Assembly: GCA_027488865.1 (NCBI GenBank)
Contig: JAIYAU010000016.1
Span: 1-64,000 of the forward strand
Origin: Cytophagaceae bacterium
GTDB lineage: Bacteria > Bacteroidota > Bacteroidia > Cytophagales > UBA9547
DNA: 64,000 nucleotides
Reading direction: 5' to 3'
Both the position numbers and the translations under genes were made by a program. The notes under the pieces were generated by a model that saw nothing but the letters and a program-made list of their open reading frames with translations, had not been told where the DNA came from and made no database searches. Positions within the stretch are counted from its first letter, which is position 1. Each line of letters starts with the position of its first letter. Of this stretch, positions 1 to 64,000 are shown in pieces.

Positions 1-240
1 ATGGACGGCCCATCTGCAGGTGCCAAATATCTTGGAATGATTGACAAAGGTCATCGCATGAATATACTCAACAAAGAGGATATCTGGTATGCCATTATAT
101 GGGATGAAAAAACTGCCTATATCAAACAAAATAATTTAGCAGTGGTTTCTAATAGAAGAACACAAGAACAGTTCAATTTATTTTCTTATATCTACGATGC
201 AATCATGCGGATATATAAAGAAATTCAAAAGTTATTTTAA
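1..240 (+). CDS. C-terminal fragment of a protein with an SH3-like domain (5' end outside window)
   Basis: The frame is open from the first base, so the visible 79 residues are probably the end of a longer protein; the first ATG coincides with the window edge and need not be the start. Residues about 1-50 resemble a bacterial SH3 (SH3b) fold (GPS near the start, a KYLG strand, a hydrophobic strand around the WY pair, KTAYI at the end). These domains usually bind peptidoglycan or target hydrolases to the wall. The last 30 residues are a predicted helix. The next gene starts two bases after the stop and also looks wall-related, so the two are probably co-transcribed. Function beyond the SH3-like fold is not determined. 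Confidence 0.6.
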   Translation: MDGPSAGAKYLGMIDKGHRMNILNKEDIWYAIIWDEKTAYIKQNNLAVVSNRRTQEQFNLFSYIYDAIMRIYKEIQKLF

Positions 241-242
241 GT

Positions 243-839
243 ATGCGGTTCCGTTTGTTATTCCCTTTAATAGCACTTTTATTGTTGTGTTTGGGAATTA
301 TACATAGTTGTTATTTTAAGGTCAACCATCTAATTAACTTCGCGTTAGTAAAAAAATTGGATGTAGACTCTACTAATCTTCCGGAAAAGAATAAAAAAAT
401 ACTTCTATATGCAGCACAATATGGAAAACAGATTTCTCCAACATATGAAAAAGCTGTTTGTACCGAATATGTAATTCAAATTGTTGAGAAACTTCAAAAA
501 TTGAACACCGACCAAAAACAAAAAATCAAAATAATAACAAATCAAAATTTACAAACTTTACTTGATGAAAATTCACCTATTATTAAAGGTGTATATCACT
601 CATTTGTTTCTACAGGAATTGGATATCCTATTGATCAAATAGAGCAGGTAAAAGCCGGTGATTTTGTACAATTTTGGAATAACTTGAATGGCAAAGTTCA
701 GGGCCATTGTGGAATCGTAAGGGCAGTGGATGCCAAAAAAGGTTTGTTGAGTTTATATTCTTCTTCACCCAAAACCAATGGACATGGAATTCAGTTATAT
801 TTATTGCCTAAGTATGTATATTTTACAAGATTAAAATAG
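243..839 (+). CDS. Exported NlpC/P60- or CHAP-like cysteine hydrolase (putative)
   Basis: 198 residues. The N-terminus is a hydrophobic signal or anchor (about residues 4-22) ending in HSC, which could be a lipoprotein box. A cysteine in the VCTEYV context (C73) is followed by GDFVQFW and then GHCGIV (H155), the spacing and surroundings of the Cys/His pair in NlpC/P60 and CHAP amidases or peptidases that cut peptidoglycan peptides. The position just upstream, an SH3-like protein two bases away, fits a wall-hydrolase pair. The third polar catalytic residue is not obvious, so activity is inferred. Three bases separate it from the AlkB-like gene. Confidence 0.6.
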   Translation: MRFRLLFPLIALLLLCLGIIHSCYFKVNHLINFALVKKLDVDSTNLPEKNKKILLYAAQYGKQISPTYEKAVCTEYVIQIVEKLQKLNTDQKQKIKIITNQNLQTLLDENSPIIKGVYHSFVSTGIGYPIDQIEQVKAGDFVQFWNNLNGKVQGHCGIVRAVDAKKGLLSLYSSSPKTNGHGIQLYLLPKYVYFTRLK

Positions 840-842
840 GTA

Positions 843-1445
843 ATGCAACTATTCCCCGTCAATCAGCCACACAATATTTTGCCCTTTGATGGCGTTGTAA
901 TTGACTATGGCACCATCATACCTCCTGCCCTTTCTAAAAAATATTTTACAAATCTATTCAACGAAATCCCTTGGACAAACGATGAAGCCGTTATTTATGG
1001 CAAACATTATATTACTAAACGAAAAGTAGCTTGGTATGGAGACGCTCCTTTTAGTTACTCCTACTCAGGCAATACTAGAAAAGCCTTGAAATGGACAAAC
1101 GATTTAATAGAAATCAAACAATTAATAGAAAATACTTGTAAAACTTCCTTCAACTCTTGTTTGTTAAATTTGTATCATAACGGTCAAGAGGGTATGGCTT
1201 GGCATAGTGATGACGAAAAAACATTACTTAAAAATGGTGCAATTGCATCGTTTAGCCTTGGTGCGACTAGAAAATTCATGTTCAAACATAAAACAACTAA
1301 GGAAACGATAGGTACGATTCTTACGAATGGTAGCTTATTGTTGATGATGGGTAGTACACAATCCAACTGGTTGCACAGTTTGCCCAAAACCACCAAAGTA
1401 ACGTCTCCTAGGATAAATTTAACCTTTAGAACAATTGTTGAATAA
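843..1445 (+). CDS. alkB: AlkB-family 2-oxoglutarate/Fe(II) dioxygenase (nucleic-acid dealkylation)
   Basis: 200 residues, matching the ALKBH2/3-like branch in length and motifs. AlkB proteins remove alkyl lesions such as 1-methyladenine and 3-methylcytosine oxidatively, using Fe(II) and 2-oxoglutarate. The iron triad is visible: H121-x-D123 in WHSDDE and H178 in NWLHSLP. The 2-oxoglutarate-binding arginines are R190 and R196 in PRINLTFR, and the nucleotide-recognition-lid stretch lies around residues 55-80. The stop overlaps the start of the next gene in TAATG, so translation is probably coupled. Symbol assigned by family; orthology to E. coli alkB itself is not implied. Confidence 0.9.
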
Positions 1446-1657
1446 TGTCGAATCAAAAAAATAATCCATTACATGGTATTACCCTTGAAGCTATTCTGAT
1501 ATTCTTGGAAAATAAATATGGCTGGGAAGAACTTGGTAATAAAATCAATATCAATTGTTTCAAATCTGATCCTAGTATAAAATCAAGTCTAAAATTTTTA
1601 AGAAGAACAGAATGGGCCAGAAAAAAAGTAGAAGAACTATATATTGATAGTATCTAA
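1445..1657 (+). CDS. DUF2132 (VF530) family DNA-binding-like small protein
   Basis: 70 residues with the family signature: [12 protein letters not shown] at the N-terminus, YGWEELG in the middle, [20 protein letters not shown] towards the C-terminus and a final EELY. Members of this VF530-type family are short helical proteins of unknown role; the fold has been described as DNA-binding-like. It shares a base with the AlkB-like stop codon (TAATG), which points to co-expression with a DNA/RNA repair enzyme. That link is context only. Full length for the family. Confidence 0.85.
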
Positions 1658-1663
1658 AAATAA

Positions 1664-1763
1664 AAAAGGCAAACCGAATATCGCACCGCTACAACCAGAT
1701 ACCCTTGCTTCCTTCCAGACCTGGGGGAGTTCTCTAGGAGCTGGTCGTACCAGTTTGCCGATA
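1664..1763 (-). ncRNA. ffs: Small signal recognition particle RNA (4.5S-type)
   Basis: Read on the minus strand, this contains the near-invariant SRP domain IV core CAGGTCTGGAAGGAAGCA (about 1705-1722), which binds Ffh. The ends form a closing helix: GGCAAAC (1759-1753) pairs with GTTTGCC (1674-1668). A run of T follows the 3' arm (1667-1660) and would terminate transcription. Size about 100 nt, the short bacterial type without an Alu domain. It works with Ffh and FtsY (ftsY is at 56507) to target nascent membrane proteins. Exact ends are inferred from the helix and promoter position. Confidence 0.93.
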
Positions 1764-1794
1764 CAAAGGTAAAAAGTTTTTTATATTTTACAAA
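1764..1794 (-). promoter_or_regulatory. Bacteroidota promoter for the SRP RNA
   Basis: On the minus strand the -33 element TTTG (1794-1791) and the -7 element TACCTTTG (1771-1764) are separated by 19 bases, the canonical Bacteroidota arrangement. The RNA's closing helix starts five bases after the box, which calibrates the transcription start in this genome to about 4-5 bases downstream of the final G. Confidence 0.8.
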
Positions 1795-1802
1795 AATTAT
1801 TA

Positions 1803-1831
1803 TTGCAAATAAAAATAATTTAGTACCTTTG
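1803..1831 (+). promoter_or_regulatory. Promoter for tRNA-Leu
   Basis: TTG at 1803-1805, an 18-base spacer and TACCTTTG at 1824-1831, ten bases ahead of the mature tRNA. It is back-to-back with the SRP RNA promoter: only about 9 bases separate the two -33 elements. Confidence 0.75.
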
Positions 1832-1841
1832 CACTCCCTTA

Positions 1842-1923
1842 GCGGATGTGGCGAAATTGGTAGACGCACTAGACTTAGGATCTAGCGCTGCGAGGCATGG
1901 GGGTTCGAGTCCCTCCATCCGCA
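1842..1923 (+). tRNA. tRNA-Leu (anticodon UAG)
   Basis: 82 nt with a 7-bp acceptor stem GCGGATG/CATCCGC and discriminator A at 1923. The anticodon arm is CTAGA-loop-TCTAG with loop CTTAGGA (anticodon TAG, reading CUN codons). The long variable arm expected of a class II tRNA-Leu and the T-loop GGTTCGAGTCC are present. The CCA end is not encoded. Confidence 0.96.
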
Positions 1924-1924
1924 C

Positions 1925-1959
1925 AAAAGGCTGAATTTTTACAAATTCGGCCTTTTTTT
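1925..1959 (+). terminator. Rho-independent terminator of tRNA-Leu
   Basis: AAAAGGCTGAATTT (1925-1938) pairs with AAATTCGGCCTTTT (1943-1956) apart from a T-G wobble, followed by a run of T. Confidence 0.85.
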
Positions 1960-2321
1960 ATGTCCTATAATTACAACAGCAAGTTATTTAACCCGTACTT
2001 TTAAATTAATATATCTTTTAACATTTTTAAATTATCGTTCTAAAAGCCAAAATAATACTTAGAACTATTATTTTATACTTTATAAAAATTTGATCATATT
2101 CCATATAAATGTTCTCAAAATTATTTTTAAAATAATAACCACGTTTTTGTTAGTAAGAAATGAAAATTTTAATTTTTTTGAGATATTTACATGTTATACT
2201 GTTTATTAATTGGTAATAGGATAAAAAATCTACCATTTTTGTATTTTTAAATGAACCTAAAAAATTTGAATAATACAATCTGACTATTAAAATGTAGGAA
2301 AACTAAATTCATTTTTTATTT
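1960..2321. other. AT-rich intergenic region, no gene seen
   Basis: 362 bases between the tRNA-Leu terminator and the TolC-type gene. Very AT-rich with stop codons in all frames. It presumably holds the promoter of the downstream gene, but no clear TAnnTTTG box was found. Confidence 0.6.
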
Positions 2322-3575
2322 ATGAAAGGCTTATTTTATATATTCCTGCACATTTTTTTTATTATTTCCGTCGCTGTACAGGCCCAAAGCCAAAACCTTG
2401 ATATTAAATCTGCACTTAAAACGGCACTAAACAACAACCTTGAGCTTAAAACAGAGAGTTATAAACTTGAACAAGGCAAACAAGATGCTATACAGGCCAA
2501 ATTAAGGCCTAATCCAATTTTTAACACCCAAATTTTATTTTTAAAAGAACATCATTATTATCCCAATTACCCACTTATTACTAGCCAATTCAACAGACAA
2601 GATTGGTATCAACTAACTAAAAAATATCAACTTTTTGGACAAAGAAAAAACAATATCCAATTGTCACTTGCACAATATAAAGTAATGGAGTATTCATTTG
2701 AAGAATCCAAAAGGCAATTGCTATACGCAGTAGCTACTAAATGGCTCGACGCTTGGTACGCTCAAATCCAGATGAATCTTGCCAAACAGGCGGTTGCTTC
2801 ACTTGATTCGTTAATAGAAAAAAGTAAACCAACCAATTCAGAGGATATTCCTAATGAATATTTACGTCTTTTAATTTTGGATGATGAATATGACATGGGT
2901 GAAATAAGCGCAACTCAAGTCTTAAAAAATGAAATCAATAATCTCAAATTCATCCTTCAAACAGATACAATAACGGGAATTGATACCACTGATCACATAT
3001 TAAATCTAGGAGATTTCAATACTTTAGAAGCAAGTATTAGCTATGCAAATGCCTACCGACCAGATCTTTCTTTGTCTAAACAGGCCTTAATTGCCTCTCA
3101 AAAAAATATAAAACTCCAACATTCGCTACTTTGGCCCAGTCCCGAAGCTGGCTTGGTTTTTAACCCACAAAACAAAATACCTTACCTAGGATTTTTCTTA
3201 ACTCAACCATTACCAGTTTTTGATTATAATCAAACAAAAGTAGCCAAGGCTAAAATAGAAGTTGACATTACCAACCATGAAATAAAATCCACAGAACAAA
3301 AAATTATTAATGAAGTAAAAATAGCATATTCAAACTTGGAGGTACAACAACTAAAATTAGAAAAAATGTTTAAAGCGGTTAAAAACGCTAACCTTTTGTT
3401 GAGTCAAGTAAGGATTAAATACCTAAAAAACAATACTGTATATGTAGATTTATGGGAGGCAGAAAGCACTTGGTATGAGACACAATTGATATATTTTAAA
3501 ACGGAATACGAATTAAGAAAATGCCATCTAGATTTACTCTTTGCCACAGGTAAAATATTAGCCACCTTCGAGTAA
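2322..3575 (+). CDS. TolC-family outer-membrane efflux protein
   Basis: 417 residues. A Sec signal peptide (about residues 1-21, ending in VQAQS) is followed by two similar alpha-helical halves typical of TolC/CusC channels: LDIKSALKTALNNNLEL starts the first, and the second opens with an ALIASQKNIKL-type segment and closes on a long coiled helix. TolC proteins form the outer-membrane and periplasmic exit duct for RND or ABC pumps. No membrane-fusion protein or pump gene lies next to it, so it is an orphan channel whose partner must be elsewhere. Its size matches the Bacteroidota CusC-like group; substrate unknown. Confidence 0.85.
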   Translation: MKGLFYIFLHIFFIISVAVQAQSQNLDIKSALKTALNNNLELKTESYKLEQGKQDAIQAKLRPNPIFNTQILFLKEHHYYPNYPLITSQFNRQDWYQLTKKYQLFGQRKNNIQLSLAQYKVMEYSFEESKRQLLYAVATKWLDAWYAQIQMNLAKQAVASLDSLIEKSKPTNSEDIPNEYLRLLILDDEYDMGEISATQVLKNEINNLKFILQTDTITGIDTTDHILNLGDFNTLEASISYANAYRPDLSLSKQALIASQKNIKLQHSLLWPSPEAGLVFNPQNKIPYLGFFLTQPLPVFDYNQTKVAKAKIEVDITNHEIKSTEQKIINEVKIAYSNLEVQQLKLEKMFKAVKNANLLLSQVRIKYLKNNTVYVDLWEAESTWYETQLIYFKTEYELRKCHLDLLFATGKILATFE

Positions 3576-3693
3576 CGGTTTCAGCTCTATAATTTATCAT
3601 TTAACACCCTTAAGTTTATTCATTTACTGCTAAAATAATCTATTTTAGAAGCTTAAGTATAATTCAAAAGTTTTATATTTTAGCAAATGCCAG

Positions 3694-3701
3694 TATCTTT
3701 G
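3694..3701 (+). promoter_or_regulatory. -7 promoter element of pheS
   Basis: TATCTTTG eight bases before the pheS ATG. A -33 TTG is not evident (TTTT is at the expected distance). Using the SRP RNA spacing, transcription would start about 4 bases before the ATG, giving a nearly leaderless mRNA. Confidence 0.55.
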
Positions 3702-3709
3702 CGTTTATC

Positions 3710-4735
3710 ATGTTAGAGAAAATAAAAGCATTAAGTACAGAAATTGAAAATTATTTAATTTCTTCTAAGGAGGATTTGGAAAATTACCGATTGGCCTTCA
3801 CCTCACGAAATGGTATCTTATCACAACTGTTTGAGGAGTTCAAAACTGTGGCAAATGACCAGAAAAAAGTTTTAGGAGCAGAAATTAATAAACTTAAGCA
3901 GCTTGCGGAAGGCAAATTTTTGATGCATAAGGAAATTATTGATGCTCAAGAAGAAAACAACGACACAAACAAAAAGGATCTAACCTTGCCAGTGATTCCC
4001 AATCAGCTTGGTTCACGACATCCATTGTCCCTTACTAGAAGTAGAATCATTCAAATTTTTGAAAGAATTGGATTTAATGTTTCTGAAGGGCCAGAAATAG
4101 AAGATGATTGGCATAATTTTACTGCGCTTAATTTTCCAGAAAACCACCCTGCACGAGAAATGCAAGATACTTTTTTCATCAATAAAAATCCAGATATTTT
4201 ACTTAGAACACATACCTCAACGGTGCAAGTACGACTGATGGGTCGCCAAAAACCGCCAATTAGAAGTATAATGCCAGGAAGAGTTTATAGAAATGAGGCC
4301 ATTTCTGCCAGAGCACATTGTTTGTTTCATCAAGTAGAGGGACTATATATTGATAAAGATGTTAGTTTTTCTGACCTCAAAAATACCTTGTATTATTTTG
4401 TGAAAGAAATGTTTGGTAAAGATATTGAAATAAGATTTAGACCTTCCTTTTTTCCATTTACCGAACCAAGTGCAGAAATGGACATTACTTGTCTTATTTG
4501 CAAAGGAGAAGGCTGTAATGTATGCAAACAAAGTGGCTGGGTGGAGATAGGTGGAGCTGGCATGGTAGATCCTAATGTACTCAAAGCCAATAATATAAAT
4601 CCTGAGGAATACACAGGTTTTGCATTTGGAATGGGCATAGAGCGAATGACCATGTTAAAATATCAAATTAAAGATCTTAGACTTTTTACTGAAAACGATG
4701 TGAGGTTTTTAAGGCAATTTAGTGGCGTGGTATAA
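3710..4735 (+). CDS. pheS: Phenylalanyl-tRNA synthetase alpha subunit
   Basis: 341 residues, the usual length. With PheT it charges tRNA-Phe; it carries the class II catalytic core. An N-terminal coiled coil (about 1-90) binds tRNA. Motif 2 is visible in GRVYRNEAISARAHCLFHQVEG (residues 190-211, split by function), the Phe-binding FRPSFFPFTEPSAE segment at about 243-256 and motif 3 at FGMGIERMTML (306-316). A CxxC...CxxC insert at C261, C264, C269 and C272 looks like a zinc knuckle, a feature of many bacterial PheS but missing from the E. coli enzyme. pheT is not adjacent. Confidence 0.97.
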   Translation: MLEKIKALSTEIENYLISSKEDLENYRLAFTSRNGILSQLFEEFKTVANDQKKVLGAEINKLKQLAEGKFLMHKEIIDAQEENNDTNKKDLTLPVIPNQLGSRHPLSLTRSRIIQIFERIGFNVSEGPEIEDDWHNFTALNFPENHPAREMQDTFFINKNPDILLRTHTSTVQVRLMGRQKPPIRSIMPGRVYRNEAISARAHCLFHQVEGLYIDKDVSFSDLKNTLYYFVKEMFGKDIEIRFRPSFFPFTEPSAEMDITCLICKGEGCNVCKQSGWVEIGGAGMVDPNVLKANNINPEEYTGFAFGMGIERMTMLKYQIKDLRLFTENDVRFLRQFSGVV

Positions 4736-4797
4736 TCGTGTCAGGATCCAAACGTTCATACACATTAAAAATTATTAATTCAATTTAATTTTAAAGC

Positions 4798-6864
4798 GTG
4801 CCTTACCCTTCAAATGTTCTTTTTCTGTCATTTGTAATAATACTTTTTCCATTGTTAAGTTTTTTGGTTCTTATTGAGGGCAAAAAAATCAATAACTGGG
4901 CAGGGCACATTGGTGTATTACTAACTGGAATATCTTTTGTTTGTTCCTTATTTTTAACCAACCAACAATGGAATCTACCACCATTTCAGATGCAAACTAC
5001 TTGGTTTTATGTAGGCAACAGTAGTTTTACAATTGGTATAACGCTAGATCATTTAGCACTAGTTATGTTAAGCCTTGTAACCCTGATTTCTACCTTGGTA
5101 CAATTATATTCTATTAGCTATATGCACGGAGAAAAGCATTATTTTAAATATTTTGCCTATCTCGGTATATTCACATTTTCCATGTTGGGAATCGTTACTA
5201 CCTCTAATCTCTTGGTTTTATATGGATTTTGGGAATTAGTAGGGCTTTCTTCGTATTTGTTAATTGGCTTTTGGTATCTAAACGACAAAGCTGTAAAAGC
5301 CAGCAAGAAAGCATTTATTGTAAATCGAATTGGTGATATAGGATTTTTATTAGGTATTATAATTTTATGGAATAACCTAGGGACGTTAGAATTTGAAGAA
5401 ATAATAGAAAAACTACCGAATAGTATTTCAAGTGACAATATTTGGCTTACCCTTGCTGGAATTGGATTAGTTTGTGGTTGTATAGGTAAATCCGCCCAAT
5501 TTCCTTTACATATTTGGCTACCTGATGCCATGCAAGGGCCTACTCCTGCTTCTGCATTAATCCATGCAGCCACCATGGTTGCAGCAGGTATTTATTTATT
5601 AGCTCGAGTTTTCCCGTTACTTGATGATGTTACACTCGCCATTTTGGTTGGGATAGGATCCATAACGGCATTTCTAGGGGCATTTTCTGCCAGTAGTCAG
5701 TTTGATATTAAAAAGATATTAGCCTACTCCACCATTTCGCAACTGGGTTTTATGGTAATGGCGATGGGCGTAAACGCAACCCATGCAGCCATTTTCCATT
5801 TAGTAACACATGCTTTTTTTAAGGCTGGACTTTTTCTTGCAGTCGGCGCAGTTATTCATGAGATGAGTAACTTAATAGGTAAAAGTCATGATGATCCACA
5901 AAACATTAAATTAATGGGTGGTTTATATCTTAAAATGCCCTTTACATTTATTTGTTATTTGTTATGCACACTATCAGCAATTGGGATGCCTTTCACTGCA
6001 GGATTCTTATCCAAAGATTTAATTATTAGTTATGTCTGGGCTTGGGCAGATCTTAAAAGCGCACAGTGGCAAAATCCAATCATTTACATTATACCCTTGC
6101 TGGCATTTATATCGACCTTACTCACAGCCTTTTATATGTCGAGACAGTTGGTTATGGTTTTTTTAGGTAAAAATAGATATACTGCCACCAACCCCACGCG
6201 TAATGATGTTTTTCAAGCATTACATGATCCCAATATTAAAATGCTAATCCCAATGATTATTTTGGCATTTTTTACCCCCTACATGTTATTTTCAACACAC
6301 CCATTTAGCGCAAACTTTAGCTGGATTTTACAAAAAATTCTGATCTTGCAATCTCAAGTTAGTCATATTGATATTGTATTCTTAACAGCGCTTGAGCATC
6401 ATAGACACATCTCTACCATGATTATTTGTGCTGGTTTAACTCTAATTTCAGTGGCATTCGCTTACATAAGATATGCAGTACCTAAAAGAATAATAGGAAT
6501 TACACCTAATACGATAATAAAAGGCCCTAGTCTTCTTACCCGTTTAGCACGAAACGCCTTTTATTTAGATACCTTATACCTGTTTGTGGCTATTAATTTT
6601 ACGCAGCATGTAGGTAATTTTTGTAAAAAGCTAGACAAAGGGATTGACAAATCAATAGATATATTGGCTATTACCCAGGTCGTCTTCTCACATATTATAC
6701 AATTTTTGGATAAAAAAATTGTGGATGGAACTATAAGTTTGATATCATTTTCTGTCTCAGGTATTGGCCAACTTTCTAGAAAAATATCCTCTGGACAAAT
6801 TCAGTTGTACATATTTTCCGTATTTCTTTTTATTATATTGATTATAACCATGCTATTAATTTAA
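4798..6864 (+). CDS. nuoL: NADH-quinone oxidoreductase subunit L (proton-pumping membrane subunit)
   Basis: 688 residues beginning at a GTG; about 16 hydrophobic segments. NuoL is the distal antiporter-like subunit of respiratory complex I. Diagnostic segments include YGFWELVGLSSYLLIGFW, GKSAQFPLHIWLPDAMQGPTP (helix 7 region), HAATMVAAGIYLLAR and GMPFTAGFLSKDLI with the channel lysine. The C-terminus has the LDKKIVDG lateral-helix region and a last membrane anchor ending the protein. That C-terminal helix favours NuoL over MrpA, HyfB or DabB relatives. No other nuo gene is in the window, so the complex I genes are split or this is an extra copy. Confidence 0.9.
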   Translation: MPYPSNVLFLSFVIILFPLLSFLVLIEGKKINNWAGHIGVLLTGISFVCSLFLTNQQWNLPPFQMQTTWFYVGNSSFTIGITLDHLALVMLSLVTLISTLVQLYSISYMHGEKHYFKYFAYLGIFTFSMLGIVTTSNLLVLYGFWELVGLSSYLLIGFWYLNDKAVKASKKAFIVNRIGDIGFLLGIIILWNNLGTLEFEEIIEKLPNSISSDNIWLTLAGIGLVCGCIGKSAQFPLHIWLPDAMQGPTPASALIHAATMVAAGIYLLARVFPLLDDVTLAILVGIGSITAFLGAFSASSQFDIKKILAYSTISQLGFMVMAMGVNATHAAIFHLVTHAFFKAGLFLAVGAVIHEMSNLIGKSHDDPQNIKLMGGLYLKMPFTFICYLLCTLSAIGMPFTAGFLSKDLIISYVWAWADLKSAQWQNPIIYIIPLLAFISTLLTAFYMSRQLVMVFLGKNRYTATNPTRNDVFQALHDPNIKMLIPMIILAFFTPYMLFSTHPFSANFSWILQKILILQSQVSHIDIVFLTALEHHRHISTMIICAGLTLISVAFAYIRYAVPKRIIGITPNTIIKGPSLLTRLARNAFYLDTLYLFVAINFTQHVGNFCKKLDKGIDKSIDILAITQVVFSHIIQFLDKKIVDGTISLISFSVSGIGQLSRKISSGQIQLYIFSVFLFIILIITMLLI

Positions 6865-7076
6865 AATTGCAGTAGTCCTTACCTATGTTTAGCATTCAGC
6901 TTATTCGACGAACACATTTTATTTAATCCAATAGAAGAGATAGTGCTGCAAAAATCTCATATTAATAAAATGGGTTAAAATAATCTTGTAAATATTTGAT
7001 TTGATATAGTACCTTAGTTAATTAAATAAATTTATCAAATAAGCATTTAATAATGCGAACTTTACAAAATTTAAGA

Positions 7077-9395
7077 CTAGTAATACATTACATCGATAAA
7101 GACATCCTGACTTCTGCCTTTATCATCAGCACAGGAAATTTTGGTTTTGCCTTGGGATGGGCTAAAAAATATCTTACTACTTGGACTCATGCGCTTATAA
7201 AATTTATCATTTATGTACCAATAAACAAGATTAACATCATTATGTGCTTGGCAAGCAAGTTGTATTTGTGGTGAATCACCTTTTTCCAAATAATATTCTT
7301 TCCCTCCTAAAGGTGATGTAATCTTGAGTTTATTCAAATCTATTAATCGAGTGCATGAAGGGTTATGCTCTGGTATTTTTTTAAAAGGTATTTGGTTCTC
7401 AATATAGAAAGTGATTAATTCAGGAGATAAGTTGTCAAATACCTTTTTCTTATAACCTGTTTGGGGTGTGCAATTTAAACAGTAACTGTATTTTTCGTCA
7501 GGACTAATTAAAAGCTCCTTTTTATGTTCACAAAGATGGTTGGAAGATACAGTTGGCATAAAATAATCCGTAATCATTTTTGTGCATAAGCTTGAGGGCG
7601 GTAATCCAGACTCCTCACATACTATTCTAAATTTTAAATCTTTGGGCTTTTTGTACCACGTTACATGGGAGTTATAATCTACGGTGTTAAAGACCTCAAA
7701 GAGCAAAGGGGTTGCTACTTCCATCCCGACAAGTTCAGGAACGGCCTCATTTGTAAAGTTTCCTAACCACACCCCTACTGTGAAGCTTTTATTATAACCA
7801 ATAGCCCATGCATCGCGTCTTCCATAAGAAGTACCTGTTTTCCAGGCAATTCTAGGAACGTGGTAGGTACTTTCAAAATTGTTTGGTAGGTCTGGCCGTG
7901 TGATTGCTGTTAAATTTTGAGTAATGATGAAGGAGGCTTCTTTAGAGATGATTTGGCGAGCCATTGGTTTAGGTTCATTTTGCATAAATTTTAGTGGTCT
8001 ATACTGCCCCTCATTGGCTAAAGCACAAAACGAGGCCGTAAGTTCTTGTAAGCTACAACCACAACCACCTAAAATAACGGAATGCCCTAATTTAGCTTGA
8101 TCTTTGGCTATTTGTTTGAAATCGAACTGCTTAAGACAGGTTACAAAATCTTGTACACCCATTTCATCCAAAATTTTAACGGCTGGTACGTTTAAGGAGT
8201 AGGCCAAGGCTGTTTCAATAGTCACAGGGCCATTGTATTTTTTATCAAAATTTTCAGGTTGATACCCATCTACTTCAAAAGGCACATCATTAACTACCAT
8301 TTTGGGAGTGATAATGCCTTTGTCAAAAGCATGGCCATATAAAAGGGGTTTTAAAGTGCTCCCTGGCGAACGAACGGCGGGGATTCCGTCCACCTGGCCA
8401 CCATGAACAGGATCATTAAAATCTTGAGAACCAACATATACCTTAACAGATGCATCTGTATTATCTACAACAAGGATAGCACCATTGTATATACCAACAG
8501 ATACTAGCCTTTGGCTATAATTCTTAAGAATTTCTGCTACCTTCCGTTGAGATTGTGCATCTATATAGGTGTGTAATTCCGTCATATTATTTTCATTTTT
8601 TAGTCTATTAGACAAATGAGGTGCTATTTTGTTAATAGGAAAATACCCAATTGAAAGTGGTTCTTGCAACGCGTCGCTTATTTGTGATTTCGTAAATAAA
8701 TGTTCTTTTTCAAAGTATTTAAGCCATCGATTTCGTTCTGATAATAAAATAGGTTTAGATTTTGTTAAAGACAGCGAATTGGGACGATTTGGCACAATTG
8801 TTAATACGGTGGTTTCACCAATACTCAATTGCCTAGGCGACTTTCCAAAAAAAAACAATGAAGCCGACTTAACCCCTTCTATATTTCCACCATAAGGCAC
8901 AAGGCTTAAATACATTTCAAATATTTCTTTTTTGGAGAAATTGATTTCCAGTTGCAATGCACGGAAAATCTCAGTGATCTTATTTAAATAAGTGCGTTTT
9001 TTGGGTTGAAGCATACGCACTACCTGCATGGTTATAGTAGAGGCACCGGATGTCTTTTTCTGACGCAAAATATTATTAGTCAACGCCCTAACAATAGCTA
9101 AAGGATTTACACCAGGATGGTTATAAAAATACTTATCCTCTTTATTGATAAATGCAGTAATAACATCAGGAGAGAGTTCTTCTAATTTAACCTTCATTCT
9201 CCACTTATCATTGGAGTTAAGATACCCATGAATTATTTGTCCCTTTTGGTCTAAAACAATTTTGGAATATTCGCACTGTGGAGCAAACGGAAAAAAAAAG
9301 TTAGCCAAGTAAAATGCCAAAACTGGCAAGAATATAAAAATAAATAAACCTGTCAAGGCTCTTCTTAAAAATTTCAAATGGACCTGTGTTATCAC
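7077..9395 (-). CDS. pbpC: Penicillin-binding protein 1C (bifunctional glycosyltransferase/transpeptidase)
   Basis: 772 residues, GTG start at 9395-9393. An N-terminal membrane anchor (about 13-32) is followed by a GT51 domain with catalytic E86 in NKEDKYFYNHPG and the GASTITMQ motif. The transpeptidase domain has SxxK at S346-K349 (PGSTLKP), SxN at S400-N402 (SLN) and KTG at 519-521. A C-terminal PBP1C-type beta-sandwich domain (about 680-772) closes it. It polymerises and cross-links peptidoglycan outside the inner membrane. pbpC often sits next to an alpha-2-macroglobulin gene, but not here; the upstream partner is a small membrane protein seven bases away. Confidence 0.95.
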   Translation of the reverse strand: MITQVHLKFLRRALTGLFIFIFLPVLAFYLANFFFPFAPQCEYSKIVLDQKGQIIHGYLNSNDKWRMKVKLEELSPDVITAFINKEDKYFYNHPGVNPLAIVRALTNNILRQKKTSGASTITMQVVRMLQPKKRTYLNKITEIFRALQLEINFSKKEIFEMYLSLVPYGGNIEGVKSASLFFFGKSPRQLSIGETTVLTIVPNRPNSLSLTKSKPILLSERNRWLKYFEKEHLFTKSQISDALQEPLSIGYFPINKIAPHLSNRLKNENNMTELHTYIDAQSQRKVAEILKNYSQRLVSVGIYNGAILVVDNTDASVKVYVGSQDFNDPVHGGQVDGIPAVRSPGSTLKPLLYGHAFDKGIITPKMVVNDVPFEVDGYQPENFDKKYNGPVTIETALAYSLNVPAVKILDEMGVQDFVTCLKQFDFKQIAKDQAKLGHSVILGGCGCSLQELTASFCALANEGQYRPLKFMQNEPKPMARQIISKEASFIITQNLTAITRPDLPNNFESTYHVPRIAWKTGTSYGRRDAWAIGYNKSFTVGVWLGNFTNEAVPELVGMEVATPLLFEVFNTVDYNSHVTWYKKPKDLKFRIVCEESGLPPSSLCTKMITDYFMPTVSSNHLCEHKKELLISPDEKYSYCLNCTPQTGYKKKVFDNLSPELITFYIENQIPFKKIPEHNPSCTRLIDLNKLKITSPLGGKEYYLEKGDSPQIQLACQAHNDVNLVYWYINDKFYKRMSPSSKIFFSPSQGKTKISCADDKGRSQDVFIDVMYY

Positions 9396-9402
9396 CTTAA
9401 TA

Positions 9403-9762
9403 TTAATATTTTTTAGGATGATGGTCTCGAATGTTTTTTACCTCTGCAAAATTATTGGCAAATTCTTGTTTAGACACATCAATCATAAATCCATTAAAAA
9501 CGCTGAAAATCTTTTCGTTTTTATGATCAAATTTCATAGTGTAGTGGTAGGTATACCCTGCTTCAAATCCCTTAAAGTCAATAATACATACAGCTTTGGG
9601 TCTTTTTGGAACCAATAGATAAACTAAAATGCCCACAAAAGGAGTTAAGAAAAAATTAATTAAAAAAGTACCCCACCATCCAATGACACTCATATTGCCG
9701 TAAGAATAGGCAATTACGAACACAGCGATGACATATAAAAACGGTAATACTTCCATCCGCAC
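9403..9762 (-). CDS. Small membrane protein of unknown function upstream of pbpC
   Basis: 119 residues with two hydrophobic helices (about 5-23 and 27-51) and a soluble C-terminal half containing a possible beta-rich segment (CIIDFKGFEAGYTYHYTMKF). The family is not recognised. Its stop lies seven bases before the pbpC start on the same strand, so the two are probably translated from one message. A role in wall synthesis is suggested only by position. Confidence 0.7.
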   Translation of the reverse strand: MRMEVLPFLYVIAVFVIAYSYGNMSVIGWWGTFLINFFLTPFVGILVYLLVPKRPKAVCIIDFKGFEAGYTYHYTMKFDHKNEKIFSVFNGFMIDVSKQEFANNFAEVKNIRDHHPKKY

Positions 9763-10003
9763 TTAACTAAAACCAAAATAAGAAGGTTTAACCCATTTTT
9801 TGCATTCAGTTACAATTCTTAACCTAACTTAGTTTTAAACAAGGGTAATTACGAATTTCAATATGAAAATCAGTAAAAATCCTGACATATTAAGTTAGAT
9901 AATTTCAATTTTACAATCAAAATTAGCCTAAATTAATAGAGATTGGAAGAGCGGTTTTATCCGCCCTTATGACCAAAATATTAAGGTTCAAACTTGCGTT
10001 ACA

Positions 10004-10801
10004 CTATTTTTGCTTACTTAAAAAAGTATCAAAATCTTCCTTTGTAAAAGAAGACATGAAAGCGGTTTTAAGAAGATAGTATTTTTTAGGTTCAGTACAC
10101 TTTTTGTAAGCATATTTGGCAGTTTCTAACTTATCATCATCAAAATTAAACGCTGATAACAATATTTTTACTTGATTAAGCGATAGACAGTTATAGTCAC
10201 ACATTTGTCTAGCGGCGCTTCTTTTCTCTTCAGAAAAACTTGAACCTTTCACTAAAGCAAGGCTTTCATTAAAGTCGGCGTCATTCATAGGAGTGCCACA
10301 ATCTACTACAGTGTTGGAAGGTGTACCATTATTAGGCGGTACTACTACAGGTACAACTACTTGCTTCGGAGAATCATCAGGCACAGGAATAACGACCGGT
10401 ACAATTACATCTTGTTTAGGAGGAACTACTACTGGAGGTGGAGGATTATTATTACCCAATATTTCTGCAGTAACTAATCTCGTAATATATTTTCCTTTTT
10501 TGTTAGACTTTATTTGAAGTGTTTTGGAATATACATTTCCATCCATATCCACGATAAAGATAGTTTCGCTTACTGGTGGTAATTTCTCATTTTGAAAAAT
10601 TATTTTAGCCTTGTATTGTGCCTCTGTTAGATTTTCGGCGGTAATTCTAAAATCTGCTTTTTGGTTTATTTTAACACCGTTAAGCACCAACCAAAACTTA
10701 TCCCCATTTTCAGAAAACATGGTAATCTTCCCTGTTAGCTTTTGGCCAAAACATGATGCATATAAACAAATGCTCAATAAGGTTATCAAATTCCTTTTCA
10801 T
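10004..10801 (-). CDS. Exported protein with Pro/Val-rich linker and C-terminal DUF4476-like domain
   Basis: 265 residues. A signal peptide (about 1-20, CFGQ at the end) precedes an N-terminal beta-rich domain (about 21-115). A low-complexity linker of alternating proline and valine runs (about 118-160) follows. The C-terminal helical domain (about 168-265) matches the Bacteroidota DUF4476 pattern: CGTPMNDADF, SFSEEKRSAARQM, LSLNQVKILLSAFNFDDDKL and FTKEDFDTFL. DUF4476 has no established function. It is the third gene of a leftward cluster of exported proteins, seven bases after its neighbour. The linker length may vary between strains because the repeats are simple. Confidence 0.75.
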   Translation of the reverse strand: MKRNLITLLSICLYASCFGQKLTGKITMFSENGDKFWLVLNGVKINQKADFRITAENLTEAQYKAKIIFQNEKLPPVSETIFIVDMDGNVYSKTLQIKSNKKGKYITRLVTAEILGNNNPPPPVVVPPKQDVIVPVVIPVPDDSPKQVVVPVVVPPNNGTPSNTVVDCGTPMNDADFNESLALVKGSSFSEEKRSAARQMCDYNCLSLNQVKILLSAFNFDDDKLETAKYAYKKCTEPKKYYLLKTAFMSSFTKEDFDTFLSKQK

Positions 10802-10808
10802 AATTCGA

Positions 10809-12083
10809 TTATTTTGATTTTTTAATAGGGGTTTTCTTAACAGGTGCTTTTTTAGTTGGTACTTTTGATTCTACCTTCTTTACCTCTTTTTGGGTTGGTT
10901 GCGAAACAGTAGATTCCTCTTTTTGTACTATTTGAGGTAAGCTCGGTACTGTTACATTTTGTGGAGCAAAAGAAATTTGCCTACCAAAAATAAATTTAAC
11001 ATCTAGCTTTTTATCTTTCAACACAGGCACCTCATCAGCATAATCCAATACCTTGTCACCTAGTTCATCTGCTTTGTTCTTAAAAGTACAATTTAACTTG
11101 GTAAAATTATTTGATGCAACTATTTCCAGTTGCCCTCCAAAGTTTTTGTCTTCTTTAAGTTTATTTCTCAATTCTCTAAGGTCTCTATAGGTGCCTGTGC
11201 TGTAAAATCTGAGTTCAAAAGGAGTTCCGTTATTTACCCAATCGCCAATATATGTAGTAAAAGTTAAAAGCAATTTATCAAAATCGTTTTTAATAGCAGA
11301 GCTTATGCCAGGTCTTAAGCTATAGTTATCATCGTTGGAGTTTACCCAATCGCCATTAAGATTAACCAAGCCTAATCCCTCCGCTGTACAATTATCGTAG
11401 GCAGCTACATCAATTATAAGTCTTTCTTCTGTTTTAATGTCAAAATTTGCCGATTTAGCCTCTTTTCTAACGTTTTTAATAAAAATTACAAACTGTGCAT
11501 CGGCCAATAATCCAAGTTGTTGTGCATAACTTAGCTCAGTACCCGCAGTTTCCTCTTCCATCAGCTTTATGGCTTCCTTTTTTAAGGATTCAAAACGGCT
11601 TCTTTCTATATACCTATATTTTTTAGAGGCAAAATAGGTGTTAATTTGATCTATAATAAAATCGTAGTCTTTCTTCTCTTCAGGTTTTACGTTACGATCG
11701 TCATATATAACCATAAATCGTATTCCGCCAACATTTTTGCTCAATAACTGAAAGTCTGCTTTGGCTGGAGACAAGCTCACAGTTGCTTTTACTACTATTT
11801 CATAACCATCGGTAATGGGTTTTTCAGAAATTACCGAATAGGTTTTTATGTAACCTTCTGTATTTGTAGCAATAGCATCAGAAATTACCATAAAATTCTC
11901 CACCTTCGTTTGAGAACTTAATGCTACCCCAACTGCTTGTGATACGGCATTACGTAATGCATCTTGTAAGGCATCTTCTCTTTTTATTCCTGAACCTTTG
12001 GCTTCAACTTCAGATGTTTCTTGAGCAACCATACTGGCCAAACAAAAAAACGATGCTATAAATAAAAACAATATTCTTTTCAT
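10809..12083 (-). CDS. Exported LPP20/FlgT-N-like protein with lysine-rich tail
   Basis: 424 residues with a Sec signal peptide (about 1-20, MVAQ). The segment GSGIKREDALQDALRNAVSQAVG (about 30-52, the alanine-rich helix of LPP20/FlgT N-terminal domains) leads into a domain ending in GYEIVVKATVSLS. Two further domains with FASKKYRYIERSRF and the ADAQFVIFIKN strand resemble the TolB-like anticodon-binding fold used by FlgT. The last 40 residues are Lys/Pro/Thr rich. No flagellar genes are present, so a flagellar role is unlikely; it is better called an envelope protein of unknown function. Operon partner of the genes on both sides. Confidence 0.7.
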   Translation of the reverse strand: MKRILFLFIASFFCLASMVAQETSEVEAKGSGIKREDALQDALRNAVSQAVGVALSSQTKVENFMVISDAIATNTEGYIKTYSVISEKPITDGYEIVVKATVSLSPAKADFQLLSKNVGGIRFMVIYDDRNVKPEEKKDYDFIIDQINTYFASKKYRYIERSRFESLKKEAIKLMEEETAGTELSYAQQLGLLADAQFVIFIKNVRKEAKSANFDIKTEERLIIDVAAYDNCTAEGLGLVNLNGDWVNSNDDNYSLRPGISSAIKNDFDKLLLTFTTYIGDWVNNGTPFELRFYSTGTYRDLRELRNKLKEDKNFGGQLEIVASNNFTKLNCTFKNKADELGDKVLDYADEVPVLKDKKLDVKFIFGRQISFAPQNVTVPSLPQIVQKEESTVSQPTQKEVKKVESKVPTKKAPVKKTPIKKSK

Positions 12084-12108
12084 TTTGATAAGGTAATAGG
12101 GTTAAAAA

Positions 12109-13023
12109 CTAAATCAGCATTAATGCAAACTTACCAATTTGAGTGGCAATCCTTTTTATATTATCCCATTTAACTTTTGATTTGGATTTTTCAGAAATCA
12201 CCAATTTACCATCCTTTCCTTGTACTAGGTCTATTATTTCTACACCCTTTTTAAAACCTAAAGAATTCATCACATCTTTGGACAATTGCAAATATTTAGG
12301 AAATTGACCCTTATTTACATCATATACTTTTGAAAAATCAAACACTAGACTCCCCTTTTCATCGACAATCAAAGGAAACATAGAGGGATCAATTTTTTTG
12401 CCATTTAAGTTAAAAGCAATTTTTTTATTAGCACCCACCATCACTGTCTTGCTAGTATCTGAGGCAGGTACAACTGGGGTAACTAGTTGAGAAGCAGAAT
12501 CAATTTTATCAGTTATCTCTTTTACCTCATCAATAACCACAGGAGCAATACCATTTGAAGAATATAAAGGCACGCGCATGGTTACCTCTACAAGGCCATC
12601 TTTTACAACTGCGTCACCTACTTGTTGTGCACCTTTAATAACTCCTTCTACCTTGGTATTGATAACATCACTAGTTGTTATCATATCTTGAACTGTAGTT
12701 TCTCCAACAATATTTACACCTTTTACAATCTCAAGAAGATTCCGCTGCGCTACTACCACGGCACCTCTATTGGCCATTGCCCTGGCTTGTGCTGGATTTT
12801 TGAATCTAGTAGTATCGATTACCGATTGACCTTTGGCCTCGACATATTGTTCTGTCCAGTTGATACTTCCGTTGGTTGTTTTTTCAATAACAGGGGCAGA
12901 AGATTTAATTGCTTCCTCATAAGATTGAGGTATTTTAGGAATTTGCTTCCCTTTTTTCGATTGTGCTTCTGTAATTATACAAGTAAAACAGATTAGTAAA
13001 GTAAGGGTAAATAGTATTTTCAT
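12109..13023 (-). CDS. Exported LPP20-family protein
   Basis: 304 residues, signal peptide about 1-20 (TEAQ). The LPP20 core is recognisable: YVEAKGQSVIDTTRF, then ARAMANRGAVVVAQRNLLE, then VEGVIKGAQQVGDAVVKDGL and VEVTMRVPL. Unlike the Helicobacter LPP20 lipoprotein it lacks a clear lipobox and would be cleaved by signal peptidase I. The C-terminal 120 residues (NGKKIDPSMFPLIVDEKG onward) form a separate unassigned domain. First gene of the three-gene leftward cluster; 25 bases separate it from the next. It faces away from the TPR gene. Function unknown. Confidence 0.75.
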   Translation of the reverse strand: MKILFTLTLLICFTCIITEAQSKKGKQIPKIPQSYEEAIKSSAPVIEKTTNGSINWTEQYVEAKGQSVIDTTRFKNPAQARAMANRGAVVVAQRNLLEIVKGVNIVGETTVQDMITTSDVINTKVEGVIKGAQQVGDAVVKDGLVEVTMRVPLYSSNGIAPVVIDEVKEITDKIDSASQLVTPVVPASDTSKTVMVGANKKIAFNLNGKKIDPSMFPLIVDEKGSLVFDFSKVYDVNKGQFPKYLQLSKDVMNSLGFKKGVEIIDLVQGKDGKLVISEKSKSKVKWDNIKRIATQIGKFALMLI

Positions 13024-13140
13024 AAGAGTTAATTTTTAAGTAATATTAAACAAAAAAAATTGGGAACAAATATTAGACCAATCTTTTTTAGTGATTTTTT
13101 TTCAAATAAAATGTTTTACCAGTTTTTGCTTGTTTTTATC

Positions 13141-13148
13141 TATTTTTG
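13141..13148 (+). promoter_or_regulatory. -7 promoter element of the TPR membrane protein gene
   Basis: TATTTTTG, 21 bases before the ATG at 13170. No clear -33 element. A possible upstream TTG start in the same frame overlaps this box and is therefore unlikely to be the real start. Confidence 0.45.
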
Positions 13149-13169
13149 GCAACTAATAGTAGCATTAAT

Positions 13170-14420
13170 ATGGACAACCATCTTTATAGAGCACAAATAT
13201 TAATAGAACAAGGTCGGTATAAAGATGCTGAAATTGAACTAGGTCAGCAGCTTGGTCAATCTCCGAATGATCCATCTATTTTTGCGTTGTTATCTATTTG
13301 TAAACATGAACAAGGTGCCTCCGAAGAAGCATTGCAGCTAATTGAACAATCCATATCTTTAATGCCAGATGAACCAAACTATCTCTATTTATGTGGCAAA
13401 TATCACCTTGAAGCGGGTAAATATGATAAGGCTGAGCAGCTTATTGACAACGCAATAGTGCTAGAAGCAAATGACGCCGATTACTACATGGCAAAGGCTG
13501 TAATTAAATCAAGAAAAAAATTATGGCAAGAAGCTTTAGATTGTGCAAATATAGGCTTGAACATAAATCCAGCTCATATTGGATGCCTCAATATTCGATC
13601 ACAGTCATTGGTAAAATTAGATAATAAAGAAGCTGCCTACGATACTATTCAAGAAGCGCTTTATTACGATCCTGAAAATTCATATACCCATAGCAATGTT
13701 GGCTGGGGAGTTTTGGAGCAAGGAGACCATAAAAAAGCACTGGAGCACTTTAAAACGGCATTAAAACTTGATCCTACCAACGAATGGGCCAAAGCAGGAT
13801 TGGTAGAAGCATTAAAAGCTAGATATTGGTTATATAGAATATTTTTACAATACTCTTTTTGGATAAGCAATTTACAAAGTAAGTCACAATGGTTAGTGCT
13901 AATTGGGTTTTATGCTAGCTCAAGAATCCTAAATTATCTTGGAGAACAATTTCCTTCACTTAATCCATTTGTTACGCCATTAATTACGATATACATAATT
14001 TTTGCCATTTCTTCTTGGATTATAACTCCACTATCAAATCTTTTTTTACGAATAAATAAATATGGTCGATACGCACTTGACAAAAACCAGATAAAAAGTT
14101 CTAACTATGTAGGAATAAGTCTATTGATTTCTATTTTGTCAATAATAGTCTATTTTATTAAGCCGATTGAAGGCTTTTTTGCTTTGTCAATTTTTTGCTT
14201 TTTGATGATGATACCCTTTGCTATTATGTATAACCATACTGGCCGTGGGAAAAAATCCTATTATTTATTTATTTACATTTGGATAATGTTCGCAATAGGG
14301 CTAATTGCGGTATTGCTAACATTTAATACTGGCAATGTGGCAAACCTTTTCTCAATAGCTTTTTTAGTATTAACATTTGCATATCAATTACTTGCCAATG
14401 CTGTAGCTATTAATCATTGA
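13170..14420 (+). CDS. TPR-repeat inner-membrane protein
   Basis: 416 residues from the ATG at 13170; an in-frame TTG 24 bases upstream overlaps the promoter box and was not used. Residues about 5-215 are five to six tetratricopeptide repeats with the usual A/G spacing (for example EQGRYKDAEIELGQQLGQ, LEAGKYDKAEQLIDNAI and EQGDHKKALEHFKTALKL). The C-terminal half has six hydrophobic segments (from about 235 to 412), so the TPR part is a cytoplasmic or periplasmic scaffold on a membrane anchor. Partner unknown. It diverges from the LPP20 cluster. Confidence 0.8.
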   Translation: MDNHLYRAQILIEQGRYKDAEIELGQQLGQSPNDPSIFALLSICKHEQGASEEALQLIEQSISLMPDEPNYLYLCGKYHLEAGKYDKAEQLIDNAIVLEANDADYYMAKAVIKSRKKLWQEALDCANIGLNINPAHIGCLNIRSQSLVKLDNKEAAYDTIQEALYYDPENSYTHSNVGWGVLEQGDHKKALEHFKTALKLDPTNEWAKAGLVEALKARYWLYRIFLQYSFWISNLQSKSQWLVLIGFYASSRILNYLGEQFPSLNPFVTPLITIYIIFAISSWIITPLSNLFLRINKYGRYALDKNQIKSSNYVGISLLISILSIIVYFIKPIEGFFALSIFCFLMMIPFAIMYNHTGRGKKSYYLFIYIWIMFAIGLIAVLLTFNTGNVANLFSIAFLVLTFAYQLLANAVAINH

Positions 14421-14488
14421 TTCGGTGGATGTTTAAATCAAAAAACCCAACTACCCAACAAAAGTCTATGGTAGAAAACCTGGGACAT

Positions 14489-14530
14489 AAAAAAAGAACC
14501 TCCTAATGCTTAAAATTAAGAGGTTCTTAG
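14489..14530 (-). terminator. Terminator of tRNA-Cys
   Basis: On the minus strand AAGAACCTC pairs with GAGGTTCTT around a 16-base loop, and the 3' arm runs into seven T (A at 14489-14495 on the plus strand). The polarity fits the leftward tRNA gene. Confidence 0.75.
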
Positions 14531-14539
14531 TTAAAAAGG

Positions 14540-14610
14540 AGGTCGAGAGCGGATTCGAACCGCTGTAGGAGCTTTTGCAGAGCTCAGCCTAGCCACTCGG
14601 CCACCCGACC
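14540..14610 (-). tRNA. tRNA-Cys (anticodon GCA)
   Basis: 71 nt on the minus strand: acceptor GGTCGGG/CTCGACC with one G-T pair, D arm GCCGAGTGGC, anticodon arm GAGCT-CTGCAAA-AGCTC (anticodon GCA) and T arm GCGGTTCGAATCCGC. The discriminator is T (U73), the known cysteine identity base. The CCA end is not encoded. Confidence 0.96.
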
Positions 14611-14626
14611 GTTGTATAACGGAGTG

Positions 14627-14657
14627 CAAAGATGCAACTTTATTTAATTTTCACAAA
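14627..14657 (-). promoter_or_regulatory. Promoter for tRNA-Cys
   Basis: On the minus strand TTTG (-33, about 14657-14654), 19 bases and CATCTTTG (14634-14627), one mismatch from TAnnTTTG. Confidence 0.65.
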
Positions 14658-14684
14658 ATAAATTTGAAAACACTCGCTCATCTA

Positions 14685-14912
14685 TTAGTGAATAAAACAC
14701 TTATTCAGTATAGGTGTGTACTGCTTGGCGTATTCGTTATAACACCAATCTCTCAATTCAATAATTTCACTAGGTACTAAAGCATTAATGGCTTTTTTAA
14801 GCTCCTTTTCAAACAAATAAACATCGAAACTAACCTTTGTTAGTATTGTTTTAATGTATTCAAGCATAGTTGACTTTTGGTTATCAAGATTTAAAAACAC
14901 GTTATCTTCCAT
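14685..14912 (-). CDS. Conserved-looking small protein of unknown function
   Basis: 75 residues, ATG start, no signal peptide or membrane segment; predicted to be almost entirely helical (STMLEYIKTILTKVSFDVYL, FEKELKKAINALVP). It resembles short Bacteroidota hypothetical proteins recalled from memory, but no domain name can be given. It diverges from batD and lies just upstream of tRNA-Cys on the same strand. The codon use fits its neighbours. Confidence 0.6.
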   Translation of the reverse strand: MEDNVFLNLDNQKSTMLEYIKTILTKVSFDVYLFEKELKKAINALVPSEIIELRDWCYNEYAKQYTPILNKCFIH

Positions 14913-14984
14913 AGTAAATTGTCACAGGTTTCGCAACATATACGTAGAAATATTACTTCTGTTACATTTTCAATTAATTATTAC

Positions 14985-14992
14985 TAAATTTG
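14985..14992 (+). promoter_or_regulatory. -7 promoter element of batD
   Basis: TAAATTTG 24 bases before the batD ATG; no convincing -33 TTG. Confidence 0.4.
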
Positions 14993-15016
14993 TAGATGTT
15001 TTAAGCTTGTAGAAAG

Positions 15017-16462
15017 ATGAGAAGATATAAATTACTCATTTTAAGTGGATTAATATTATTATTTAAAGTCGGAATTGCCCAAGAAATTTCCATTAAATTG
15101 GGCAAAAACAATATCCCTCAAAATGAGTTTTTCACAATTACTGTAATAGTTAATAATGAAAACCTAAAAAATTACTCCCCATTCCCTGAAATAAACGGAT
15201 TTATAAAAAAAGGAATATCCTCTTCTTCCTCTACCAATATCATTAATGGGCAAACATCTTTTAGCCAAAGCATTGTTCAAAACTATGCGCCAAAAGCTCA
15301 AGGTAAATATACTTTGTCCCCATTTACAATGTCCATTAACGGAATCAAAATCAATTCAAATGGAACAACAATAACAGTAGGTCCACCACAGCAAACAAAA
15401 CAGAAACAGTACGATCCTTTTTCTATGGATCCGTTTGAAGATTTTTTCGGAAGATCAAATAGGCCTCAAGAATTTGTCGATGTAGCAGATGACGCATTTT
15501 TTTCATTAGAAACTGATAAGAAAAATATTTTTGTAGGAGAAGGTTTTAATGTATCACTTTCCTTTTATGTTTCAGAAACCAATCGAGCAGAAATGCAGTT
15601 CGTTAGTTTACCTGAACAACTTGGAGAAATTCTGAAAAAAGTAAAACCTGCTAATTGTTGGGAGGAAAATTTTAGTATTAATGAAGTAATTCCTGAAGAG
15701 GTAAAAATTGGCAACAAGCGTTACAGAAGGTATAAATTGTACGAAGCGTTATTTTATCCATTAAATCAAGAACCAGTTACATTTATTTCTGTTGGTCTAA
15801 AAATGGTTAAATTTAAAATATCCAAAGAAAGGGGCTTTTTCGGCCACGATCGCCAACAAGATTTTAAAACGTTTTATACCAAACCCCTAATCATTAAAGT
15901 AAAAAATCTACCAAAACATCCTCTTAAAGATCAAGTATCAGTTGGTCAATTTCGCTTGAGAGAAGAAATCTCTAGATCTAAAATTGTAACCGGCGAATCC
16001 TTCAATTATAGTTATATAATTGAAGGAGAGGGGAATATATCCTCTATTAATAAACCAGCACAAGAAAATTCTAAAGAATTTGATATATTTGACCCTAATG
16101 TAAGACAAAACATTTCAAGGGCAAATGGTCGTGTTAAAGGCAGTAAAGTATTTAATTATTTTGTTGTACCCAACGAACCAGGAAAATTTGATTTTGGCAA
16201 TACTTTTAGATGGATTTATTTCGATCCCGTTCGCGCTAAATATGATACCTTAGTTGCCAAAACACAAATAAATGTTTCTGGTGACAGTAAAAAAAATGTC
16301 ACGATTTCATCCAACTCAGGAGACGAATTTTATAGTATTATCAATAAACAAAGCAATAGGCTTATTGATATGGACACCGAAGATAATTATAAAAGTATAG
16401 CTAATTTGTTATTATTGGCTATGATTTTAATAACAGGTGTATTCATTGTTAAAAGAAAATAA
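15017..16462 (+). CDS. batD: BatD-family membrane protein
   Basis: 481 residues: signal peptide (about 1-21, GIAQE), several beta-sandwich modules (SIKLGKNNIPQNEFFTITV opens the first; DAFFSLETDKKNIFVGEGFNVSL opens the second) and a single C-terminal membrane helix (about 459-477). This architecture and the AQGKYTLSPFTMSING stretch are typical of BatD from Bacteroides-type aerotolerance (bat) loci, where it is a large periplasmic partner of the von Willebrand-domain proteins BatA and BatB. Here batA/B/C/E are not adjacent, so it is either a stand-alone paralogue or the locus is split. Downstream is yajQ. Confidence 0.8.
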   Translation: MRRYKLLILSGLILLFKVGIAQEISIKLGKNNIPQNEFFTITVIVNNENLKNYSPFPEINGFIKKGISSSSSTNIINGQTSFSQSIVQNYAPKAQGKYTLSPFTMSINGIKINSNGTTITVGPPQQTKQKQYDPFSMDPFEDFFGRSNRPQEFVDVADDAFFSLETDKKNIFVGEGFNVSLSFYVSETNRAEMQFVSLPEQLGEILKKVKPANCWEENFSINEVIPEEVKIGNKRYRRYKLYEALFYPLNQEPVTFISVGLKMVKFKISKERGFFGHDRQQDFKTFYTKPLIIKVKNLPKHPLKDQVSVGQFRLREEISRSKIVTGESFNYSYIIEGEGNISSINKPAQENSKEFDIFDPNVRQNISRANGRVKGSKVFNYFVVPNEPGKFDFGNTFRWIYFDPVRAKYDTLVAKTQINVSGDSKKNVTISSNSGDEFYSIINKQSNRLIDMDTEDNYKSIANLLLLAMILITGVFIVKRK

Positions 16463-16487
16463 TCATAAACCATCCCCCTTTATTTTA

Positions 16488-16979
16488 ATGGCCTCATTTG
16501 ATATTGTGTGCAAAGTAGACCCACAAACCATCGATAACGTAGTAAACGTTGCAAAAAGAGAAATCTTGAACCGTTTTGACTTTAGAGATTCAAAAACATC
16601 AATAGACTTTGATAAAAAAAATAATCAAATACAGATTACCACTGAAAACGACATGAAACTCACTTCTATCGAGGATGAACTCATTAAGAGAAGTGTTAAG
16701 CAAAACTTAGATACCCATTGTTTTGATTTTACAAAAGAGTCTTATGCTTCTGGACCAATGGTAAAAAAAGAAATTAAAATTAAACAAGGAATAGATAAAG
16801 AGGCATCCAAAAAAATAATGAAGGCCATTAAAGATTCTAACCTAAAAGTGCAAACAGCCCTTATGGATGAACAAATCAGGGTAACATCAAAAAAAATAGA
16901 TGAATTACAAGCTGTAATAGCTATTTTAAGAGCAGCAAATCTAGAATTGCCGTTACAATTTATCAATATGAAAAGTTAA
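16488..16979 (+). CDS. yajQ: YajQ-family nucleotide-binding protein
   Basis: 163 residues from the ATG at 16488 (MASFDIVCKVD), the conserved family start; a longer frame running back into batD is not used. YajQ has two ferredoxin-like halves: SFDIVCKVDPQTIDNVVNVAKREI and the KSYA-like segment before EIKIKQGIDKEASKKIMK. It ends with the ISKKIDELQAVIAILR-type helix and LPLQFINM, also family hallmarks. Members bind nucleotides, with cyclic di-GMP binding reported in Xanthomonas, and RNA. It follows batD by 25 bases and precedes gyrB by 170. Confidence 0.93.
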   Translation: MASFDIVCKVDPQTIDNVVNVAKREILNRFDFRDSKTSIDFDKKNNQIQITTENDMKLTSIEDELIKRSVKQNLDTHCFDFTKESYASGPMVKKEIKIKQGIDKEASKKIMKAIKDSNLKVQTALMDEQIRVTSKKIDELQAVIAILRAANLELPLQFINMKS

Positions 16980-17065
16980 AATAGGTTTAAAATAACCCAA
17001 CTATTAGATAATATCCAGAGCAACTTTCAAAATCACACTTTAGGAGATTGTCAATGTTCAAAAAC

Positions 17066-17097
17066 TTGTTAAAATCACAAATAAAGTAGTATCTTTA
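17066..17097 (+). promoter_or_regulatory. Likely gyrB promoter
   Basis: TTG at 17066-17068, 21 bases, TATCTTTA at 17090-17097 (one mismatch at the last base), 52 bases upstream of the gyrB ATG. The intervening leader contains an imperfect inverted repeat around GCGCATTTAATGTGCG. Confidence 0.5.
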
Positions 17098-17134
17098 CAT
17101 GTTAGCGCATTTAATGTGCGACCAATATTTATAA

Positions 17135-19111
<1,977 letters not shown>

Positions 19112-19125
19112 CAATGATAGAATAA

Positions 19126-19172
19126 AATCCCTACAATAGTTTATACTTTTGAACTGTTGTAGGGATTATTGT
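19126..19172 (+). terminator. Stem-loop after gyrB
   Basis: AATCCCTACAATAGTT (19126-19141) pairs with AACTGTTGTAGGGATT (19152-19167), nearly perfect over 16 bases around a 10-base loop. The T-tract that follows is short, so termination is likely but not certain. Confidence 0.55.
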
Positions 19173-19347
19173 TATAATTAAAACCAACAGAACAAAAATT
19201 CTGAATGGATATATAGATTTTTTCTTAAAGAATTAAAATCCACAAAATCTTTCTTAACCCTCACCCATACTTCTAAACTAGGTGCAAAACTATATTTTCG
19301 AATGGAGATTTTGATTTATTTTATATTTATTCGTTAATATTAATTAT

Positions 19348-19355
19348 TAACTTTG
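19348..19355 (+). promoter_or_regulatory. -7 promoter element of rodA
   Basis: TAACTTTG 28 bases before the GTG start; -33 element not clear. Confidence 0.45.
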
Positions 19356-19383
19356 CATCTATAATTTTTTTAAAACCCATCAA

Positions 19384-20646
19384 GTGCGCCGCGACGAAGA
19401 ACTTACCAAAAGTATAGATTGGACTACCGTTTGGTTGTTTGCAATTATGGTGGTGTTAGGCTGGCTTAATGTTTTTGCCGCAGTTTATGATCCTGAGTTA
19501 AAACAAAGCATTTTTGATTTTTCCCTCAACAGCGGCAAACAATTGGTATGGATATTTACCACAATTGTATTAATTACATTTATTCTTCTAATTGATTATA
19601 AATTTTGGGATACATTAGCTTATGCTATTTATGGCTTAGTAATTATATCTTTAATTGCGGTTTTGGTATTGGGTAAAGAAGTGGCAGGCTCCAAGTCTTG
19701 GTTTGAAATTGGAAGCATACGTATTCAACCCGCTGAATTTGCCAAATTTGCCACATCTTTAGCTATTGCTAAGTTTCTGTCGGGGACTTATGTAAAAATG
19801 GAACAAATAAAAACACAATTGATTGGATTAATTATTATTGGCATACCAGTTGGACTAATTATTTTACAAGGAGACACAGGTTCGGCAATGGTTTTTACTG
19901 CGTTCTTGTTGGTCTTTTTTATTGAAGGAATGGCTCCATGGCTTATTTTAATGGGTCTTGGTGGTGGAATTCTGCTTATACTTACGTTGCTTATTAAACC
20001 AATTTATCTGTATATTTCTTTTTCGGTGATTGCCTTTATTGGTATTTTATTATTGCGTCGGAAAAGCCTTCCAATTATTTCACTTATTATTTTTGCTTTA
20101 GTGTTTTCAATTGCTTTTAGTAGTAGTGTAGACTATGTAATTAAACATCTCAAGCCACATCAACAAAATAGAATTATGTCACTTGTAGATCCAGATGCAG
20201 ATCCTTTAGGTGCTGGTTGGAACGTTACACAATCTAAAATCGCCATTGGTTCAGGAGGATTTATCGGGAAAGGTTTTTTACAAGGAACACAAACAAAATT
20301 TGATTTTGTACCAGAGCAAAGCACAGATTTCATTTTTTGTACAATTGGCGAGGAACATGGCTGGATTGGATCATTTTTATTACTAGGACTATTTGTTACC
20401 TTATTTTTTAGACTCATATTTTTAGCAGAACGTCAAAAAACACGATTTGCAAGGGTATATGGGTATTCAGTAGTGTGTATTATGTTTTTCCACTTCACCG
20501 TAAATATTGGGATGACCATTGGGCTATTTCCTGTAGTAGGTATTCCTTTGCCATTTTTTAGTTACGGCGGTTCCTCTTTGTGGTCTTTTACTATACTACT
20601 ATTTATTTTTCTAAACTTAGACGCTAACCGTAGGCTTATTTTGTAA
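19384..20646 (+). CDS. rodA: RodA, SEDS-family peptidoglycan glycosyltransferase
   Basis: 420 residues from a GTG start; about ten membrane helices. RodA polymerises glycan strands in the elongasome with a class B PBP. Family segments are clear: KSWFEIGSIRIQPAEFAKF, LQGDTGSAMVF (the catalytic loop region), GGFIGKGFLQGTQTKFDFVPEQSTDFIF, EEHGWIG and the closing GIPLPFFSYGGSS. The TKFDFVPE wording and the short length favour RodA over FtsW. Rod-shape genes mreBCD/mrdA are not adjacent. It converges with a glycosyltransferase gene only two bases away. Confidence 0.93.
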   Translation: MRRDEELTKSIDWTTVWLFAIMVVLGWLNVFAAVYDPELKQSIFDFSLNSGKQLVWIFTTIVLITFILLIDYKFWDTLAYAIYGLVIISLIAVLVLGKEVAGSKSWFEIGSIRIQPAEFAKFATSLAIAKFLSGTYVKMEQIKTQLIGLIIIGIPVGLIILQGDTGSAMVFTAFLLVFFIEGMAPWLILMGLGGGILLILTLLIKPIYLYISFSVIAFIGILLLRRKSLPIISLIIFALVFSIAFSSSVDYVIKHLKPHQQNRIMSLVDPDADPLGAGWNVTQSKIAIGSGGFIGKGFLQGTQTKFDFVPEQSTDFIFCTIGEEHGWIGSFLLLGLFVTLFFRLIFLAERQKTRFARVYGYSVVCIMFFHFTVNIGMTIGLFPVVGIPLPFFSYGGSSLWSFTILLFIFLNLDANRRLIL

Positions 20647-20648
20647 GT

Positions 20649-21542
20649 TTATATCAATGGAGCAGTGAGAATTATTTCATATAATTTATATCTAATGGAT
20701 TTAGGTAAAAATTTAAAATACTCTTTGTCTACCATTTTGCTAAAAATGGATCTTTTAAAAAGTGAATACAATACAACCTTTAAAAAAGTCAATTTAATTT
20801 TTCGAATATTTTTAAAGTCTTCATAAGGGGCTCCTCCCAATTCAAACAGTAAATAAATAAATTTTTTATAGTCCAACTGTCGTTTTATATAAGATTTGCA
20901 AGTAACGTAATCCGCATGAATTGCTTTGGCACGTTCATTATAGTAAATTGGGATGTTTGCCAAATAACACCTAATGCCTAAATCAAGATCTTCAGCATCA
21001 TTAAGTTTTTCCTTAAATCCTCCCAAATGATCAAAGAGAGACTTGGAAATAGAAAAATTAGCTGCATCAATCAATATATTCTCTTTGGGTAGCGGCTGAA
21101 TTTTGCCAAGTTGGGCATTCCATCTTTGTACCAAACTATATTTAAATTTCTGAAAATCTTTTGATTGAGGAGACAACTCATCAATCCGTTGTCCAATGCA
21201 AACTGAATTTTGAAACTTTTGATGGTGACCAATGTGTTCTTTCAACCAATTACTTGAAGGTTTAGTGTCGTCGTCATTAAAAATAAGCAAATCACCAGTG
21301 GCCTCTTTTGCTCCCCTGTTTCTTACTGCTGCTCTTCCTTTATTTTCTTGAAAAATATATTTCAGCAGTAGTTTAGTTTGATAAGATTCTAAATACTCAA
21401 GTGTACCATCTTTTGACCCATCTATTACAATTATTAATTCATAAAAAGGATAGGTTTGTTGCTCTAAAAATGGTAATAATGCCTTAATTTTATTTAATCC
21501 GTTGTATGTCGGAACGATTACAGAAACTTTCAAATCATCCAT
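20649..21542 (-). CDS. Family 2 glycosyltransferase
   Basis: 297 residues with a GT-A fold. VSVIVPTYNGLNKIKALLPF binds the nucleotide sugar, IDGSKDGT is the second strand, and the metal-binding DxD is FNDDDTK (about 92-96). The later EDLDLGIRCYLA is the usual acidic catalytic segment. No membrane segments. The donor and acceptor cannot be read from sequence. The start is four bases from the stop of the next glycosyltransferase on the same strand, so they form a two-gene unit likely to decorate a polysaccharide or lipid. Confidence 0.88.
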   Translation of the reverse strand: MDDLKVSVIVPTYNGLNKIKALLPFLEQQTYPFYELIIVIDGSKDGTLEYLESYQTKLLLKYIFQENKGRAAVRNRGAKEATGDLLIFNDDDTKPSSNWLKEHIGHHQKFQNSVCIGQRIDELSPQSKDFQKFKYSLVQRWNAQLGKIQPLPKENILIDAANFSISKSLFDHLGGFKEKLNDAEDLDLGIRCYLANIPIYYNERAKAIHADYVTCKSYIKRQLDYKKFIYLLFELGGAPYEDFKNIRKIKLTFLKVVLYSLFKRSIFSKMVDKEYFKFLPKSIRYKLYEIILTAPLI

Positions 21543-21546
21543 ATAT

Positions 21547-22536
21547 TCAATTTTTGACCCGATTATAGAGTTTTTTAAAAATTGGAGGTAGTATTAATTT
21601 CCATAAAATCGAATTCATCCTATCAACATCAGGCTTCTTTAATCTTTCTGTATCAATGTACGGAACAAGAGCTTTGGCTGTGTTAAATTTGTTAATTGCG
21701 TATAATTGTTCGAATCTATGCAATAAAAAATAAGTAATCGAGTTTAAAACCAAGTCTTTATCTTGTCCGAATAACAAAGTTGAATGCACTCCTTCCTTAA
21801 TATCCAAATTGTTTTTTATTCCTTCCATTTCCATTTTATAACCATAAGCCTTCGCTAAAGCAAAAAACAAACTATCTGTTTCAAAAGCAAATTTTTCGGC
21901 GAACGAAACTGTTTTTGAACTTTCATGCAATCTAAAATTAGCCAAAACTTTATCCGTTAGTACTATTCCATCAAGTCCATTTTGAAACAATATTCTCATC
22001 CAAAGTTCCTTATCCATAATGTAGTGCATTTCCTGATTGACCATCCCAATCTTATCCAAGATAGACTTTCGAATAAAGGTTTCAGGTTGGTCTATTCTTG
22101 CCCAGCCGATAGTCTTGGCCAAATTATCAGAATAGACGTCAGTACCTGAAGAAAAATGCAATGTTTGATCGCCCTTAAAAATCCTACTTCTTCCACAAAA
22201 TACATGACAATTTATATCCCTAAAGGCTTCTCCTACTATCTGTAAGGTGTTATATTCATAATAATCATCACTATTGAGCCAATTAAAAACATCACCAGTG
22301 CATAAAGCAAGTCCTTTGTTAATGGCGTCACTTTGACCTTGATCTGGTTCACTTATCCAATAGGTCAAATGTTTTTGATACTTTTTTATTATTTCTACTG
22401 TATCATCTTTACTACCACCATCAATGATGAGGTATTCAAGATTGGGATAATTCTGAGACAAAATCGAATCGATAGTTTGCTCAATATATTGTCCTTGATT
22501 AAAAGAAGGTGTTACAATGGATATTTTGGGAAACAA
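21547..22536 (-). CDS. Family 2 glycosyltransferase
   Basis: 329 residues: ISIVTPSFNQGQYIEQTIDS at the N-terminus, IIDGGSKDDTVEII, then EPDQGQSDAINKGLALCTGDVFNWLNSDD with the DxD at the end, the wording of GT2 enzymes related to WcaA. The C-terminal third is helical and variable, and includes a KELWMRILFQNGLDG segment. First gene of the two-gene unit. Only a bare intergenic stretch separates it from the divergent nfeD-floA pair. Confidence 0.88.
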   Translation of the reverse strand: MFPKISIVTPSFNQGQYIEQTIDSILSQNYPNLEYLIIDGGSKDDTVEIIKKYQKHLTYWISEPDQGQSDAINKGLALCTGDVFNWLNSDDYYEYNTLQIVGEAFRDINCHVFCGRSRIFKGDQTLHFSSGTDVYSDNLAKTIGWARIDQPETFIRKSILDKIGMVNQEMHYIMDKELWMRILFQNGLDGIVLTDKVLANFRLHESSKTVSFAEKFAFETDSLFFALAKAYGYKMEMEGIKNNLDIKEGVHSTLLFGQDKDLVLNSITYFLLHRFEQLYAINKFNTAKALVPYIDTERLKKPDVDRMNSILWKLILPPIFKKLYNRVKN

Positions 22537-22672
22537 TGTTTTGTAGTTTTAAAACAAAAATACGAAATAGATTCAACCAAAACCTGATAAATTTGAATTT
22601 CAGTTTCAGTATTCTAATTTTATAAAAAATATCGTAAACAATACTTAAAGTAGCTTCATCTTTTAATAAACT

Positions 22673-23143
22673 ATGTTACCAATCATTTCTATAATTTGTT
22701 TATTAAGTATTGGAATAATCCTTTTATTGTTAGAAATTATAGTGATACCTGGTCTGCCAATCGTGGGGATAGTAGGACTTTTGTTTGAAACTGGCTCAAT
22801 TTGGGCATGCTATTACTACTATGGTCAATCAGCGGCCACATGGTATGCTTTATCTGTTATAATTTTTACAATCTTTTTGGTGGTTATTGCTTTTAAATCA
22901 AATTTTTGGAATAAATTCGCATTAAATAAAAGTTTAATAGCGTTTAAAGAAAAAGAAAAATTTACACAGGTTAATATTGGTGATGTAGGCATAACTAATT
23001 CAACTTTAAGACCTTCTGGAAAAGCAACTTTTAAAGAATTATCTCTTGAAGTAGTTAGTATTAGTGGTCTTATTCCACCAAAAACCGAAGTAAGTGTAGT
23101 TTTAATTAAACCCGGGAAAATTTTTGTTAAAACCATTATTTAA
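22673..23143 (+). CDS. NfeD-family membrane protein
   Basis: 156 residues: two or three membrane helices (about 4-24, 28-50, 55-76) followed by a C-terminal OB-fold-like domain starting near [21 protein letters not shown], the NfeD signature. It is the short form lacking the ClpP-like protease domain. Short NfeD proteins are regularly encoded with flotillins, and the gene for one begins 11 bases downstream. The pair probably organises membrane microdomains. Confidence 0.85.
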
Positions 23144-23153
23144 ATCATCTTTT

Positions 23154-24122
23154 ATGGAAATCCTAATTGTTATAGGCGTAAGTATTGTTTTTCTTTTTGT
23201 TTTTTTGTATTTCGTTCCTGTCAATCTATGGATAACAGCCTTATTTTCAGGAGTTAATATTGGTCTTTTCGATCTTGTATTCATGAGAATTAGGAAAGTG
23301 CCACCACGCACATTGGTAGAGTCGTTAATTACAGCTACTAAAGCCGGTCTTAAAATAACCAGAACTGATTTAGAAACCCACTTTTTGGCTGGTGGACATG
23401 TACCTTCAGTGATAAAAGCACTTATTTCTGCCCACATGGCTAACATTAACTTGACATTTCAACAAGCGGCGGCTATAGATCTTGCAGGACGCGATGTATT
23501 TGAGGCGGTACAGATTTCCGTAAATCCACGTGTAATACAAACACCGAACGTGTCCGCGGTAGCACAAGATGGTATACAATTGGTAGCGAAAGCTTTGGTT
23601 ACTGTAAGGGTAAATATCGCGCAGTTGGTAGGTGGTGCAGGAGAAGAAACCATATTAGCAAGGGTGGGTGAAGGTATTGTTACGTCAATTGGTTCTTCTT
23701 TATCGCACAAAGAAGTGCTTGAAAATCCTGATAAAATTTCAAAACTAGTATTGTCTAAAGGGCTTGATGCTGGTACTGCCTATGAAATCCTCTCTATCGA
23801 TATTGCTGACGTAGATGTTGGAGCTAACATTGGTGCGAAATTGCAAATAGATCAAGCTAATGCGGATTTAAAAGTAGCAGAAGCAAAAGCTGAAGAGCGC
23901 AGAGCGATGGCAGTTGCCGTTGAGCAAGAAATGAAAGCTAAAGCACAAGAGGCTCGTGCTAAAGTAATTGAAGCTGAGGCAGAAGTACCTAAAGCTATTG
24001 CAGAATCATTTAGAAGCGGCAACCTTGGTATTATGGATTACTATAAAATGAGGAATATGCAATCTGATACTGACATGAGGGATTCAATTGCTAATTCTGG
24101 CAAAAACACTCCTAATACTTAA
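23154..24122 (+). CDS. floA: Flotillin-like protein FloA
   Basis: 322 residues from the ATG at 23154 ([12 protein letters not shown]); an in-frame upstream extension overlapping nfeD is not used. Two N-terminal hydrophobic segments (about 3-22 and 27-45) anchor it. The SPFH core includes [39 protein letters not shown] and [21 protein letters not shown]. The charged helical stretch [19 protein letters not shown] and the [17 protein letters not shown] tail are typical of FloA/YqfA. It forms functional membrane microdomains. Followed by a strong terminator. Confidence 0.93.
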
Positions 24123-24141
24123 AAATTCCTTTTTCACATTT

Positions 24142-24178
24142 AAAAAGAACCACTTTCAACTTAGTGGTTCTTTTTTTT
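24142..24178 (+). terminator. Terminator of the nfeD-floA operon
   Basis: AAAAAGAACCACT pairs with AGTGGTTCTTTTT around an 8-base loop, followed by a T-tract to 24178. Confidence 0.9.
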
Positions 24179-24340
24179 GAGATTTCAAATTCAATTCTAA
24201 CTAGCTATCAAACCTTAATTATACATTATGGATTTTTTTAAAAAAAATCTATTATAAAAGTATCTATTAATCTAGTTTTTACGTAGATAACAAAAATATT
24301 CTATTCTTTATTTCTACTAATTTTTTTGATATTAGTTAAT

Positions 24341-25873
24341 ATGAAACTTAACAAACACATAAAATCATTTATTTTAAGTTCTTTCTATATTATTATATGT
24401 TTGGCAACTAGTTGGTTAATTTCATGTAAACCAGAAAACGAGCAACAAAACGGAACTAAAGTTGACAGCTTAAGCACCAAAGATTCAATTTCAAATATTA
24501 GTGACACTTCCCAAGTAAATAAAGTTGATACCAATTTTGAGGTGGGCACTACTTTATCTTCATACATAGTTAAAAAGCATTTATTAAAATCCATTAATGA
24601 AAAAAAACTAAAGAAAAATGTAAAATTGTCGATTTTGGGAAGTATGAAAAAACAACCTTCAATTGAACTAAAAAATTATATTCTATTGGCCAATGAAAGT
24701 AACACAATTATTGATAGAACTGCTCTTACTAAAGAAGGACGATTTAAGTTTGAAAAACTGCAAGCAGGCTCCTACAATATATTAATTGAAAAACCTATAA
24801 AAGGACTTGAAATTGATATAGAAACCAAGTTTGTTGATGAATCAACATTGCTGCCTGAAGAAAATCAAGAAAATTTAGATTTCTCCATCAACAAGATTTT
24901 ATCTGCCGCTTTTATACAAAAACATTTACTATACAAGCTTCCTTCTGCTCAAGTAAAACTTAAACAAGGAGATATTGATGGTATAATTACTGCTAAAGAA
25001 AATGAACCTTTAGATAATCTTGAAATATTGTTGGTAGATGACGACAATAAAATTATTTCTAAAACTAAAACTAATGCGCAAGGTAAATTTAGCTTTAAAA
25101 AATTACCGGCAGGTAATTATAATTTATTATTAAGGGACCAAAATCCAAACATAACCGCTAAATTATTAGAGTCACAAGACAATGCTAATATTGCTTTAGT
25201 TCCTGAAGAAATTAAACTAAATATCAATAGCATCTTACCTGCCAGTTTTGTACAAAAAAATAAAATCGGAACAGTTGATAAAAACTTGTTTAGGGACGAC
25301 TATTGTAATCTTAAGGGCAAAATAACAGGTTCTAGCAATTCACACACCATCATTATTACTGATTTATCCAACAAAATAATTCGTATTACAAAATCACTAA
25401 CTAATGGCGGTTTTAATTTTGACAAACTTCCTTACGGTGATTATAACTTACTCATTGAAAATAAACCCTCAGGAATTAAGGTGGAATATAAGGTAGAAAC
25501 TGACCAAAGTGAAATTTTAGAACCAACTACCAATAATTTTAACTTTGAAATTAACACCAAAGTTCCCAAAAATATTATTGCTGCAAATGGCTTAGGTGAA
25601 ATGGAGGTTGGGAATGTAAAAAACATTACAGGTTATTTTCATGAGAACATCGGGAAACAGAAAAAGGCCATACCAAACGAAGAACTTTTTATAGTTGATT
25701 CACAAGATAAGATAATAGCAAAAACCACCTCTGATGGTTCAGGAAAGTTTGGATTTTCCAAATTAAACAGCGGTAAATACACAATAATAGGTAAAAGAAC
25801 GTTTTCTAGAATGAACATTGGATTGGATCTTTCCTTTAAACAAAATAATTCATTAGAGGAAAATCAAAACTAG
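24341..25873 (+). CDS. Lipoprotein with four repeated beta-sandwich modules
   Basis: 510 residues from the ATG at 24341; a TTG five codons upstream was rejected because the lipoprotein signal starts properly here. Signal: charged N-terminus, hydrophobic core and lipobox LISC with C29. The mature part is four repeats of about 105 residues. Each has a strand pair of the DNKIISKTKTNAQGKFSFKKL type followed by PAGNYNLLL (the other copies read EGRFKFEKLQAGSYNILI, NGGFNFDKLPYGDYNLLI and SGKFGFSKLNSGKYTII). This is the carboxypeptidase-regulatory/SdrD-B-like beta-sandwich pattern. A second motif (ILSAAFIQKHLL, ILPASFVQKNKI) recurs between modules. No enzymatic residues seen; likely a surface spacer or binder. 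Confidence 0.75.
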   Translation: MKLNKHIKSFILSSFYIIICLATSWLISCKPENEQQNGTKVDSLSTKDSISNISDTSQVNKVDTNFEVGTTLSSYIVKKHLLKSINEKKLKKNVKLSILGSMKKQPSIELKNYILLANESNTIIDRTALTKEGRFKFEKLQAGSYNILIEKPIKGLEIDIETKFVDESTLLPEENQENLDFSINKILSAAFIQKHLLYKLPSAQVKLKQGDIDGIITAKENEPLDNLEILLVDDDNKIISKTKTNAQGKFSFKKLPAGNYNLLLRDQNPNITAKLLESQDNANIALVPEEIKLNINSILPASFVQKNKIGTVDKNLFRDDYCNLKGKITGSSNSHTIIITDLSNKIIRITKSLTNGGFNFDKLPYGDYNLLIENKPSGIKVEYKVETDQSEILEPTTNNFNFEINTKVPKNIIAANGLGEMEVGNVKNITGYFHENIGKQKKAIPNEELFIVDSQDKIIAKTTSDGSGKFGFSKLNSGKYTIIGKRTFSRMNIGLDLSFKQNNSLEENQN

Positions 25874-26036
25874 GATCAGATTAAAGTTTATCCTCGCATA
25901 GTGGTTTATCACATAAATTGCCGACAAACATTGGTATTTTGGGGAATAAGTTCTGGGAGAACTGAATTTAAACACAATTTTCTATAAATTTATTATTGAT
26001 AACTTAAGTTTTGTTTTTACGTTACCGCTAATTGCT

Positions 26037-26044
26037 TAATTTTG
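26037..26044 (+). promoter_or_regulatory. -7 promoter element of the GH3-type gene
   Basis: TAATTTTG ends six bases before the ATG at 26051; a TTTTG lies 23 bases upstream, slightly farther than usual. Transcription would start at about 26049, giving an almost leaderless mRNA. Confidence 0.5.
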
Positions 26045-26050
26045 TGCGAT

Positions 26051-27541
26051 ATGGGAATACGTTCATTTTTAAGCAAGCCAATAGCTGCAATAGCCAAAAG
26101 TAAAATAGACCAATGGTCTAAAGACCCAATTAAAGCACAAAAGGCTGTTTTTCAAGAGTTGATAGTTGGTGGTGCAGAAACTATGTTCGGTAGAGATCAT
26201 AGTATGCGCTCAGTAAAATCTTTTAAAGATTATCAATCACGAGTGCCAGTACGTGATTATGAAGATATGAAAGACTACATTAAGAAGGTAGTTGACGGTG
26301 GCCTAGATGTGCTATGGAAAGGTAGACCCATTTATTTTGCCAAAACATCAGGTACAACATCTGGGGTTAAATACATACCAATTACGAAAGAATCAATTCC
26401 CTATCACATACAAGGAGCAAGAGATGCCTTGTTGTGTTATGTAAACGAAACGGGTAAAAGTGACTTTTTGGACGGCAATTTAATGTTTTTGTCAGGAAGT
26501 CCCGAACTCGATCTCAAAGGCCATGTTCCAACAGGAAGATTATCTGGAATTGTGAATCACCACGTTCCCAGCTATTTACGCACCAATCAAAAACCAAGTT
26601 ATAAAACAAACTGCATTGAAGATTGGGAAACAAAACTTGATGCGATAATCCAAGAGACACAACATGCAAACATGTCGTTAATCTCGGGAATTCCGCCATG
26701 GGTTCAAATGTACTTTGATAAAATTGTAGAAAAAACAGGTAAAAAAATTCATGAAGTATTCCCTAATTTTTCACTGTACGTATATGGAGGTGTCAATTTT
26801 GAACCTTACAAGGCAAAATTATTTGAAACAATCGGCAAACCGATTGATAGCATCGAAACGTATCCAGCGTCTGAAGGATTTATAGCTTACCAAGATTTAC
26901 AAAATTCAGAGGGACTTCTCCTGTTACTAAATGCAGGAATTTTTTATGAATTTATACCTGCTAGTGAATTTTTTTCTGACAAACCAACCCGTTTGACCAT
27001 CGAAGACGTTGAAATAGGAGTTAATTATGCTTTGGTAATAAGCACAAATGCAGGACTGTGGAGTTATTCGATTGGAGATACAATTAAATTTGTAAGTAAA
27101 GAACCTTATAGAATTATAGTTACCGGACGTATTAAGCACTTTTTATCGGCCTTTGGAGAACATGTGATAGGAGAAGAAGTAGAAAAAGCCATGAAACACG
27201 CCATGGATACTTTTAAGGAGGTGGAGATTGTAGAGTTTACCGTTGCACCGCAAGTGAATCCTAAGGAAGGGATGCCTTATCATGAGTGGTTAATCGAATT
27301 TTCAAAAGAACCCCATGATTTGCAAGCCTTTGCACAACATCTTGATAAACAAATGGTAAAATTAAATGTTTATTATGAAGATTTAATCACTGGAAATATT
27401 TTAACAAATCTTAAGATAACTAACTTACCCAAAAATTCATTTATTTCTTATATGAAATCGCAAGGTAAGCTTGGAGGCCAGAATAAAGTACCAAGATTAG
27501 CCAATGATAGAAAAATAGCTGACGCCTTAATAACAAATTAA
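26051..27541 (+). CDS. GH3-family acyl-acid amido synthetase-like enzyme
   Basis: 496 residues from the ATG at 26051; a TTG three codons upstream falls inside the promoter box. GH3 enzymes adenylate a carboxylic acid and join it to an amino acid; the plant members conjugate auxin or jasmonate. Visible here: the ATP-binding FAKTSGTTSGVKYIPIT (about 95-110), GGVNFEPYK, YPASEGFIAYQ and WSYSIGDTIKF and GRIKHFLSAFGEHV, all family landmarks. Bacterial substrates are unknown. It is the first gene of a rightward group with dxr (57 bases on) and rseP, a co-location that may be functional. Confidence 0.9.
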   Translation: MGIRSFLSKPIAAIAKSKIDQWSKDPIKAQKAVFQELIVGGAETMFGRDHSMRSVKSFKDYQSRVPVRDYEDMKDYIKKVVDGGLDVLWKGRPIYFAKTSGTTSGVKYIPITKESIPYHIQGARDALLCYVNETGKSDFLDGNLMFLSGSPELDLKGHVPTGRLSGIVNHHVPSYLRTNQKPSYKTNCIEDWETKLDAIIQETQHANMSLISGIPPWVQMYFDKIVEKTGKKIHEVFPNFSLYVYGGVNFEPYKAKLFETIGKPIDSIETYPASEGFIAYQDLQNSEGLLLLLNAGIFYEFIPASEFFSDKPTRLTIEDVEIGVNYALVISTNAGLWSYSIGDTIKFVSKEPYRIIVTGRIKHFLSAFGEHVIGEEVEKAMKHAMDTFKEVEIVEFTVAPQVNPKEGMPYHEWLIEFSKEPHDLQAFAQHLDKQMVKLNVYYEDLITGNILTNLKITNLPKNSFISYMKSQGKLGGQNKVPRLANDRKIADALITN

Positions 27542-27598
27542 AATATAAATTTTTTTAGCCACATAACACTTTTCTTTGAGAAGGTGTAAACTAATAAC

Positions 27599-28771
27599 AT
27601 GAATAAAAAAAAACATATTGCAATCTTAGGTTCTACAGGCTCTATTGGAACACAGGCGCTTGATGTTATTAGATACAACCAAGATCAATTTGAGGTAGAG
27701 GTATTAACGGCACAAAATAATGCAGATTTATTAATACAACAAGCTGCTGAATTTAAGCCAAATACAGTGGTCATACAAAACTCCCTATTGTATGATAAGG
27801 TTTTTGCTGCTCTTGACCCTTTAGGTATTAAAGTCTTTTGTGGCGACAAATCACTTGCAGCTGTTGTAGAAATGGAATCGATTGATGTCGTGTTAACAGC
27901 ATTAGTCGGTTATTCTGGCCTTCTACCAACCATAAATGCCCTCAAAGCCAAGAAAAAAATAGCATTGGCCAATAAAGAAACTTTGGTAGTAGCTGGCGAA
28001 TTAATTAACAACCTTGCAGCACAATATAATTGTGATATTTATCCTGTAGACTCTGAGCATTCAGCCATTTTTCAATGTCTTGCTGGAGAAGTTGGTAACC
28101 ATGTTGAAAAAATTATTCTTACTGCTTCTGGAGGTCCGTTTAGAGGGAAAAATGTAAACTTTCTCCAAAATGTTACTAAAAAGGAGGCACTAAAACACCC
28201 TAATTGGAGTATGGGTGCTAAAATCACGATAGACTCTGCTACGTTAATGAACAAAGGTCTTGAAGTGATTGAAGCTAAATGGCTTTTTGGCCTTAAACCG
28301 GATCAAATAGAGGTTGTTGTTCATCCCCAATCTATTATACATTCTTTGATTCAGTTTGAAGACGGCTCAATTAAGGCCCAATTGGGTTTGCCAGACATGA
28401 AACTGCCTATTCAATATGCCTTAACATATCCCAATAGATTAAAAACTAATTTTGAGAGGTTTAATTTTATCAATTATCCTCAACTTACATTTGAACAACC
28501 TGACAAAGAAACATTTAGATGTTTGAATTTAGCCTATAAAGCCATGGAAGCTGGTGGTAACATGGCTTGTGTACTTAATGCAGCCAATGAAATTGCGGTA
28601 AATGAATTTTTAAAAGACCAAATTGGTTTCTTACAAATAGCTGATGTTATTGAACAAGTTATGCAAAAGGCTAATTATGTTGCTCAACCTACCTTAGATG
28701 ATTATATTTCCAGCGATCAGCAAGCTAGAACCATTGCTTTGGAGTACTTGAATGTAAAAAATCTATATTAA
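27599..28771 (+). CDS. dxr: 1-deoxy-D-xylulose 5-phosphate reductoisomerase
   Basis: 390 residues. Dxr converts DXP to 2-C-methyl-D-erythritol 4-phosphate with NADPH and a divalent metal, the first committed step of the MEP isoprenoid pathway. NADPH-binding ILGSTGSIGTQAL is at about 9-21; NKETLVVAGE at about 125; metal ligands sit in PVDSEHSAIFQ and in MNKGLEVIEAKWLFG; the flexible catalytic loop is near NWSMGAKITIDSATLMN. With ispG at the other end of the window it shows the organism uses MEP, supplying carotenoids for the retinal protein. Followed after 33 bases by rseP. Confidence 0.97.
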   Translation: MNKKKHIAILGSTGSIGTQALDVIRYNQDQFEVEVLTAQNNADLLIQQAAEFKPNTVVIQNSLLYDKVFAALDPLGIKVFCGDKSLAAVVEMESIDVVLTALVGYSGLLPTINALKAKKKIALANKETLVVAGELINNLAAQYNCDIYPVDSEHSAIFQCLAGEVGNHVEKIILTASGGPFRGKNVNFLQNVTKKEALKHPNWSMGAKITIDSATLMNKGLEVIEAKWLFGLKPDQIEVVVHPQSIIHSLIQFEDGSIKAQLGLPDMKLPIQYALTYPNRLKTNFERFNFINYPQLTFEQPDKETFRCLNLAYKAMEAGGNMACVLNAANEIAVNEFLKDQIGFLQIADVIEQVMQKANYVAQPTLDDYISSDQQARTIALEYLNVKNLY

Positions 28772-28804
28772 TCTGTATATAAACTAATATTAAAAAATAT
28801 TGAA

Positions 28805-30130
28805 ATGGGTGTTTTTAATCAAATTTTACAAATATTACTAATTCTTACCCCACTCGTGGCTCTTCACGAGTTTGGACATTTTATAACCGCTAAGATTTTT
28901 AAAATGAGGGTCGAAAAATTTTATATTTTCTTTGACTTTTTATTCCCTCTACAAAATGTTGGAAATTTTGCCTTGTTCAAAAAAACAAAAGGAGACACCG
29001 AATATGGATTGGGATGGTTTCCTCTTGGTGGTTATGTGAAAATATCTGGAATGGTGGATGAATCTATGGATGTGGAAGTATTAAAAGAACCTGCCAAACC
29101 TTGGGAATTTAGAGCTAAACCCGCTTGGCAACGATTAATTGTAATGCTTGGAGGCATCATCATGAATGTTATTACAGGAATTGTAATTTTTGTGGGCATG
29201 GTTTATGCTTATGGAGAGGCATTTGTGCCTGCTAAAGAAGTTAAATATGGTATTTTTGCACATCCTTTGGCAGAAGAAATTGGCCTTAAAACATATGATA
29301 AAATTGTAAAAATTAACGGTAAAGATTATGTTAATTTTGATGACGTAAAAAATATTGATGTTATTTTAGGGTCAAACGGCTACTATACGATTGAGAGAAA
29401 TGGTAAACTTATAGATGTTAAAATACCTAATAACTTAGCAGAAAAACTTGGTCAACAACCCTTTATCGACCCAGTTTTTAAATTTAATGTAGGTGAGGTA
29501 ATAGCAGAAACACCTGCCGCAAAGGCTGGATTAAAAAAAGGTGATATCATAAGTAAAATAGACACCGTATCAATCAATTTTTATCATGAACTGAAAACAA
29601 TATTGTCTAAAAAAGCTGGAAAGGATGTTACCATTACGGCGTTAAGAAACAATAAGGAGGTATTATTTACTGCCCAAGTAACACCACAAGGTACCATAGG
29701 ATTTTATCCAGTTTCATTTATTAAGGAAGATATAAGAAAATATTCCTTATCAAGTTCGATAGTTTTAGGCACTCAAAAAGCATTTTCCGTGGTTTTTTTA
29801 CAATTTAAGGCCTTTGGTAAAATGTTCAAGGGTGAACTCGACCCTTCAAAATCAGTTAGAGGGGTTGTGGGAATTACCAAAAGTTTACCGACACAAATAA
29901 GTTGGCCTTTTTTATTGGGAATGTGTGGCTTGTTCTCTATGGGTTTAGCATTTATGAATTTACTTCCCATTCCTGCATTAGATGGAGGTCATGTTGTTTT
30001 TCTGGTATATGAAATTATTGCAAGAAGACCGCCATCATTAAAATTCATGGAAAATGCGCAAAAAGTAGGTATGATTTTGTTGCTGTCTTTAATGGCATAC
30101 ACTTTTTATAATGATATTTTTAACTTCTGA
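28805..30130 (+). CDS. rseP: RseP-type site-2 membrane metalloprotease
   Basis: 441 residues with about four membrane helices. Zinc site HEFGH at H21-H25, and NLLPIPALDGG near the C-terminus supplies the third ligand (D). Two PDZ-like regions lie between; the second contains ETPAAKAGLKKGDIISKID. Such proteases cut transmembrane anti-sigma factors or signal peptides within the membrane. It follows dxr by 33 bases, a pairing common in Bacteroidota. It converges with the Rieske gene. Confidence 0.94.
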   Translation: MGVFNQILQILLILTPLVALHEFGHFITAKIFKMRVEKFYIFFDFLFPLQNVGNFALFKKTKGDTEYGLGWFPLGGYVKISGMVDESMDVEVLKEPAKPWEFRAKPAWQRLIVMLGGIIMNVITGIVIFVGMVYAYGEAFVPAKEVKYGIFAHPLAEEIGLKTYDKIVKINGKDYVNFDDVKNIDVILGSNGYYTIERNGKLIDVKIPNNLAEKLGQQPFIDPVFKFNVGEVIAETPAAKAGLKKGDIISKIDTVSINFYHELKTILSKKAGKDVTITALRNNKEVLFTAQVTPQGTIGFYPVSFIKEDIRKYSLSSSIVLGTQKAFSVVFLQFKAFGKMFKGELDPSKSVRGVVGITKSLPTQISWPFLLGMCGLFSMGLAFMNLLPIPALDGGHVVFLVYEIIARRPPSLKFMENAQKVGMILLLSLMAYTFYNDIFNF

Positions 30131-30157
30131 TTTGACTTTTTTGGTTTAGTTTAATCA

Positions 30158-30829
30158 CTAAAAAATCAATAAGGTGCTAGAATTAACCATTTTGGATGAT
30201 ATCCTCTTAAGGGGTTTTTCGGCAGGTCCGTTAATAACCGCGCCGTCTTTATCAAAAACAGACCCATGACACCTACAATAAAAATTCCCACTGTTATAAC
30301 TGGTGCCACAGCCCGCATGCGTACAGGCTAAATCGATGATTTTAATTTGACCATTTTCGTTAGTAATGAACAAATTACCATAAGGATAATCGTAATATTC
30401 AATAAACCCATTGTCAACTAAAAGTGCAGGAAATTTATTTAAATCAAGTTCGTAAGAATATAGAATATCAAACTTATTTGAAATGCTTTCTTGACCATTT
30501 TGCGAATTTACTATTTTAACTAGGCAACCATTTTGAGGAGATTCTGCAATCGTCCAATTAATAAAATTAGGCTTTGATGGGACGTTGCTAAACAATAACT
30601 TCCAAGAATTACCCGAGTCTGAAGAAAAATAAACATTTAAGGTAAAGATGTCTTCGGTTACCTGCCAAGTGATTTTATGCAAATCACCAAATAAAATCGG
30701 TTGATCCTCAAAATCTTGTGTAATGCTAATCTTGGGGTTAATTTGCTCCTTGCTTTTATAAACACATCTCACGGCAACAAAAGCTATACCAAGAAAAAAG
30801 TTTTTTATAAATATTCTTCTATTGGCCAT
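30158..30829 (-). CDS. Exported Rieske [2Fe-2S] protein with Ig-like N-terminal domain
   Basis: 223 residues. The N-terminus NRRIFIKN (R4-R5) looks like a twin-arginine signal, expected for a protein exported with its cofactor. Residues about 35-120 are a beta-sandwich of the DSGNSWKLL type, unusual for a Rieske protein. The C-terminal Rieske domain has the cluster ligands C169-T-H171 and C185-x-x-H188, and the disulfide pair C174 and C187 (CTHAGC, CRCHGS). Nine bases downstream of the di-haem peroxidase gene on the same strand, so it may pass electrons to that enzyme. No Rieske oxygenase subunit or bc complex genes are nearby. Confidence 0.85.
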   Translation of the reverse strand: MANRRIFIKNFFLGIAFVAVRCVYKSKEQINPKISITQDFEDQPILFGDLHKITWQVTEDIFTLNVYFSSDSGNSWKLLFSNVPSKPNFINWTIAESPQNGCLVKIVNSQNGQESISNKFDILYSYELDLNKFPALLVDNGFIEYYDYPYGNLFITNENGQIKIIDLACTHAGCGTSYNSGNFYCRCHGSVFDKDGAVINGPAEKPLKRISSKMVNSSTLLIF

Positions 30830-30838
30830 AGTTTACCA

Positions 30839-32752
30839 TTAATAGCTTCCTCCTATTCTTCTTTTGTCAATTATAGGATTATTAAACAAAGGCAAAGATT
30901 TTGGCATGTTTGTAAGGCCTGTGGTATCGGTTAATGCATTCATAAACGCTATAACATCGCTTATTTCCTTTTTTGAAAGATTAAGCGAATCAAAAGGCAA
31001 GGTCATATTCTCCAGTTGTATGGTTAGATTCTTCCCACCTCCTTGATTATAAAAATCCATGACCTGCTCAAGTGTGCTATATACGCCATTGTGCATATAA
31101 GGCGCAGTAAGTTGTATGTTTCTAATTGTAGGTGTTTTAAATGAATGTTTATGTAAATCTATGTTAGTTGCCAAATATCTACCCTGGTCCGCATCTATTA
31201 TTTTGCCACTTACGTCACTTGGCACCCCAATAACCTCAAATTCTTGATCTTGAAAACTTGGTGGAACGACCCCACTAAACAATGGTGGAAAATGACAGGT
31301 GCCGCATTTGCCTTTTCCAGTAAAAATATTAAAGCCATTTATTTCAGCTTTAGTAAATACCACTTTTTCATTTCTCATATACTTATCAAATCGGCTGTTA
31401 AAACCAATTATTGATTTTTCGTATTGAGCTAGGGCAGTGGCAATGGTGTTAGTCGATATGCTAGTATCTCGTGCTCCTTTAAATGCCTCTTGAAAAAGCT
31501 TTTTGTATTCCGCACTTTGTTTTAAAATTGGAATAACATTATCAAAACTACCATGAAGCTCAATGGGATTAGAAATGACATCTTTTACTTGGTGTTCTAA
31601 AAATGAAACTCGACCATCATAAAAAAGAGATTTTTGAAAAACCGCATTAATAATCGTAGGCGCATTTCTGCCTACTGTCCCTTTAAAATCCATCGCTAGA
31701 CTTTTCTGTTTCCCATCAGTAAATGCTTTGTTAGGCAGGTGGCACGAGGCGCAACTCCTTTCGTTATTCTTTGACAAAATAGGATCAAAAAATAACAGTT
31801 TTCCAAGATTAATCATTTGTTTGCTGTTAATGGTATCGTCAATATTTAAAACGGCAAAAAAATTGGGATTAATGGCATTAGTATCAAAAACATGTTTGCG
31901 ACTAAAATCAAATGCTGTAAGGAAATTAAATAATTTAATATCGAGTGCTTGCTGATATTGTAATAGAGATGCACTCAATGGATTGAGGTAATCTTTGATA
32001 AAAACGGCTCTATTAAACTGGTTAAAGTCAGTATTCGATTTAAGATAAACTATACTTTTGGCAAGGATTGCGGAAGTAAGCTTAAATTCTTTGGTAGCTT
32101 TAGTTGGATAGGCTTTATTAATCAATTCAATTGTCTGTTGCATGGAAGACAAGCAATAAACTGTTTCATTTATACTGTTATAAGAGACGGTGGCATCGCC
32201 TCCAGTAATCCCTATGGCGATGATCCTTATAATTTCCAGTCGCATCATTTCAAAAATGTGTGACTCTGTTGTACTTAACGCTCGTAGATCATTTTTTATA
32301 CGTTTTGGATAATATTTAATTCTCGAAAACTCTTGTTGTAACTGTACCTTATCGTTGTAAGGATTAGATGAAAACACTATCTCTTCTAATACTTGAAATC
32401 CCTCAGGCTCAAATACTTTATCTTTATCATACAAATCTACTTTGGTCACCAAAGCTCCATTAAGTACTTTGGCCAGATCAGGATAATAATATTCTAAAAG
32501 AAACTCTAGTTGTTTATAACTGTAACGTGCGTTATTAAAGGAGTTAATGAGTGAGTCAGTTGAACTTGGATTATTACTTAATTGGTTGATGGCGCGATCA
32601 AGGTCATCAAAAGATTGTATCAAAGCATTGGCATTTTGACTCATTAGTTTTACAAACTGTTCGTCTACAGCTTGTTGCTTTTGATTGGCAGCTAAAAATA
32701 GAATGATTAAAAAAGATAAGGTTAAGGCTAAATATTTTCTAAAATTTCCCAT
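30839..32752 (-). CDS. Di-haem cytochrome c peroxidase (CCP/MauG family) with imelysin-like N-terminal domain
   Basis: 637 residues, about twice a normal CCP. Signal or anchor at about 5-22. Residues about 25-290 are helical and contain PEGFQVLEEIVF (about 116-127), which resembles the imelysin GxHxxE motif with Gln for His; this match is my inference. The peroxidase half has two haem-binding CxxCH sites, CASCH (C334-H338) and CGTCH (C483-H487), and the family segments GRNAPTIINA, DGRVSFLEHQ and PYMHNGVYSTLEQVM. It should reduce H2O2 or oxidise a partner in the periplasm. Encoded nine bases ahead of a Rieske protein; after a terminator from the PhoX-like gene. Confidence 0.85.
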   Translation of the reverse strand: MGNFRKYLALTLSFLIILFLAANQKQQAVDEQFVKLMSQNANALIQSFDDLDRAINQLSNNPSSTDSLINSFNNARYSYKQLEFLLEYYYPDLAKVLNGALVTKVDLYDKDKVFEPEGFQVLEEIVFSSNPYNDKVQLQQEFSRIKYYPKRIKNDLRALSTTESHIFEMMRLEIIRIIAIGITGGDATVSYNSINETVYCLSSMQQTIELINKAYPTKATKEFKLTSAILAKSIVYLKSNTDFNQFNRAVFIKDYLNPLSASLLQYQQALDIKLFNFLTAFDFSRKHVFDTNAINPNFFAVLNIDDTINSKQMINLGKLLFFDPILSKNNERSCASCHLPNKAFTDGKQKSLAMDFKGTVGRNAPTIINAVFQKSLFYDGRVSFLEHQVKDVISNPIELHGSFDNVIPILKQSAEYKKLFQEAFKGARDTSISTNTIATALAQYEKSIIGFNSRFDKYMRNEKVVFTKAEINGFNIFTGKGKCGTCHFPPLFSGVVPPSFQDQEFEVIGVPSDVSGKIIDADQGRYLATNIDLHKHSFKTPTIRNIQLTAPYMHNGVYSTLEQVMDFYNQGGGKNLTIQLENMTLPFDSLNLSKKEISDVIAFMNALTDTTGLTNMPKSLPLFNNPIIDKRRIGGSY

Positions 32753-32776
32753 AAAGCATCGCTCAAATTTAATGTA

Positions 32777-32813
32777 TAAAAAAAGCGGTGTCCAATTAAG
32801 GACACCGCTTTAT
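32777..32813 (-). terminator. Terminator of the PhoX-like gene
   Basis: On the minus strand AAAGCGGTGTCC pairs with GGACACCGCTTT around a TTAATT loop and then runs into seven T. It separates the PhoX-like gene from the peroxidase operon. Confidence 0.9.
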
Positions 32814-32830
32814 AAAAACTGTTATTAAAA

Positions 32831-34597
32831 CTAGTATTTATTTACTTTTTTAGTGTAGATTTTACCGTTTGCGCTAACGCTCACTAAGTAGAAACCTGCT
32901 TTTAATTGTGAAATATTGATTCTTTCATCACTAGAAATAGTTTTTGAAGCAACCAACATACCAGCACCATTTACAATTTTAACTTCTGCTTCAGAAGCAC
33001 CTGTTGGCAATTCTACAGTAAGTTGATCAATTGCAGGATTTGGATATACATTAAAACCAGCCTGCTCTGCCTCTGCGTCAGAGATTGAGTTGGTACCTGA
33101 TACTCTAGGTATATTTTTTACAACTACCATCATACTTCCTTGGCTCTCTGTAGTTCTTACTGAGCTACCATCGGGATTTTTGAACTTAGCTGAAAGGAAA
33201 GAGTGAGGTTGTAATGCAATTACAAAAGTATTAGGTACGTTAATAATTTCAGAAATGTCAACCATTGCACCATATTCCCATCTTCCAGTACCACTTTTAG
33301 AATATACATTTTCGCCAGTTGTACCGTTGTAGGAATTATTAAACTTCAATGAGTCAGTGTAAATTCCGCCTCTTCTGTGGTTTAATTCCATTACAGTTTT
33401 CATTTCACCTGTTGCAATAGCATATTGATAAATACGCGCATCATGGTCTTCTCTAGCATCACCGTAGGCATTTGGATCTTCTTGTACATATACATAATCC
33501 TGAGTAACACAAATGTTATCTGGATTCATGAACTTAGCAGCTAATGGTGTTGGGTTATTAGTCTCAACGTCACCATCTAAGATAACTTCAAGTGTACCTT
33601 TCAATGGATCATTAGCGTCCATTTTCAAGCGATATACTCTACCAAATTTAGTTTTAGTAGTTGGAGCAACATTTTTAGAACCTTGTCCAGTAGCGGTAAA
33701 ATAAACTTCTCTTGCGTTTGCAGCAGAACCTTTTCTATAGTCGATATCTTCAACACGACCAATAGCTAATGCTTTTAATGTAGTATTACATGCTGTTTCA
33801 ATTTGTTTACCAGTCAGAGTTTTCTGATTTGCAATTTGAACAAATTCAACATCGTAAGCGGTTCCCAAAGTCATCTGAGTTTCTACTTGGTTAAGATCTG
33901 TTCTTCTTAATACGTACAAATTTCCATTTTCAAGATCACCAACGGTATTAGATATATAAGCAGCAAGCTGCCCGTTATTTCCAGAATCATCATCACCAAT
34001 CAAGATTACAGTTTTACCAGCATAAGCATCTTTGTGCAAAGGAACTGCGTTCTCAGCACTCCAACGACCAAGACCTTTTAATAAGGTTGTAGTAGTGTCG
34101 GTGATAGAAGTGTAAAGTGTGGTAGTTTCAGGATCAAAACCATGAGTTTGTGACTCAATAGAAGATTCTCCACAAGTAAGGAACTTTGAGAAGCCATGTT
34201 CAGCTACAGTAGCAAGTGTGGCAGAACAAAGTCTGTAACGACCAGCATCACCACGCATAACATACTCACCACGAACAGGCTTGAAAGTAGCATCTAGATA
34301 AACTCTAGAAACTGTAAAGTTATCTTCGTTGTTTATTAACATGCCATATTCACCATTGCTTCTTTTCCAAACACCAGCACCATCAGCAGAACCACCAAAA
34401 GTGAATTTTTTTGGTGTAGATGAACCATTTAATTGGATTGAATCTTCACTACTGAAAAGATTATAAACTTCCAAATTAGGAATATCCTTGTTACTGAACA
34501 ACAAACTAGGAGTTACCGAGTGATTTTGAAGAACCACTTGCGCTTGTAAGCCTATGGTAGCCAAGGCACTTACAAAAATGATGTAAAATTTTTTCAT
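32831..34597 (-). CDS. PhoX-like (DUF839) beta-propeller phosphatase with T9SS sorting domain
   Basis: 588 residues. Sec signal peptide (about 1-19, LQAQ). The central region matches PhoX/DUF839: GRVEDIDYRKG then REVYFTATG, MNPDNICVTQDYVYVQEDPN and a DARIYQYAIATGEM strand; in PhoX these acidic residues hold Ca and Fe at the active site. The last about 75 residues (FNVYPNPAIDQLTVELP to KKVNKY) are a type A T9SS C-terminal domain, so the protein is secreted across the outer membrane rather than by Tat as in proteobacterial PhoX. Probable extracellular phosphoesterase; activity not provable here. Confidence 0.8.
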   Translation of the reverse strand: MKKFYIIFVSALATIGLQAQVVLQNHSVTPSLLFSNKDIPNLEVYNLFSSEDSIQLNGSSTPKKFTFGGSADGAGVWKRSNGEYGMLINNEDNFTVSRVYLDATFKPVRGEYVMRGDAGRYRLCSATLATVAEHGFSKFLTCGESSIESQTHGFDPETTTLYTSITDTTTTLLKGLGRWSAENAVPLHKDAYAGKTVILIGDDDSGNNGQLAAYISNTVGDLENGNLYVLRRTDLNQVETQMTLGTAYDVEFVQIANQKTLTGKQIETACNTTLKALAIGRVEDIDYRKGSAANAREVYFTATGQGSKNVAPTTKTKFGRVYRLKMDANDPLKGTLEVILDGDVETNNPTPLAAKFMNPDNICVTQDYVYVQEDPNAYGDAREDHDARIYQYAIATGEMKTVMELNHRRGGIYTDSLKFNNSYNGTTGENVYSKSGTGRWEYGAMVDISEIINVPNTFVIALQPHSFLSAKFKNPDGSSVRTTESQGSMMVVVKNIPRVSGTNSISDAEAEQAGFNVYPNPAIDQLTVELPTGASEAEVKIVNGAGMLVASKTISSDERINISQLKAGFYLVSVSANGKIYTKKVNKY

Positions 34598-34894
34598 TAT
34601 TAAAAATGTTTAAGTTTTAGTACATGCAAGTTGGACAATGTTGGTTACTTTAACATTTAGTGAATGTTAACAAAACATTATTAAATTGTGCAGCTTGTTA
34701 TTTTTATGTTACCTTTTTAAATTTTAAAAACAATTACGTTAACTAAAAAAGTAGGAATGGTAAAGAATTAATTAAACTGATAAAATTAAAAGTCACACTT
34801 CTAGCCAGTTTGTAATACGGCCATAATTTATAACTGACTGTTTTATTCAAATTCCCTTTTAATTGTTGTATTACTAAGACTAAAAGCAAAAGGA

Positions 34895-36091
34895 TTATAA
34901 AATGTCGGTAGTAAGTTTAAATCTTGATATTCGGCCATTGCCTTCATCTGCCACATAAAGGATGCGGTCATAATATACAACTGCTTTGGGATTGTTAAAT
35001 TTAGTGGCGTCGGTACCTTTACCACCAAAAGAAACTACAATATTCTTTTTGGCAGTAGAACCAACTGGTGGCACCACCCCTTCAGAAAAATTACTTAATT
35101 GAAATTGATAAATTGAATCTTTTTTTGAATCAGATACAAAAATCCAATTTCTACTATCTGACGAAAGTGCGATATCTGATGGTTCTAAAAATAGGTCTGG
35201 TTGATATAAGTATCTTTTCGAAAGAGAGGTATCTGGTGTTGGTGCCAACAAGAAGTATTCTGTTCCTAATTCGGAATCGCTTCGTTTGATATACAATGTT
35301 TTGATTGGTCTATCTGCCGACAAAGAGGTATATAAAAAATCACCCGTACTACTTACGTTAAATGTTTGAGGTGGCTGAGCGGTTGTAACTACCGCTGAAG
35401 GATTTGTAAAAAAGTCACTCACCGTTCCAATACTGGTAAGTACGGTAACTGGTGAAACAAAATTATCATTTTTATCAAATACTAACATGGCATCGTCAGG
35501 ACCACCCAATTGACTAACCAGATTATTAGGACCTGTGCGAGTTACATAGAAACTATTATCGCTAAGCATACCAATGCCTCCAAAACTCACATTTGCATCA
35601 CTACTGTTAAATGCACTCAATGATGGTTTATAATAGAAAGGATGAATGATGGTATCTTCAACAACAGCATTGTTAAGCCCATAAACAACAGATTTTGGAT
35701 CAATTCTGTATATCGCACTTAAATTATATGGCACACCATTTATTGTTTTAGCAACTGTGCCAATAGCTAGAAGATCTAAATTACGATTTTGAACAACCGA
35801 TTTTATACCTGGAACTGATATTTTTCCCAATTCATTACCAGCAAGGTCTAAACATATTAATTCTTGTTTGCCAGCATCTGCAACATAAATAAGTTCATCC
35901 CAACCAACAATTATATCCACAGGACTTAAAAATCCCTTAAATGCCGGCTGAATTGGAACAAAAGCTACTTGATCCTTTTCGTAAGAAGGAACATCAATAA
36001 AACCCTTATCTACCTTTTTGCCAAAAAAATTGCAGGCACAAAGCACAATCGAGAAAAATATTATAATGTATGTACTATTCTTTAGGTGCAT
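34895..36091 (-). CDS. Beta-propeller (NHL-like) lipoprotein
   Basis: 398 residues from the ATG at 36091; a further ATG ten codons upstream is possible but gives a worse signal sequence. Lipobox LCAC with C20. The mature part is an NHL/YncE-like propeller: FLSPVDIIVGWDELIYVADAG is the first blade, and a blade near the C-terminus reads FNNPKAVVYYDRILYVADEGNGRISRF. Its first 17 bases overlap the end of the PorV-like gene, indicating translational coupling. Last gene of a four-gene outer-membrane operon. Ligand unknown. Confidence 0.75.
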   Translation of the reverse strand: MHLKNSTYIIIFFSIVLCACNFFGKKVDKGFIDVPSYEKDQVAFVPIQPAFKGFLSPVDIIVGWDELIYVADAGKQELICLDLAGNELGKISVPGIKSVVQNRNLDLLAIGTVAKTINGVPYNLSAIYRIDPKSVVYGLNNAVVEDTIIHPFYYKPSLSAFNSSDANVSFGGIGMLSDNSFYVTRTGPNNLVSQLGGPDDAMLVFDKNDNFVSPVTVLTSIGTVSDFFTNPSAVVTTAQPPQTFNVSSTGDFLYTSLSADRPIKTLYIKRSDSELGTEYFLLAPTPDTSLSKRYLYQPDLFLEPSDIALSSDSRNWIFVSDSKKDSIYQFQLSNFSEGVVPPVGSTAKKNIVVSFGGKGTDATKFNNPKAVVYYDRILYVADEGNGRISRFKLTTDIL

Positions 36092-37094
36092 CTTGATCTC
36101 TTGAAATTGGTTTTTGAACAAAAAGAGCTATACCGAGTGTATGAAAAATACCTTGGTAACTTGTTGGATTAGCGCCATATTCAATCTTTATTGGGATTCT
36201 GGCAGATTTAGTATTAAATCCAAAACCAAATGTTGGATAAGGCTGATTGGTCACATTTATTTTATACCCCGCTCTAAGAAATAATAAATTATATGCAGAA
36301 AACTCAAGACCTAACGCAATATTTTCAGCGTTATCGTTTGGATGGTTAAGTTGAATATCTGTCTGAAGTTTGTACTTCTCTGTATTATAAGGAATAAGTG
36401 AAATACCCATTTTAAAAATTGCAGGGGTAGGGTAAGTATTAATAGAAGGATTTCGTTTGTTAAAACCAAATGTTGGGAAAGTTCCTTTAAGTGAAGAATT
36501 AGGACCAAAATTTTGAACTAATACGGCAAATCTCAGACCTTTGTAATTTGTTTTGTAAGAAAATCCAAGGTCAACTACTGCGGTGTTGCCATAAAATTCG
36601 GCCAATTGCTCTCTTACATATTTAGCAGAAGCGCCAAAGGCAAACCTAGTTGATAATATTTTTGAATAACTTACACCTAATGCCAAATTATATGCATAGA
36701 AGAACTCTCCTGTTCCATTTGGCTGAAATTCGGTTCTCTTTTCCATTCTTCCCGCATTAAGTAGCGTGCTTGACACCCCAAAGGTTGATAATTTATTTTT
36801 TGTAGGAATAATGGTTGAAAAATATGCTAGATTCATGTCTGCAGGTAATAGTTTATTAGAAACTGCAAAAGATAACGACTTTACATCACTCATGGCCGCA
36901 GGATTCCAATGCGCTGAATACGCATCACCCGCAGACGCAATTTGCGCCCCACCCATGCCTTCAACCTTAGGACTTACCTCGTTTTTTAAGAATGTAAGGG
37001 CCGAAATACCTGCTCTTTGACCACCAAGATTTGGAACAAGTTGACCAAACGATAGTGTTGCAGAAACTAAAAAAAAGAGAATTGCTAATCTCAT
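36075..37094 (-). CDS. PorV/PorQ-family outer-membrane beta-barrel protein
   Basis: 339 residues; signal peptide about 1-17 (SFGQ). The segment FLKNEVSPKVEGMGGAQIASAGDAYSAHWNPAAM (about 35-68) is the conserved N-terminal plug-like motif of PorV/PorQ (UPF0164-like) barrels, followed by alternating strands up to IPIKIEYGANPTSYQGIFHTLGIAL. PorV shuttles T9SS cargo in Porphyromonas, but many paralogues serve other outer-membrane systems. Here it sits between a TonB receptor and a propeller lipoprotein, so a dedicated partner role is plausible. Confidence 0.78.
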   Translation of the reverse strand: MRLAILFFLVSATLSFGQLVPNLGGQRAGISALTFLKNEVSPKVEGMGGAQIASAGDAYSAHWNPAAMSDVKSLSFAVSNKLLPADMNLAYFSTIIPTKNKLSTFGVSSTLLNAGRMEKRTEFQPNGTGEFFYAYNLALGVSYSKILSTRFAFGASAKYVREQLAEFYGNTAVVDLGFSYKTNYKGLRFAVLVQNFGPNSSLKGTFPTFGFNKRNPSINTYPTPAIFKMGISLIPYNTEKYKLQTDIQLNHPNDNAENIALGLEFSAYNLLFLRAGYKINVTNQPYPTFGFGFNTKSARIPIKIEYGANPTSYQGIFHTLGIALFVQKPISRDQDAPKE

Positions 37095-37112
37095 TATCTA
37101 TTGAATCAAGTG

Positions 37113-39977
37113 TTAAAATTCGAAACTTATGCCATAAATAATTTGCCTTGGTTGCATATATCGAGCTGGATCAAATGGAGGTATACCACTGTCTTGAGGA
37201 TGTGGATAAAGGGGATCGCGCTGATCTGAAGGGAGAGCATCTCCATATTCATAGCCGCGTCCCGTTACAGGGTTGACTATTTGCGCATTTTTTTGATTAA
37301 AAATATTCTTAATTTCAAAACTAAATGAAAGTATTGCCTTCTTCAAGTGGATATCACGTGTAATTCTAATGTCTGTCCATGACCAGAACTTACCTACCTT
37401 AGAAAATTGCTGATCTTGAATTTCTTCATACTCAGGCCTTCCGGTAGGTGTTACCCCTCTAGAGCTCAATCTATAAGGAGTATACCTTAAACCTGATTTG
37501 TAAGTACTACTAATAAAAAATCTAAAGTTATTAAAAGAAAAACGACCAATTCTTATAGTAGAATCTGGTTTAAAAGTAAAAGCTGCTTTAATATCAAGTG
37601 GCCTATCCCATGCTAAGTATTGTTCCTTTGAAGTACTAACATATCCGTTTTGCTGGATTTGTAATTTAGATTCAGTAGCAGAATTGGATTTACCAGTAGC
37701 AATTTGATACGCCAAATTTAGATTTGCTCGTAACATTTTGCTTATTCTATACATTAATCCAACTTCAAGACCTTGAATTCTAGCGTAATCCTGATTGATA
37801 TAAAAAGTTTTTGGCACAAATCTTCCAGTTTGATCTTTTACCTCAGCTGTACGTGTGACTATATAGTCGTATTTATCATTGTAAAAAGCGGTGATTGTAG
37901 TAGCAAAATCTTTGGTAATTTGAGATTTTAATCCAATTTCATACGCTACAGTAACCTCTGGATTAAGGTCAAGATTTCCAATATTTGATAAAAACCCTCT
38001 ATCTTGATACACAGGATCAAGACCTGCGTATACAAACCTAGGATGGGGCAAACGCATAGAATGTCCATAATTAAAATATAATACATGGTTGTCTCGTACA
38101 GGAAAAGAAACCCTTATTTTAGGTAACAGACGGTGTTTATATCTTCTGCCGTCAATGTTTTTCCAAGTATTGTTATTATAATCCTCACGGGTGGCATCTA
38201 GGATAGTAGAATTAGCATCAGCCACGATGTCGTCTGCAAACTTGCCGGGGGCCCAATAATTGTATCTTAAACCTATATTGGCAATAATGCCCTCATAACG
38301 TATTTCATCTTGAAAAAAAATACCCCCTGTAGCAGGTCGTACCTTCCAAACATCACTTGTTTGTCCCACTCTAGTGGAAGGAGTAGAAACACTGTCATTA
38401 ATTTTGATGGGTGCACCCACCCAAGGTTTGGTCACATCTATCCATTGGTATTCTTGTTCTTTGTGTTCTAGTCCAAAACTATAAAAATGGAACTTATTAT
38501 TGGGAATATACGATAACTTCAATTTTGTAGTATATTCCTGTACGTAATGGTCATGCCAAATAGTTGCGATACCTCCATTGTTTACCAAGCCACTACCTGG
38601 ATTTATATAAACCACCTCATCATTAGGATTATATAATGTAATCGGATTCGTAACGATGGAGTTAGGATCATACTCTTTATCCACTGTCTGTTCTCTAAAA
38701 GGACGACCGTTGGCATCTGCTCTTAACGCAGTAAAAAGCCTACCCACGGTAACGTCCAACCTCCAATGTTCATTGATATTGTCGGTATAGTTAAGGGCCG
38801 TAAGGTTTGTTCTTGCAGTGTATGTAGCTGCGTTGTCTAGATTTTCCGAAAATCTATATTGATATCCTGGCTGAACCACAACATCATTACCAATTATTTG
38901 CAACGCTCTAGTATTTTGATTGACACTTATACTGTGTTGATTGGTGAGGGTAATTTTTTTTGTTTCTGTAATTCTAAAGGCCAACTTAAGCGTGTTTGAC
39001 CATTGGTTATCATAACGTGGAGCCCATAGAGTACTCTTATCAAATAGCGAACTTTTGAGTTGATTCGCTGTAGATCCAAAATAGTCATTGGAAACATTCA
39101 TAGTACTGCCAACAAAGATGGTTGCCCTTCGATGTGTTTTGGGAATTGGCGCACCTATATCAATACTTACGATATCAGTATTCCATCCTGTTTTGTTTGA
39201 TTGTTTATTATTAAAACCTAAGTTATCGCGTTGCCATTTACCCACTACACTTAATTTCTGACTTCCTTCTTTTATGTTGGTCAAAATTATTCCTGACGAA
39301 CCATCACCAAATTCTGCATCTCCTCCTCCTGTAATTACATTTAGATTAGCAATGGAGTTAGAAGAAACATTCACTCCAAAACCAGTACCTGAAAGTGGAT
39401 CTTGCGCATTAATACCATCTACAACGTATTGAGTTTCATACACCCTTCCGCCCCTAATTTGTAATCCATCAGGGTTTTGACTCACCCCATTCTGCATAGC
39501 CACTATTTCCTTAACATCCTTAGTGTTCATTTCTTTTATCTCTTCAGCGGTAATTTTCACTTCAGATTTACCAGATTCAAGATTCACTAAATTCTTCTCT
39601 CCTACCACTTCTACTGCCTCAAGAGTTTGACTTATTTCGGTAAGTGCAATATTTAAAACCGTGGTCTCATTACTTTTAATCCTAATACCATTATAAATCC
39701 GTTCTGCATATCCAATATAATTAATTTTTATACTGTAATCACCTGGTTTTATGTTATCTACAATATACTTACCATCTAAATCTGTAACGCCACCTTTGTA
39801 TGTACCTATGAGTATAACGGTGACACCCACCAGTGATTCTTTAGACTTAGAATCTACAATAACGCCACTTAAAACCCCATTTGATTTAGTTTCTGATTGG
39901 GCATAAACACCCGACAAGGAAAACAACAAAATAAAAAAGTTTAAAATTGCGTTTTTATTCTTAAAAATACCTTGCAT
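37113..39977 (-). CDS. TonB-dependent outer-membrane receptor with carboxypeptidase-like N-terminal domain
   Basis: 954 residues from the ATG at 39977; an upstream TTG overlapping the preceding gene was rejected. Signal peptide ends at VYAQS. Next is the DUF4480/carboxypeptidase-regulatory beta-sandwich (LSGVIVDSKSKESLVGVTVI, GVTDLDGKYIVDNIKPGDYSI), then the plug (EIVAMQNGVSQNPDGLQIRGG, YVVDGINAQDPLSG, VNSNSIANLNVITGGGDAEFG-like), then a 22-strand barrel ending in QIIYGISFEF. The terminal Phe is typical. It would import a substrate energised by TonB. No SusD partner: the neighbours are two lipoproteins and a PorV-like barrel, so substrate type cannot be assigned. Confidence 0.88.
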   Translation of the reverse strand: MQGIFKNKNAILNFFILLFSLSGVYAQSETKSNGVLSGVIVDSKSKESLVGVTVILIGTYKGGVTDLDGKYIVDNIKPGDYSIKINYIGYAERIYNGIRIKSNETTVLNIALTEISQTLEAVEVVGEKNLVNLESGKSEVKITAEEIKEMNTKDVKEIVAMQNGVSQNPDGLQIRGGRVYETQYVVDGINAQDPLSGTGFGVNVSSNSIANLNVITGGGDAEFGDGSSGIILTNIKEGSQKLSVVGKWQRDNLGFNNKQSNKTGWNTDIVSIDIGAPIPKTHRRATIFVGSTMNVSNDYFGSTANQLKSSLFDKSTLWAPRYDNQWSNTLKLAFRITETKKITLTNQHSISVNQNTRALQIIGNDVVVQPGYQYRFSENLDNAATYTARTNLTALNYTDNINEHWRLDVTVGRLFTALRADANGRPFREQTVDKEYDPNSIVTNPITLYNPNDEVVYINPGSGLVNNGGIATIWHDHYVQEYTTKLKLSYIPNNKFHFYSFGLEHKEQEYQWIDVTKPWVGAPIKINDSVSTPSTRVGQTSDVWKVRPATGGIFFQDEIRYEGIIANIGLRYNYWAPGKFADDIVADANSTILDATREDYNNNTWKNIDGRRYKHRLLPKIRVSFPVRDNHVLYFNYGHSMRLPHPRFVYAGLDPVYQDRGFLSNIGNLDLNPEVTVAYEIGLKSQITKDFATTITAFYNDKYDYIVTRTAEVKDQTGRFVPKTFYINQDYARIQGLEVGLMYRISKMLRANLNLAYQIATGKSNSATESKLQIQQNGYVSTSKEQYLAWDRPLDIKAAFTFKPDSTIRIGRFSFNNFRFFISSTYKSGLRYTPYRLSSRGVTPTGRPEYEEIQDQQFSKVGKFWSWTDIRITRDIHLKKAILSFSFEIKNIFNQKNAQIVNPVTGRGYEYGDALPSDQRDPLYPHPQDSGIPPFDPARYMQPRQIIYGISFEF

Positions 39978-39988
39978 AAAAATGTGTA

Positions 39989-41524
39989 TTACCAATTAAA
40001 TTCCTGAAGAAAAACATACTCAAAAAATGAATCTAAATTTTGAGGAATTGCATTCATATACTGTAAAGGTACTGTTGAGAAAATTAAGTTGGTTTTCCCA
40101 GAACTATTCATTGTTTTACCTACAAAATTATCAGGTCCTTCCCAACCAGATATTTTGGTTACCTTTCCTTTAAATAAAACTGTACAACTATTTTTAGGAT
40201 AAAAAGGAGATAAACTACCTACTCTTACCCGCTGACTTCCCAGCCTTGTTCCTTCTAGGTTAGCTAATAAAGTGGAGCTTATTTGTGGTGTTAATGTATA
40301 ATTATCCTTATCAAACTGAGCAGTTTTTATATTTGGCAAACCACTGATACTATCAATTGGTAAAACTGAAAAAATGATGGAAGTCGAACGCGTATCGGTA
40401 GGTAAAGAACATGAAATAAGCAACTTGCCATTACTATTGATAAAATCAATCAACGCTGAAGAGGCCGCCTCTAACAATGTACCGCCACCTGGAATAACCG
40501 CCTCTTTATTGGTATATATAAACACTGACTTATAGTCTTTTATTTGTAAATAAAGTGTAGGCGACCAAAACTTAGGTCTATATTTGCTTGAAGGTCCGTA
40601 ATTAACAAAATCAAAGGTTTGGTTTTTCTTAACCAATAATGGTAGATAAACCGCATCTGCCTTAGGTTGTTGAAAAACATCGGTACCCATGTTAATCACC
40701 AACAAATCATTAGATTTCTTTTTGAGATAAAACGATGTAGTTGAATCGATATTGCTCGTTGTCCCTGAAATATCAATGGTCTTTAAGTAAACTTTGTTTT
40801 GACCATTTACATTTAGTCCGTCCAACTTTGCCTTTTGAAGTTTAGGATTTGTATTACCTAAATAAATATTACCATCAGAAACGCCAGCAGTTGTAATATT
40901 TTCTGGCGCAATAGACACAAAATCAACTGTTCTATTGAAACTAGTCCATTTTCCATTATTTACCTTGATAAAAACAGAGTCAATAGTTTCAATTCCATCT
41001 TTATCTTCTAGTGTCCATTGTAATGAAAATGCTGAATAAACAGTATCTTCCATTAAAAATGAACGCTTAAATAAGGCTGAGGGCTTTGAATTTTTTATCG
41101 GGATTTTAAGTACTGAAGGTACCACGTTTCTTGCCCCTAAATTATCAATTGCCCTGAGATAGAAAAAAATATTGGCCGTGTCACTACCTGGGGGAAACGA
41201 AAAAGTGAATGTACTGTCCTCTACTAACACACTATCTGCCAACGCCCTATCATATCTTTTCCTTAATTTCTTCCAATTAATTTCATCAAAAGATATTTCA
41301 TAATCTTCTATATAGCCATCTTTGTCAGTGCCGGACCAACTTAATTTAATTTCACTTTTAAGTCTATTTTCACCTGCCAGATTAATTTCTTTGATATAAA
41401 TATTGGTTTCAGGCAAAAGATTGCCCTTTAATTCACCCTTATTGCACGAAGAAATGAACAATACTACAAGGTGTAGTAAAAGCAGCCTCCATGTAATAAA
41501 CACATATTCTAACCTATATTTCAT
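39989..41524 (-). CDS. Large surface or periplasmic lipoprotein of unknown function
   Basis: 511 residues; lipobox ISSC with C27. Residues about 50-290 look like two fibronectin-type modules (EIKLSWSGTDKDGYIEDYEIS, SLQWTLEDKDGIETIDSVFI). The rest (about 295-505) begins LLVINMGTDVF and includes ALIDFINSNGKLLISCS, which resembles the Rossmann-like fold used in class I glutamine-amidotransferase-like and gliding-motility proteins, but no catalytic Cys/His is obvious. First gene of the four-gene operon; its stop is 11 bases before the TonB receptor start, suggesting a surface partner of that receptor. Confidence 0.7.
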   Translation of the reverse strand: MKYRLEYVFITWRLLLLHLVVLFISSCNKGELKGNLLPETNIYIKEINLAGENRLKSEIKLSWSGTDKDGYIEDYEISFDEINWKKLRKRYDRALADSVLVEDSTFTFSFPPGSDTANIFFYLRAIDNLGARNVVPSVLKIPIKNSKPSALFKRSFLMEDTVYSAFSLQWTLEDKDGIETIDSVFIKVNNGKWTSFNRTVDFVSIAPENITTAGVSDGNIYLGNTNPKLQKAKLDGLNVNGQNKVYLKTIDISGTTSNIDSTTSFYLKKKSNDLLVINMGTDVFQQPKADAVYLPLLVKKNQTFDFVNYGPSSKYRPKFWSPTLYLQIKDYKSVFIYTNKEAVIPGGGTLLEAASSALIDFINSNGKLLISCSLPTDTRSTSIIFSVLPIDSISGLPNIKTAQFDKDNYTLTPQISSTLLANLEGTRLGSQRVRVGSLSPFYPKNSCTVLFKGKVTKISGWEGPDNFVGKTMNSSGKTNLIFSTVPLQYMNAIPQNLDSFFEYVFLQEFNW

Positions 41525-41758
41525 AAATAGAATCCAACAATAAATAAGACAACAAATGTAATATGGGATATTTATATATAAGTCATGAATAGATTATCAA
41601 AATGTTATCTTTATGAACTTCCCTTTAATACAATTTAAAATACATTAATGTAAGAAACTGCAATTTACAAAATGGAAGTAGCACAAAATTTCCTCTTAAT
41701 GTGCGATTTATCCAAGGTTCTTCAGAACAAGTGTAACGCTATCGAAGGGCAGCTGCTT

Positions 41759-41766
41759 TACATTTG
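41759..41766 (+). promoter_or_regulatory. Possible -7 element upstream of the OmpA-like gene
   Basis: TACATTTG 54 bases before the ATG; no matching -33 element, so tentative. Confidence 0.3.
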
Positions 41767-41820
41767 CACAAGATAAACTTCTTAATTGCGAACTTTAAAA
41801 CCATCCATACACCATAATCC

Positions 41821-42489
41821 ATGAAAAAATTACAAAACATATTGATTTACTGCTTATGCTCATCACTCCTATTTGTTGGTTGTGCCATGAACAAGACCAA
41901 AAAAGGTGCTGCCATAGGGGTTGTAGGCGGCGGTGCCATGGGTGCAGTAATAGGTAGAGTGTCAGGCAATACCGCTCTTGGTGCTATTATAGGAGCTACT
42001 GTGGGTGGAGCTACAGGTGCAATTATTGGCAACAAAATGGACAAACAAGCTGCTGCTATTAAAAACACTGTTCCCAATGCTAAAGTGGAAAGGGTGGGCG
42101 AAGGTATAGTGGTTGAATTTAGTAGTGATATACTGTTCGGTTTTGACAAATCTGACTTATCTAACCAATCTGTGAGTTCATTAGATGAATTGGTAAAAGT
42201 ATTAAACAGCTATCCAGATACAGACATTGAGGTACAAGGACATACGGACGACAAAGGCACTGAAGACTACAATCAAAGCTTGTCAGAAAGACGCGCTGGG
42301 TCTACGAGCAGCTACTTGAGGCGACAAGGTATACCCAACCGAAGGATATCGATTAAAGGTTTTGGTGAATTGGCACCCAATTATAGTAATGGAACAGAAA
42401 ATGGGCGAAATGAAAATCGTAGGGTAGAGTTCCTAATATCTGCCAATAAAAAAATGAAATCAGAAGCCAAAAAAGAGGCCTCAAACTAA
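41821..42489 (+). CDS. OmpA-family lipoprotein with glycine-zipper domain
   Basis: 222 residues; lipobox FVGC with C21. Residues about 28-75 are a glycine-zipper (GAAIGVVGGGAMGAVIG, TVGGATGAIIGNKMD) that can insert into or associate with the membrane. The C-terminal OmpA domain (about 100-212) binds peptidoglycan: SDILFGFDKSDLS, EVQGHTDDKGTEDYNQSLSERRA (key D and R residues present), and NRRVEFLI. This is the Pal/YiaD-type arrangement, tying outer membrane to wall. It precedes the frameshifted barrel gene by 24 bases. Confidence 0.9.
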   Translation: MKKLQNILIYCLCSSLLFVGCAMNKTKKGAAIGVVGGGAMGAVIGRVSGNTALGAIIGATVGGATGAIIGNKMDKQAAAIKNTVPNAKVERVGEGIVVEFSSDILFGFDKSDLSNQSVSSLDELVKVLNSYPDTDIEVQGHTDDKGTEDYNQSLSERRAGSTSSYLRRQGIPNRRISIKGFGELAPNYSNGTENGRNENRRVEFLISANKKMKSEAKKEASN

Positions 42490-42513
42490 TATTGATCTTT
42501 TAACATAAATACC

Positions 42514-43189
42514 ATGAAAAAAACACTATTTACAATCGTTGCCCTGTATTTGACTACAATCTCAATCTTGCAAGCGCAAAATGGCGACCAGCCAAAGACA
42601 TCCTTTGCTATTCTAGGAGGCATTAATTTTCAAAATCTAAATGGAAAAGATTTTAAAGGTGATAAACTCGACAATGATATGGTAGTTGGCTACCATGTTG
42701 GCCTTAATGTTCAGATTCCATTAGTGCCAGAATTTTACTTTCAACCTGGTTTAATATTCAACACGAAAGGCTCCAAACATAAAAGCGGGTTTACCACCAG
42801 CACCTACAGGATTTCTTACTTAGAAATACCCCTTAATTTTGTTTATAAAGGCCAATTAGGCAATGGTTTCATCTTTTTGGGCTTGGGTCCCTACGTTGGT
42901 TATGCCATTCAGGGAAAAGTAAAAAATGTTACGAACTCGGTTGAAGTAAAAGATGATATCGAATTTACCAACGAAGTAAATACAAGTGATTCCTATTCCA
43001 AGTCATTTAAGAAGAATGGATGTAGGAGGTAATATTTTCTTTGGTTATGAAATGGCCAATGGTTTATTTGCGCAATTAAATACCCAACTAGGATTGATCA
43101 AAATTAATCCTAAAGACAACAGAATAACCGACGATAAAACGTCCGTTAAAAATACTGGTTTCGGAGCTTCTTTGGGTTATAGATTTTAA
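42514..43189 (+). pseudogene. Outer-membrane beta-barrel protein (PorT/OMP_b-brl family), frameshifted
   Basis: Two overlapping frames together make one barrel protein of about 224 residues. The first (42514-43032) has signal peptide (1-21, LQAQ), then FAILGGINFQNLNGKDFKGDKL and strands up to SYSKSFK. The second frame continues MDVGGNIFFGYEMANGLFAQLNTQ to GFGASLGYRF, the expected final strands with terminal Phe. Skipping one base near 43008-43017 (in the AAGAAGAATGG stretch) restores the frame. Either a genuine recent mutation, giving a 172-residue truncated barrel, or a sequencing/assembly error; the sequence cannot decide. It borders the 43.2-kb repeat island. Confidence 0.8.
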
Positions 43190-43232
43190 GGATGCATATT
43201 TTTTAACCATTTATAAGTTTCTCCAATCCCTA

Positions 43233-43261
43233 CCGATGCCTTTGCCCCAAGCGAAGGCATC
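43233..43261. repeat. REP-like palindrome, left copy
   Basis: GATGCCTTTGC (43235-43245) faces GCGAAGGCATC (43251-43261), an 11-bp stem with one G-T wobble around a 5-base loop, preceded by CC. The same sequence reappears at the other side of the 11-bp array. Confidence 0.85.
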
Positions 43262-43338
43262 TGTATCACCTGCCATTTCCCTATTTCGAAAATATAGCTC
43301 GTTGGTCGATATATAAATATGTTTCATTTTTTAAAATT

Positions 43339-43536
43339 TTCTACTTTGTTTCTATGTTGTTTCTACTCGCGTTCTATGTTGCTTCTATGACCTATACATT
43401 CCGCTTCTATTCGCGTTCTATACTGCTTCTATCGGGGTTCTACTCGCTGGCCTGTAGGTTTCTCCTAGGTATCCTGTAGGTATCCCCTAGGTATCTATGA
43501 TCTCTCTACTTTTTCTCTATTCTGTCTCTATGTTCT
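43339..43536. repeat. Tandem array of eighteen degenerate 11-bp units
   Basis: Eighteen consecutive 11-base units with no gap or phase slip (198 bases). Examples: TTCTACTTTGT, TTCTATGTTGT, TTCTACTCGCG, TTCTATGTTGC, TTCTATTCGCG, TTCTATACTGC, TTCTATCGGGG, CTCTATTCTGT. Thirteen units begin NTCTAY; units 11-14 (43449-43492) belong to a second type, alternating CTGTAGGT and CCTAGGT endings with a 22-bp super-period. Because 11 is not a multiple of three and stops occur, it is not a coding repeat. On the opposite strand the shared core reads RTAGAA. Function unknown. Confidence 0.9.
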
Positions 43537-43543
43537 GTATAAA

Positions 43544-43588
43544 CCGATGCCTTCGCTCGAGCGAAGGCATCAGTCGCGAAGGCATCGG
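43544..43588. repeat. REP-like double palindrome, right copy
   Basis: A perfect 26-bp palindrome spans 43546-43571 (GATGCCTTCGCTC and its complement). A third arm, GCGAAGGCATCGG (43576-43588), is a perfect 13-base complement of 43544-43556, so two mutually exclusive hairpins can form. The arms match the left copy at 43235-43261. Confidence 0.9.
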
Positions 43589-43730
43589 AAAAATATTTTA
43601 CAAAAAAATTCAGAAGGCAAATGGATTGCACGCTGCTCGCTTAGTATTGCACCATGAAACGACGCAAGAGGGTCTTGCGCTAAAAAACAAAAACCATTAT
43701 TAACATGTCAAAAAATTCAAACAACCAATC

Positions 43731-44657
43731 TTATATCATGTTTTTACTTCTTATGCTTCCATACATTTCATGCATGATTGGCATGTGTGGTGCAGTGAGC
43801 ACCGCAAGACCTAAAAAAAGATAGCTCATCATGGCACTATCGCTGGTAAACATAAACCCTGCTGCGCCACATAGGCCAATCCCGATAAAGGCCAAAGTGC
43901 TGTAAAAAACTATTTTCTTAAAAATCATCCAATTTGATAAAGTGCCGTTCTTTTTAAGATAACCAACAATTTTATCAAGAGATAAGACAGAATGCCATGT
44001 AACGAAGTAGAAGGTAAATCCTAAAAGCATGGGGAGATGAAATAATATAAAAACGAGTAAAGCCATTCTTACAAGAAAATGTCCTCCATCGTATTGATCG
44101 TTATTCTTTAAAAAATAGACAAACATAGTAACAAAAAAAGTTATGCCAACGAAGCTCAAAATACTGTATCGGTTGAGGTCAATCCAATTTATCAAACTTA
44201 AGTTTGCTCTTCCAGCAGGAAATAATTGATAAAGCGGCCTAATAAATTCAAAATGATGAACTAAAATAACCGAAAGAATAACAGAGCCATAACAAAAAAC
44301 GAAAACCTTACCTGCTAAAGTGTTGGTCTTAAACTGAGATAAATCTGTTTCACCAAAATGATATGCAGCGAATAGAACAAAAAGCACGTTGCCAACTACG
44401 GGAAACAAAAAGAGCAATGCTGCAAATAAAACAAGCTTAGATAAATATGTAAGAAAAAAGCCTTTGATAGAAAAAACCTTACCCATGTTGCTGGCATTTA
44501 CTTTAGCCACTAATAAATCAGCAGCCCCATGCGGAACACCTAAAATCGTCACGCCGATTAAGAACAAAATAAACTGCGATTTGGGGTTTATTGGCTTTAA
44601 AAAATATTGACTAAGTACTAAAATAAATCCAAGTATGAATAATATTATACGAATCAT
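43731..44657 (-). CDS. blh: Brp/Blh-family beta-carotene 15,15'-dioxygenase
   Basis: 308 residues with about nine membrane helices. Blh splits beta-carotene into two retinal molecules, the chromophore of microbial rhodopsins. The conserved histidines are in place: LGVPHGAADLL (H43), AAYHFGETDL (H100), FVTWHSVLS (H222) and APHMPIMHEMY (H291, H296). It lies 97 bases downstream of the rhodopsin gene on the same strand, the classic cassette. A terminator-like hairpin sits just before its start, so it may rely on read-through or a weak promoter of its own. No carotenoid genes (crtB/I/Y) are in the window. Confidence 0.95.
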   Translation of the reverse strand: MIRIILFILGFILVLSQYFLKPINPKSQFILFLIGVTILGVPHGAADLLVAKVNASNMGKVFSIKGFFLTYLSKLVLFAALLFLFPVVGNVLFVLFAAYHFGETDLSQFKTNTLAGKVFVFCYGSVILSVILVHHFEFIRPLYQLFPAGRANLSLINWIDLNRYSILSFVGITFFVTMFVYFLKNNDQYDGGHFLVRMALLVFILFHLPMLLGFTFYFVTWHSVLSLDKIVGYLKKNGTLSNWMIFKKIVFYSTLAFIGIGLCGAAGFMFTSDSAMMSYLFLGLAVLTAPHMPIMHEMYGSIRSKNMI

Positions 44658-44667
44658 TTTTGTAAGT

Positions 44668-44701
44668 GAAAAAAATGAGGCCGTCCATTACGACAGCCTC
44701 T
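44668..44701 (-). terminator. Hairpin and T-tract between the rhodopsin and blh genes
   Basis: On the minus strand GAGGCTGTC pairs with GGACGGCCTC (9 bp with one T-G) around a short loop, followed by ATTTTTTT. It ends about 11 bases before the blh start, so it could attenuate rather than block expression of blh. Confidence 0.8.
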
Positions 44702-44754
44702 TTTAACTAAGCGGTAACTATGTTTACGTTATTAAAAAATATCCCAAATTAAGT

Positions 44755-45492
44755 TTATGCTAGTTTGGAAGATTCTTCTGATTTGGCCAAAGCGTAAATA
44801 ACCAACCCAAAGCCGATTTTATTCACTGCATCACCAATGTTATATACAATATCCATAGATAAACCTTCAAATATTCTCACGCCGAACAATCCACCCGCAG
44901 TACCTGCAATGTAACCAATTGGGTAAATGGCCCATCCTACCAATACAAACCAAGCCAATATTTTAACAGCTTTAGCCACAGCAGCACCAGAATTACTTGC
45001 AAGCTTGGCTACATCACCAAACCAGATTAAGTACACTATATAGAAATAGGCCACGCTACTGATAAAGCCCCAAACCCAGCTTTGAGTTTCATTGCCATAT
45101 ATTGCCTCACCTATGTATCCGGTTACCAACATTACCAATGAAGCAAAAATGAGTTTCCATAATAATTCGATTTTGGCACCAGCTTTTTTAGTAATCAAAT
45201 AAAACTCAACACACATCAAAGGCACAGTAAGTATCCAATCTACATATCTAAAAAACACTGGAGATTCGCCCGTATCTAGGTTGTAACCACGCATATAGTA
45301 ATAATGCACTGCCGCAATAAAAGTGATCAAACCAGAAACCAGCACAGAGGTTCGCCATTTCTTTTCTACATTCGACAATTCAAAAAAGAAAAAAACACTG
45401 GCAGCCATCATGGCCATAGTGCCTACAAAGAAGGTAAAAGCAACATAATTGTTGTTGGCAATGGGAGCCATTGCGAGCACGTTATTCATCAT
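44755..45492 (-). CDS. Proteorhodopsin (light-driven outward proton pump, predicted green-absorbing)
   Basis: 245 residues, seven helices. Helix C reads RYVDWILTVPLMCVEFYL: proton acceptor D85, T89 and donor E96 form the D-T-E pump motif, with H63 on helix B matching the proteorhodopsin acceptor-pairing His. The tuning residue equivalent to position 105 is M93, as in flavobacterial green-absorbing pumps. The Schiff-base lysine is K225, with D221 one turn before it (IGDAVNKIGFG). These residues exclude the Na+ (NDQ) and Cl- pump types. It would add to proton-motive force in light. Retinal comes from the adjacent blh. Start: tandem ATG ATG; either could be used. Confidence 0.97.
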   Translation of the reverse strand: MMNNVLAMAPIANNNYVAFTFFVGTMAMMAASVFFFFELSNVEKKWRTSVLVSGLITFIAAVHYYYMRGYNLDTGESPVFFRYVDWILTVPLMCVEFYLITKKAGAKIELLWKLIFASLVMLVTGYIGEAIYGNETQSWVWGFISSVAYFYIVYLIWFGDVAKLASNSGAAVAKAVKILAWFVLVGWAIYPIGYIAGTAGGLFGVRIFEGLSMDIVYNIGDAVNKIGFGLVIYALAKSEESSKLA

Positions 45493-45924
45493 GATTTTGT
45501 TTTTAAAATGATTGTTAAGAACGATTTAGTATAAATGGTTTAAAAATATAATTTGGGTGTGTTATGAAACTGCAATAGGAAAATGAATAGTGTAGTACAA
45601 AACTTTTCTGCCACTTTGATCAGAAATCACTCATTCAAGTAAGGTAAAGATTAGCTCAAAATTAGACGTTCCAAGATTATAAAGTTTTACATCCATTTTA
45701 GTATTTCTTACACAAATCTTGGTTGTAAAAAAGAAATTAATGAGGCGGTTTGAGGTTCCGCTGGCACGGATAATAAACTAACGGCTGGTGAATAAAAATC
45801 GCTTTACACATTTTATGGTAGGCAAAAAGGGATTTTCGCTAGATTTACGGCATACGGTAATTCCAATGGCACAGAAGTTTACCGCCGTGGCCTAAAAAGA
45901 AACAGGTATTTTAGCTAATTTTTA
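45493..45924. other. Intergenic region upstream of the rhodopsin gene
   Basis: 432 bases. It must contain the rhodopsin promoter (leftward); the best weak candidate is a TATATTTT near 45548-45555 on the minus strand without good spacing. Between 45760 and 45895 the base composition is more GC-rich and one plus frame is open for about 33 codons to a TAA (ending FTAVA), which may be the remains of a gene, but nothing is recognised. Confidence 0.5.
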
Positions 45925-46218
45925 CTAAGAAGACTTTGGCCAAAGTACAAACACCCATAAAGCATTGGTGATTAAAAACAATACACTTGCTATTAAAACT
46001 GCCCAACCAAAAGGCTCTAATTTTCTTTTAAAAAAAAGTGTTAAGCCATAAATGATTGTTAAAAGTATCACAAATGCAATTTCAGCTACAATAATAAATA
46101 TTCCAACTACAGCTAACAATAACACAACCCCAGTAAAAAACCAAGCTTGATAAAATCCCATTATTAAAATAAAAAATAAAAAAACCTTGCCTACATATGC
46201 CCAATTAATATTTTTCAC
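45925..46218 (-). CDS. Small three-helix membrane protein of unknown function
   Basis: 97 residues with three hydrophobic segments (about 10-30, 32-60, 72-92) separated by FFKRKLEPFG. No family recognised. Leftward like the rhodopsin but more than 400 bases upstream of it, so co-transcription is uncertain. Confidence 0.6.
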   Translation of the reverse strand: MKNINWAYVGKVFLFFILIMGFYQAWFFTGVVLLLAVVGIFIIVAEIAFVILLTIIYGLTLFFKRKLEPFGWAVLIASVLFLITNALWVFVLWPKSS

Positions 46219-46391
46219 GTGGTTTTTTAAATTTAATAATAGAACTGTTTTATGAATAAATTTATAAATTGTTTTGATTTATCACCAATAATTTCCCAAA
46301 GGTTTTAAATTAATAACCCATTAATTATCCATACAACTCTCTTTCAGTGGCATACAAGACACTTGGTGGTAAGGTATCAAGCTTTTATCAG

Positions 46392-46799
46392 TTAATTACT
46401 GCTATTGTGGTTTCTAAATTCTTGGTAGCTTCTTATATAATCTTCTTCGTTGTAATGACTTGAAGAAAGGCAAAATAAAGTGGCATGGTTGTTAAGTCTA
46501 AGCTCTCTCCAATACATTTTAGGAATATATAAACCCAAAGATGGCTTGTTTAATAAAAAGTTGGTTTTGAGTCCATCTGTGTTTTCAACTTCTATTACTG
46601 CCTCTCCAGCCACACAAATAATTACGAGTTCGTCTTCTTTATGTGCATGTCCACCTCTTTGTACCATTTCAGGGGTGTGATATATCCAATAGGCTCTTTT
46701 AAGTTCAAATGGAAGTAGGTTGCCATATTCAGCGGAACTTAAAAAACCTATACTTTCATTTCCATTACTTATAAATTCAATTAATTGTGGTGATTGCAT
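46392..46799 (-). CDS. FdtA/QdtA (WxcM-like) sugar-isomerase cupin
   Basis: 135 residues from the ATG at 46799; an in-frame TTG seven codons upstream was rejected. Matches the dTDP-4-oxo-6-deoxyhexose ketoisomerase family: RAYWIYHTPEMVQRGGHAH (catalytic histidines at the end), ELVIICVAGEAVIEVE, then PSLGLYIPKMYWREL and SSHYNEEDYIRSYQEF. Such enzymes make dTDP-3-keto sugars for surface polysaccharides. It stands alone, with no dTDP-sugar, aminotransferase or acyltransferase genes nearby. That is unusual for the family, and the substrate may differ. Confidence 0.85.
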   Translation of the reverse strand: MQSPQLIEFISNGNESIGFLSSAEYGNLLPFELKRAYWIYHTPEMVQRGGHAHKEDELVIICVAGEAVIEVENTDGLKTNFLLNKPSLGLYIPKMYWRELRLNNHATLFCLSSSHYNEEDYIRSYQEFRNHNSSN

Positions 46800-47273
46800 C
46801 AATAGACCTTGGTTACGCAATATTTGTTAACAAGAGCAAAATAAGCGAATTTTAAACTGCTTTTAAAATCAATATTTAACGTGGATACATAAAGGCAAAG
46901 AATTGTAAGTCTTTGAAAATACAAAAACGCCCTAGCGATTTCATAACAACAGGTTCAAAATTAACAATACGTCCATTTACACCAAATTACAAATTGGCCT
47001 GAATTCATTTACAAAGACCTGACAGGTTTAAATAAAAACCGATCAAAACGAAATTTTTCTAAATAAAAAGCTGACAGGTTCTCTTTTGCGTAATTTGGGT
47101 TTAAATAATACTTCCACTACTAAATTGGACGACTTGTTAAAAGCGTAATCAATTTTCTTTAAATCGATTAACTAATGATGTAAAATATTTTTTGTTTAAT
47201 TTGTTGAAAAAATTTCACTATTCAAAGATTCAGTTTTATCTTTGCACATAGACAAACCAATATATAATAGAGT
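46800..47273. other. Intergenic region before the deacetylase gene, with a promoter box
   Basis: 474 bases without a gene. A -7 box TATCTTTG is at 47237-47244, 29 bases before the ATG at 47274, with no TTG at the usual distance. Around 47018-47090 two copies of a CTGACAGGTT sequence occur; the first is an inverted repeat ACCTG-A-CAGGT. Similar elements are scattered in Bacteroidota intergenic DNA to my memory, but their role is unknown. Confidence 0.5.
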
Positions 47274-49409
47274 ATGAGATTAATACTAGCAGCAATTTTG
47301 CTTAAAATAGCATTTGTGTCAGTCGGTCAAACAGTTCCTGTTTCCATCGCAACTTGGAAAAACAACGCAAAAGGAGCCTATAACTTAATACATGATGATT
47401 TTGGAGATGCTGGTGTAATTGGCATCAATAATTACGCTGACACCATGACCTTCAACCGAGGCATAAAAATTACCTTTGGCGCTATTACAAGATCTTGTGA
47501 ACAAAATCCAGCCATGTATGCAAAGGCAAATGAAATGATATATCAACATGGCCACGAAATCATAAACCATTCACATACCCACTCTTGTGCTGTTAACAGC
47601 GCCAACTGCGGAGGAACAGGCGACAACTATGCCTGGGGCGAAGTGGCTACCCAACGACTAAATATTGAAGTAGATTCATCGTCTAAATCGATATTGAAAA
47701 ATACCGGGATTCAACCAAGATATTTTATTTATCCTTATGACCAATTTTCAACTAATTCGGATAACTACCTTAAAAGTAAAGGCTATATTGGATCTAGAAC
47801 TGGTGCATACAATGCCGCGGCTCCCGCTTCATTTGCTCCTGATGTAGATGGTTTTTTTAAAACAGCGTTGGTGGTAGATGTACAAAATCAAGGTGGTAAC
47901 TGGATTTCTGTGAATCATAATTATTGGGTGGATCAAGCCATTAGTAATAACTCTTGGGTAAATAGAGAAATGCATAATGTAGGCCCTAGTGGCTGGGGCA
48001 CCATATCTGTCGCAGATTATAGAACTCATCTAAACTATGTTAAGCAAAAAATGACTAGTGGTGATTTATGGGTAGGTACAGTATCTGAAATACTCACTTA
48101 TCAAATTCAAAAATTGAACTACTCCCCTACTAGCAATTATGATGTGGCCAATAAAGTAATAACGGTTTCTTGGAATACCCCTACCTTAAATATCGCGAAT
48201 TATTTAAATCCTTTGGCCTTTAAATCGCCCATTACGCTAAATGTAAATGTGGTAAATGTACCAGGTGTATATAAAGTTATTCAAAATGGTATTGAAATTA
48301 CAGACTGGAAGCGCAGTGGAAATACAATTTCTATAAATGTATATCCCCATCAAGGAAATGTTACATTGATAGAAAATACTTGTACTACCGTTTGTATTGC
48401 AAGTCATCCTCAGTCTGTTACCATCAACGAAGGTACATCTTTAAACTTAGGCGTGTCAGCCACAGGTGTGGGTACTTTGGTATATCAATGGTATAAAAAC
48501 AATCAAGCAATAGTTGGCGCCCAATCTTCTACTTATGTAGTTAATAATGTTAGCCTTGTAGATACTGGACGTTATTACGTTAGTGTGGGCAATGGCACTA
48601 CTAATGTCAATAGCAATGTAGCACAAGTGAAGATAAATGTACAATCGCCTTTTGGAGGAACAAGAATGGTAATCCCAGGTAAAATTGAAGCAGAGAACTT
48701 TGATATTGGAGGCCAGAATATTTCATATAATGAATCTACTACTACCAATGAAGGAGGTGCCACCTATCGAACCGGACCAGTAGATGTAGAAGTGAGTACA
48801 GACGCAGGAGGTGGATATAATGTAGGTTACATAACCAATGGCGAATGGTTAGAATATTCTGTAAATATCACTAGTGCAGGTATCTATAATTTTCAATTTA
48901 GAATAGCTTCACAAAATACGGGCCAACCAGTTGGTAAGTTAAGTGTAGATTTGGACGGAACAAACCTTGTACCTACCACCAACCTTGCCTTCACAGGTGG
49001 TTGGCAAACTTGGCAAAATATAAATGTCAATAATGTAACTTTACCCGCTGGAGATCATTTGCTTAGAATAAATGCTATAGCTGGAGACTTTAATTTTAAT
49101 TATTTAAACACTGTGTTAATCACCCCACTTTCCATTGATAACAACTTAGACAATAAGCCTGTCATTGAGCAAACCATCCAACCCTATATATTCCCTAACC
49201 CAGCGAATAATCAGCTAGAATTAGGCGGAATTCAACAAGATGAGACTTTTGACTATAAAATTTATGACACTTCATTAAAGATGATAAAAAGTGGTAGATT
49301 AGATTCAAACAACAAACTAATCTTTTTGGATAAATATAATAGTGGCCTATATCTGTTACATGTACATGGGCGCTATAAAACTTTTCAATTGCCGTTTATA
49401 AAGGAGTAA
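47274..49409 (+). CDS. Secreted CE4 polysaccharide deacetylase with Ig-like, CBM6 and T9SS domains
   Basis: 711 residues. Signal peptide about 1-18 (VGQT). A CE4 (NodB-like) catalytic domain: metal and base aspartates in NLIHDDFGD (D41-D42) and the zinc histidines in NHSHTH (H99, H103). Residues about 375-455 form an Ig-like module (YQWYKNNQAI, DTGRYYVSVGN). Residues about 463-615 form a family 6 carbohydrate-binding module (IPGKIEAENFDIGG, YNVGYITNGEWLEYSV, FRIASQNTGQPVGKL). The end (about 640-711, YIFPNPANNQLELGG) is a T9SS sorting tail. Likely deacetylates chitin-, xylan- or peptidoglycan-type glycans outside the cell; substrate not predictable. Confidence 0.88.
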   Translation: MRLILAAILLKIAFVSVGQTVPVSIATWKNNAKGAYNLIHDDFGDAGVIGINNYADTMTFNRGIKITFGAITRSCEQNPAMYAKANEMIYQHGHEIINHSHTHSCAVNSANCGGTGDNYAWGEVATQRLNIEVDSSSKSILKNTGIQPRYFIYPYDQFSTNSDNYLKSKGYIGSRTGAYNAAAPASFAPDVDGFFKTALVVDVQNQGGNWISVNHNYWVDQAISNNSWVNREMHNVGPSGWGTISVADYRTHLNYVKQKMTSGDLWVGTVSEILTYQIQKLNYSPTSNYDVANKVITVSWNTPTLNIANYLNPLAFKSPITLNVNVVNVPGVYKVIQNGIEITDWKRSGNTISINVYPHQGNVTLIENTCTTVCIASHPQSVTINEGTSLNLGVSATGVGTLVYQWYKNNQAIVGAQSSTYVVNNVSLVDTGRYYVSVGNGTTNVNSNVAQVKINVQSPFGGTRMVIPGKIEAENFDIGGQNISYNESTTTNEGGATYRTGPVDVEVSTDAGGGYNVGYITNGEWLEYSVNITSAGIYNFQFRIASQNTGQPVGKLSVDLDGTNLVPTTNLAFTGGWQTWQNINVNNVTLPAGDHLLRINAIAGDFNFNYLNTVLITPLSIDNNLDNKPVIEQTIQPYIFPNPANNQLELGGIQQDETFDYKIYDTSLKMIKSGRLDSNNKLIFLDKYNSGLYLLHVHGRYKTFQLPFIKE

Positions 49410-49472
49410 GTTGTTGTTTTTTTAATACTTTATAGTAAAGTAAACATCCTCTTAGCAAAGTTTAAAAAATAT

Positions 49473-49530
49473 ACCCTCCAAAATTTACTTTTCGTTATTT
49501 GATATAAGAAATGATATAATTTTGGAGGGT
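49473..49530 (+). terminator. Long stem-loop after the deacetylase gene
   Basis: ACCCTCCAAAATT (49473-49485) and AATTTTGGAGGGT (49518-49530) are perfect 13-bp complements around a 32-base loop, followed by TTATATTTATTTT. Probably a terminator, although the large loop is unusual. Confidence 0.6.
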
Positions 49531-49700
49531 TTATATTTATTTTGGCCTATTTTTTTAACAATGTGGTTAGCCTAAATCAATTTTTAACCAAAGGCAAAAT
49601 TGCAACTAAGCATCTTCCTAAATTCAAAAATTTCATTTACTAAAAAGTTTGTCTAATTTTGATGCTTTGGAAAGTATCATGTATCAATTAGATTTTAAAA

Positions 49701-52319
49701 ATGGATTCTAAGCGCATTCGCCAACAGTTTTTGGATTTTTTTCGCAATAAACAACACCTTATCGTGGATTCAGCTCCACTAGTTCTTAAGAATGACCCCA
49801 CCTTGATGTTTACCAATGCGGGGATGAATCAATTTAAAGATTACTTTTTAGGTAATGCCATTCCAAAATCAAAACGAATAGCTGATACTCAAAAATGCCT
49901 TCGCGTAACTGGTAAACACAATGACCTTGAGGATGTTGGTCATGATACCTATCACCATACCATGTTTGAAATGTTGGGCAACTGGTCGTTTGGAGATTAT
50001 TTTAAAAAGGAGGCCTTAGAATGGTCTTGGGAGTTATTAACCGAAGTTTACAAATTACCCAAAGACAGGTTATACGTTTCAGTGTTTGGAGGAGATCCAA
50101 AAGAGAAATTGGACAAAGACGATGAAGCGTTTGAAATTTGGAAAAGATTAGCCGGGGAGGATAAAATTATATACGGTAGTAAAAAAGATAATTTTTGGGA
50201 AATGGGCGATACTGGCCCTTGTGGTCCCTGCTCTGAAATACATATTGACCTTCGCTCGGATGAGGAACGCGCGAAAGTATCTGGCAAAGATCGTGTTAAT
50301 AATGATGATCCACAGGTGATTGAAATTTGGAACAATGTTTTTATTCAATTTAACAGAAAATCTGACGGTTCTTTAGAAAACTTGCCCGACAAACATGTAG
50401 ACACTGGTATGGGTTTCGAAAGGCTGGTTCGCGCCATTCAAAATAAGACAAGTAACTACGATACAGACGTTTTTCAACCGACCATTCAATTTATTGCCGA
50501 ACATAGTGGTAAAAAATACGGAGAAAACGAGCAAGTAGACATTGCCATGAGGGTGCTAAGCGACCATATACGTGCAGTGAGTTTTGCCATTGCTGATGGG
50601 CAATTACCTAGCAATAATAAAGCAGGGTATGTAATAAGACGTATTTTGAGAAGGGCTGTTCGTTATGGTTATACATTTTTGGGCTTTAAAGAACCATTTA
50701 TGTATAAATTGGTAGCGTTATTGGCCGAACAGTTTGATGGTGTATTCCCTGAACTTACATCACAATCTGATTTTATTGCAAAAGTGATTTTTGAAGAGGA
50801 AACTTCTTTTTTGAAGACTCTCGATAGGGGCCTAAAGCTACTTGATGAATATTTTGCCAAAAATAAAGCTCAGAATAACGCCCAGATAAGTGGCAAAATT
50901 ACTTTTGAGCTTTACGACACCTTTGGATTTCCATTTGATTTAACTGCGCTCATTGCTAAAGAAAATGGCTTTTCGGTTGATTCTATTGGTTTTGACGAAG
51001 AAATGAAAATCCAAAAAGAACGCTCCAAAGCAGCCACCAAAGTAGATACAGGCGACTGGGTAGTATTACGTGATGATGTTGAAAAAACTGAATTTGTTGG
51101 TTACGACCAATTGGAGACAGTCTCTAACATAATTAAATATAGAGAGGTAAAGGCCAAGGACAAATCATTTTTTCAGTTAGTGTTGGATATTACTCCATTT
51201 TATGCTGAAAGTGGCGGACAAGTAGGAGATGCCGGCTACATTGAAAGTGAGGGTGTTAAATATGCTGTGGTTGAAAGTAAAAAGGAAAACGACATGCAGG
51301 TGTTGTTTTTAAATAATTTACCTACCAATCCTGAAATAGCCGTGACCTGTGTGGTAGATCCTGAGAAAAGGAGATTATCTGCCAACAACCATTCAGCCAC
51401 ACATTTGCTTCACGCAGCTTTAAAACAAGTACTTGGTAGCCACGTGAATCAAAAAGGATCTTTGGTGAATGATAGCATCCTTCGGTTCGATTTCTCCCAC
51501 TTTGCAAAAGTAACAGACGAAGAACTTAAAAGAATTGAGGACATTGTTAATACTAAAATACGTGAAGCAATTCCTCTAAATGAACGTAGAAATGTACCTA
51601 TTCAAGAAGCCTTAAAAACTGGAGCCAATGCCCTTTTTGGTGAAAAATATGGTGATTTTGTACGTGTAATCACATTTGACAATCAGTTTTCAGTAGAACT
51701 TTGTGGTGGTACCCATGTGCAAAATGTAGCGCAAATAGGTGTTTTTAAAATAATTGCAGAATCTTCAGTTGCCGCAGGTGTTAGAAGAATTGAGGCCCTA
51801 ACTTCCGATGGTGCAGATCAATACATCGAAAATCAGTTTAAGCTAGTAGAGGAAATTAAAGAATTATTAAAAAATCCCGTTGACTTAAAAAAATCCATAA
51901 ATCTACTTTTAGATGAAAATAATAAGTTGGGCAAACAAGTTGAAAAATTTGAATCTATTCATCTTCAATCCGTAAAAAAGGAGTTGATTTCATCTATTGT
52001 ACAAAATAATGGCCTCAATGTAATAATTGCTCAGGTCGATGTAAATGGTGCTGAAGCACTTAAAACATTAGCCTATGAACTACGCGGTCAAGTAGAAAAT
52101 CTATTTTGTGTGCTTGGCTGTATACATGAGGAAAAACCGTTTTTAGCAGTTATGATATCTGATAATCTAGTTACAGAAAAATCTTTAAATGCAACCCAAA
52201 TAATTAGGAACATCGCCAAAGAAATAGAAGGAGGTGGAGGTGGACAGCCATTTTTTGCGACTGCAGGTGGTAAAAAGACAGAGGGGTTAAAATCAGCTTT
52301 AGAAAAGGCGGCAATTTAG
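49701..52319 (+). CDS. alaS: Alanyl-tRNA synthetase
   Basis: 872 residues, full length. Charges tRNA-Ala and edits mischarged Ser and Gly. The N-terminal class II core has RQQFLDFF at the start, [43 protein letters not shown] and the [18 protein letters not shown] motifs. The editing domain has [11 protein letters not shown] (near residue 563) and CGGTHV (near 668), which bind zinc and Thr/Ser-type substrates. The C-terminal [14 protein letters not shown] loop is complete. No nearby operon partners. Confidence 0.97.
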
Positions 52320-52451
52320 TAGTGATATCTGTAAACTTGGTTTTAAAAGTAATAAATGAGTTTATCTTACTTGATAACTAATACTTGTCAAACCTTGTAA
52401 TAAGTAAATTGTGTTTGCTTGAGGTTTTAAATAGATTTAACTACTTGAAAA

Positions 52452-52691
52452 TTGAATACAGAACCAATTAAAATTGGAATTTACGAGCATTACAAAAAGA
52501 AAAAATACGAGGTAATTGGAGAAGTAGTGCATTCTGAATCTGGTGAGATATTGGTAATTTATAAAGCTTTATATGATATTCCTAACATCTCAAAAGATAC
52601 CATTTGGGCACGGCCCAAAACTATGTTTTTAGAACAAATATCTGTTAATGATATACTTATACCGCGATTTAGATATATTGAACCATTGTAA
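52452..52691 (+). CDS. DUF1653 protein
   Basis: 79 residues from a TTG start; an in-frame stop at 52446 precludes an upstream ATG. Family landmarks: KIGIYEHYKKKKYEVIGEVVHSE, LVIYKALYD, IWARPKTMFLE and IPRFRYI. DUF1653 proteins are small SH3-like beta-barrels of unknown role. It stands alone between alaS and the convergent ald gene. Confidence 0.85.
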   Translation: MNTEPIKIGIYEHYKKKKYEVIGEVVHSESGEILVIYKALYDIPNISKDTIWARPKTMFLEQISVNDILIPRFRYIEPL

Positions 52692-52719
52692 ATTTGAATT
52701 TGGGTTAAATTTAGATTAG

Positions 52720-53799
52720 TTAAAACGCCTTTTTTATCCCTTCGTGAATTACAGTTCCATTTACAATATTAAGACCCTTATTTAGTGCTGAGTTTTTAAC
52801 AACGGCCTCTTCCAAGCCTAAGTTGGCTAGCTGTAGAATATATGGTATAGTGGCATTGGTAAGTGCTTCTGTGGAGGTCACAGGTACTGCCCCTGGCATA
52901 TTAGCCACACAATAATGTATAATCCCGTTTACAGTAAATATTGGGTTTTCATGGGTTGTCGGTTTGCAAGTTTCAATACAACCTCCTTGGTCTACAGCCA
53001 CATCTACCAGCACCGTTCCTGCCTGCATTTTTGCTAACATGCTGTGCGTAATCAAGGTAGGAGCCTTAGCACCGGCTATTAATACTGCACCAATAATAAG
53101 GTCACTATCAGTTATGTGATTTTGAATGTTTAATTCATTTGAATATAAAGTAATTACATTCTTGGGCAGTATTTCTTCTAAATATCGTAATCGTTGGATA
53201 TTTACATCCATTACGATTACCTGTGCGCCAAGCCCTGCAGCCATTTTTGCCGCCTCTGTACCTACTACGCCCCCGCCTAAAATAAGTACTTTGCCTTTGT
53301 TTACTCCAGCCACTCCTCCCAATAGCACCCCTTTACCACCCATTGGTCGTTCTAAATATTTTGCACCCGCTTGCACTGCCATACGGCCAGCAATTTCTGA
53401 CATTGGTATCAATAAGGGGAGACTTCCATCATTATTCGTTACTGTTTCGTAAGCTATACAGGTGGCATGTGTGCTTATCATTGCCTTAGTAAGTGACTCG
53501 CTTGCAGCAAAATGAAAATAAGTAAAGACAGTATGATGAGCTTTAATTAGTGTATATTCTTCTGGCAAGGGCTCTTTTACTTTTATTATTAAGGATGCTG
53601 CTTCAAAAATATCCTTGGCACTTTCTTTAATGGATGCACCTGCTTGCAAATAAGCCTCATTGCTAAAGCCTGCACCTAGTCCAGCGTTGTTTTCAATCAA
53701 CACCTCATGGCCATGCTTCTTCAGAGCCAATACACCTGACGGAGAAATTGCTACCCTATATTCATGATTTTTAATTTCTTTAGGAATACCTACTATCAT
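52720..53799 (-). CDS. ald: Alanine dehydrogenase
   Basis: 359 residues. Ald interconverts L-alanine and pyruvate plus ammonia with NAD. Motifs: GIPKEIKNHEYRVAISP (substrate-binding Arg and Lys), IKVKEPLPEEY, the HFAAS active-site region, and the NAD-binding VLILGGGVVGTEAAKMAAGLGAQV-type Rossmann (residues about 168-190). The final VANMPGAVPVTSTEALTNATIPY is diagnostic of Ald rather than transhydrogenase subunit alpha. It ends 30 bases from the DUF1653 gene and converges with it. Confidence 0.95.
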   Translation of the reverse strand: MIVGIPKEIKNHEYRVAISPSGVLALKKHGHEVLIENNAGLGAGFSNEAYLQAGASIKESAKDIFEAASLIIKVKEPLPEEYTLIKAHHTVFTYFHFAASESLTKAMISTHATCIAYETVTNNDGSLPLLIPMSEIAGRMAVQAGAKYLERPMGGKGVLLGGVAGVNKGKVLILGGGVVGTEAAKMAAGLGAQVIVMDVNIQRLRYLEEILPKNVITLYSNELNIQNHITDSDLIIGAVLIAGAKAPTLITHSMLAKMQAGTVLVDVAVDQGGCIETCKPTTHENPIFTVNGIIHYCVANMPGAVPVTSTEALTNATIPYILQLANLGLEEAVVKNSALNKGLNIVNGTVIHEGIKKAF

Positions 53800-53949
53800 A
53801 GTCCAAATTTATTTTTGACAATAATAAGCTTTATTATTAGATTGAACGTTTATTAAATTTAGCTACACCTACGAGATACGTGTAGGATGGTTTTAGCAGG
53901 TATATGTTATAAAAACAAATATACTAGCACTGTGAATTCATAATAAATA

Positions 53950-54717
53950 ATGAAGGATTATTATAGGATATTACACGTTTCTAGATTCTCATCAGAGGAA
54001 GAGATTAAACGATCTTATAGGCGTTTAGCATTAAAATATCATCCAGATGTATCAAAGGATAATGAAGCCCATATTAAATTTGCAGAAGTATATGAGGCAT
54101 ATCAGGTTCTAATAGACCCTTTTTCAAGAAGTCAATACGACAATACTTATTTTCAACCTGTTTTAAATGAGAGTCATCCAAAAGTAGAAGACCGCCGATA
54201 TAGGAGAAATGTCGTTTATAGACCCACCAAAAAAACTATAGACAAAATAACTCCAGTTGTAAAAATTATATACAAGTGGATGGCAATCTTTGGAATGATA
54301 TGTTCCATGTTTATTTACATCGATTGGATATTGCCCAACAGAATTATTGAAGGCAACTTTAATAAGGAAGGATACTATAATACAGTCGTTTTGGAGGATA
54401 AAAATTTTGTTTTTGTGGAATTAGATAACCGAAGGCTAATATTAAATAATGACCGCGTTGAATTAAATTGTTCTAAGTTGTTTGGGTTCGTTCGAGGTGT
54501 ACGGCCGCTTAAACCTAGAGACTCAGAATTATTATTTGTGCAAAATAATTTTTTTACTGTGTTCTTGTTTTTGTCTGTGGTAATTTGCAGTTTATCCACC
54601 ATTTTATTGTCAATAAATAAGAACGGAACCTTTTACATTCAAGTAGGAACCGCAAATACCTATTTATTGATTATTCAAATTATTTCCATTATAACATATA
54701 TGCATCCATTTATTTAA
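53950..54717 (+). CDS. Membrane-anchored J-domain (DnaJ-like) protein
   Basis: 255 residues. The N-terminal J domain (about 3-65) is intact, with [21 protein letters not shown] and the HPD tripeptide at H31-D33 that stimulates Hsp70 ATPase. No glycine/phenylalanine or zinc-finger region follows. Instead there are membrane segments at about 113-130, 199-219 and 229-252 flanking a beta-rich soluble stretch, so it probably recruits DnaK to the membrane. Six bases separate it from the DUF3817 gene. Confidence 0.85.
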
Positions 54718-54723
54718 TTAAAA

Positions 54724-55014
54724 ATGATATTAGATTCAAATCTTGGCAAATTGAGGGTTGTTAGTTTTGTAGAGGGTATTTCAAATATTCTCCTGTTTTT
54801 TGTGGCGATGCCATTAAAATATGGGTTGGGTTTGCCTCAGGCGGTAGCAGTAGTTGGGCTGATACATGGTATTTTGTTTGTACTGTATGTATTGTTATTA
54901 TTAATTGTAATGATTCAATATAAATGGTCGTTAGTCAAAGGTATTTTGGCATTTTGTGCATGTATTGTTCCATTTGGGATGTTATGGGCAGAAAAAAAGT
55001 TATTTAGAAATTAA
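54724..55014 (+). CDS. DUF3817 integral membrane protein
   Basis: 96 residues with three membrane helices: LRVVSFVEGISNILLFFVAMPLKY, VGLIHGILFVLYVLLLLIVM and LVKGILAFCACIVPFGMLW. The E in VSFVEGIS and the H in GLIHG are conserved in this family. Function unknown. Probably co-transcribed with the J-domain gene, and closed by the terminator at 55016. Confidence 0.85.
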   Translation: MILDSNLGKLRVVSFVEGISNILLFFVAMPLKYGLGLPQAVAVVGLIHGILFVLYVLLLLIVMIQYKWSLVKGILAFCACIVPFGMLWAEKKLFRN

Positions 55015-55015
55015 C

Positions 55016-55042
55016 AAAAAAAGCGGGATTCCCCGCTTTTTT
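55016..55042. terminator. Bidirectional terminator between convergent genes
   Basis: AAAAAAGCGGG and CCCGCTTTTTT flank an ATTC loop; T-rich on either strand, so it serves both the DUF3817 gene and the leftward gene at 55062. Confidence 0.92.
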
Positions 55043-55061
55043 ATTAGCAATTTGAATCTAA

Positions 55062-55469
55062 TTATTCTCCAGATTCAGTAGCATTTTCTTCATCAACAGC
55101 TTTTGAGGCTTTTTTAGCTGCTCTACTTGCTTTAAGTTTAGACTTCCAAGCCTCAAAATGTTCTGGAGTTAAAGCTGCCTTTACCGATTCTAAAAAAACT
55201 TTATGAGACTCCTTAAGTTCGGGTTTTGCTGCTACCCTATCTTTGGCATATTTAGCCATTATTTCTTTCCTTTTGTTAATATGCACTAATTTGGCATCGT
55301 AAAACTTTTGTTTTTCATCTGCACTCAAGCCAAGTTCCTTTTCCCAATAACTAGCTCTTTCTTGAGCTTTTACTTCTGAAGTTTTCTTTTCTTTTTTTAC
55401 TTTAGTTTGCGCATTTGATAGTGATAAAAATCCTAACATGAGGGCAAGAACAAAAATCATTTTTTTCAT
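55062..55469 (-). CDS. Small exported helical protein (Spy/DUF4890-like, tentative)
   Basis: 135 residues from the ATG at 55469 (MKKMIFVLALML); a start 12 codons upstream would spoil the signal peptide. The signal ends at SNAQT. The mature part is rich in Lys, Ala and Glu and mainly helical: YWEKELGLSADEKQKFYDAK then INKRKEIMAKYAKD, which recalls the periplasmic Spy/CpxP-like or DUF4890 helical-bundle chaperone/sensor group. The tail is acidic. Assignment tentative. Confidence 0.65.
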   Translation of the reverse strand: MKKMIFVLALMLGFLSLSNAQTKVKKEKKTSEVKAQERASYWEKELGLSADEKQKFYDAKLVHINKRKEIMAKYAKDRVAAKPELKESHKVFLESVKAALTPEHFEAWKSKLKASRAAKKASKAVDEENATESGE

Positions 55470-55590
55470 TTTATTATTTTGTTTTAGTTTAAACACATCA
55501 TTCACAATAATAATGCCAATCTTTTTCTAATTAATTTATAATAAATTTCTACTACATGAACAGATTCTTAATTTATTTAACAATTTAATT

Positions 55591-55620
55591 TTGCTGTTTA
55601 ATTTAATATTTCTATATTTG
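55591..55620 (+). promoter_or_regulatory. Promoter of the rpmB-rpmG-DUF4295 operon
   Basis: TTG (in TTTTG) at 55591-55593, 19 bases and TATATTTG at 55613-55620, a perfect Bacteroidota consensus, 26 bases before rpmB. Confidence 0.85.
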
Positions 55621-55646
55621 CAACCCTATTTAGAGATAGTAATTAT

Positions 55647-55889
55647 ATGTCACAAATTTGTCAAATATCAGGTAAAAGGGCACAGTCAGGAAACAATGTT
55701 TCTCATGCCAATAATAAGACGAAAAGAAAATTCCGTCCTAACCTGCAAACTAAGAAATTTTATATTCCTGAGGAAGATAAATGGGTTGTTTTAAAGGTTT
55801 CTGCCAAAGTTATCAAAACAATTGATAAAAAAGGTATTACAGCGGTTATTAAAGAATCGAAATTAAAAGGCATATATACAGGCGCTTAA
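55647..55889 (+). CDS. rpmB: Ribosomal protein L28 (bL28)
   Basis: 80 residues. Landmarks: [34 protein letters not shown] (start motif of L28, given here in parts), [16 protein letters not shown] and TIDKKGI. A component of the 50S subunit near the exit-site tRNA. Of the CxxC type at the N-terminus only one Cys remains (C5), so the zinc-free form is likely. First gene of an operon with L33 and DUF4295. Confidence 0.95.
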
Positions 55890-55902
55890 TATAGCAGGCA
55901 TC

Positions 55903-56085
55903 ATGGCAAAAAAAGGCAATAGAATACAAGTAATTTTAGAATGCACCGAGCATAAAACTACAGGACAACCTGGGATGTCTCGTTACATCACCACAAAAAA
56001 CAGAAAGAACACTACAGAACGTTTGGAGTTAAAAAAATATAACCCATTCCTTAAAAAAGTAACTGTTCATAAAGAAATTAAATAG
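55903..56085 (+). CDS. rpmG: Ribosomal protein L33 (bL33)
   Basis: 60 residues: [53 protein letters not shown]. Small 50S protein. The zinc-binding cysteine pairs of the C+ form are absent (one Cys, C14), matching the C- form. Thirteen bases after rpmB. Confidence 0.95.
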
Positions 56086-56110
56086 TTAACACGCTTAATT
56101 ACAACAAAAA

Positions 56111-56266
56111 ATGGCTAAGAAAGTAGTTGCGACACTCAAAAAAGAAGGAGCTAACAAGCAGTATACAAAGGTTATTAGAGCAGTTAAAAGCGATAAAACT
56201 GGCGCGTATACTTTCAGAGAAGAAATTGTACCAGCTGAAAACGTACAAGATATCCTGAAAGGTTAA
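56111..56266 (+). CDS. DUF4295 small basic protein (Bacteroidota ribosome-associated)
   Basis: 51 residues: MAKKVVATLKKEGANKQYTK, VIRAVKSDKTGAYTFREEIV, VQDILKG. It lies 25 bases after rpmG in the standard rpmB-rpmG-DUF4295 order. I recall that a Bacteroidota-specific ribosomal protein (bL38) from Flavobacterium johnsoniae corresponds to this family; treat that as moderately certain. Its basic, short nature and the ribosomal operon support it. Confidence 0.9.
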   Translation: MAKKVVATLKKEGANKQYTKVIRAVKSDKTGAYTFREEIVPAENVQDILKG

Positions 56267-56288
56267 AAGTATTTTAAAGTAAGAATTA

Positions 56289-56316
56289 TAAAAGTCCCTC
56301 GATGGGACTTTTTTTG
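56289..56316 (+). terminator. Terminator of the ribosomal-protein operon
   Basis: AAAAGTCCC (56290-56298) and GGGACTTTT surround a TCGAT loop, then a T-run. It separates this operon from ftsY, 190 bases further on. Confidence 0.9.
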
Positions 56317-56506
56317 TTTACCAACATTTAAAATTAACTAGTATTTAACCATTTTCATAGCCAAAATATCTTATTTTCATTCCACATATTCAATATTATT
56401 TGCTTAATTGTATATTTTTTTGGTAATTTAACTCTTGATTTAGGTTTTGTGTGTCACCTCTCCTATCCTTTTTTAAAATATATACAAATTACAACACCAC
56501 AAAAAA

Positions 56507-57457
56507 ATGGGAATTTTTGATTTTTTTAACAAAAAAGAATCACTTGAAAAAGGACTTGAAAAAACGAAACAATCGTTTTTAGGCAATTTGACGAGAATTA
56601 TTATTGGAAAAACGAGAGTTGATGATGACGTTCTCGATCAGCTTGAGGAGACTTTAATAGGCGCAGATGTAGGTGTTGAAACCACCATAAAAATTATAGA
56701 ACGTATTCAAGAGCGCGCTGCCAAAGAAAGGTACATTTCGTCGAACGAACTTAATGATATATTAAAAGAGGAAATTGTTGCACTGCTAGAAGAAAACAAT
56801 TTTGAAGATCTTGAAGATTTTATAATACCAAAATTATCAACACCTTATGTAATTATGGTAGTGGGTGTAAATGGCGTGGGCAAAACCACCACCATAGGAA
56901 AGCTCGCAGCACAGTACCATCAAAGAGGGAAAAAAGTAGTATTAGGTGCTGGAGATACGTTTAGAGCTGCTGCTGTTGACCAGTTAAAACTATGGGGAGA
57001 ACGTGTTGGTGTACCAGTTGTTGATCACGGAATGAATACTGATCCAGCGTCGGTGGCGTTTGATGCAGTTAAAACGGCAGTAGAACTGAAAGCGGATGTG
57101 GTTATAATTGATACCGCAGGAAGGCTTCACACCAAAGTTAACTTGATGAGTGAGCTAACTAAAATTAAAAAGGTGATGCAAAAGTTTATTCCTGATGCGC
57201 CACATGAGGTCTTGTTAGTTTTAGATGGTAGCACGGGTCAAAATGCCTTTATCCAAGCAAATGAGTTTACCAAAGCAACCGACGTAACCGCTATGGCAAT
57301 TACAAAACTTGATGGAACAGCCAAAGGTGGAGTGGTGTTAGGTATTTCGGATCAATTTAAAATACCTGTAAAATATATTGGTGTAGGTGAGTCTGTAAAT
57401 GATCTACAGGTTTTTAACCGTAGAGAATTTGTAGAGTCATTATTTAGTAATCAATAA
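56507..57457 (+). CDS. ftsY: Signal recognition particle receptor FtsY
   Basis: 316 residues; lacks the long acidic A domain of E. coli FtsY, as usual in this phylum. The NG domain is complete: VVGVNGVGKTTTIGKLA (GTP-binding P-loop, about 118-134), AGDTFRAAAVDQL, IDTAGRLHTK (201-210) and TKLDGTAKGG (266-275). It docks the SRP (Ffh plus the ffs RNA at 1.7 kb) at the membrane. The stop is one base before the next gene's start, indicating an operon with the PRPP-synthetase relative. Confidence 0.96.
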   Translation: MGIFDFFNKKESLEKGLEKTKQSFLGNLTRIIIGKTRVDDDVLDQLEETLIGADVGVETTIKIIERIQERAAKERYISSNELNDILKEEIVALLEENNFEDLEDFIIPKLSTPYVIMVVGVNGVGKTTTIGKLAAQYHQRGKKVVLGAGDTFRAAAVDQLKLWGERVGVPVVDHGMNTDPASVAFDAVKTAVELKADVVIIDTAGRLHTKVNLMSELTKIKKVMQKFIPDAPHEVLLVLDGSTGQNAFIQANEFTKATDVTAMAITKLDGTAKGGVVLGISDQFKIPVKYIGVGESVNDLQVFNRREFVESLFSNQ

Positions 57458-57458
57458 C

Positions 57459-58379
57459 ATGTCATTTACTAAGTTAATCTTCTCCACTGAAAAGTACAAA
57501 TATCTAAAAGATAGAATACTTTCTTTATCTCCTCAGTTCGAAAATGGATCTTTAGAAGTACAGTTATTTCCTGACGGTGAACGTTATCAACGAATTGAAA
57601 GTGAGGTAGAAGGTAGAGAAGTGGTGATTATAGGCGGTACAATAAGTGATGCAGATACTTTAGAACTTTTTGATTTAGCATTTGGGGTAATTAAATATGG
57701 AGCTGCCTCCCTCACCTTGGTTATTCCTTATTTTGGCTATTCTACAATGGAGCGAGCGGTTAAATCAGGGGAAATCGTTACCGCAAAAGTACGTGCAACA
57801 CTGTTTTCTTCCTTACCAAGAACATCATTGGGTAACAAAGTAGTGCTGATGGACTTGCACGCAGAAGGTATACCTCATTATTTTGAAAGAGACATTAGAC
57901 CAATTCACTTATATTGTAAAAAAGTGATTGTTGAAGCTGCGAAGGAAATAGGTGGAAACAACTTCGTAATTGCAAGTACTGATGCAGGTCGTGCTAAATG
58001 GGTAGAGTCTTTGGCCAACGAACTACATATTAATGCTGCGTTTGTATTTAAAAGAAGAGTATCGGGTACAGTAACACAAGTAACCTCTATCAGTGCCGAT
58101 GTAAAAAATAAAGATGTGGTTATTTATGATGATATGATTAGAACGGGCGGATCATTAATAAATGCAGCAAAGGCCTACAAAGAGGCCGGGGCCAATGATA
58201 TTTCTGTGATCACTACCCATGGTCTATTTATCAAAGGACTAGATCAACTACAAGCTAGTGGGCTAATCAAATTAATTGTAAGTACGGACACCCATCCCAA
58301 CGTGATTAATTTGCAAGGGTCTTTTTTAAAGGTACATTCCGTTGCCTCTTTGATAAGTCAACATTTATTAGCAGAATAA
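57459..58379 (+). CDS. Ribose-phosphate pyrophosphokinase-like protein (divergent PRPP synthetase family)
   Basis: 306 residues with two phosphoribosyltransferase folds. VIPYFGYSTMERAVKSGEIVTAK (88-110) replaces the canonical YARQDRK catalytic flexible loop, and VLMDLHAEGIPHYF (129-142) the DLHADQIQGFF segment. The PRPP-binding loop VIYDDMIRTGGSL (221-233) is intact. PRPP synthetase joins ribose 5-phosphate and ATP-derived pyrophosphate. The loop change puts this in the divergent branch, so it may be a class II/III-like synthetase or a related enzyme, with the main Prs elsewhere. It sits between ftsY and ribD; PRPP is a purine and thus, indirectly, a riboflavin precursor. Confidence 0.78.
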   Translation: MSFTKLIFSTEKYKYLKDRILSLSPQFENGSLEVQLFPDGERYQRIESEVEGREVVIIGGTISDADTLELFDLAFGVIKYGAASLTLVIPYFGYSTMERAVKSGEIVTAKVRATLFSSLPRTSLGNKVVLMDLHAEGIPHYFERDIRPIHLYCKKVIVEAAKEIGGNNFVIASTDAGRAKWVESLANELHINAAFVFKRRVSGTVTQVTSISADVKNKDVVIYDDMIRTGGSLINAAKAYKEAGANDISVITTHGLFIKGLDQLQASGLIKLIVSTDTHPNVINLQGSFLKVHSVASLISQHLLAE

Positions 58380-58391
58380 CCTATTCTGAAA

Positions 58392-59429
58392 ATGTCTTAT
58401 AATGAAATATTTATGTCAAGAGCGTTGGCATTAGCCATGCGCGCTCAACGTTTAGTAGCTCCAAATCCAATGGTGGGAGCTGTAATAACTCATAATAATT
58501 TAATTATTGGGGAAGGATGGCATCGACAGTATGGTCATCCACACGCCGAAGTTAATGCTATAAATCAAGTGACTGATAAAAAGTTGCTTACACAATCAAC
58601 CATGTATGTCACACTTGAGCCTTGCGCACATTATGGACAAACGCCTCCTTGCGTCGATTTAATTTTAACCCACAAAATACCGAAAGTAATCATTTGCAAT
58701 AAAGATCCTAACCCAGTGGTAGCTGGCAAAGGCATTAACATCCTTCAAGAAAATGGGGTACAGGTAGAACAGGGCGTGTTGGAGGACCAAGGATATAATC
58801 TAAATCGACGTTTTTTTACCTATCATTCAAAAAAGAGACCATATATAATATTAAAATGGGCAGAAAGTAAAGATGGGTATATAGCTGATGATGAAGGTAA
58901 TAGTAAATGGATAAGTGGTCAATTGTCCCGTACTTTAGTACATCAATGGCGAGCAGAAGAGGCGGCTATTGTGGTAGGTACAAACACCGCCTTGAAAGAT
59001 AACCCTTTCTTAACAGTCAGAGACTGGATGGGTAAATCTCCTACAAGAATTTTAATTGATAAAAATTTAAAAGTTCCAAATCACTTTAATCTATTTAATA
59101 ATGATGCTAAAACTATAATTTATAATCAATTAACAACCCAAACATATGAAAATTTAGAATGGGTGAAACTTGATTTTTCTAAATCTATTATTTCAGCCAT
59201 TTTACACGATTTGTATTTAAAAAAGATACAATCAGTGTTGGTGGAAGGTGGTTCACAATTGATAAATAGTTTTTTAAATGAAGAGATTTGGGATGAAATA
59301 CGGCAATTTAAAAGTTCCAATAAAGAATTTACTCACGGCATTTCAGCCCCAATTCCAAAAGGATACCTATTTAATGAACAAGTCCTAGAAAATGATAATT
59401 TACGATGTTATTCCAACTATTTGAGTTGA
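58392..59429 (+). CDS. ribD: Bifunctional riboflavin biosynthesis deaminase/reductase RibD
   Basis: 345 residues. The N-terminal deaminase domain (about 1-145) has the zinc site GHPHAEVNAI (H51, E53) and PCAHYGQTPPC (C78, C87). The C-terminal NADPH-dependent reductase domain (about 148-345) has the YIILKWAESKDGYIA-type start, WRAEEAAIVVGTNTALKDNP, and VLVEGGSQLINSFL. It converts the GTP-derived pyrimidine to 5-amino-6-ribitylamino-uracil phosphate, two steps in FMN/FAD synthesis. Twelve bases after the PRPP-synthetase-like gene, likely the same operon. Other rib genes are not nearby. Confidence 0.95.
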   Translation: MSYNEIFMSRALALAMRAQRLVAPNPMVGAVITHNNLIIGEGWHRQYGHPHAEVNAINQVTDKKLLTQSTMYVTLEPCAHYGQTPPCVDLILTHKIPKVIICNKDPNPVVAGKGINILQENGVQVEQGVLEDQGYNLNRRFFTYHSKKRPYIILKWAESKDGYIADDEGNSKWISGQLSRTLVHQWRAEEAAIVVGTNTALKDNPFLTVRDWMGKSPTRILIDKNLKVPNHFNLFNNDAKTIIYNQLTTQTYENLEWVKLDFSKSIISAILHDLYLKKIQSVLVEGGSQLINSFLNEEIWDEIRQFKSSNKEFTHGISAPIPKGYLFNEQVLENDNLRCYSNYLS

Positions 59430-59531
59430 TTAATCATCTGGGCAAGCTTAAATACAAACTGATAGGTCTATTCCTCAAAATGGATTTATGGACTAGGTAT
59501 TCTTACACATTGATTGTAACTTTGCCATGAC

Positions 59532-60155
59532 ATGCTCGAAACTATTCCGAATATTGAAAATAAACTTCCTATCATGGAGGCCTTTTATACCATACAAGGA
59601 GAAGGCATTCATCAGGGGAAAGCTGCTTATTTTATTAGGTTGGCGGGGTGTGACGTTGGCTGCCATTGGTGTGATGTTAAAGAATCTTGGGAAACCGCAG
59701 GTCATCCCCTATTAAGTATTAAAAACATACTTGACGAAGCACTACAACATGAAAGTAAGCTGGTGGTGGTAACGGGTGGTGAGCCCCTCATGCATGACCT
59801 TACAGGACTTTGTTATTATCTAAAACAAGCAGGCTTTAAGACCCATATTGAAACTTCTGGCGCCCATCCGCTTTCAGGCGACTGGGATTGGATAACCCTT
59901 TCTCCAAAAAAATTTAAAGAAGCAGTAGCAGATGTAATAAAAGTTGCTGATGAATTGAAGGTAATTGTTTTTAATAAATCAGATTTTGATTTTGCACAAA
60001 AATATCAAAACTTGGTGTCAAAAGATTGTATTCTTCTGTTGCAGCCAGAATGGAGTAAAGAAGATGAGGTATTACCGATGATTATTTCCTTTGTAAAAAG
60101 CCACCCTAATTGGCGCATATCTTTACAAACGCATAAGTATATGAATATACCTTAA
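59532..60155 (+). CDS. queE: 7-carboxy-7-deazaguanine synthase (radical SAM) QueE
   Basis: 207 residues. QueE makes CDG from 6-carboxytetrahydropterin in queuosine/7-deazaguanine synthesis. The radical-SAM [4Fe-4S] triad is C40-x3-C44-x2-C47 (CDVGCHWC). Other landmarks: MEAFYTIQGEGIHQGKAAYFIRLAGC, VVTGGEPLMHDL, HIETSGAHPLSGDWDWITLSPKK and LQPEWSKEDE. An overlapping short frame in the same place is a shadow. queD/queC/queF are not nearby. The gene probably functions in queuosine tRNA modification. Confidence 0.93.
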   Translation: MLETIPNIENKLPIMEAFYTIQGEGIHQGKAAYFIRLAGCDVGCHWCDVKESWETAGHPLLSIKNILDEALQHESKLVVVTGGEPLMHDLTGLCYYLKQAGFKTHIETSGAHPLSGDWDWITLSPKKFKEAVADVIKVADELKVIVFNKSDFDFAQKYQNLVSKDCILLLQPEWSKEDEVLPMIISFVKSHPNWRISLQTHKYMNIP

Positions 60156-60209
60156 TCAAATTTTGCGGTATTTGTCTGCCAGTAGACAAAACCTTGCAAG
60201 AAGGAATTC

Positions 60210-60217
60210 TATATTTG
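60210..60217 (+). promoter_or_regulatory. -7 promoter element before the small lipoprotein gene
   Basis: TATATTTG ends nine bases before the ATG at 60227. An inverted repeat (TTTGTCT at 60171-60177 and AGACAAA at 60184-60190) lies upstream. If the box is used, the mRNA leader is only about 5 bases. Confidence 0.5.
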
Positions 60218-60226
60218 AATAAAAAC

Positions 60227-60667
60227 ATGAAAAATGCGATTTATCTTCAGCTTTTGGTGGTATTATTTGCCTGCTCTAAAAAAGAATCAAGTTCTATTGA
60301 TACTAAAAGTCCAAAAATTACCGTAGAAATGCTGGATGTGGAGCAACTTGGAACAGCTACAGAAGATGAAATTGTAGTAAAATCCTCAGTAAAAAATATT
60401 TCGAACGAAGTAGTTACCGTTAAGTGGAAACGTATTCTTAAAAACGTATCGGTTGGCTGGGAAATGGCAGTATGTGATACTAACGCTTGCTATTTTCCTC
60501 AAGTGGACTCTGCTTACTTTGAAATCCCTCCTTTTAAAAGTGCTAAACTATCGGCATACTTCTATCCTGATAGCAAAACTGGCCAAGGTGTAGCTCAAAT
60601 CAAAATTTACGCGATTTCGCAACCAAGCCTTTGTAAGGTTATTGAATATAAGGCCATTGCCCAATAA
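60227..60667 (+). CDS. Small lipoprotein of unknown function
   Basis: 146 residues from the ATG at 60227; the longer TTG-started frame crosses the promoter box and is not used. Lipobox LFAC with C16. The mature part is beta-rich (ITVEMLDVEQLG, VVKSSVKNISNEVVTVKWKR) and resembles a small Ig/beta-sandwich domain with four Cys (mature: C16, CDTNAC and a later LCKVIE). No family name can be given. It is a single gene. Confidence 0.75.
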   Translation: MKNAIYLQLLVVLFACSKKESSSIDTKSPKITVEMLDVEQLGTATEDEIVVKSSVKNISNEVVTVKWKRILKNVSVGWEMAVCDTNACYFPQVDSAYFEIPPFKSAKLSAYFYPDSKTGQGVAQIKIYAISQPSLCKVIEYKAIAQ

Positions 60668-60677
60668 GAGCGAATTT

Positions 60678-60752
60678 AATTGAAAATGAAAAATTGAAAA
60701 TTGGTAATATTAAGAAGTAACTTATCAATTATCAATTATCAATTCTCAAATT
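60678..60752. repeat. Degenerate AT-rich inverted repeat with tandem ATCAATT units
   Basis: The left arm (60678-60707, TGAAAATTGAAAATTG-type) is complementary, imperfectly, to the right arm (60722-60752), which consists of ATCAATT repeated three times plus a variant. It would fold into a large hairpin between convergent genes and may serve as a terminator; similar sequences are common in Bacteroidota intergenic DNA, from memory. Confidence 0.6.
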
Positions 60753-61192
60753 CCTAGTTCCTTGCACCAACGGTTATATTGTTCACTAATTTTCACACTA
60801 ATCAATTCAAAATTTTCCCAACTATCTTTTACATGGTAAATTGATGGGAGTTGGGTGGCTAGTAGTTTTTCGTAGTCACGCTTAAAAAGTCCTCCACCGT
60901 AGTAATAGTAAGTAAACATATTTCCTTCCTGGGTAAATAAGTTACTTCCTAATGCACCACCCCATATTTCTGATAACATGGCAGGGCTTATTTGTTTGTT
61001 TTTAAAACGAAATATTTGGGTGTCACATTCCTCTTCAAAAAAATCGCTATATAAATTATTTGAAACTATCCAACCTAAATACATACCTATGTGTACATAC
61101 GCTTGATCGATTGGGAGTTGATCGGGAAATCCCCCAGACATAAAGTGCTGAGAGGCCTTATCATATAAATTTCCAGTGATGCTTTGAGCCAT
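60746..61192 (-). CDS. DUF7832-like hypothetical protein
   Basis: 148 residues, no signal or membrane segment. Landmarks: GFPDQLPIDQAYVHIGMYLGWIVSNNLYSDFF and AMLSEIWGGALGSNLF, which recall the DUF7832 group; its function is unknown. The C-terminal part is rich in aromatic residues (FTYYYYGGGLFKRDYEKLL). It converges with the small lipoprotein gene through the inverted repeat at 60678. Confidence 0.65.
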   Translation of the reverse strand: MAQSITGNLYDKASQHFMSGGFPDQLPIDQAYVHIGMYLGWIVSNNLYSDFFEEECDTQIFRFKNKQISPAMLSEIWGGALGSNLFTQEGNMFTYYYYGGGLFKRDYEKLLATQLPSIYHVKDSWENFELISVKISEQYNRWCKELGI

Positions 61193-61247
61193 GTTAAGCT
61201 TAAATTCAAGGTTTATTTATATCAAAAGAACAAAAAAGAATAGATTA

Positions 61248-61424
61248 TTACAAGTTTCGCATAATTAACCTGTATAACATGACCATTAAACACATTAAAA
61301 ATGTGATAATTGAAATTTTGTTAACCGTATGCATTGCTTTTAAACTAAAGTTATGAGGCCTATTTGGATCTTTTTTACGAAAAAAATAGGTGAAAACTTC
61401 GCTTATTTTAAAGAACTCTTTCAT
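61248..61424 (-). CDS. DUF6728 small membrane protein
   Basis: 58 residues, encoded by a frame shorter than typical calling thresholds. Read on the minus strand: MKEFFKISEVFTYFFRKKDP then NRPHNFSLKAMHTVNKISII, then a membrane helix TFLMCLMVMLYRLIMRNL. The KDPNRP and AMH motifs match the small Bacteroidota DUF6728 family as I recall it. It has an ATG start and a TAA stop and lies just downstream of ispG on the same strand (28 bases). Function unknown. Confidence 0.8.
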   Translation of the reverse strand: MKEFFKISEVFTYFFRKKDPNRPHNFSLKAMHTVNKISIITFLMCLMVMLYRLIMRNL

Positions 61425-61452
61425 ATTTAGGATATTAAATAGTTAATAAATT

Positions 61453-63441
61453 TTAGATAATTTCTGGTTCGGTCCATTTGCCATTGGCCTTAATGAGGTC
61501 AATTAGTTCTTCCAAGGCTTTGTCCGCAGGCACTGCTTTTTTTATTACTTCTTGCCCGAGATATAAAGCAATTTTGTCTTTACCTACCCCCACATAACCA
61601 AAGTCAGCGTCCGCCATTTCGCCTGGACCATTTACAATACAACCCATGATGCCAATTTTAATACCCTTTAAATGGTCGGTTCTTTTGCGTATCATGGCCG
61701 TGGTTTCTTGCAAATCAAACAAGGTGCGCCCACACGAAGGACAAGAAATATATTCTGTTTTACTCATTCTTGTTCTAGCAGCTTGTAAAATACCAAATGC
61801 TGTGGCATTATAATTACCCAACAACGTTTGCATTTCATCCGCATTGTTTTGCTCTAATGATAAAAGCGAGGTAGAGAGCATAATACCATCTCCGAGTCCA
61901 TCAATTAATAAACCTCCTACATCTGTTGCTGAAAATAATTGAAAATCACTTGGTGGGAGTTCCTTAAATTTTCTTGTTATAACCACTGGGTTGGTGACTT
62001 CGTTTTCAATAAGATAAAAAAACAACCTCCTCAATGCTGCCATGGCATGATCGTTATTGGTATCAATCAATAATACCACTTGGGGAGTTTCTTTTATTTT
62101 AGAATAAAATGAATCATTTAATGTCTTATAGTTTATTAAGACGAAATTAAGCGAGGTGTGAAGATTATTGGTACCTTCAAATTCCTCCGCCGTCAACAAT
62201 GGGAAGATGTTTGATTTATCAGAATTGTTTAGCCAAGTTGGATAATTTTGGATTTCTTTGAGGCCGTTTGGCAACATAAACGTAATAGGATGATCACCAG
62301 AGTAAATGTAATCAGCACCCAAATCATTCATATTCCATTTATCGGGCAATGGAAAGTAAAAATGGCCAATGGCCTTGAGATCTTCATATTTTAAGGAAGA
62401 TAGTTGGCTATAGTCAGCAATTACGCGAGGTACATTGGTACTACCAAAATTAACCACTTCATGAGTTGCTCTTCTATGGTATTGATAAGGATCAATAGGT
62501 GAATAAGTAATGTCCTTGATGTCCTTGTGCAAACTGCGATTGTTATATCTATCAACTAGCGCCTTGGCAACTGGTATTTCAAGTTCCGGTGGTTCGGTAA
62601 GTGAAACTCTCACCGTGTCGCCCAATCCATCTTCAAGCAAAGTACCAATGCCGACTGCTGATTTTATTCTTCCATCCTCTGCTTCGCCAGCTTCTGTTAC
62701 TCCTAAATGCAAAGGGTATGGTTTAAAACCACCTTCGTTTAACCTATTAACCAGAAGTCTATAAGCTTGCACCATCACTTGAGTATTGCTAGCCTTCATG
62801 GAAATTACAATATTATAATAATTTTCATCTTCACAAATGCGTAAAAACTCCAAGGCTGATTCTACCATTCCTAGTGGGGTATCACCATATCTACTTAAAA
62901 TACGGTCACTTAACGAACCATGATTGGTACCAATGCGCATGGCAGTTCCATATTCTTTACAAATCTTTACTAATGGTAAAAACTTATCTCTAATTCTTTC
63001 TAGCTCAACCTGATAAGATAAATCAGTATAGTCAAACGTTTCAAATTTTTTCTTATCAGCGTAATTTCCTGGATTGATCCTAACTTTCTCGACAATTCTT
63101 GCAGCTAATTCAGCGGCATTGGGTGTAAAATGGATATCGGCAACAATGGGCGTATTGTATCCTCTTTCTCTTAGGCCTTTCTTAATATATTCAAGATTTT
63201 GAGCCTCTTTTAAGCTAGGCGCAGTTATACGTACTAGCTCGCATCCTGCTTCAATCATTTTAATAGATTGCTCGATAGAGCCAAGGGTATCCATGGTATC
63301 AACTGTGGTCATCGACTGTAATCTTATGGGATTATTACCCCCAAAGCCTACCTCTCCTACCATTACCTCAATGGTTTTTCGTCTGTTATATTTTGTAAGA
63401 GAATCACAATAATTCTTTGAAAAAATCGTTTCTGTTGTCAA
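61453..63441 (-). CDS. ispG: 4-hydroxy-3-methylbut-2-enyl-diphosphate synthase (long-type IspG)
   Basis: 662 residues, the three-domain form of plants, Chlamydia and Bacteroidota, against about 370 in E. coli. IspG makes HMBPP from MEcPP in the MEP pathway, using a [4Fe-4S] cluster. The TIM-barrel domain has VGGNNPIRLQSM, then RINPGNYADKK; an insert (about 290-555) follows. The C-terminal cluster domain has C567, C570 and C601 with E608 (SCPSCGRTLF, GCIVNGPGE). With dxr at 27.6 kb this confirms MEP use. Downstream of it lies the small DUF6728 gene. Confidence 0.96.
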   Translation of the reverse strand: MTTETIFSKNYCDSLTKYNRRKTIEVMVGEVGFGGNNPIRLQSMTTVDTMDTLGSIEQSIKMIEAGCELVRITAPSLKEAQNLEYIKKGLRERGYNTPIVADIHFTPNAAELAARIVEKVRINPGNYADKKKFETFDYTDLSYQVELERIRDKFLPLVKICKEYGTAMRIGTNHGSLSDRILSRYGDTPLGMVESALEFLRICEDENYYNIVISMKASNTQVMVQAYRLLVNRLNEGGFKPYPLHLGVTEAGEAEDGRIKSAVGIGTLLEDGLGDTVRVSLTEPPELEIPVAKALVDRYNNRSLHKDIKDITYSPIDPYQYHRRATHEVVNFGSTNVPRVIADYSQLSSLKYEDLKAIGHFYFPLPDKWNMNDLGADYIYSGDHPITFMLPNGLKEIQNYPTWLNNSDKSNIFPLLTAEEFEGTNNLHTSLNFVLINYKTLNDSFYSKIKETPQVVLLIDTNNDHAMAALRRLFFYLIENEVTNPVVITRKFKELPPSDFQLFSATDVGGLLIDGLGDGIMLSTSLLSLEQNNADEMQTLLGNYNATAFGILQAARTRMSKTEYISCPSCGRTLFDLQETTAMIRKRTDHLKGIKIGIMGCIVNGPGEMADADFGYVGVGKDKIALYLGQEVIKKAVPADKALEELIDLIKANGKWTEPEII

Positions 63442-63626
63442 TGTCTTATTCGTTTAAAACAATATTATAACTGTAAAATTAGCTTAAATGTTATCCAATA
63501 AAAATTCATACCTAGCAATATTAGGCCAGCGTATTGAAAAAAATTGGACATTTTATTTACTCATCTTGTTTGTTCGTTAATAATTCAAGTATTTTGTCCA
63601 TTGGCTAAGAATTAAATTAAACGTGA

Positions 63627-64000
63627 ATGTCTCAAAAAGACAATAAATACGACCACAAACTTGCAGTAATAATTGTCAACTACAATGTTAAGCACTTTCT
63701 TGAGCAAGCATTGATTTCAGTAGAAAAATCAAGTAAAAAAATTAACATTGAAGTATGGGTAGTCGACAACAATTCTGTAGATGGTTCTGTAGAAATGTTG
63801 CGAAATAAATTTGCTTGGGTTAAAGTAATTGTGAATAAAATCAATGTTGGATTTTCTAAGGCCAATAACCAAGCTATTCTTAAGGCAAAATCAGAATACA
63901 TATTATTGTTAAATCCAGACACGATACTAGAGGAAGATACCTTAGAAAAGTGCATCGAATTTATGGACAACCACCCCGAAGCAGGAGGTTTAGGAGTGAA
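63627..64000 (+). CDS. Family 2 glycosyltransferase, N-terminal part (continues past window)
   Basis: 124 residues visible from an ATG at 63627; the frame is still open at the window end. KLAVIIVNYNVKHFLEQALIS, VWVVDNNSVDGSV, NVGFSKANNQAI and LLLNPDTILEEDTL follow the rhamnosyltransferase/WcaA-like GT2 pattern with an NPD metal-binding motif. It is transcribed away from ispG. Substrate not determinable. Confidence 0.88.
   Translation, partial: MSQKDNKYDHKLAVIIVNYNVKHFLEQALISVEKSSKKINIEVWVVDNNSVDGSVEMLRNKFAWVKVIVNKINVGFSKANNQAILKAKSEYILLLNPDTILEEDTLEKCIEFMDNHPEAGGLGV

Follow-up and report, generated by a model that had tools for sequence, protein, structure and literature searches.

A dispersed family of degenerate 11-bp tandem arrays bordering a multi-copy orphan gene cassette in a Bacteroidota genome

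In cyanobacteria, the short tandemly repeated repetitive (STRR) heptamers occur as numerous arrays dispersed between genes, made of short, degenerate units placed head to tail at one fixed period. Operators of the OmpR/PhoB type are built from direct repeats, also head-to-tail, that recur every 11 or 22 bp. In SARP sites the direct repeats are 11 or 22 bp apart, one or two helical turns (PMC10936776). The array family described here resembles STRR in its scattered degenerate head-to-tail arrays of one period, and one of its classes (class B) even has heptamers beside it, but its period is 11 rather than 7, several unit families share that period, and it borders a multi-copy gene cassette. SARP and OmpR/PhoB operators typically consist of two or three units that abut the promoter or overlap it, whereas the present arrays comprise 4-18 units, lie further upstream, and stand at a variable distance from the promoter in two classes.

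A likeness to REP/BIME elements with their RAYT transposases lies in the short, dispersed intergenic repeats, in REP-like palindromes at the array studied here, and in a RAYT gene that follows the cassette on contig C47; however, what is repeated at the core is a tandem array of 11-bp units rather than a palindrome, and most arrays are palindrome-free. The 20-40 nt palindromic unit that defines REP/BIME by many intergenic copies was found at only two sites, both in the window, in 1.62 Mb of the genome. One intact RAYT gene (Y1 HUH) of the C47 kind was found in the genome, matching NF047646 with an E value of 3e-13, under the curated cut-off, and most arrays have none beside them. As in bacterial minisatellites (VNTR), the units are tandem and head-to-tail and whole units are gained or lost, paralogous copies within the one genome showing whole-unit exchange; unlike in VNTR, the unit number of class B is constant (seven in all copies read) and diverged arrays are copied whole elsewhere. 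A CRISPR array, with its identical 23-50 bp repeats, is excluded by the period of 11, the contiguous diverged units and the lack of spacers, and no replication initiator, as expected beside plasmid iterons, was seen among the array neighbours scanned for genes. Literature searches did not find a described dispersed 11-bp array.

The window array and its flanks

The window, meaning the whole stretch of 64,000 nucleotides analysed, comes from a Bacteroidota draft genome (G000) of 64 contigs and 4.33 Mb. The features of the locus are as follows.

43232-43264, + strand: REP-like imperfect palindrome 1, ACCGATGCCTTTGCCCCAAGCGAAGGCATCTGT, with related palindromes beside the C47 RAYT gene
43275-43338, + strand: conserved AT-rich left leader, TTTCGAAAATATAGCTCGTTGGTCGATATATAAATATGTTTCATTTTTTAAAATT, common to C30, C14:168.5k and C55:35.7k
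43339-43536, + strand: degenerate 11-bp array of 18 units (class A), from the unit split and the alignment with C30, C47 and C45
43449-43492, + strand: four second-type units, GGCCTGTAGGT, TTCTCCTAGGT, ATCCTGTAGGT and ATCCCCTAGGT, with a 22-bp super-period
43543-43588, + strand: REP-like palindrome 2 with an extra half-copy, CCGATGCCTTCGC...GCGAAGGCATC...GCGAAGGCATCGG, with homologues in C47 and C45
43617-43704, + strand: cassette leader, likely promoter, with motif AAATGGATTGCACGCTG at 43619-43635 and hairpin CGCAAGA-GGG-TCTTGCG at 43663-43679
43705-43824, + strand: short ORF of 39 aa, ATG at 43705, starting MSKNSNN like the C47 cassette gene
43731-44657, - strand: blh (Pfam BCD)
44755-45492, - strand: rhodopsin gene (Pfam Bac_rhodopsin)

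The unit split and the lag analysis agree with the initial annotation, which had read 43339-43536 as eighteen 11-bp units without a slip, thirteen of them beginning NTCTAY and four belonging to a second type with a 22-bp super-period: the stretch divides into exactly eighteen 11-mers with zero slips, 13 of 18 start NTCTAY, and the second-type units alternate at 22 bp (CCTGTAGG/CCTAGG type). Identity within the array is 0.578 at lag 11 and 0.619 at lag 22, compared with an average of 0.275 (SD 0.040) over the window; the lag-11 value is the highest of the 64-kb window, and of all lags scanned from 5 to 59 only 11, 22, 33, 44 and 55 have their window-wide peak at the array. The shuffled-sequence control proposed in that annotation did not reach equal periodicity by chance, the observed lag-11 identity lying ~8 SD above the mean of 2000 dinucleotide shuffles and the maximum for any lag from 5 to 30 in 1000 shuffles being 0.44. 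Tandem Repeats Finder recovered the array in pieces only. Its + strand is 71% pyrimidine.

A structured RNA within the array found no support, the fold of the array being nothing unusual relative to shuffles (z +0.3 and -1.4 on the two strands) and Rfam models giving zero matches to 42400-44800 up to E 1. The larger element, comprising the array with its flanks, does fold significantly (z about -4), which is most simply attributed to the palindromes.

The coordinates and Pfam matches of blh and the rhodopsin gene confirm that the array lies downstream of the rhodopsin cassette, 195 bp separating its end from the 3' end of blh, but the proposed tie to that cassette fails: copies of the array adjoin many unrelated genes, ruling out a rhodopsin-specific feature. 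The genome has 11 exact or one-mismatch occurrences of the leader motif AAATGGATTGCACGCTG, almost all of them adjoining arrays or cassette genes, and the leader is likely to be the promoter of the cassette. From its ATG the short ORF continues across the 3' end of blh in antisense and ends after 39 codons, while at the matching position in C47 there is a 190-aa gene with the same first codons. The ORF is probably a truncated cassette gene, and the window copy has the appearance of a decayed cassette, convergent with blh and the rhodopsin gene. A further trace of copying is seen at C36:7459-7645 (L046, L089), where window positions 43617-43803 recur over 187 bp at 82% identity; since the C36 piece holds the leader together with a decayed version of the final 23 blh codons, the window locus, or an ancestor of it, was copied along with neighbouring host DNA. 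On the other side of the array, the left leader recurs at C55:35.7k with no class A array behind it, and alignment shows the palindrome 2 homologues in C47 and C45 to be altered by indels.

Array classes and the cassette gene

Further copies were found throughout the genome when it was searched as the initial annotation had advised. The clearest excess among non-codon periods, in a census covering 1.62 of 4.33 Mb with first-order Markov simulation as the reference, was at 11 and in the 7/14 series, and dozens of further 11-bp array sites fall into several sequence classes, so that the whole-genome pattern and sequence searches rule out a one-site curiosity. TCTAY repeated three times at 11-bp intervals gave 37 genome matches versus 4 for the reversed pattern, and class C gave 20 genome sites versus 0 for the reversed control.

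Class A copies with the same unit order as the window array lie at the contig ends of C30, C47 and C45 (93, 83 and 82% identity), C30 and C47 being 100% identical across a 93-bp overlap, which indicates that this repeat breaks the assembly. Class B consists of seven units, TATATACTTTC TTTCTATATCC TACGGTGTAGG TTTCTACTTCC (TTTCTACTTCC) TTTCTACTAGG TCTCTATAAAG, and occurs at ten places, on C4 (twice), C5, C8, C14, C15, C41, C44, C53 and C61, usually with heptamer repeats 3' of it, then the leader motif, then a second gene (MKYKDFPKLL...). Class C, with units TATCCTACGGT CATCTTCCAAG CATCCTTCGAG TATGTTCCCTT, precedes most internal copies of the cassette gene; its copies are homologous from the first array unit, or from a few bases ahead of it, through spacer, leader and gene, and array-only remnants are found at C55:121939, C40:188623 and C49:11448. 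Class D, made of CATCTTCCRAG units, occurs at four places in the 1.62-Mb sample (C14:3402, C40:216855, C5:200469 and C55:35561), in all four between two imperfect direct repeats, AATTGTACTTTTCCAATAT / AATTGGACATTTCCAAG, at a constant spacing of exactly 94 bp, and class E, TACCTATG, at a single site of that sample (C14:107608-107742). Unit sequences diverge strongly among classes, while classes A-D share the period and a pyrimidine-rich strand (judged by eye except for the window array); wherever a cassette gene is present, this strand is its sense strand. Array-only copies occupy divergent, convergent and tandem intergenic gaps beside unrelated genes, and the diversity of the neighbours led us to reject a common regulon.

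Degenerate 7-bp arrays (AATTGAT, AATTGTG, TTATCAA) are also present at several places in the genome, and in class B they separate the leader from the 11-bp array (e.g. L080, L081, L085). A degenerate heptamer array lies at 60706-60768 of the window.

The cassette gene encodes a putative protein of ~170-190 aa with a G-x-x-G-N-x-V-F-R core, and protein search gives ~23 matches in the genome, some partial at contig ends. In C47, where the gene lies at 6731-7303, the order is cassette gene, REP-like palindrome, RAYT gene and another palindrome. Paralogues of a WYL-domain regulator adjoin cassette loci at C47:4875-5873 and C55:34479-35471. Comparison with Pfam, NCBIfam, PHROG and PDB assigned the protein to no family and gave one weak Ig-like match; by sequence, the gene is an amplified orphan family whose predicted product has no assigned function. 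It was found in only 3 of 147 other relatives, in single to few copies, and the regions upstream of it in those three carry no 11-bp array.

No comparable array family was found among 394 other Bacteroidota genomes, in a set where the source genome alone represents its genus. Four-unit TCTAY arrays with an 11-bp period occur in seven of the 394, as near-perfect simple repeats of apparently independent origin, versus two genomes for a period-10 control. The two-unit CTTCCRAG pattern, short enough for a few chance matches to be expected in 84,980 genomes, was found at seven places in that collection (from which the source genome may be absent), none recognisably related by title. In a genome of another genus of the same family (G006), C388:7365-7477 (L287) holds two three-unit CTAT arrays with an 11-bp period, between two genes resembling a restriction-modification locus.

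Phase keeping and distance to the promoter

Copies within a class retain unit order and phase, and differ by substitutions, by occasional whole-unit changes and by almost no indels. When the window was compared with C30, C47 and C45, the class A array showed 30 substitutions and 0 gaps and the downstream region 43 substitutions and 9 gap events, in comparisons that share history and with downstream palindromes that are prone to indels. Among class C copies, the pairwise ratios of gaps to substitutions were 2/554 in the array, 73/725 in the spacer and 13/513 in the leader, where the pairs are non-independent and many gaps in the spacer are alignment pairs, given that 11 of the 13 copies have a spacer of 33 bp. 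All ten class B arrays have exact borders, although subgroups differ by the gain of one unit and the loss of another, and whole-unit changes are seen as a repeated TTTCTACTTCC in class B and a repeated CCTACGGTCAT at C49.

Phase keeping is therefore real, and the initial observation that phase is kept while the units drift extends across copies, given the absence of gaps in class A arrays and the exact borders in class B. Whole-block copying combined with unit-sized changes fits this pattern as well as selection does, and the low indel rate within the arrays is suggestive only. Class C has a nearly fixed geometry, with 74-77 bp between the array and the promoter hairpin in 13 of 13 copies and 39-40 bp of leader from the hairpin to the ATG. 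In class B the distance from array to promoter ranges from 134 to 204 bp, with modulo-11 remainders of 6, 1, 6, 4, 9, 2 and 4, and in class A the distances differ by 19 bp. Helical phasing to the promoter is thus not general, as the distance is fixed in class C and variable in A and B. The selection on helical spacing that had been proposed would fit the scarcity of array indels and the fixed class C distance, but the class A and B distances do not vary by multiples of 11, and the 7-bp arrays, whose period has no helical meaning and which are degenerate all the same, weigh against it.

Origin of the arrays

Shared order of diverged units and shared borders at unrelated loci indicate that the arrays were copied as whole blocks. 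We consider it probable, with room for other readings, that the array serves as the non-coding module at the upstream end of a cassette family that is dispersed in many copies and peculiar to this genome. The complete cassette would begin with the 11-bp array, followed, according to class, by a short spacer, by heptamer repeats or by palindromes, and then by the promoter leader and the gene of ~170-190 aa, with a REP palindrome and the RAYT gene added after the cassette gene in C47, and the window would hold a decayed cassette whose ORF enters the 3' end of blh. The module would have been copied to many intergenic sites, with the gene or alone, and within each copy the array would age by point mutation and occasional gain or loss of a whole unit, leaving the phase intact. 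The dispersal itself, the shared unit order, the class C left border, the array-only copies and the retention of phase are direct observations. The copying would be transposition-like, with the array travelling as an end and not serving as the target of a regulator, and the phase would persist mainly because, among diverged units, substitutions and changes of unit length are the usual mutations. That indels are fewer inside the arrays than beside them is not expected of a purely passive module. The early suggestion that the array might be the core of a non-coding mobile element agrees with the dispersed family and with the position of the array at the left border in one class, but neither terminal inverted repeats nor a target-site duplication was seen by eye at the copies, the left border being sharp in class C and the right border undefined.

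The main rival, which we regard as unlikely overall and most plausible for class C, is a phased operator array in which the 11-bp units are head-to-tail sites for a regulator or nucleoid protein at the cassette promoter, the copies forming a regulon of the cassette family. Such a role would account for the constant class C geometry and the very few indels in the arrays, has a precedent in the spacing of SARP repeats (PMC10936776), and could involve the WYL-type regulator genes beside the C47 and C55 loci; it is opposed by the class B and class A distances, which keep no constant helical remainder and differ by 19 bp, respectively, by array-only copies in gaps of every orientation beside unrelated genes, and by the strong dissimilarity of units between classes.

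It is similarly doubtful, if conceivable, that the 11-bp array is the recognised end of a new bacterial dispersed element with a protein that would read the spacing rather than one sequence, in which case unit families could diverge while the period is kept, and the array end would move cassettes, or itself, in trans.

Ordinary minisatellites, arising by independent replication slippage with later divergence and with the cassette gene merely hitch-hiking, are less probable still. The near-perfect TCTAY arrays in other Bacteroidota, more frequent than those of period 10, and the degenerate 7-bp arrays of the source genome are in line with such an origin, but independent slippage cannot yield the same order of diverged units and common borders at unrelated loci. 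It is largely refuted as the source of the copy number in classes A-D; the first origin of each class may still be of this kind.

Least probable of all is a REP/RAYT system in which array and palindromes form a BIME-like unit mobilised by the C47 RAYT, for although palindromes flank the window array and the C47 RAYT gene, and a second start of the gene-palindrome-RAYT order is found at the C33 contig end, with 97% identity across 262 bp, arrays are frequent in the 1.62 Mb of which the two window sites alone carry the palindrome, and it is absent from class B, C and D loci. With most arrays lacking a palindrome, RAYT as the mover can at best explain class A, and the palindrome was likewise rejected as a common right end.

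One genome thus contains several nearly unrelated unit sequences with one exact period, bordering a family of orphan genes that has been amplified. Should a protein read the spacing, the arrays would represent a mobile or regulatory signal carried by spacing rather than by sequence; if none does, they would provide a clear case of degenerate arrays that seem phase-selected merely through whole-block copying.
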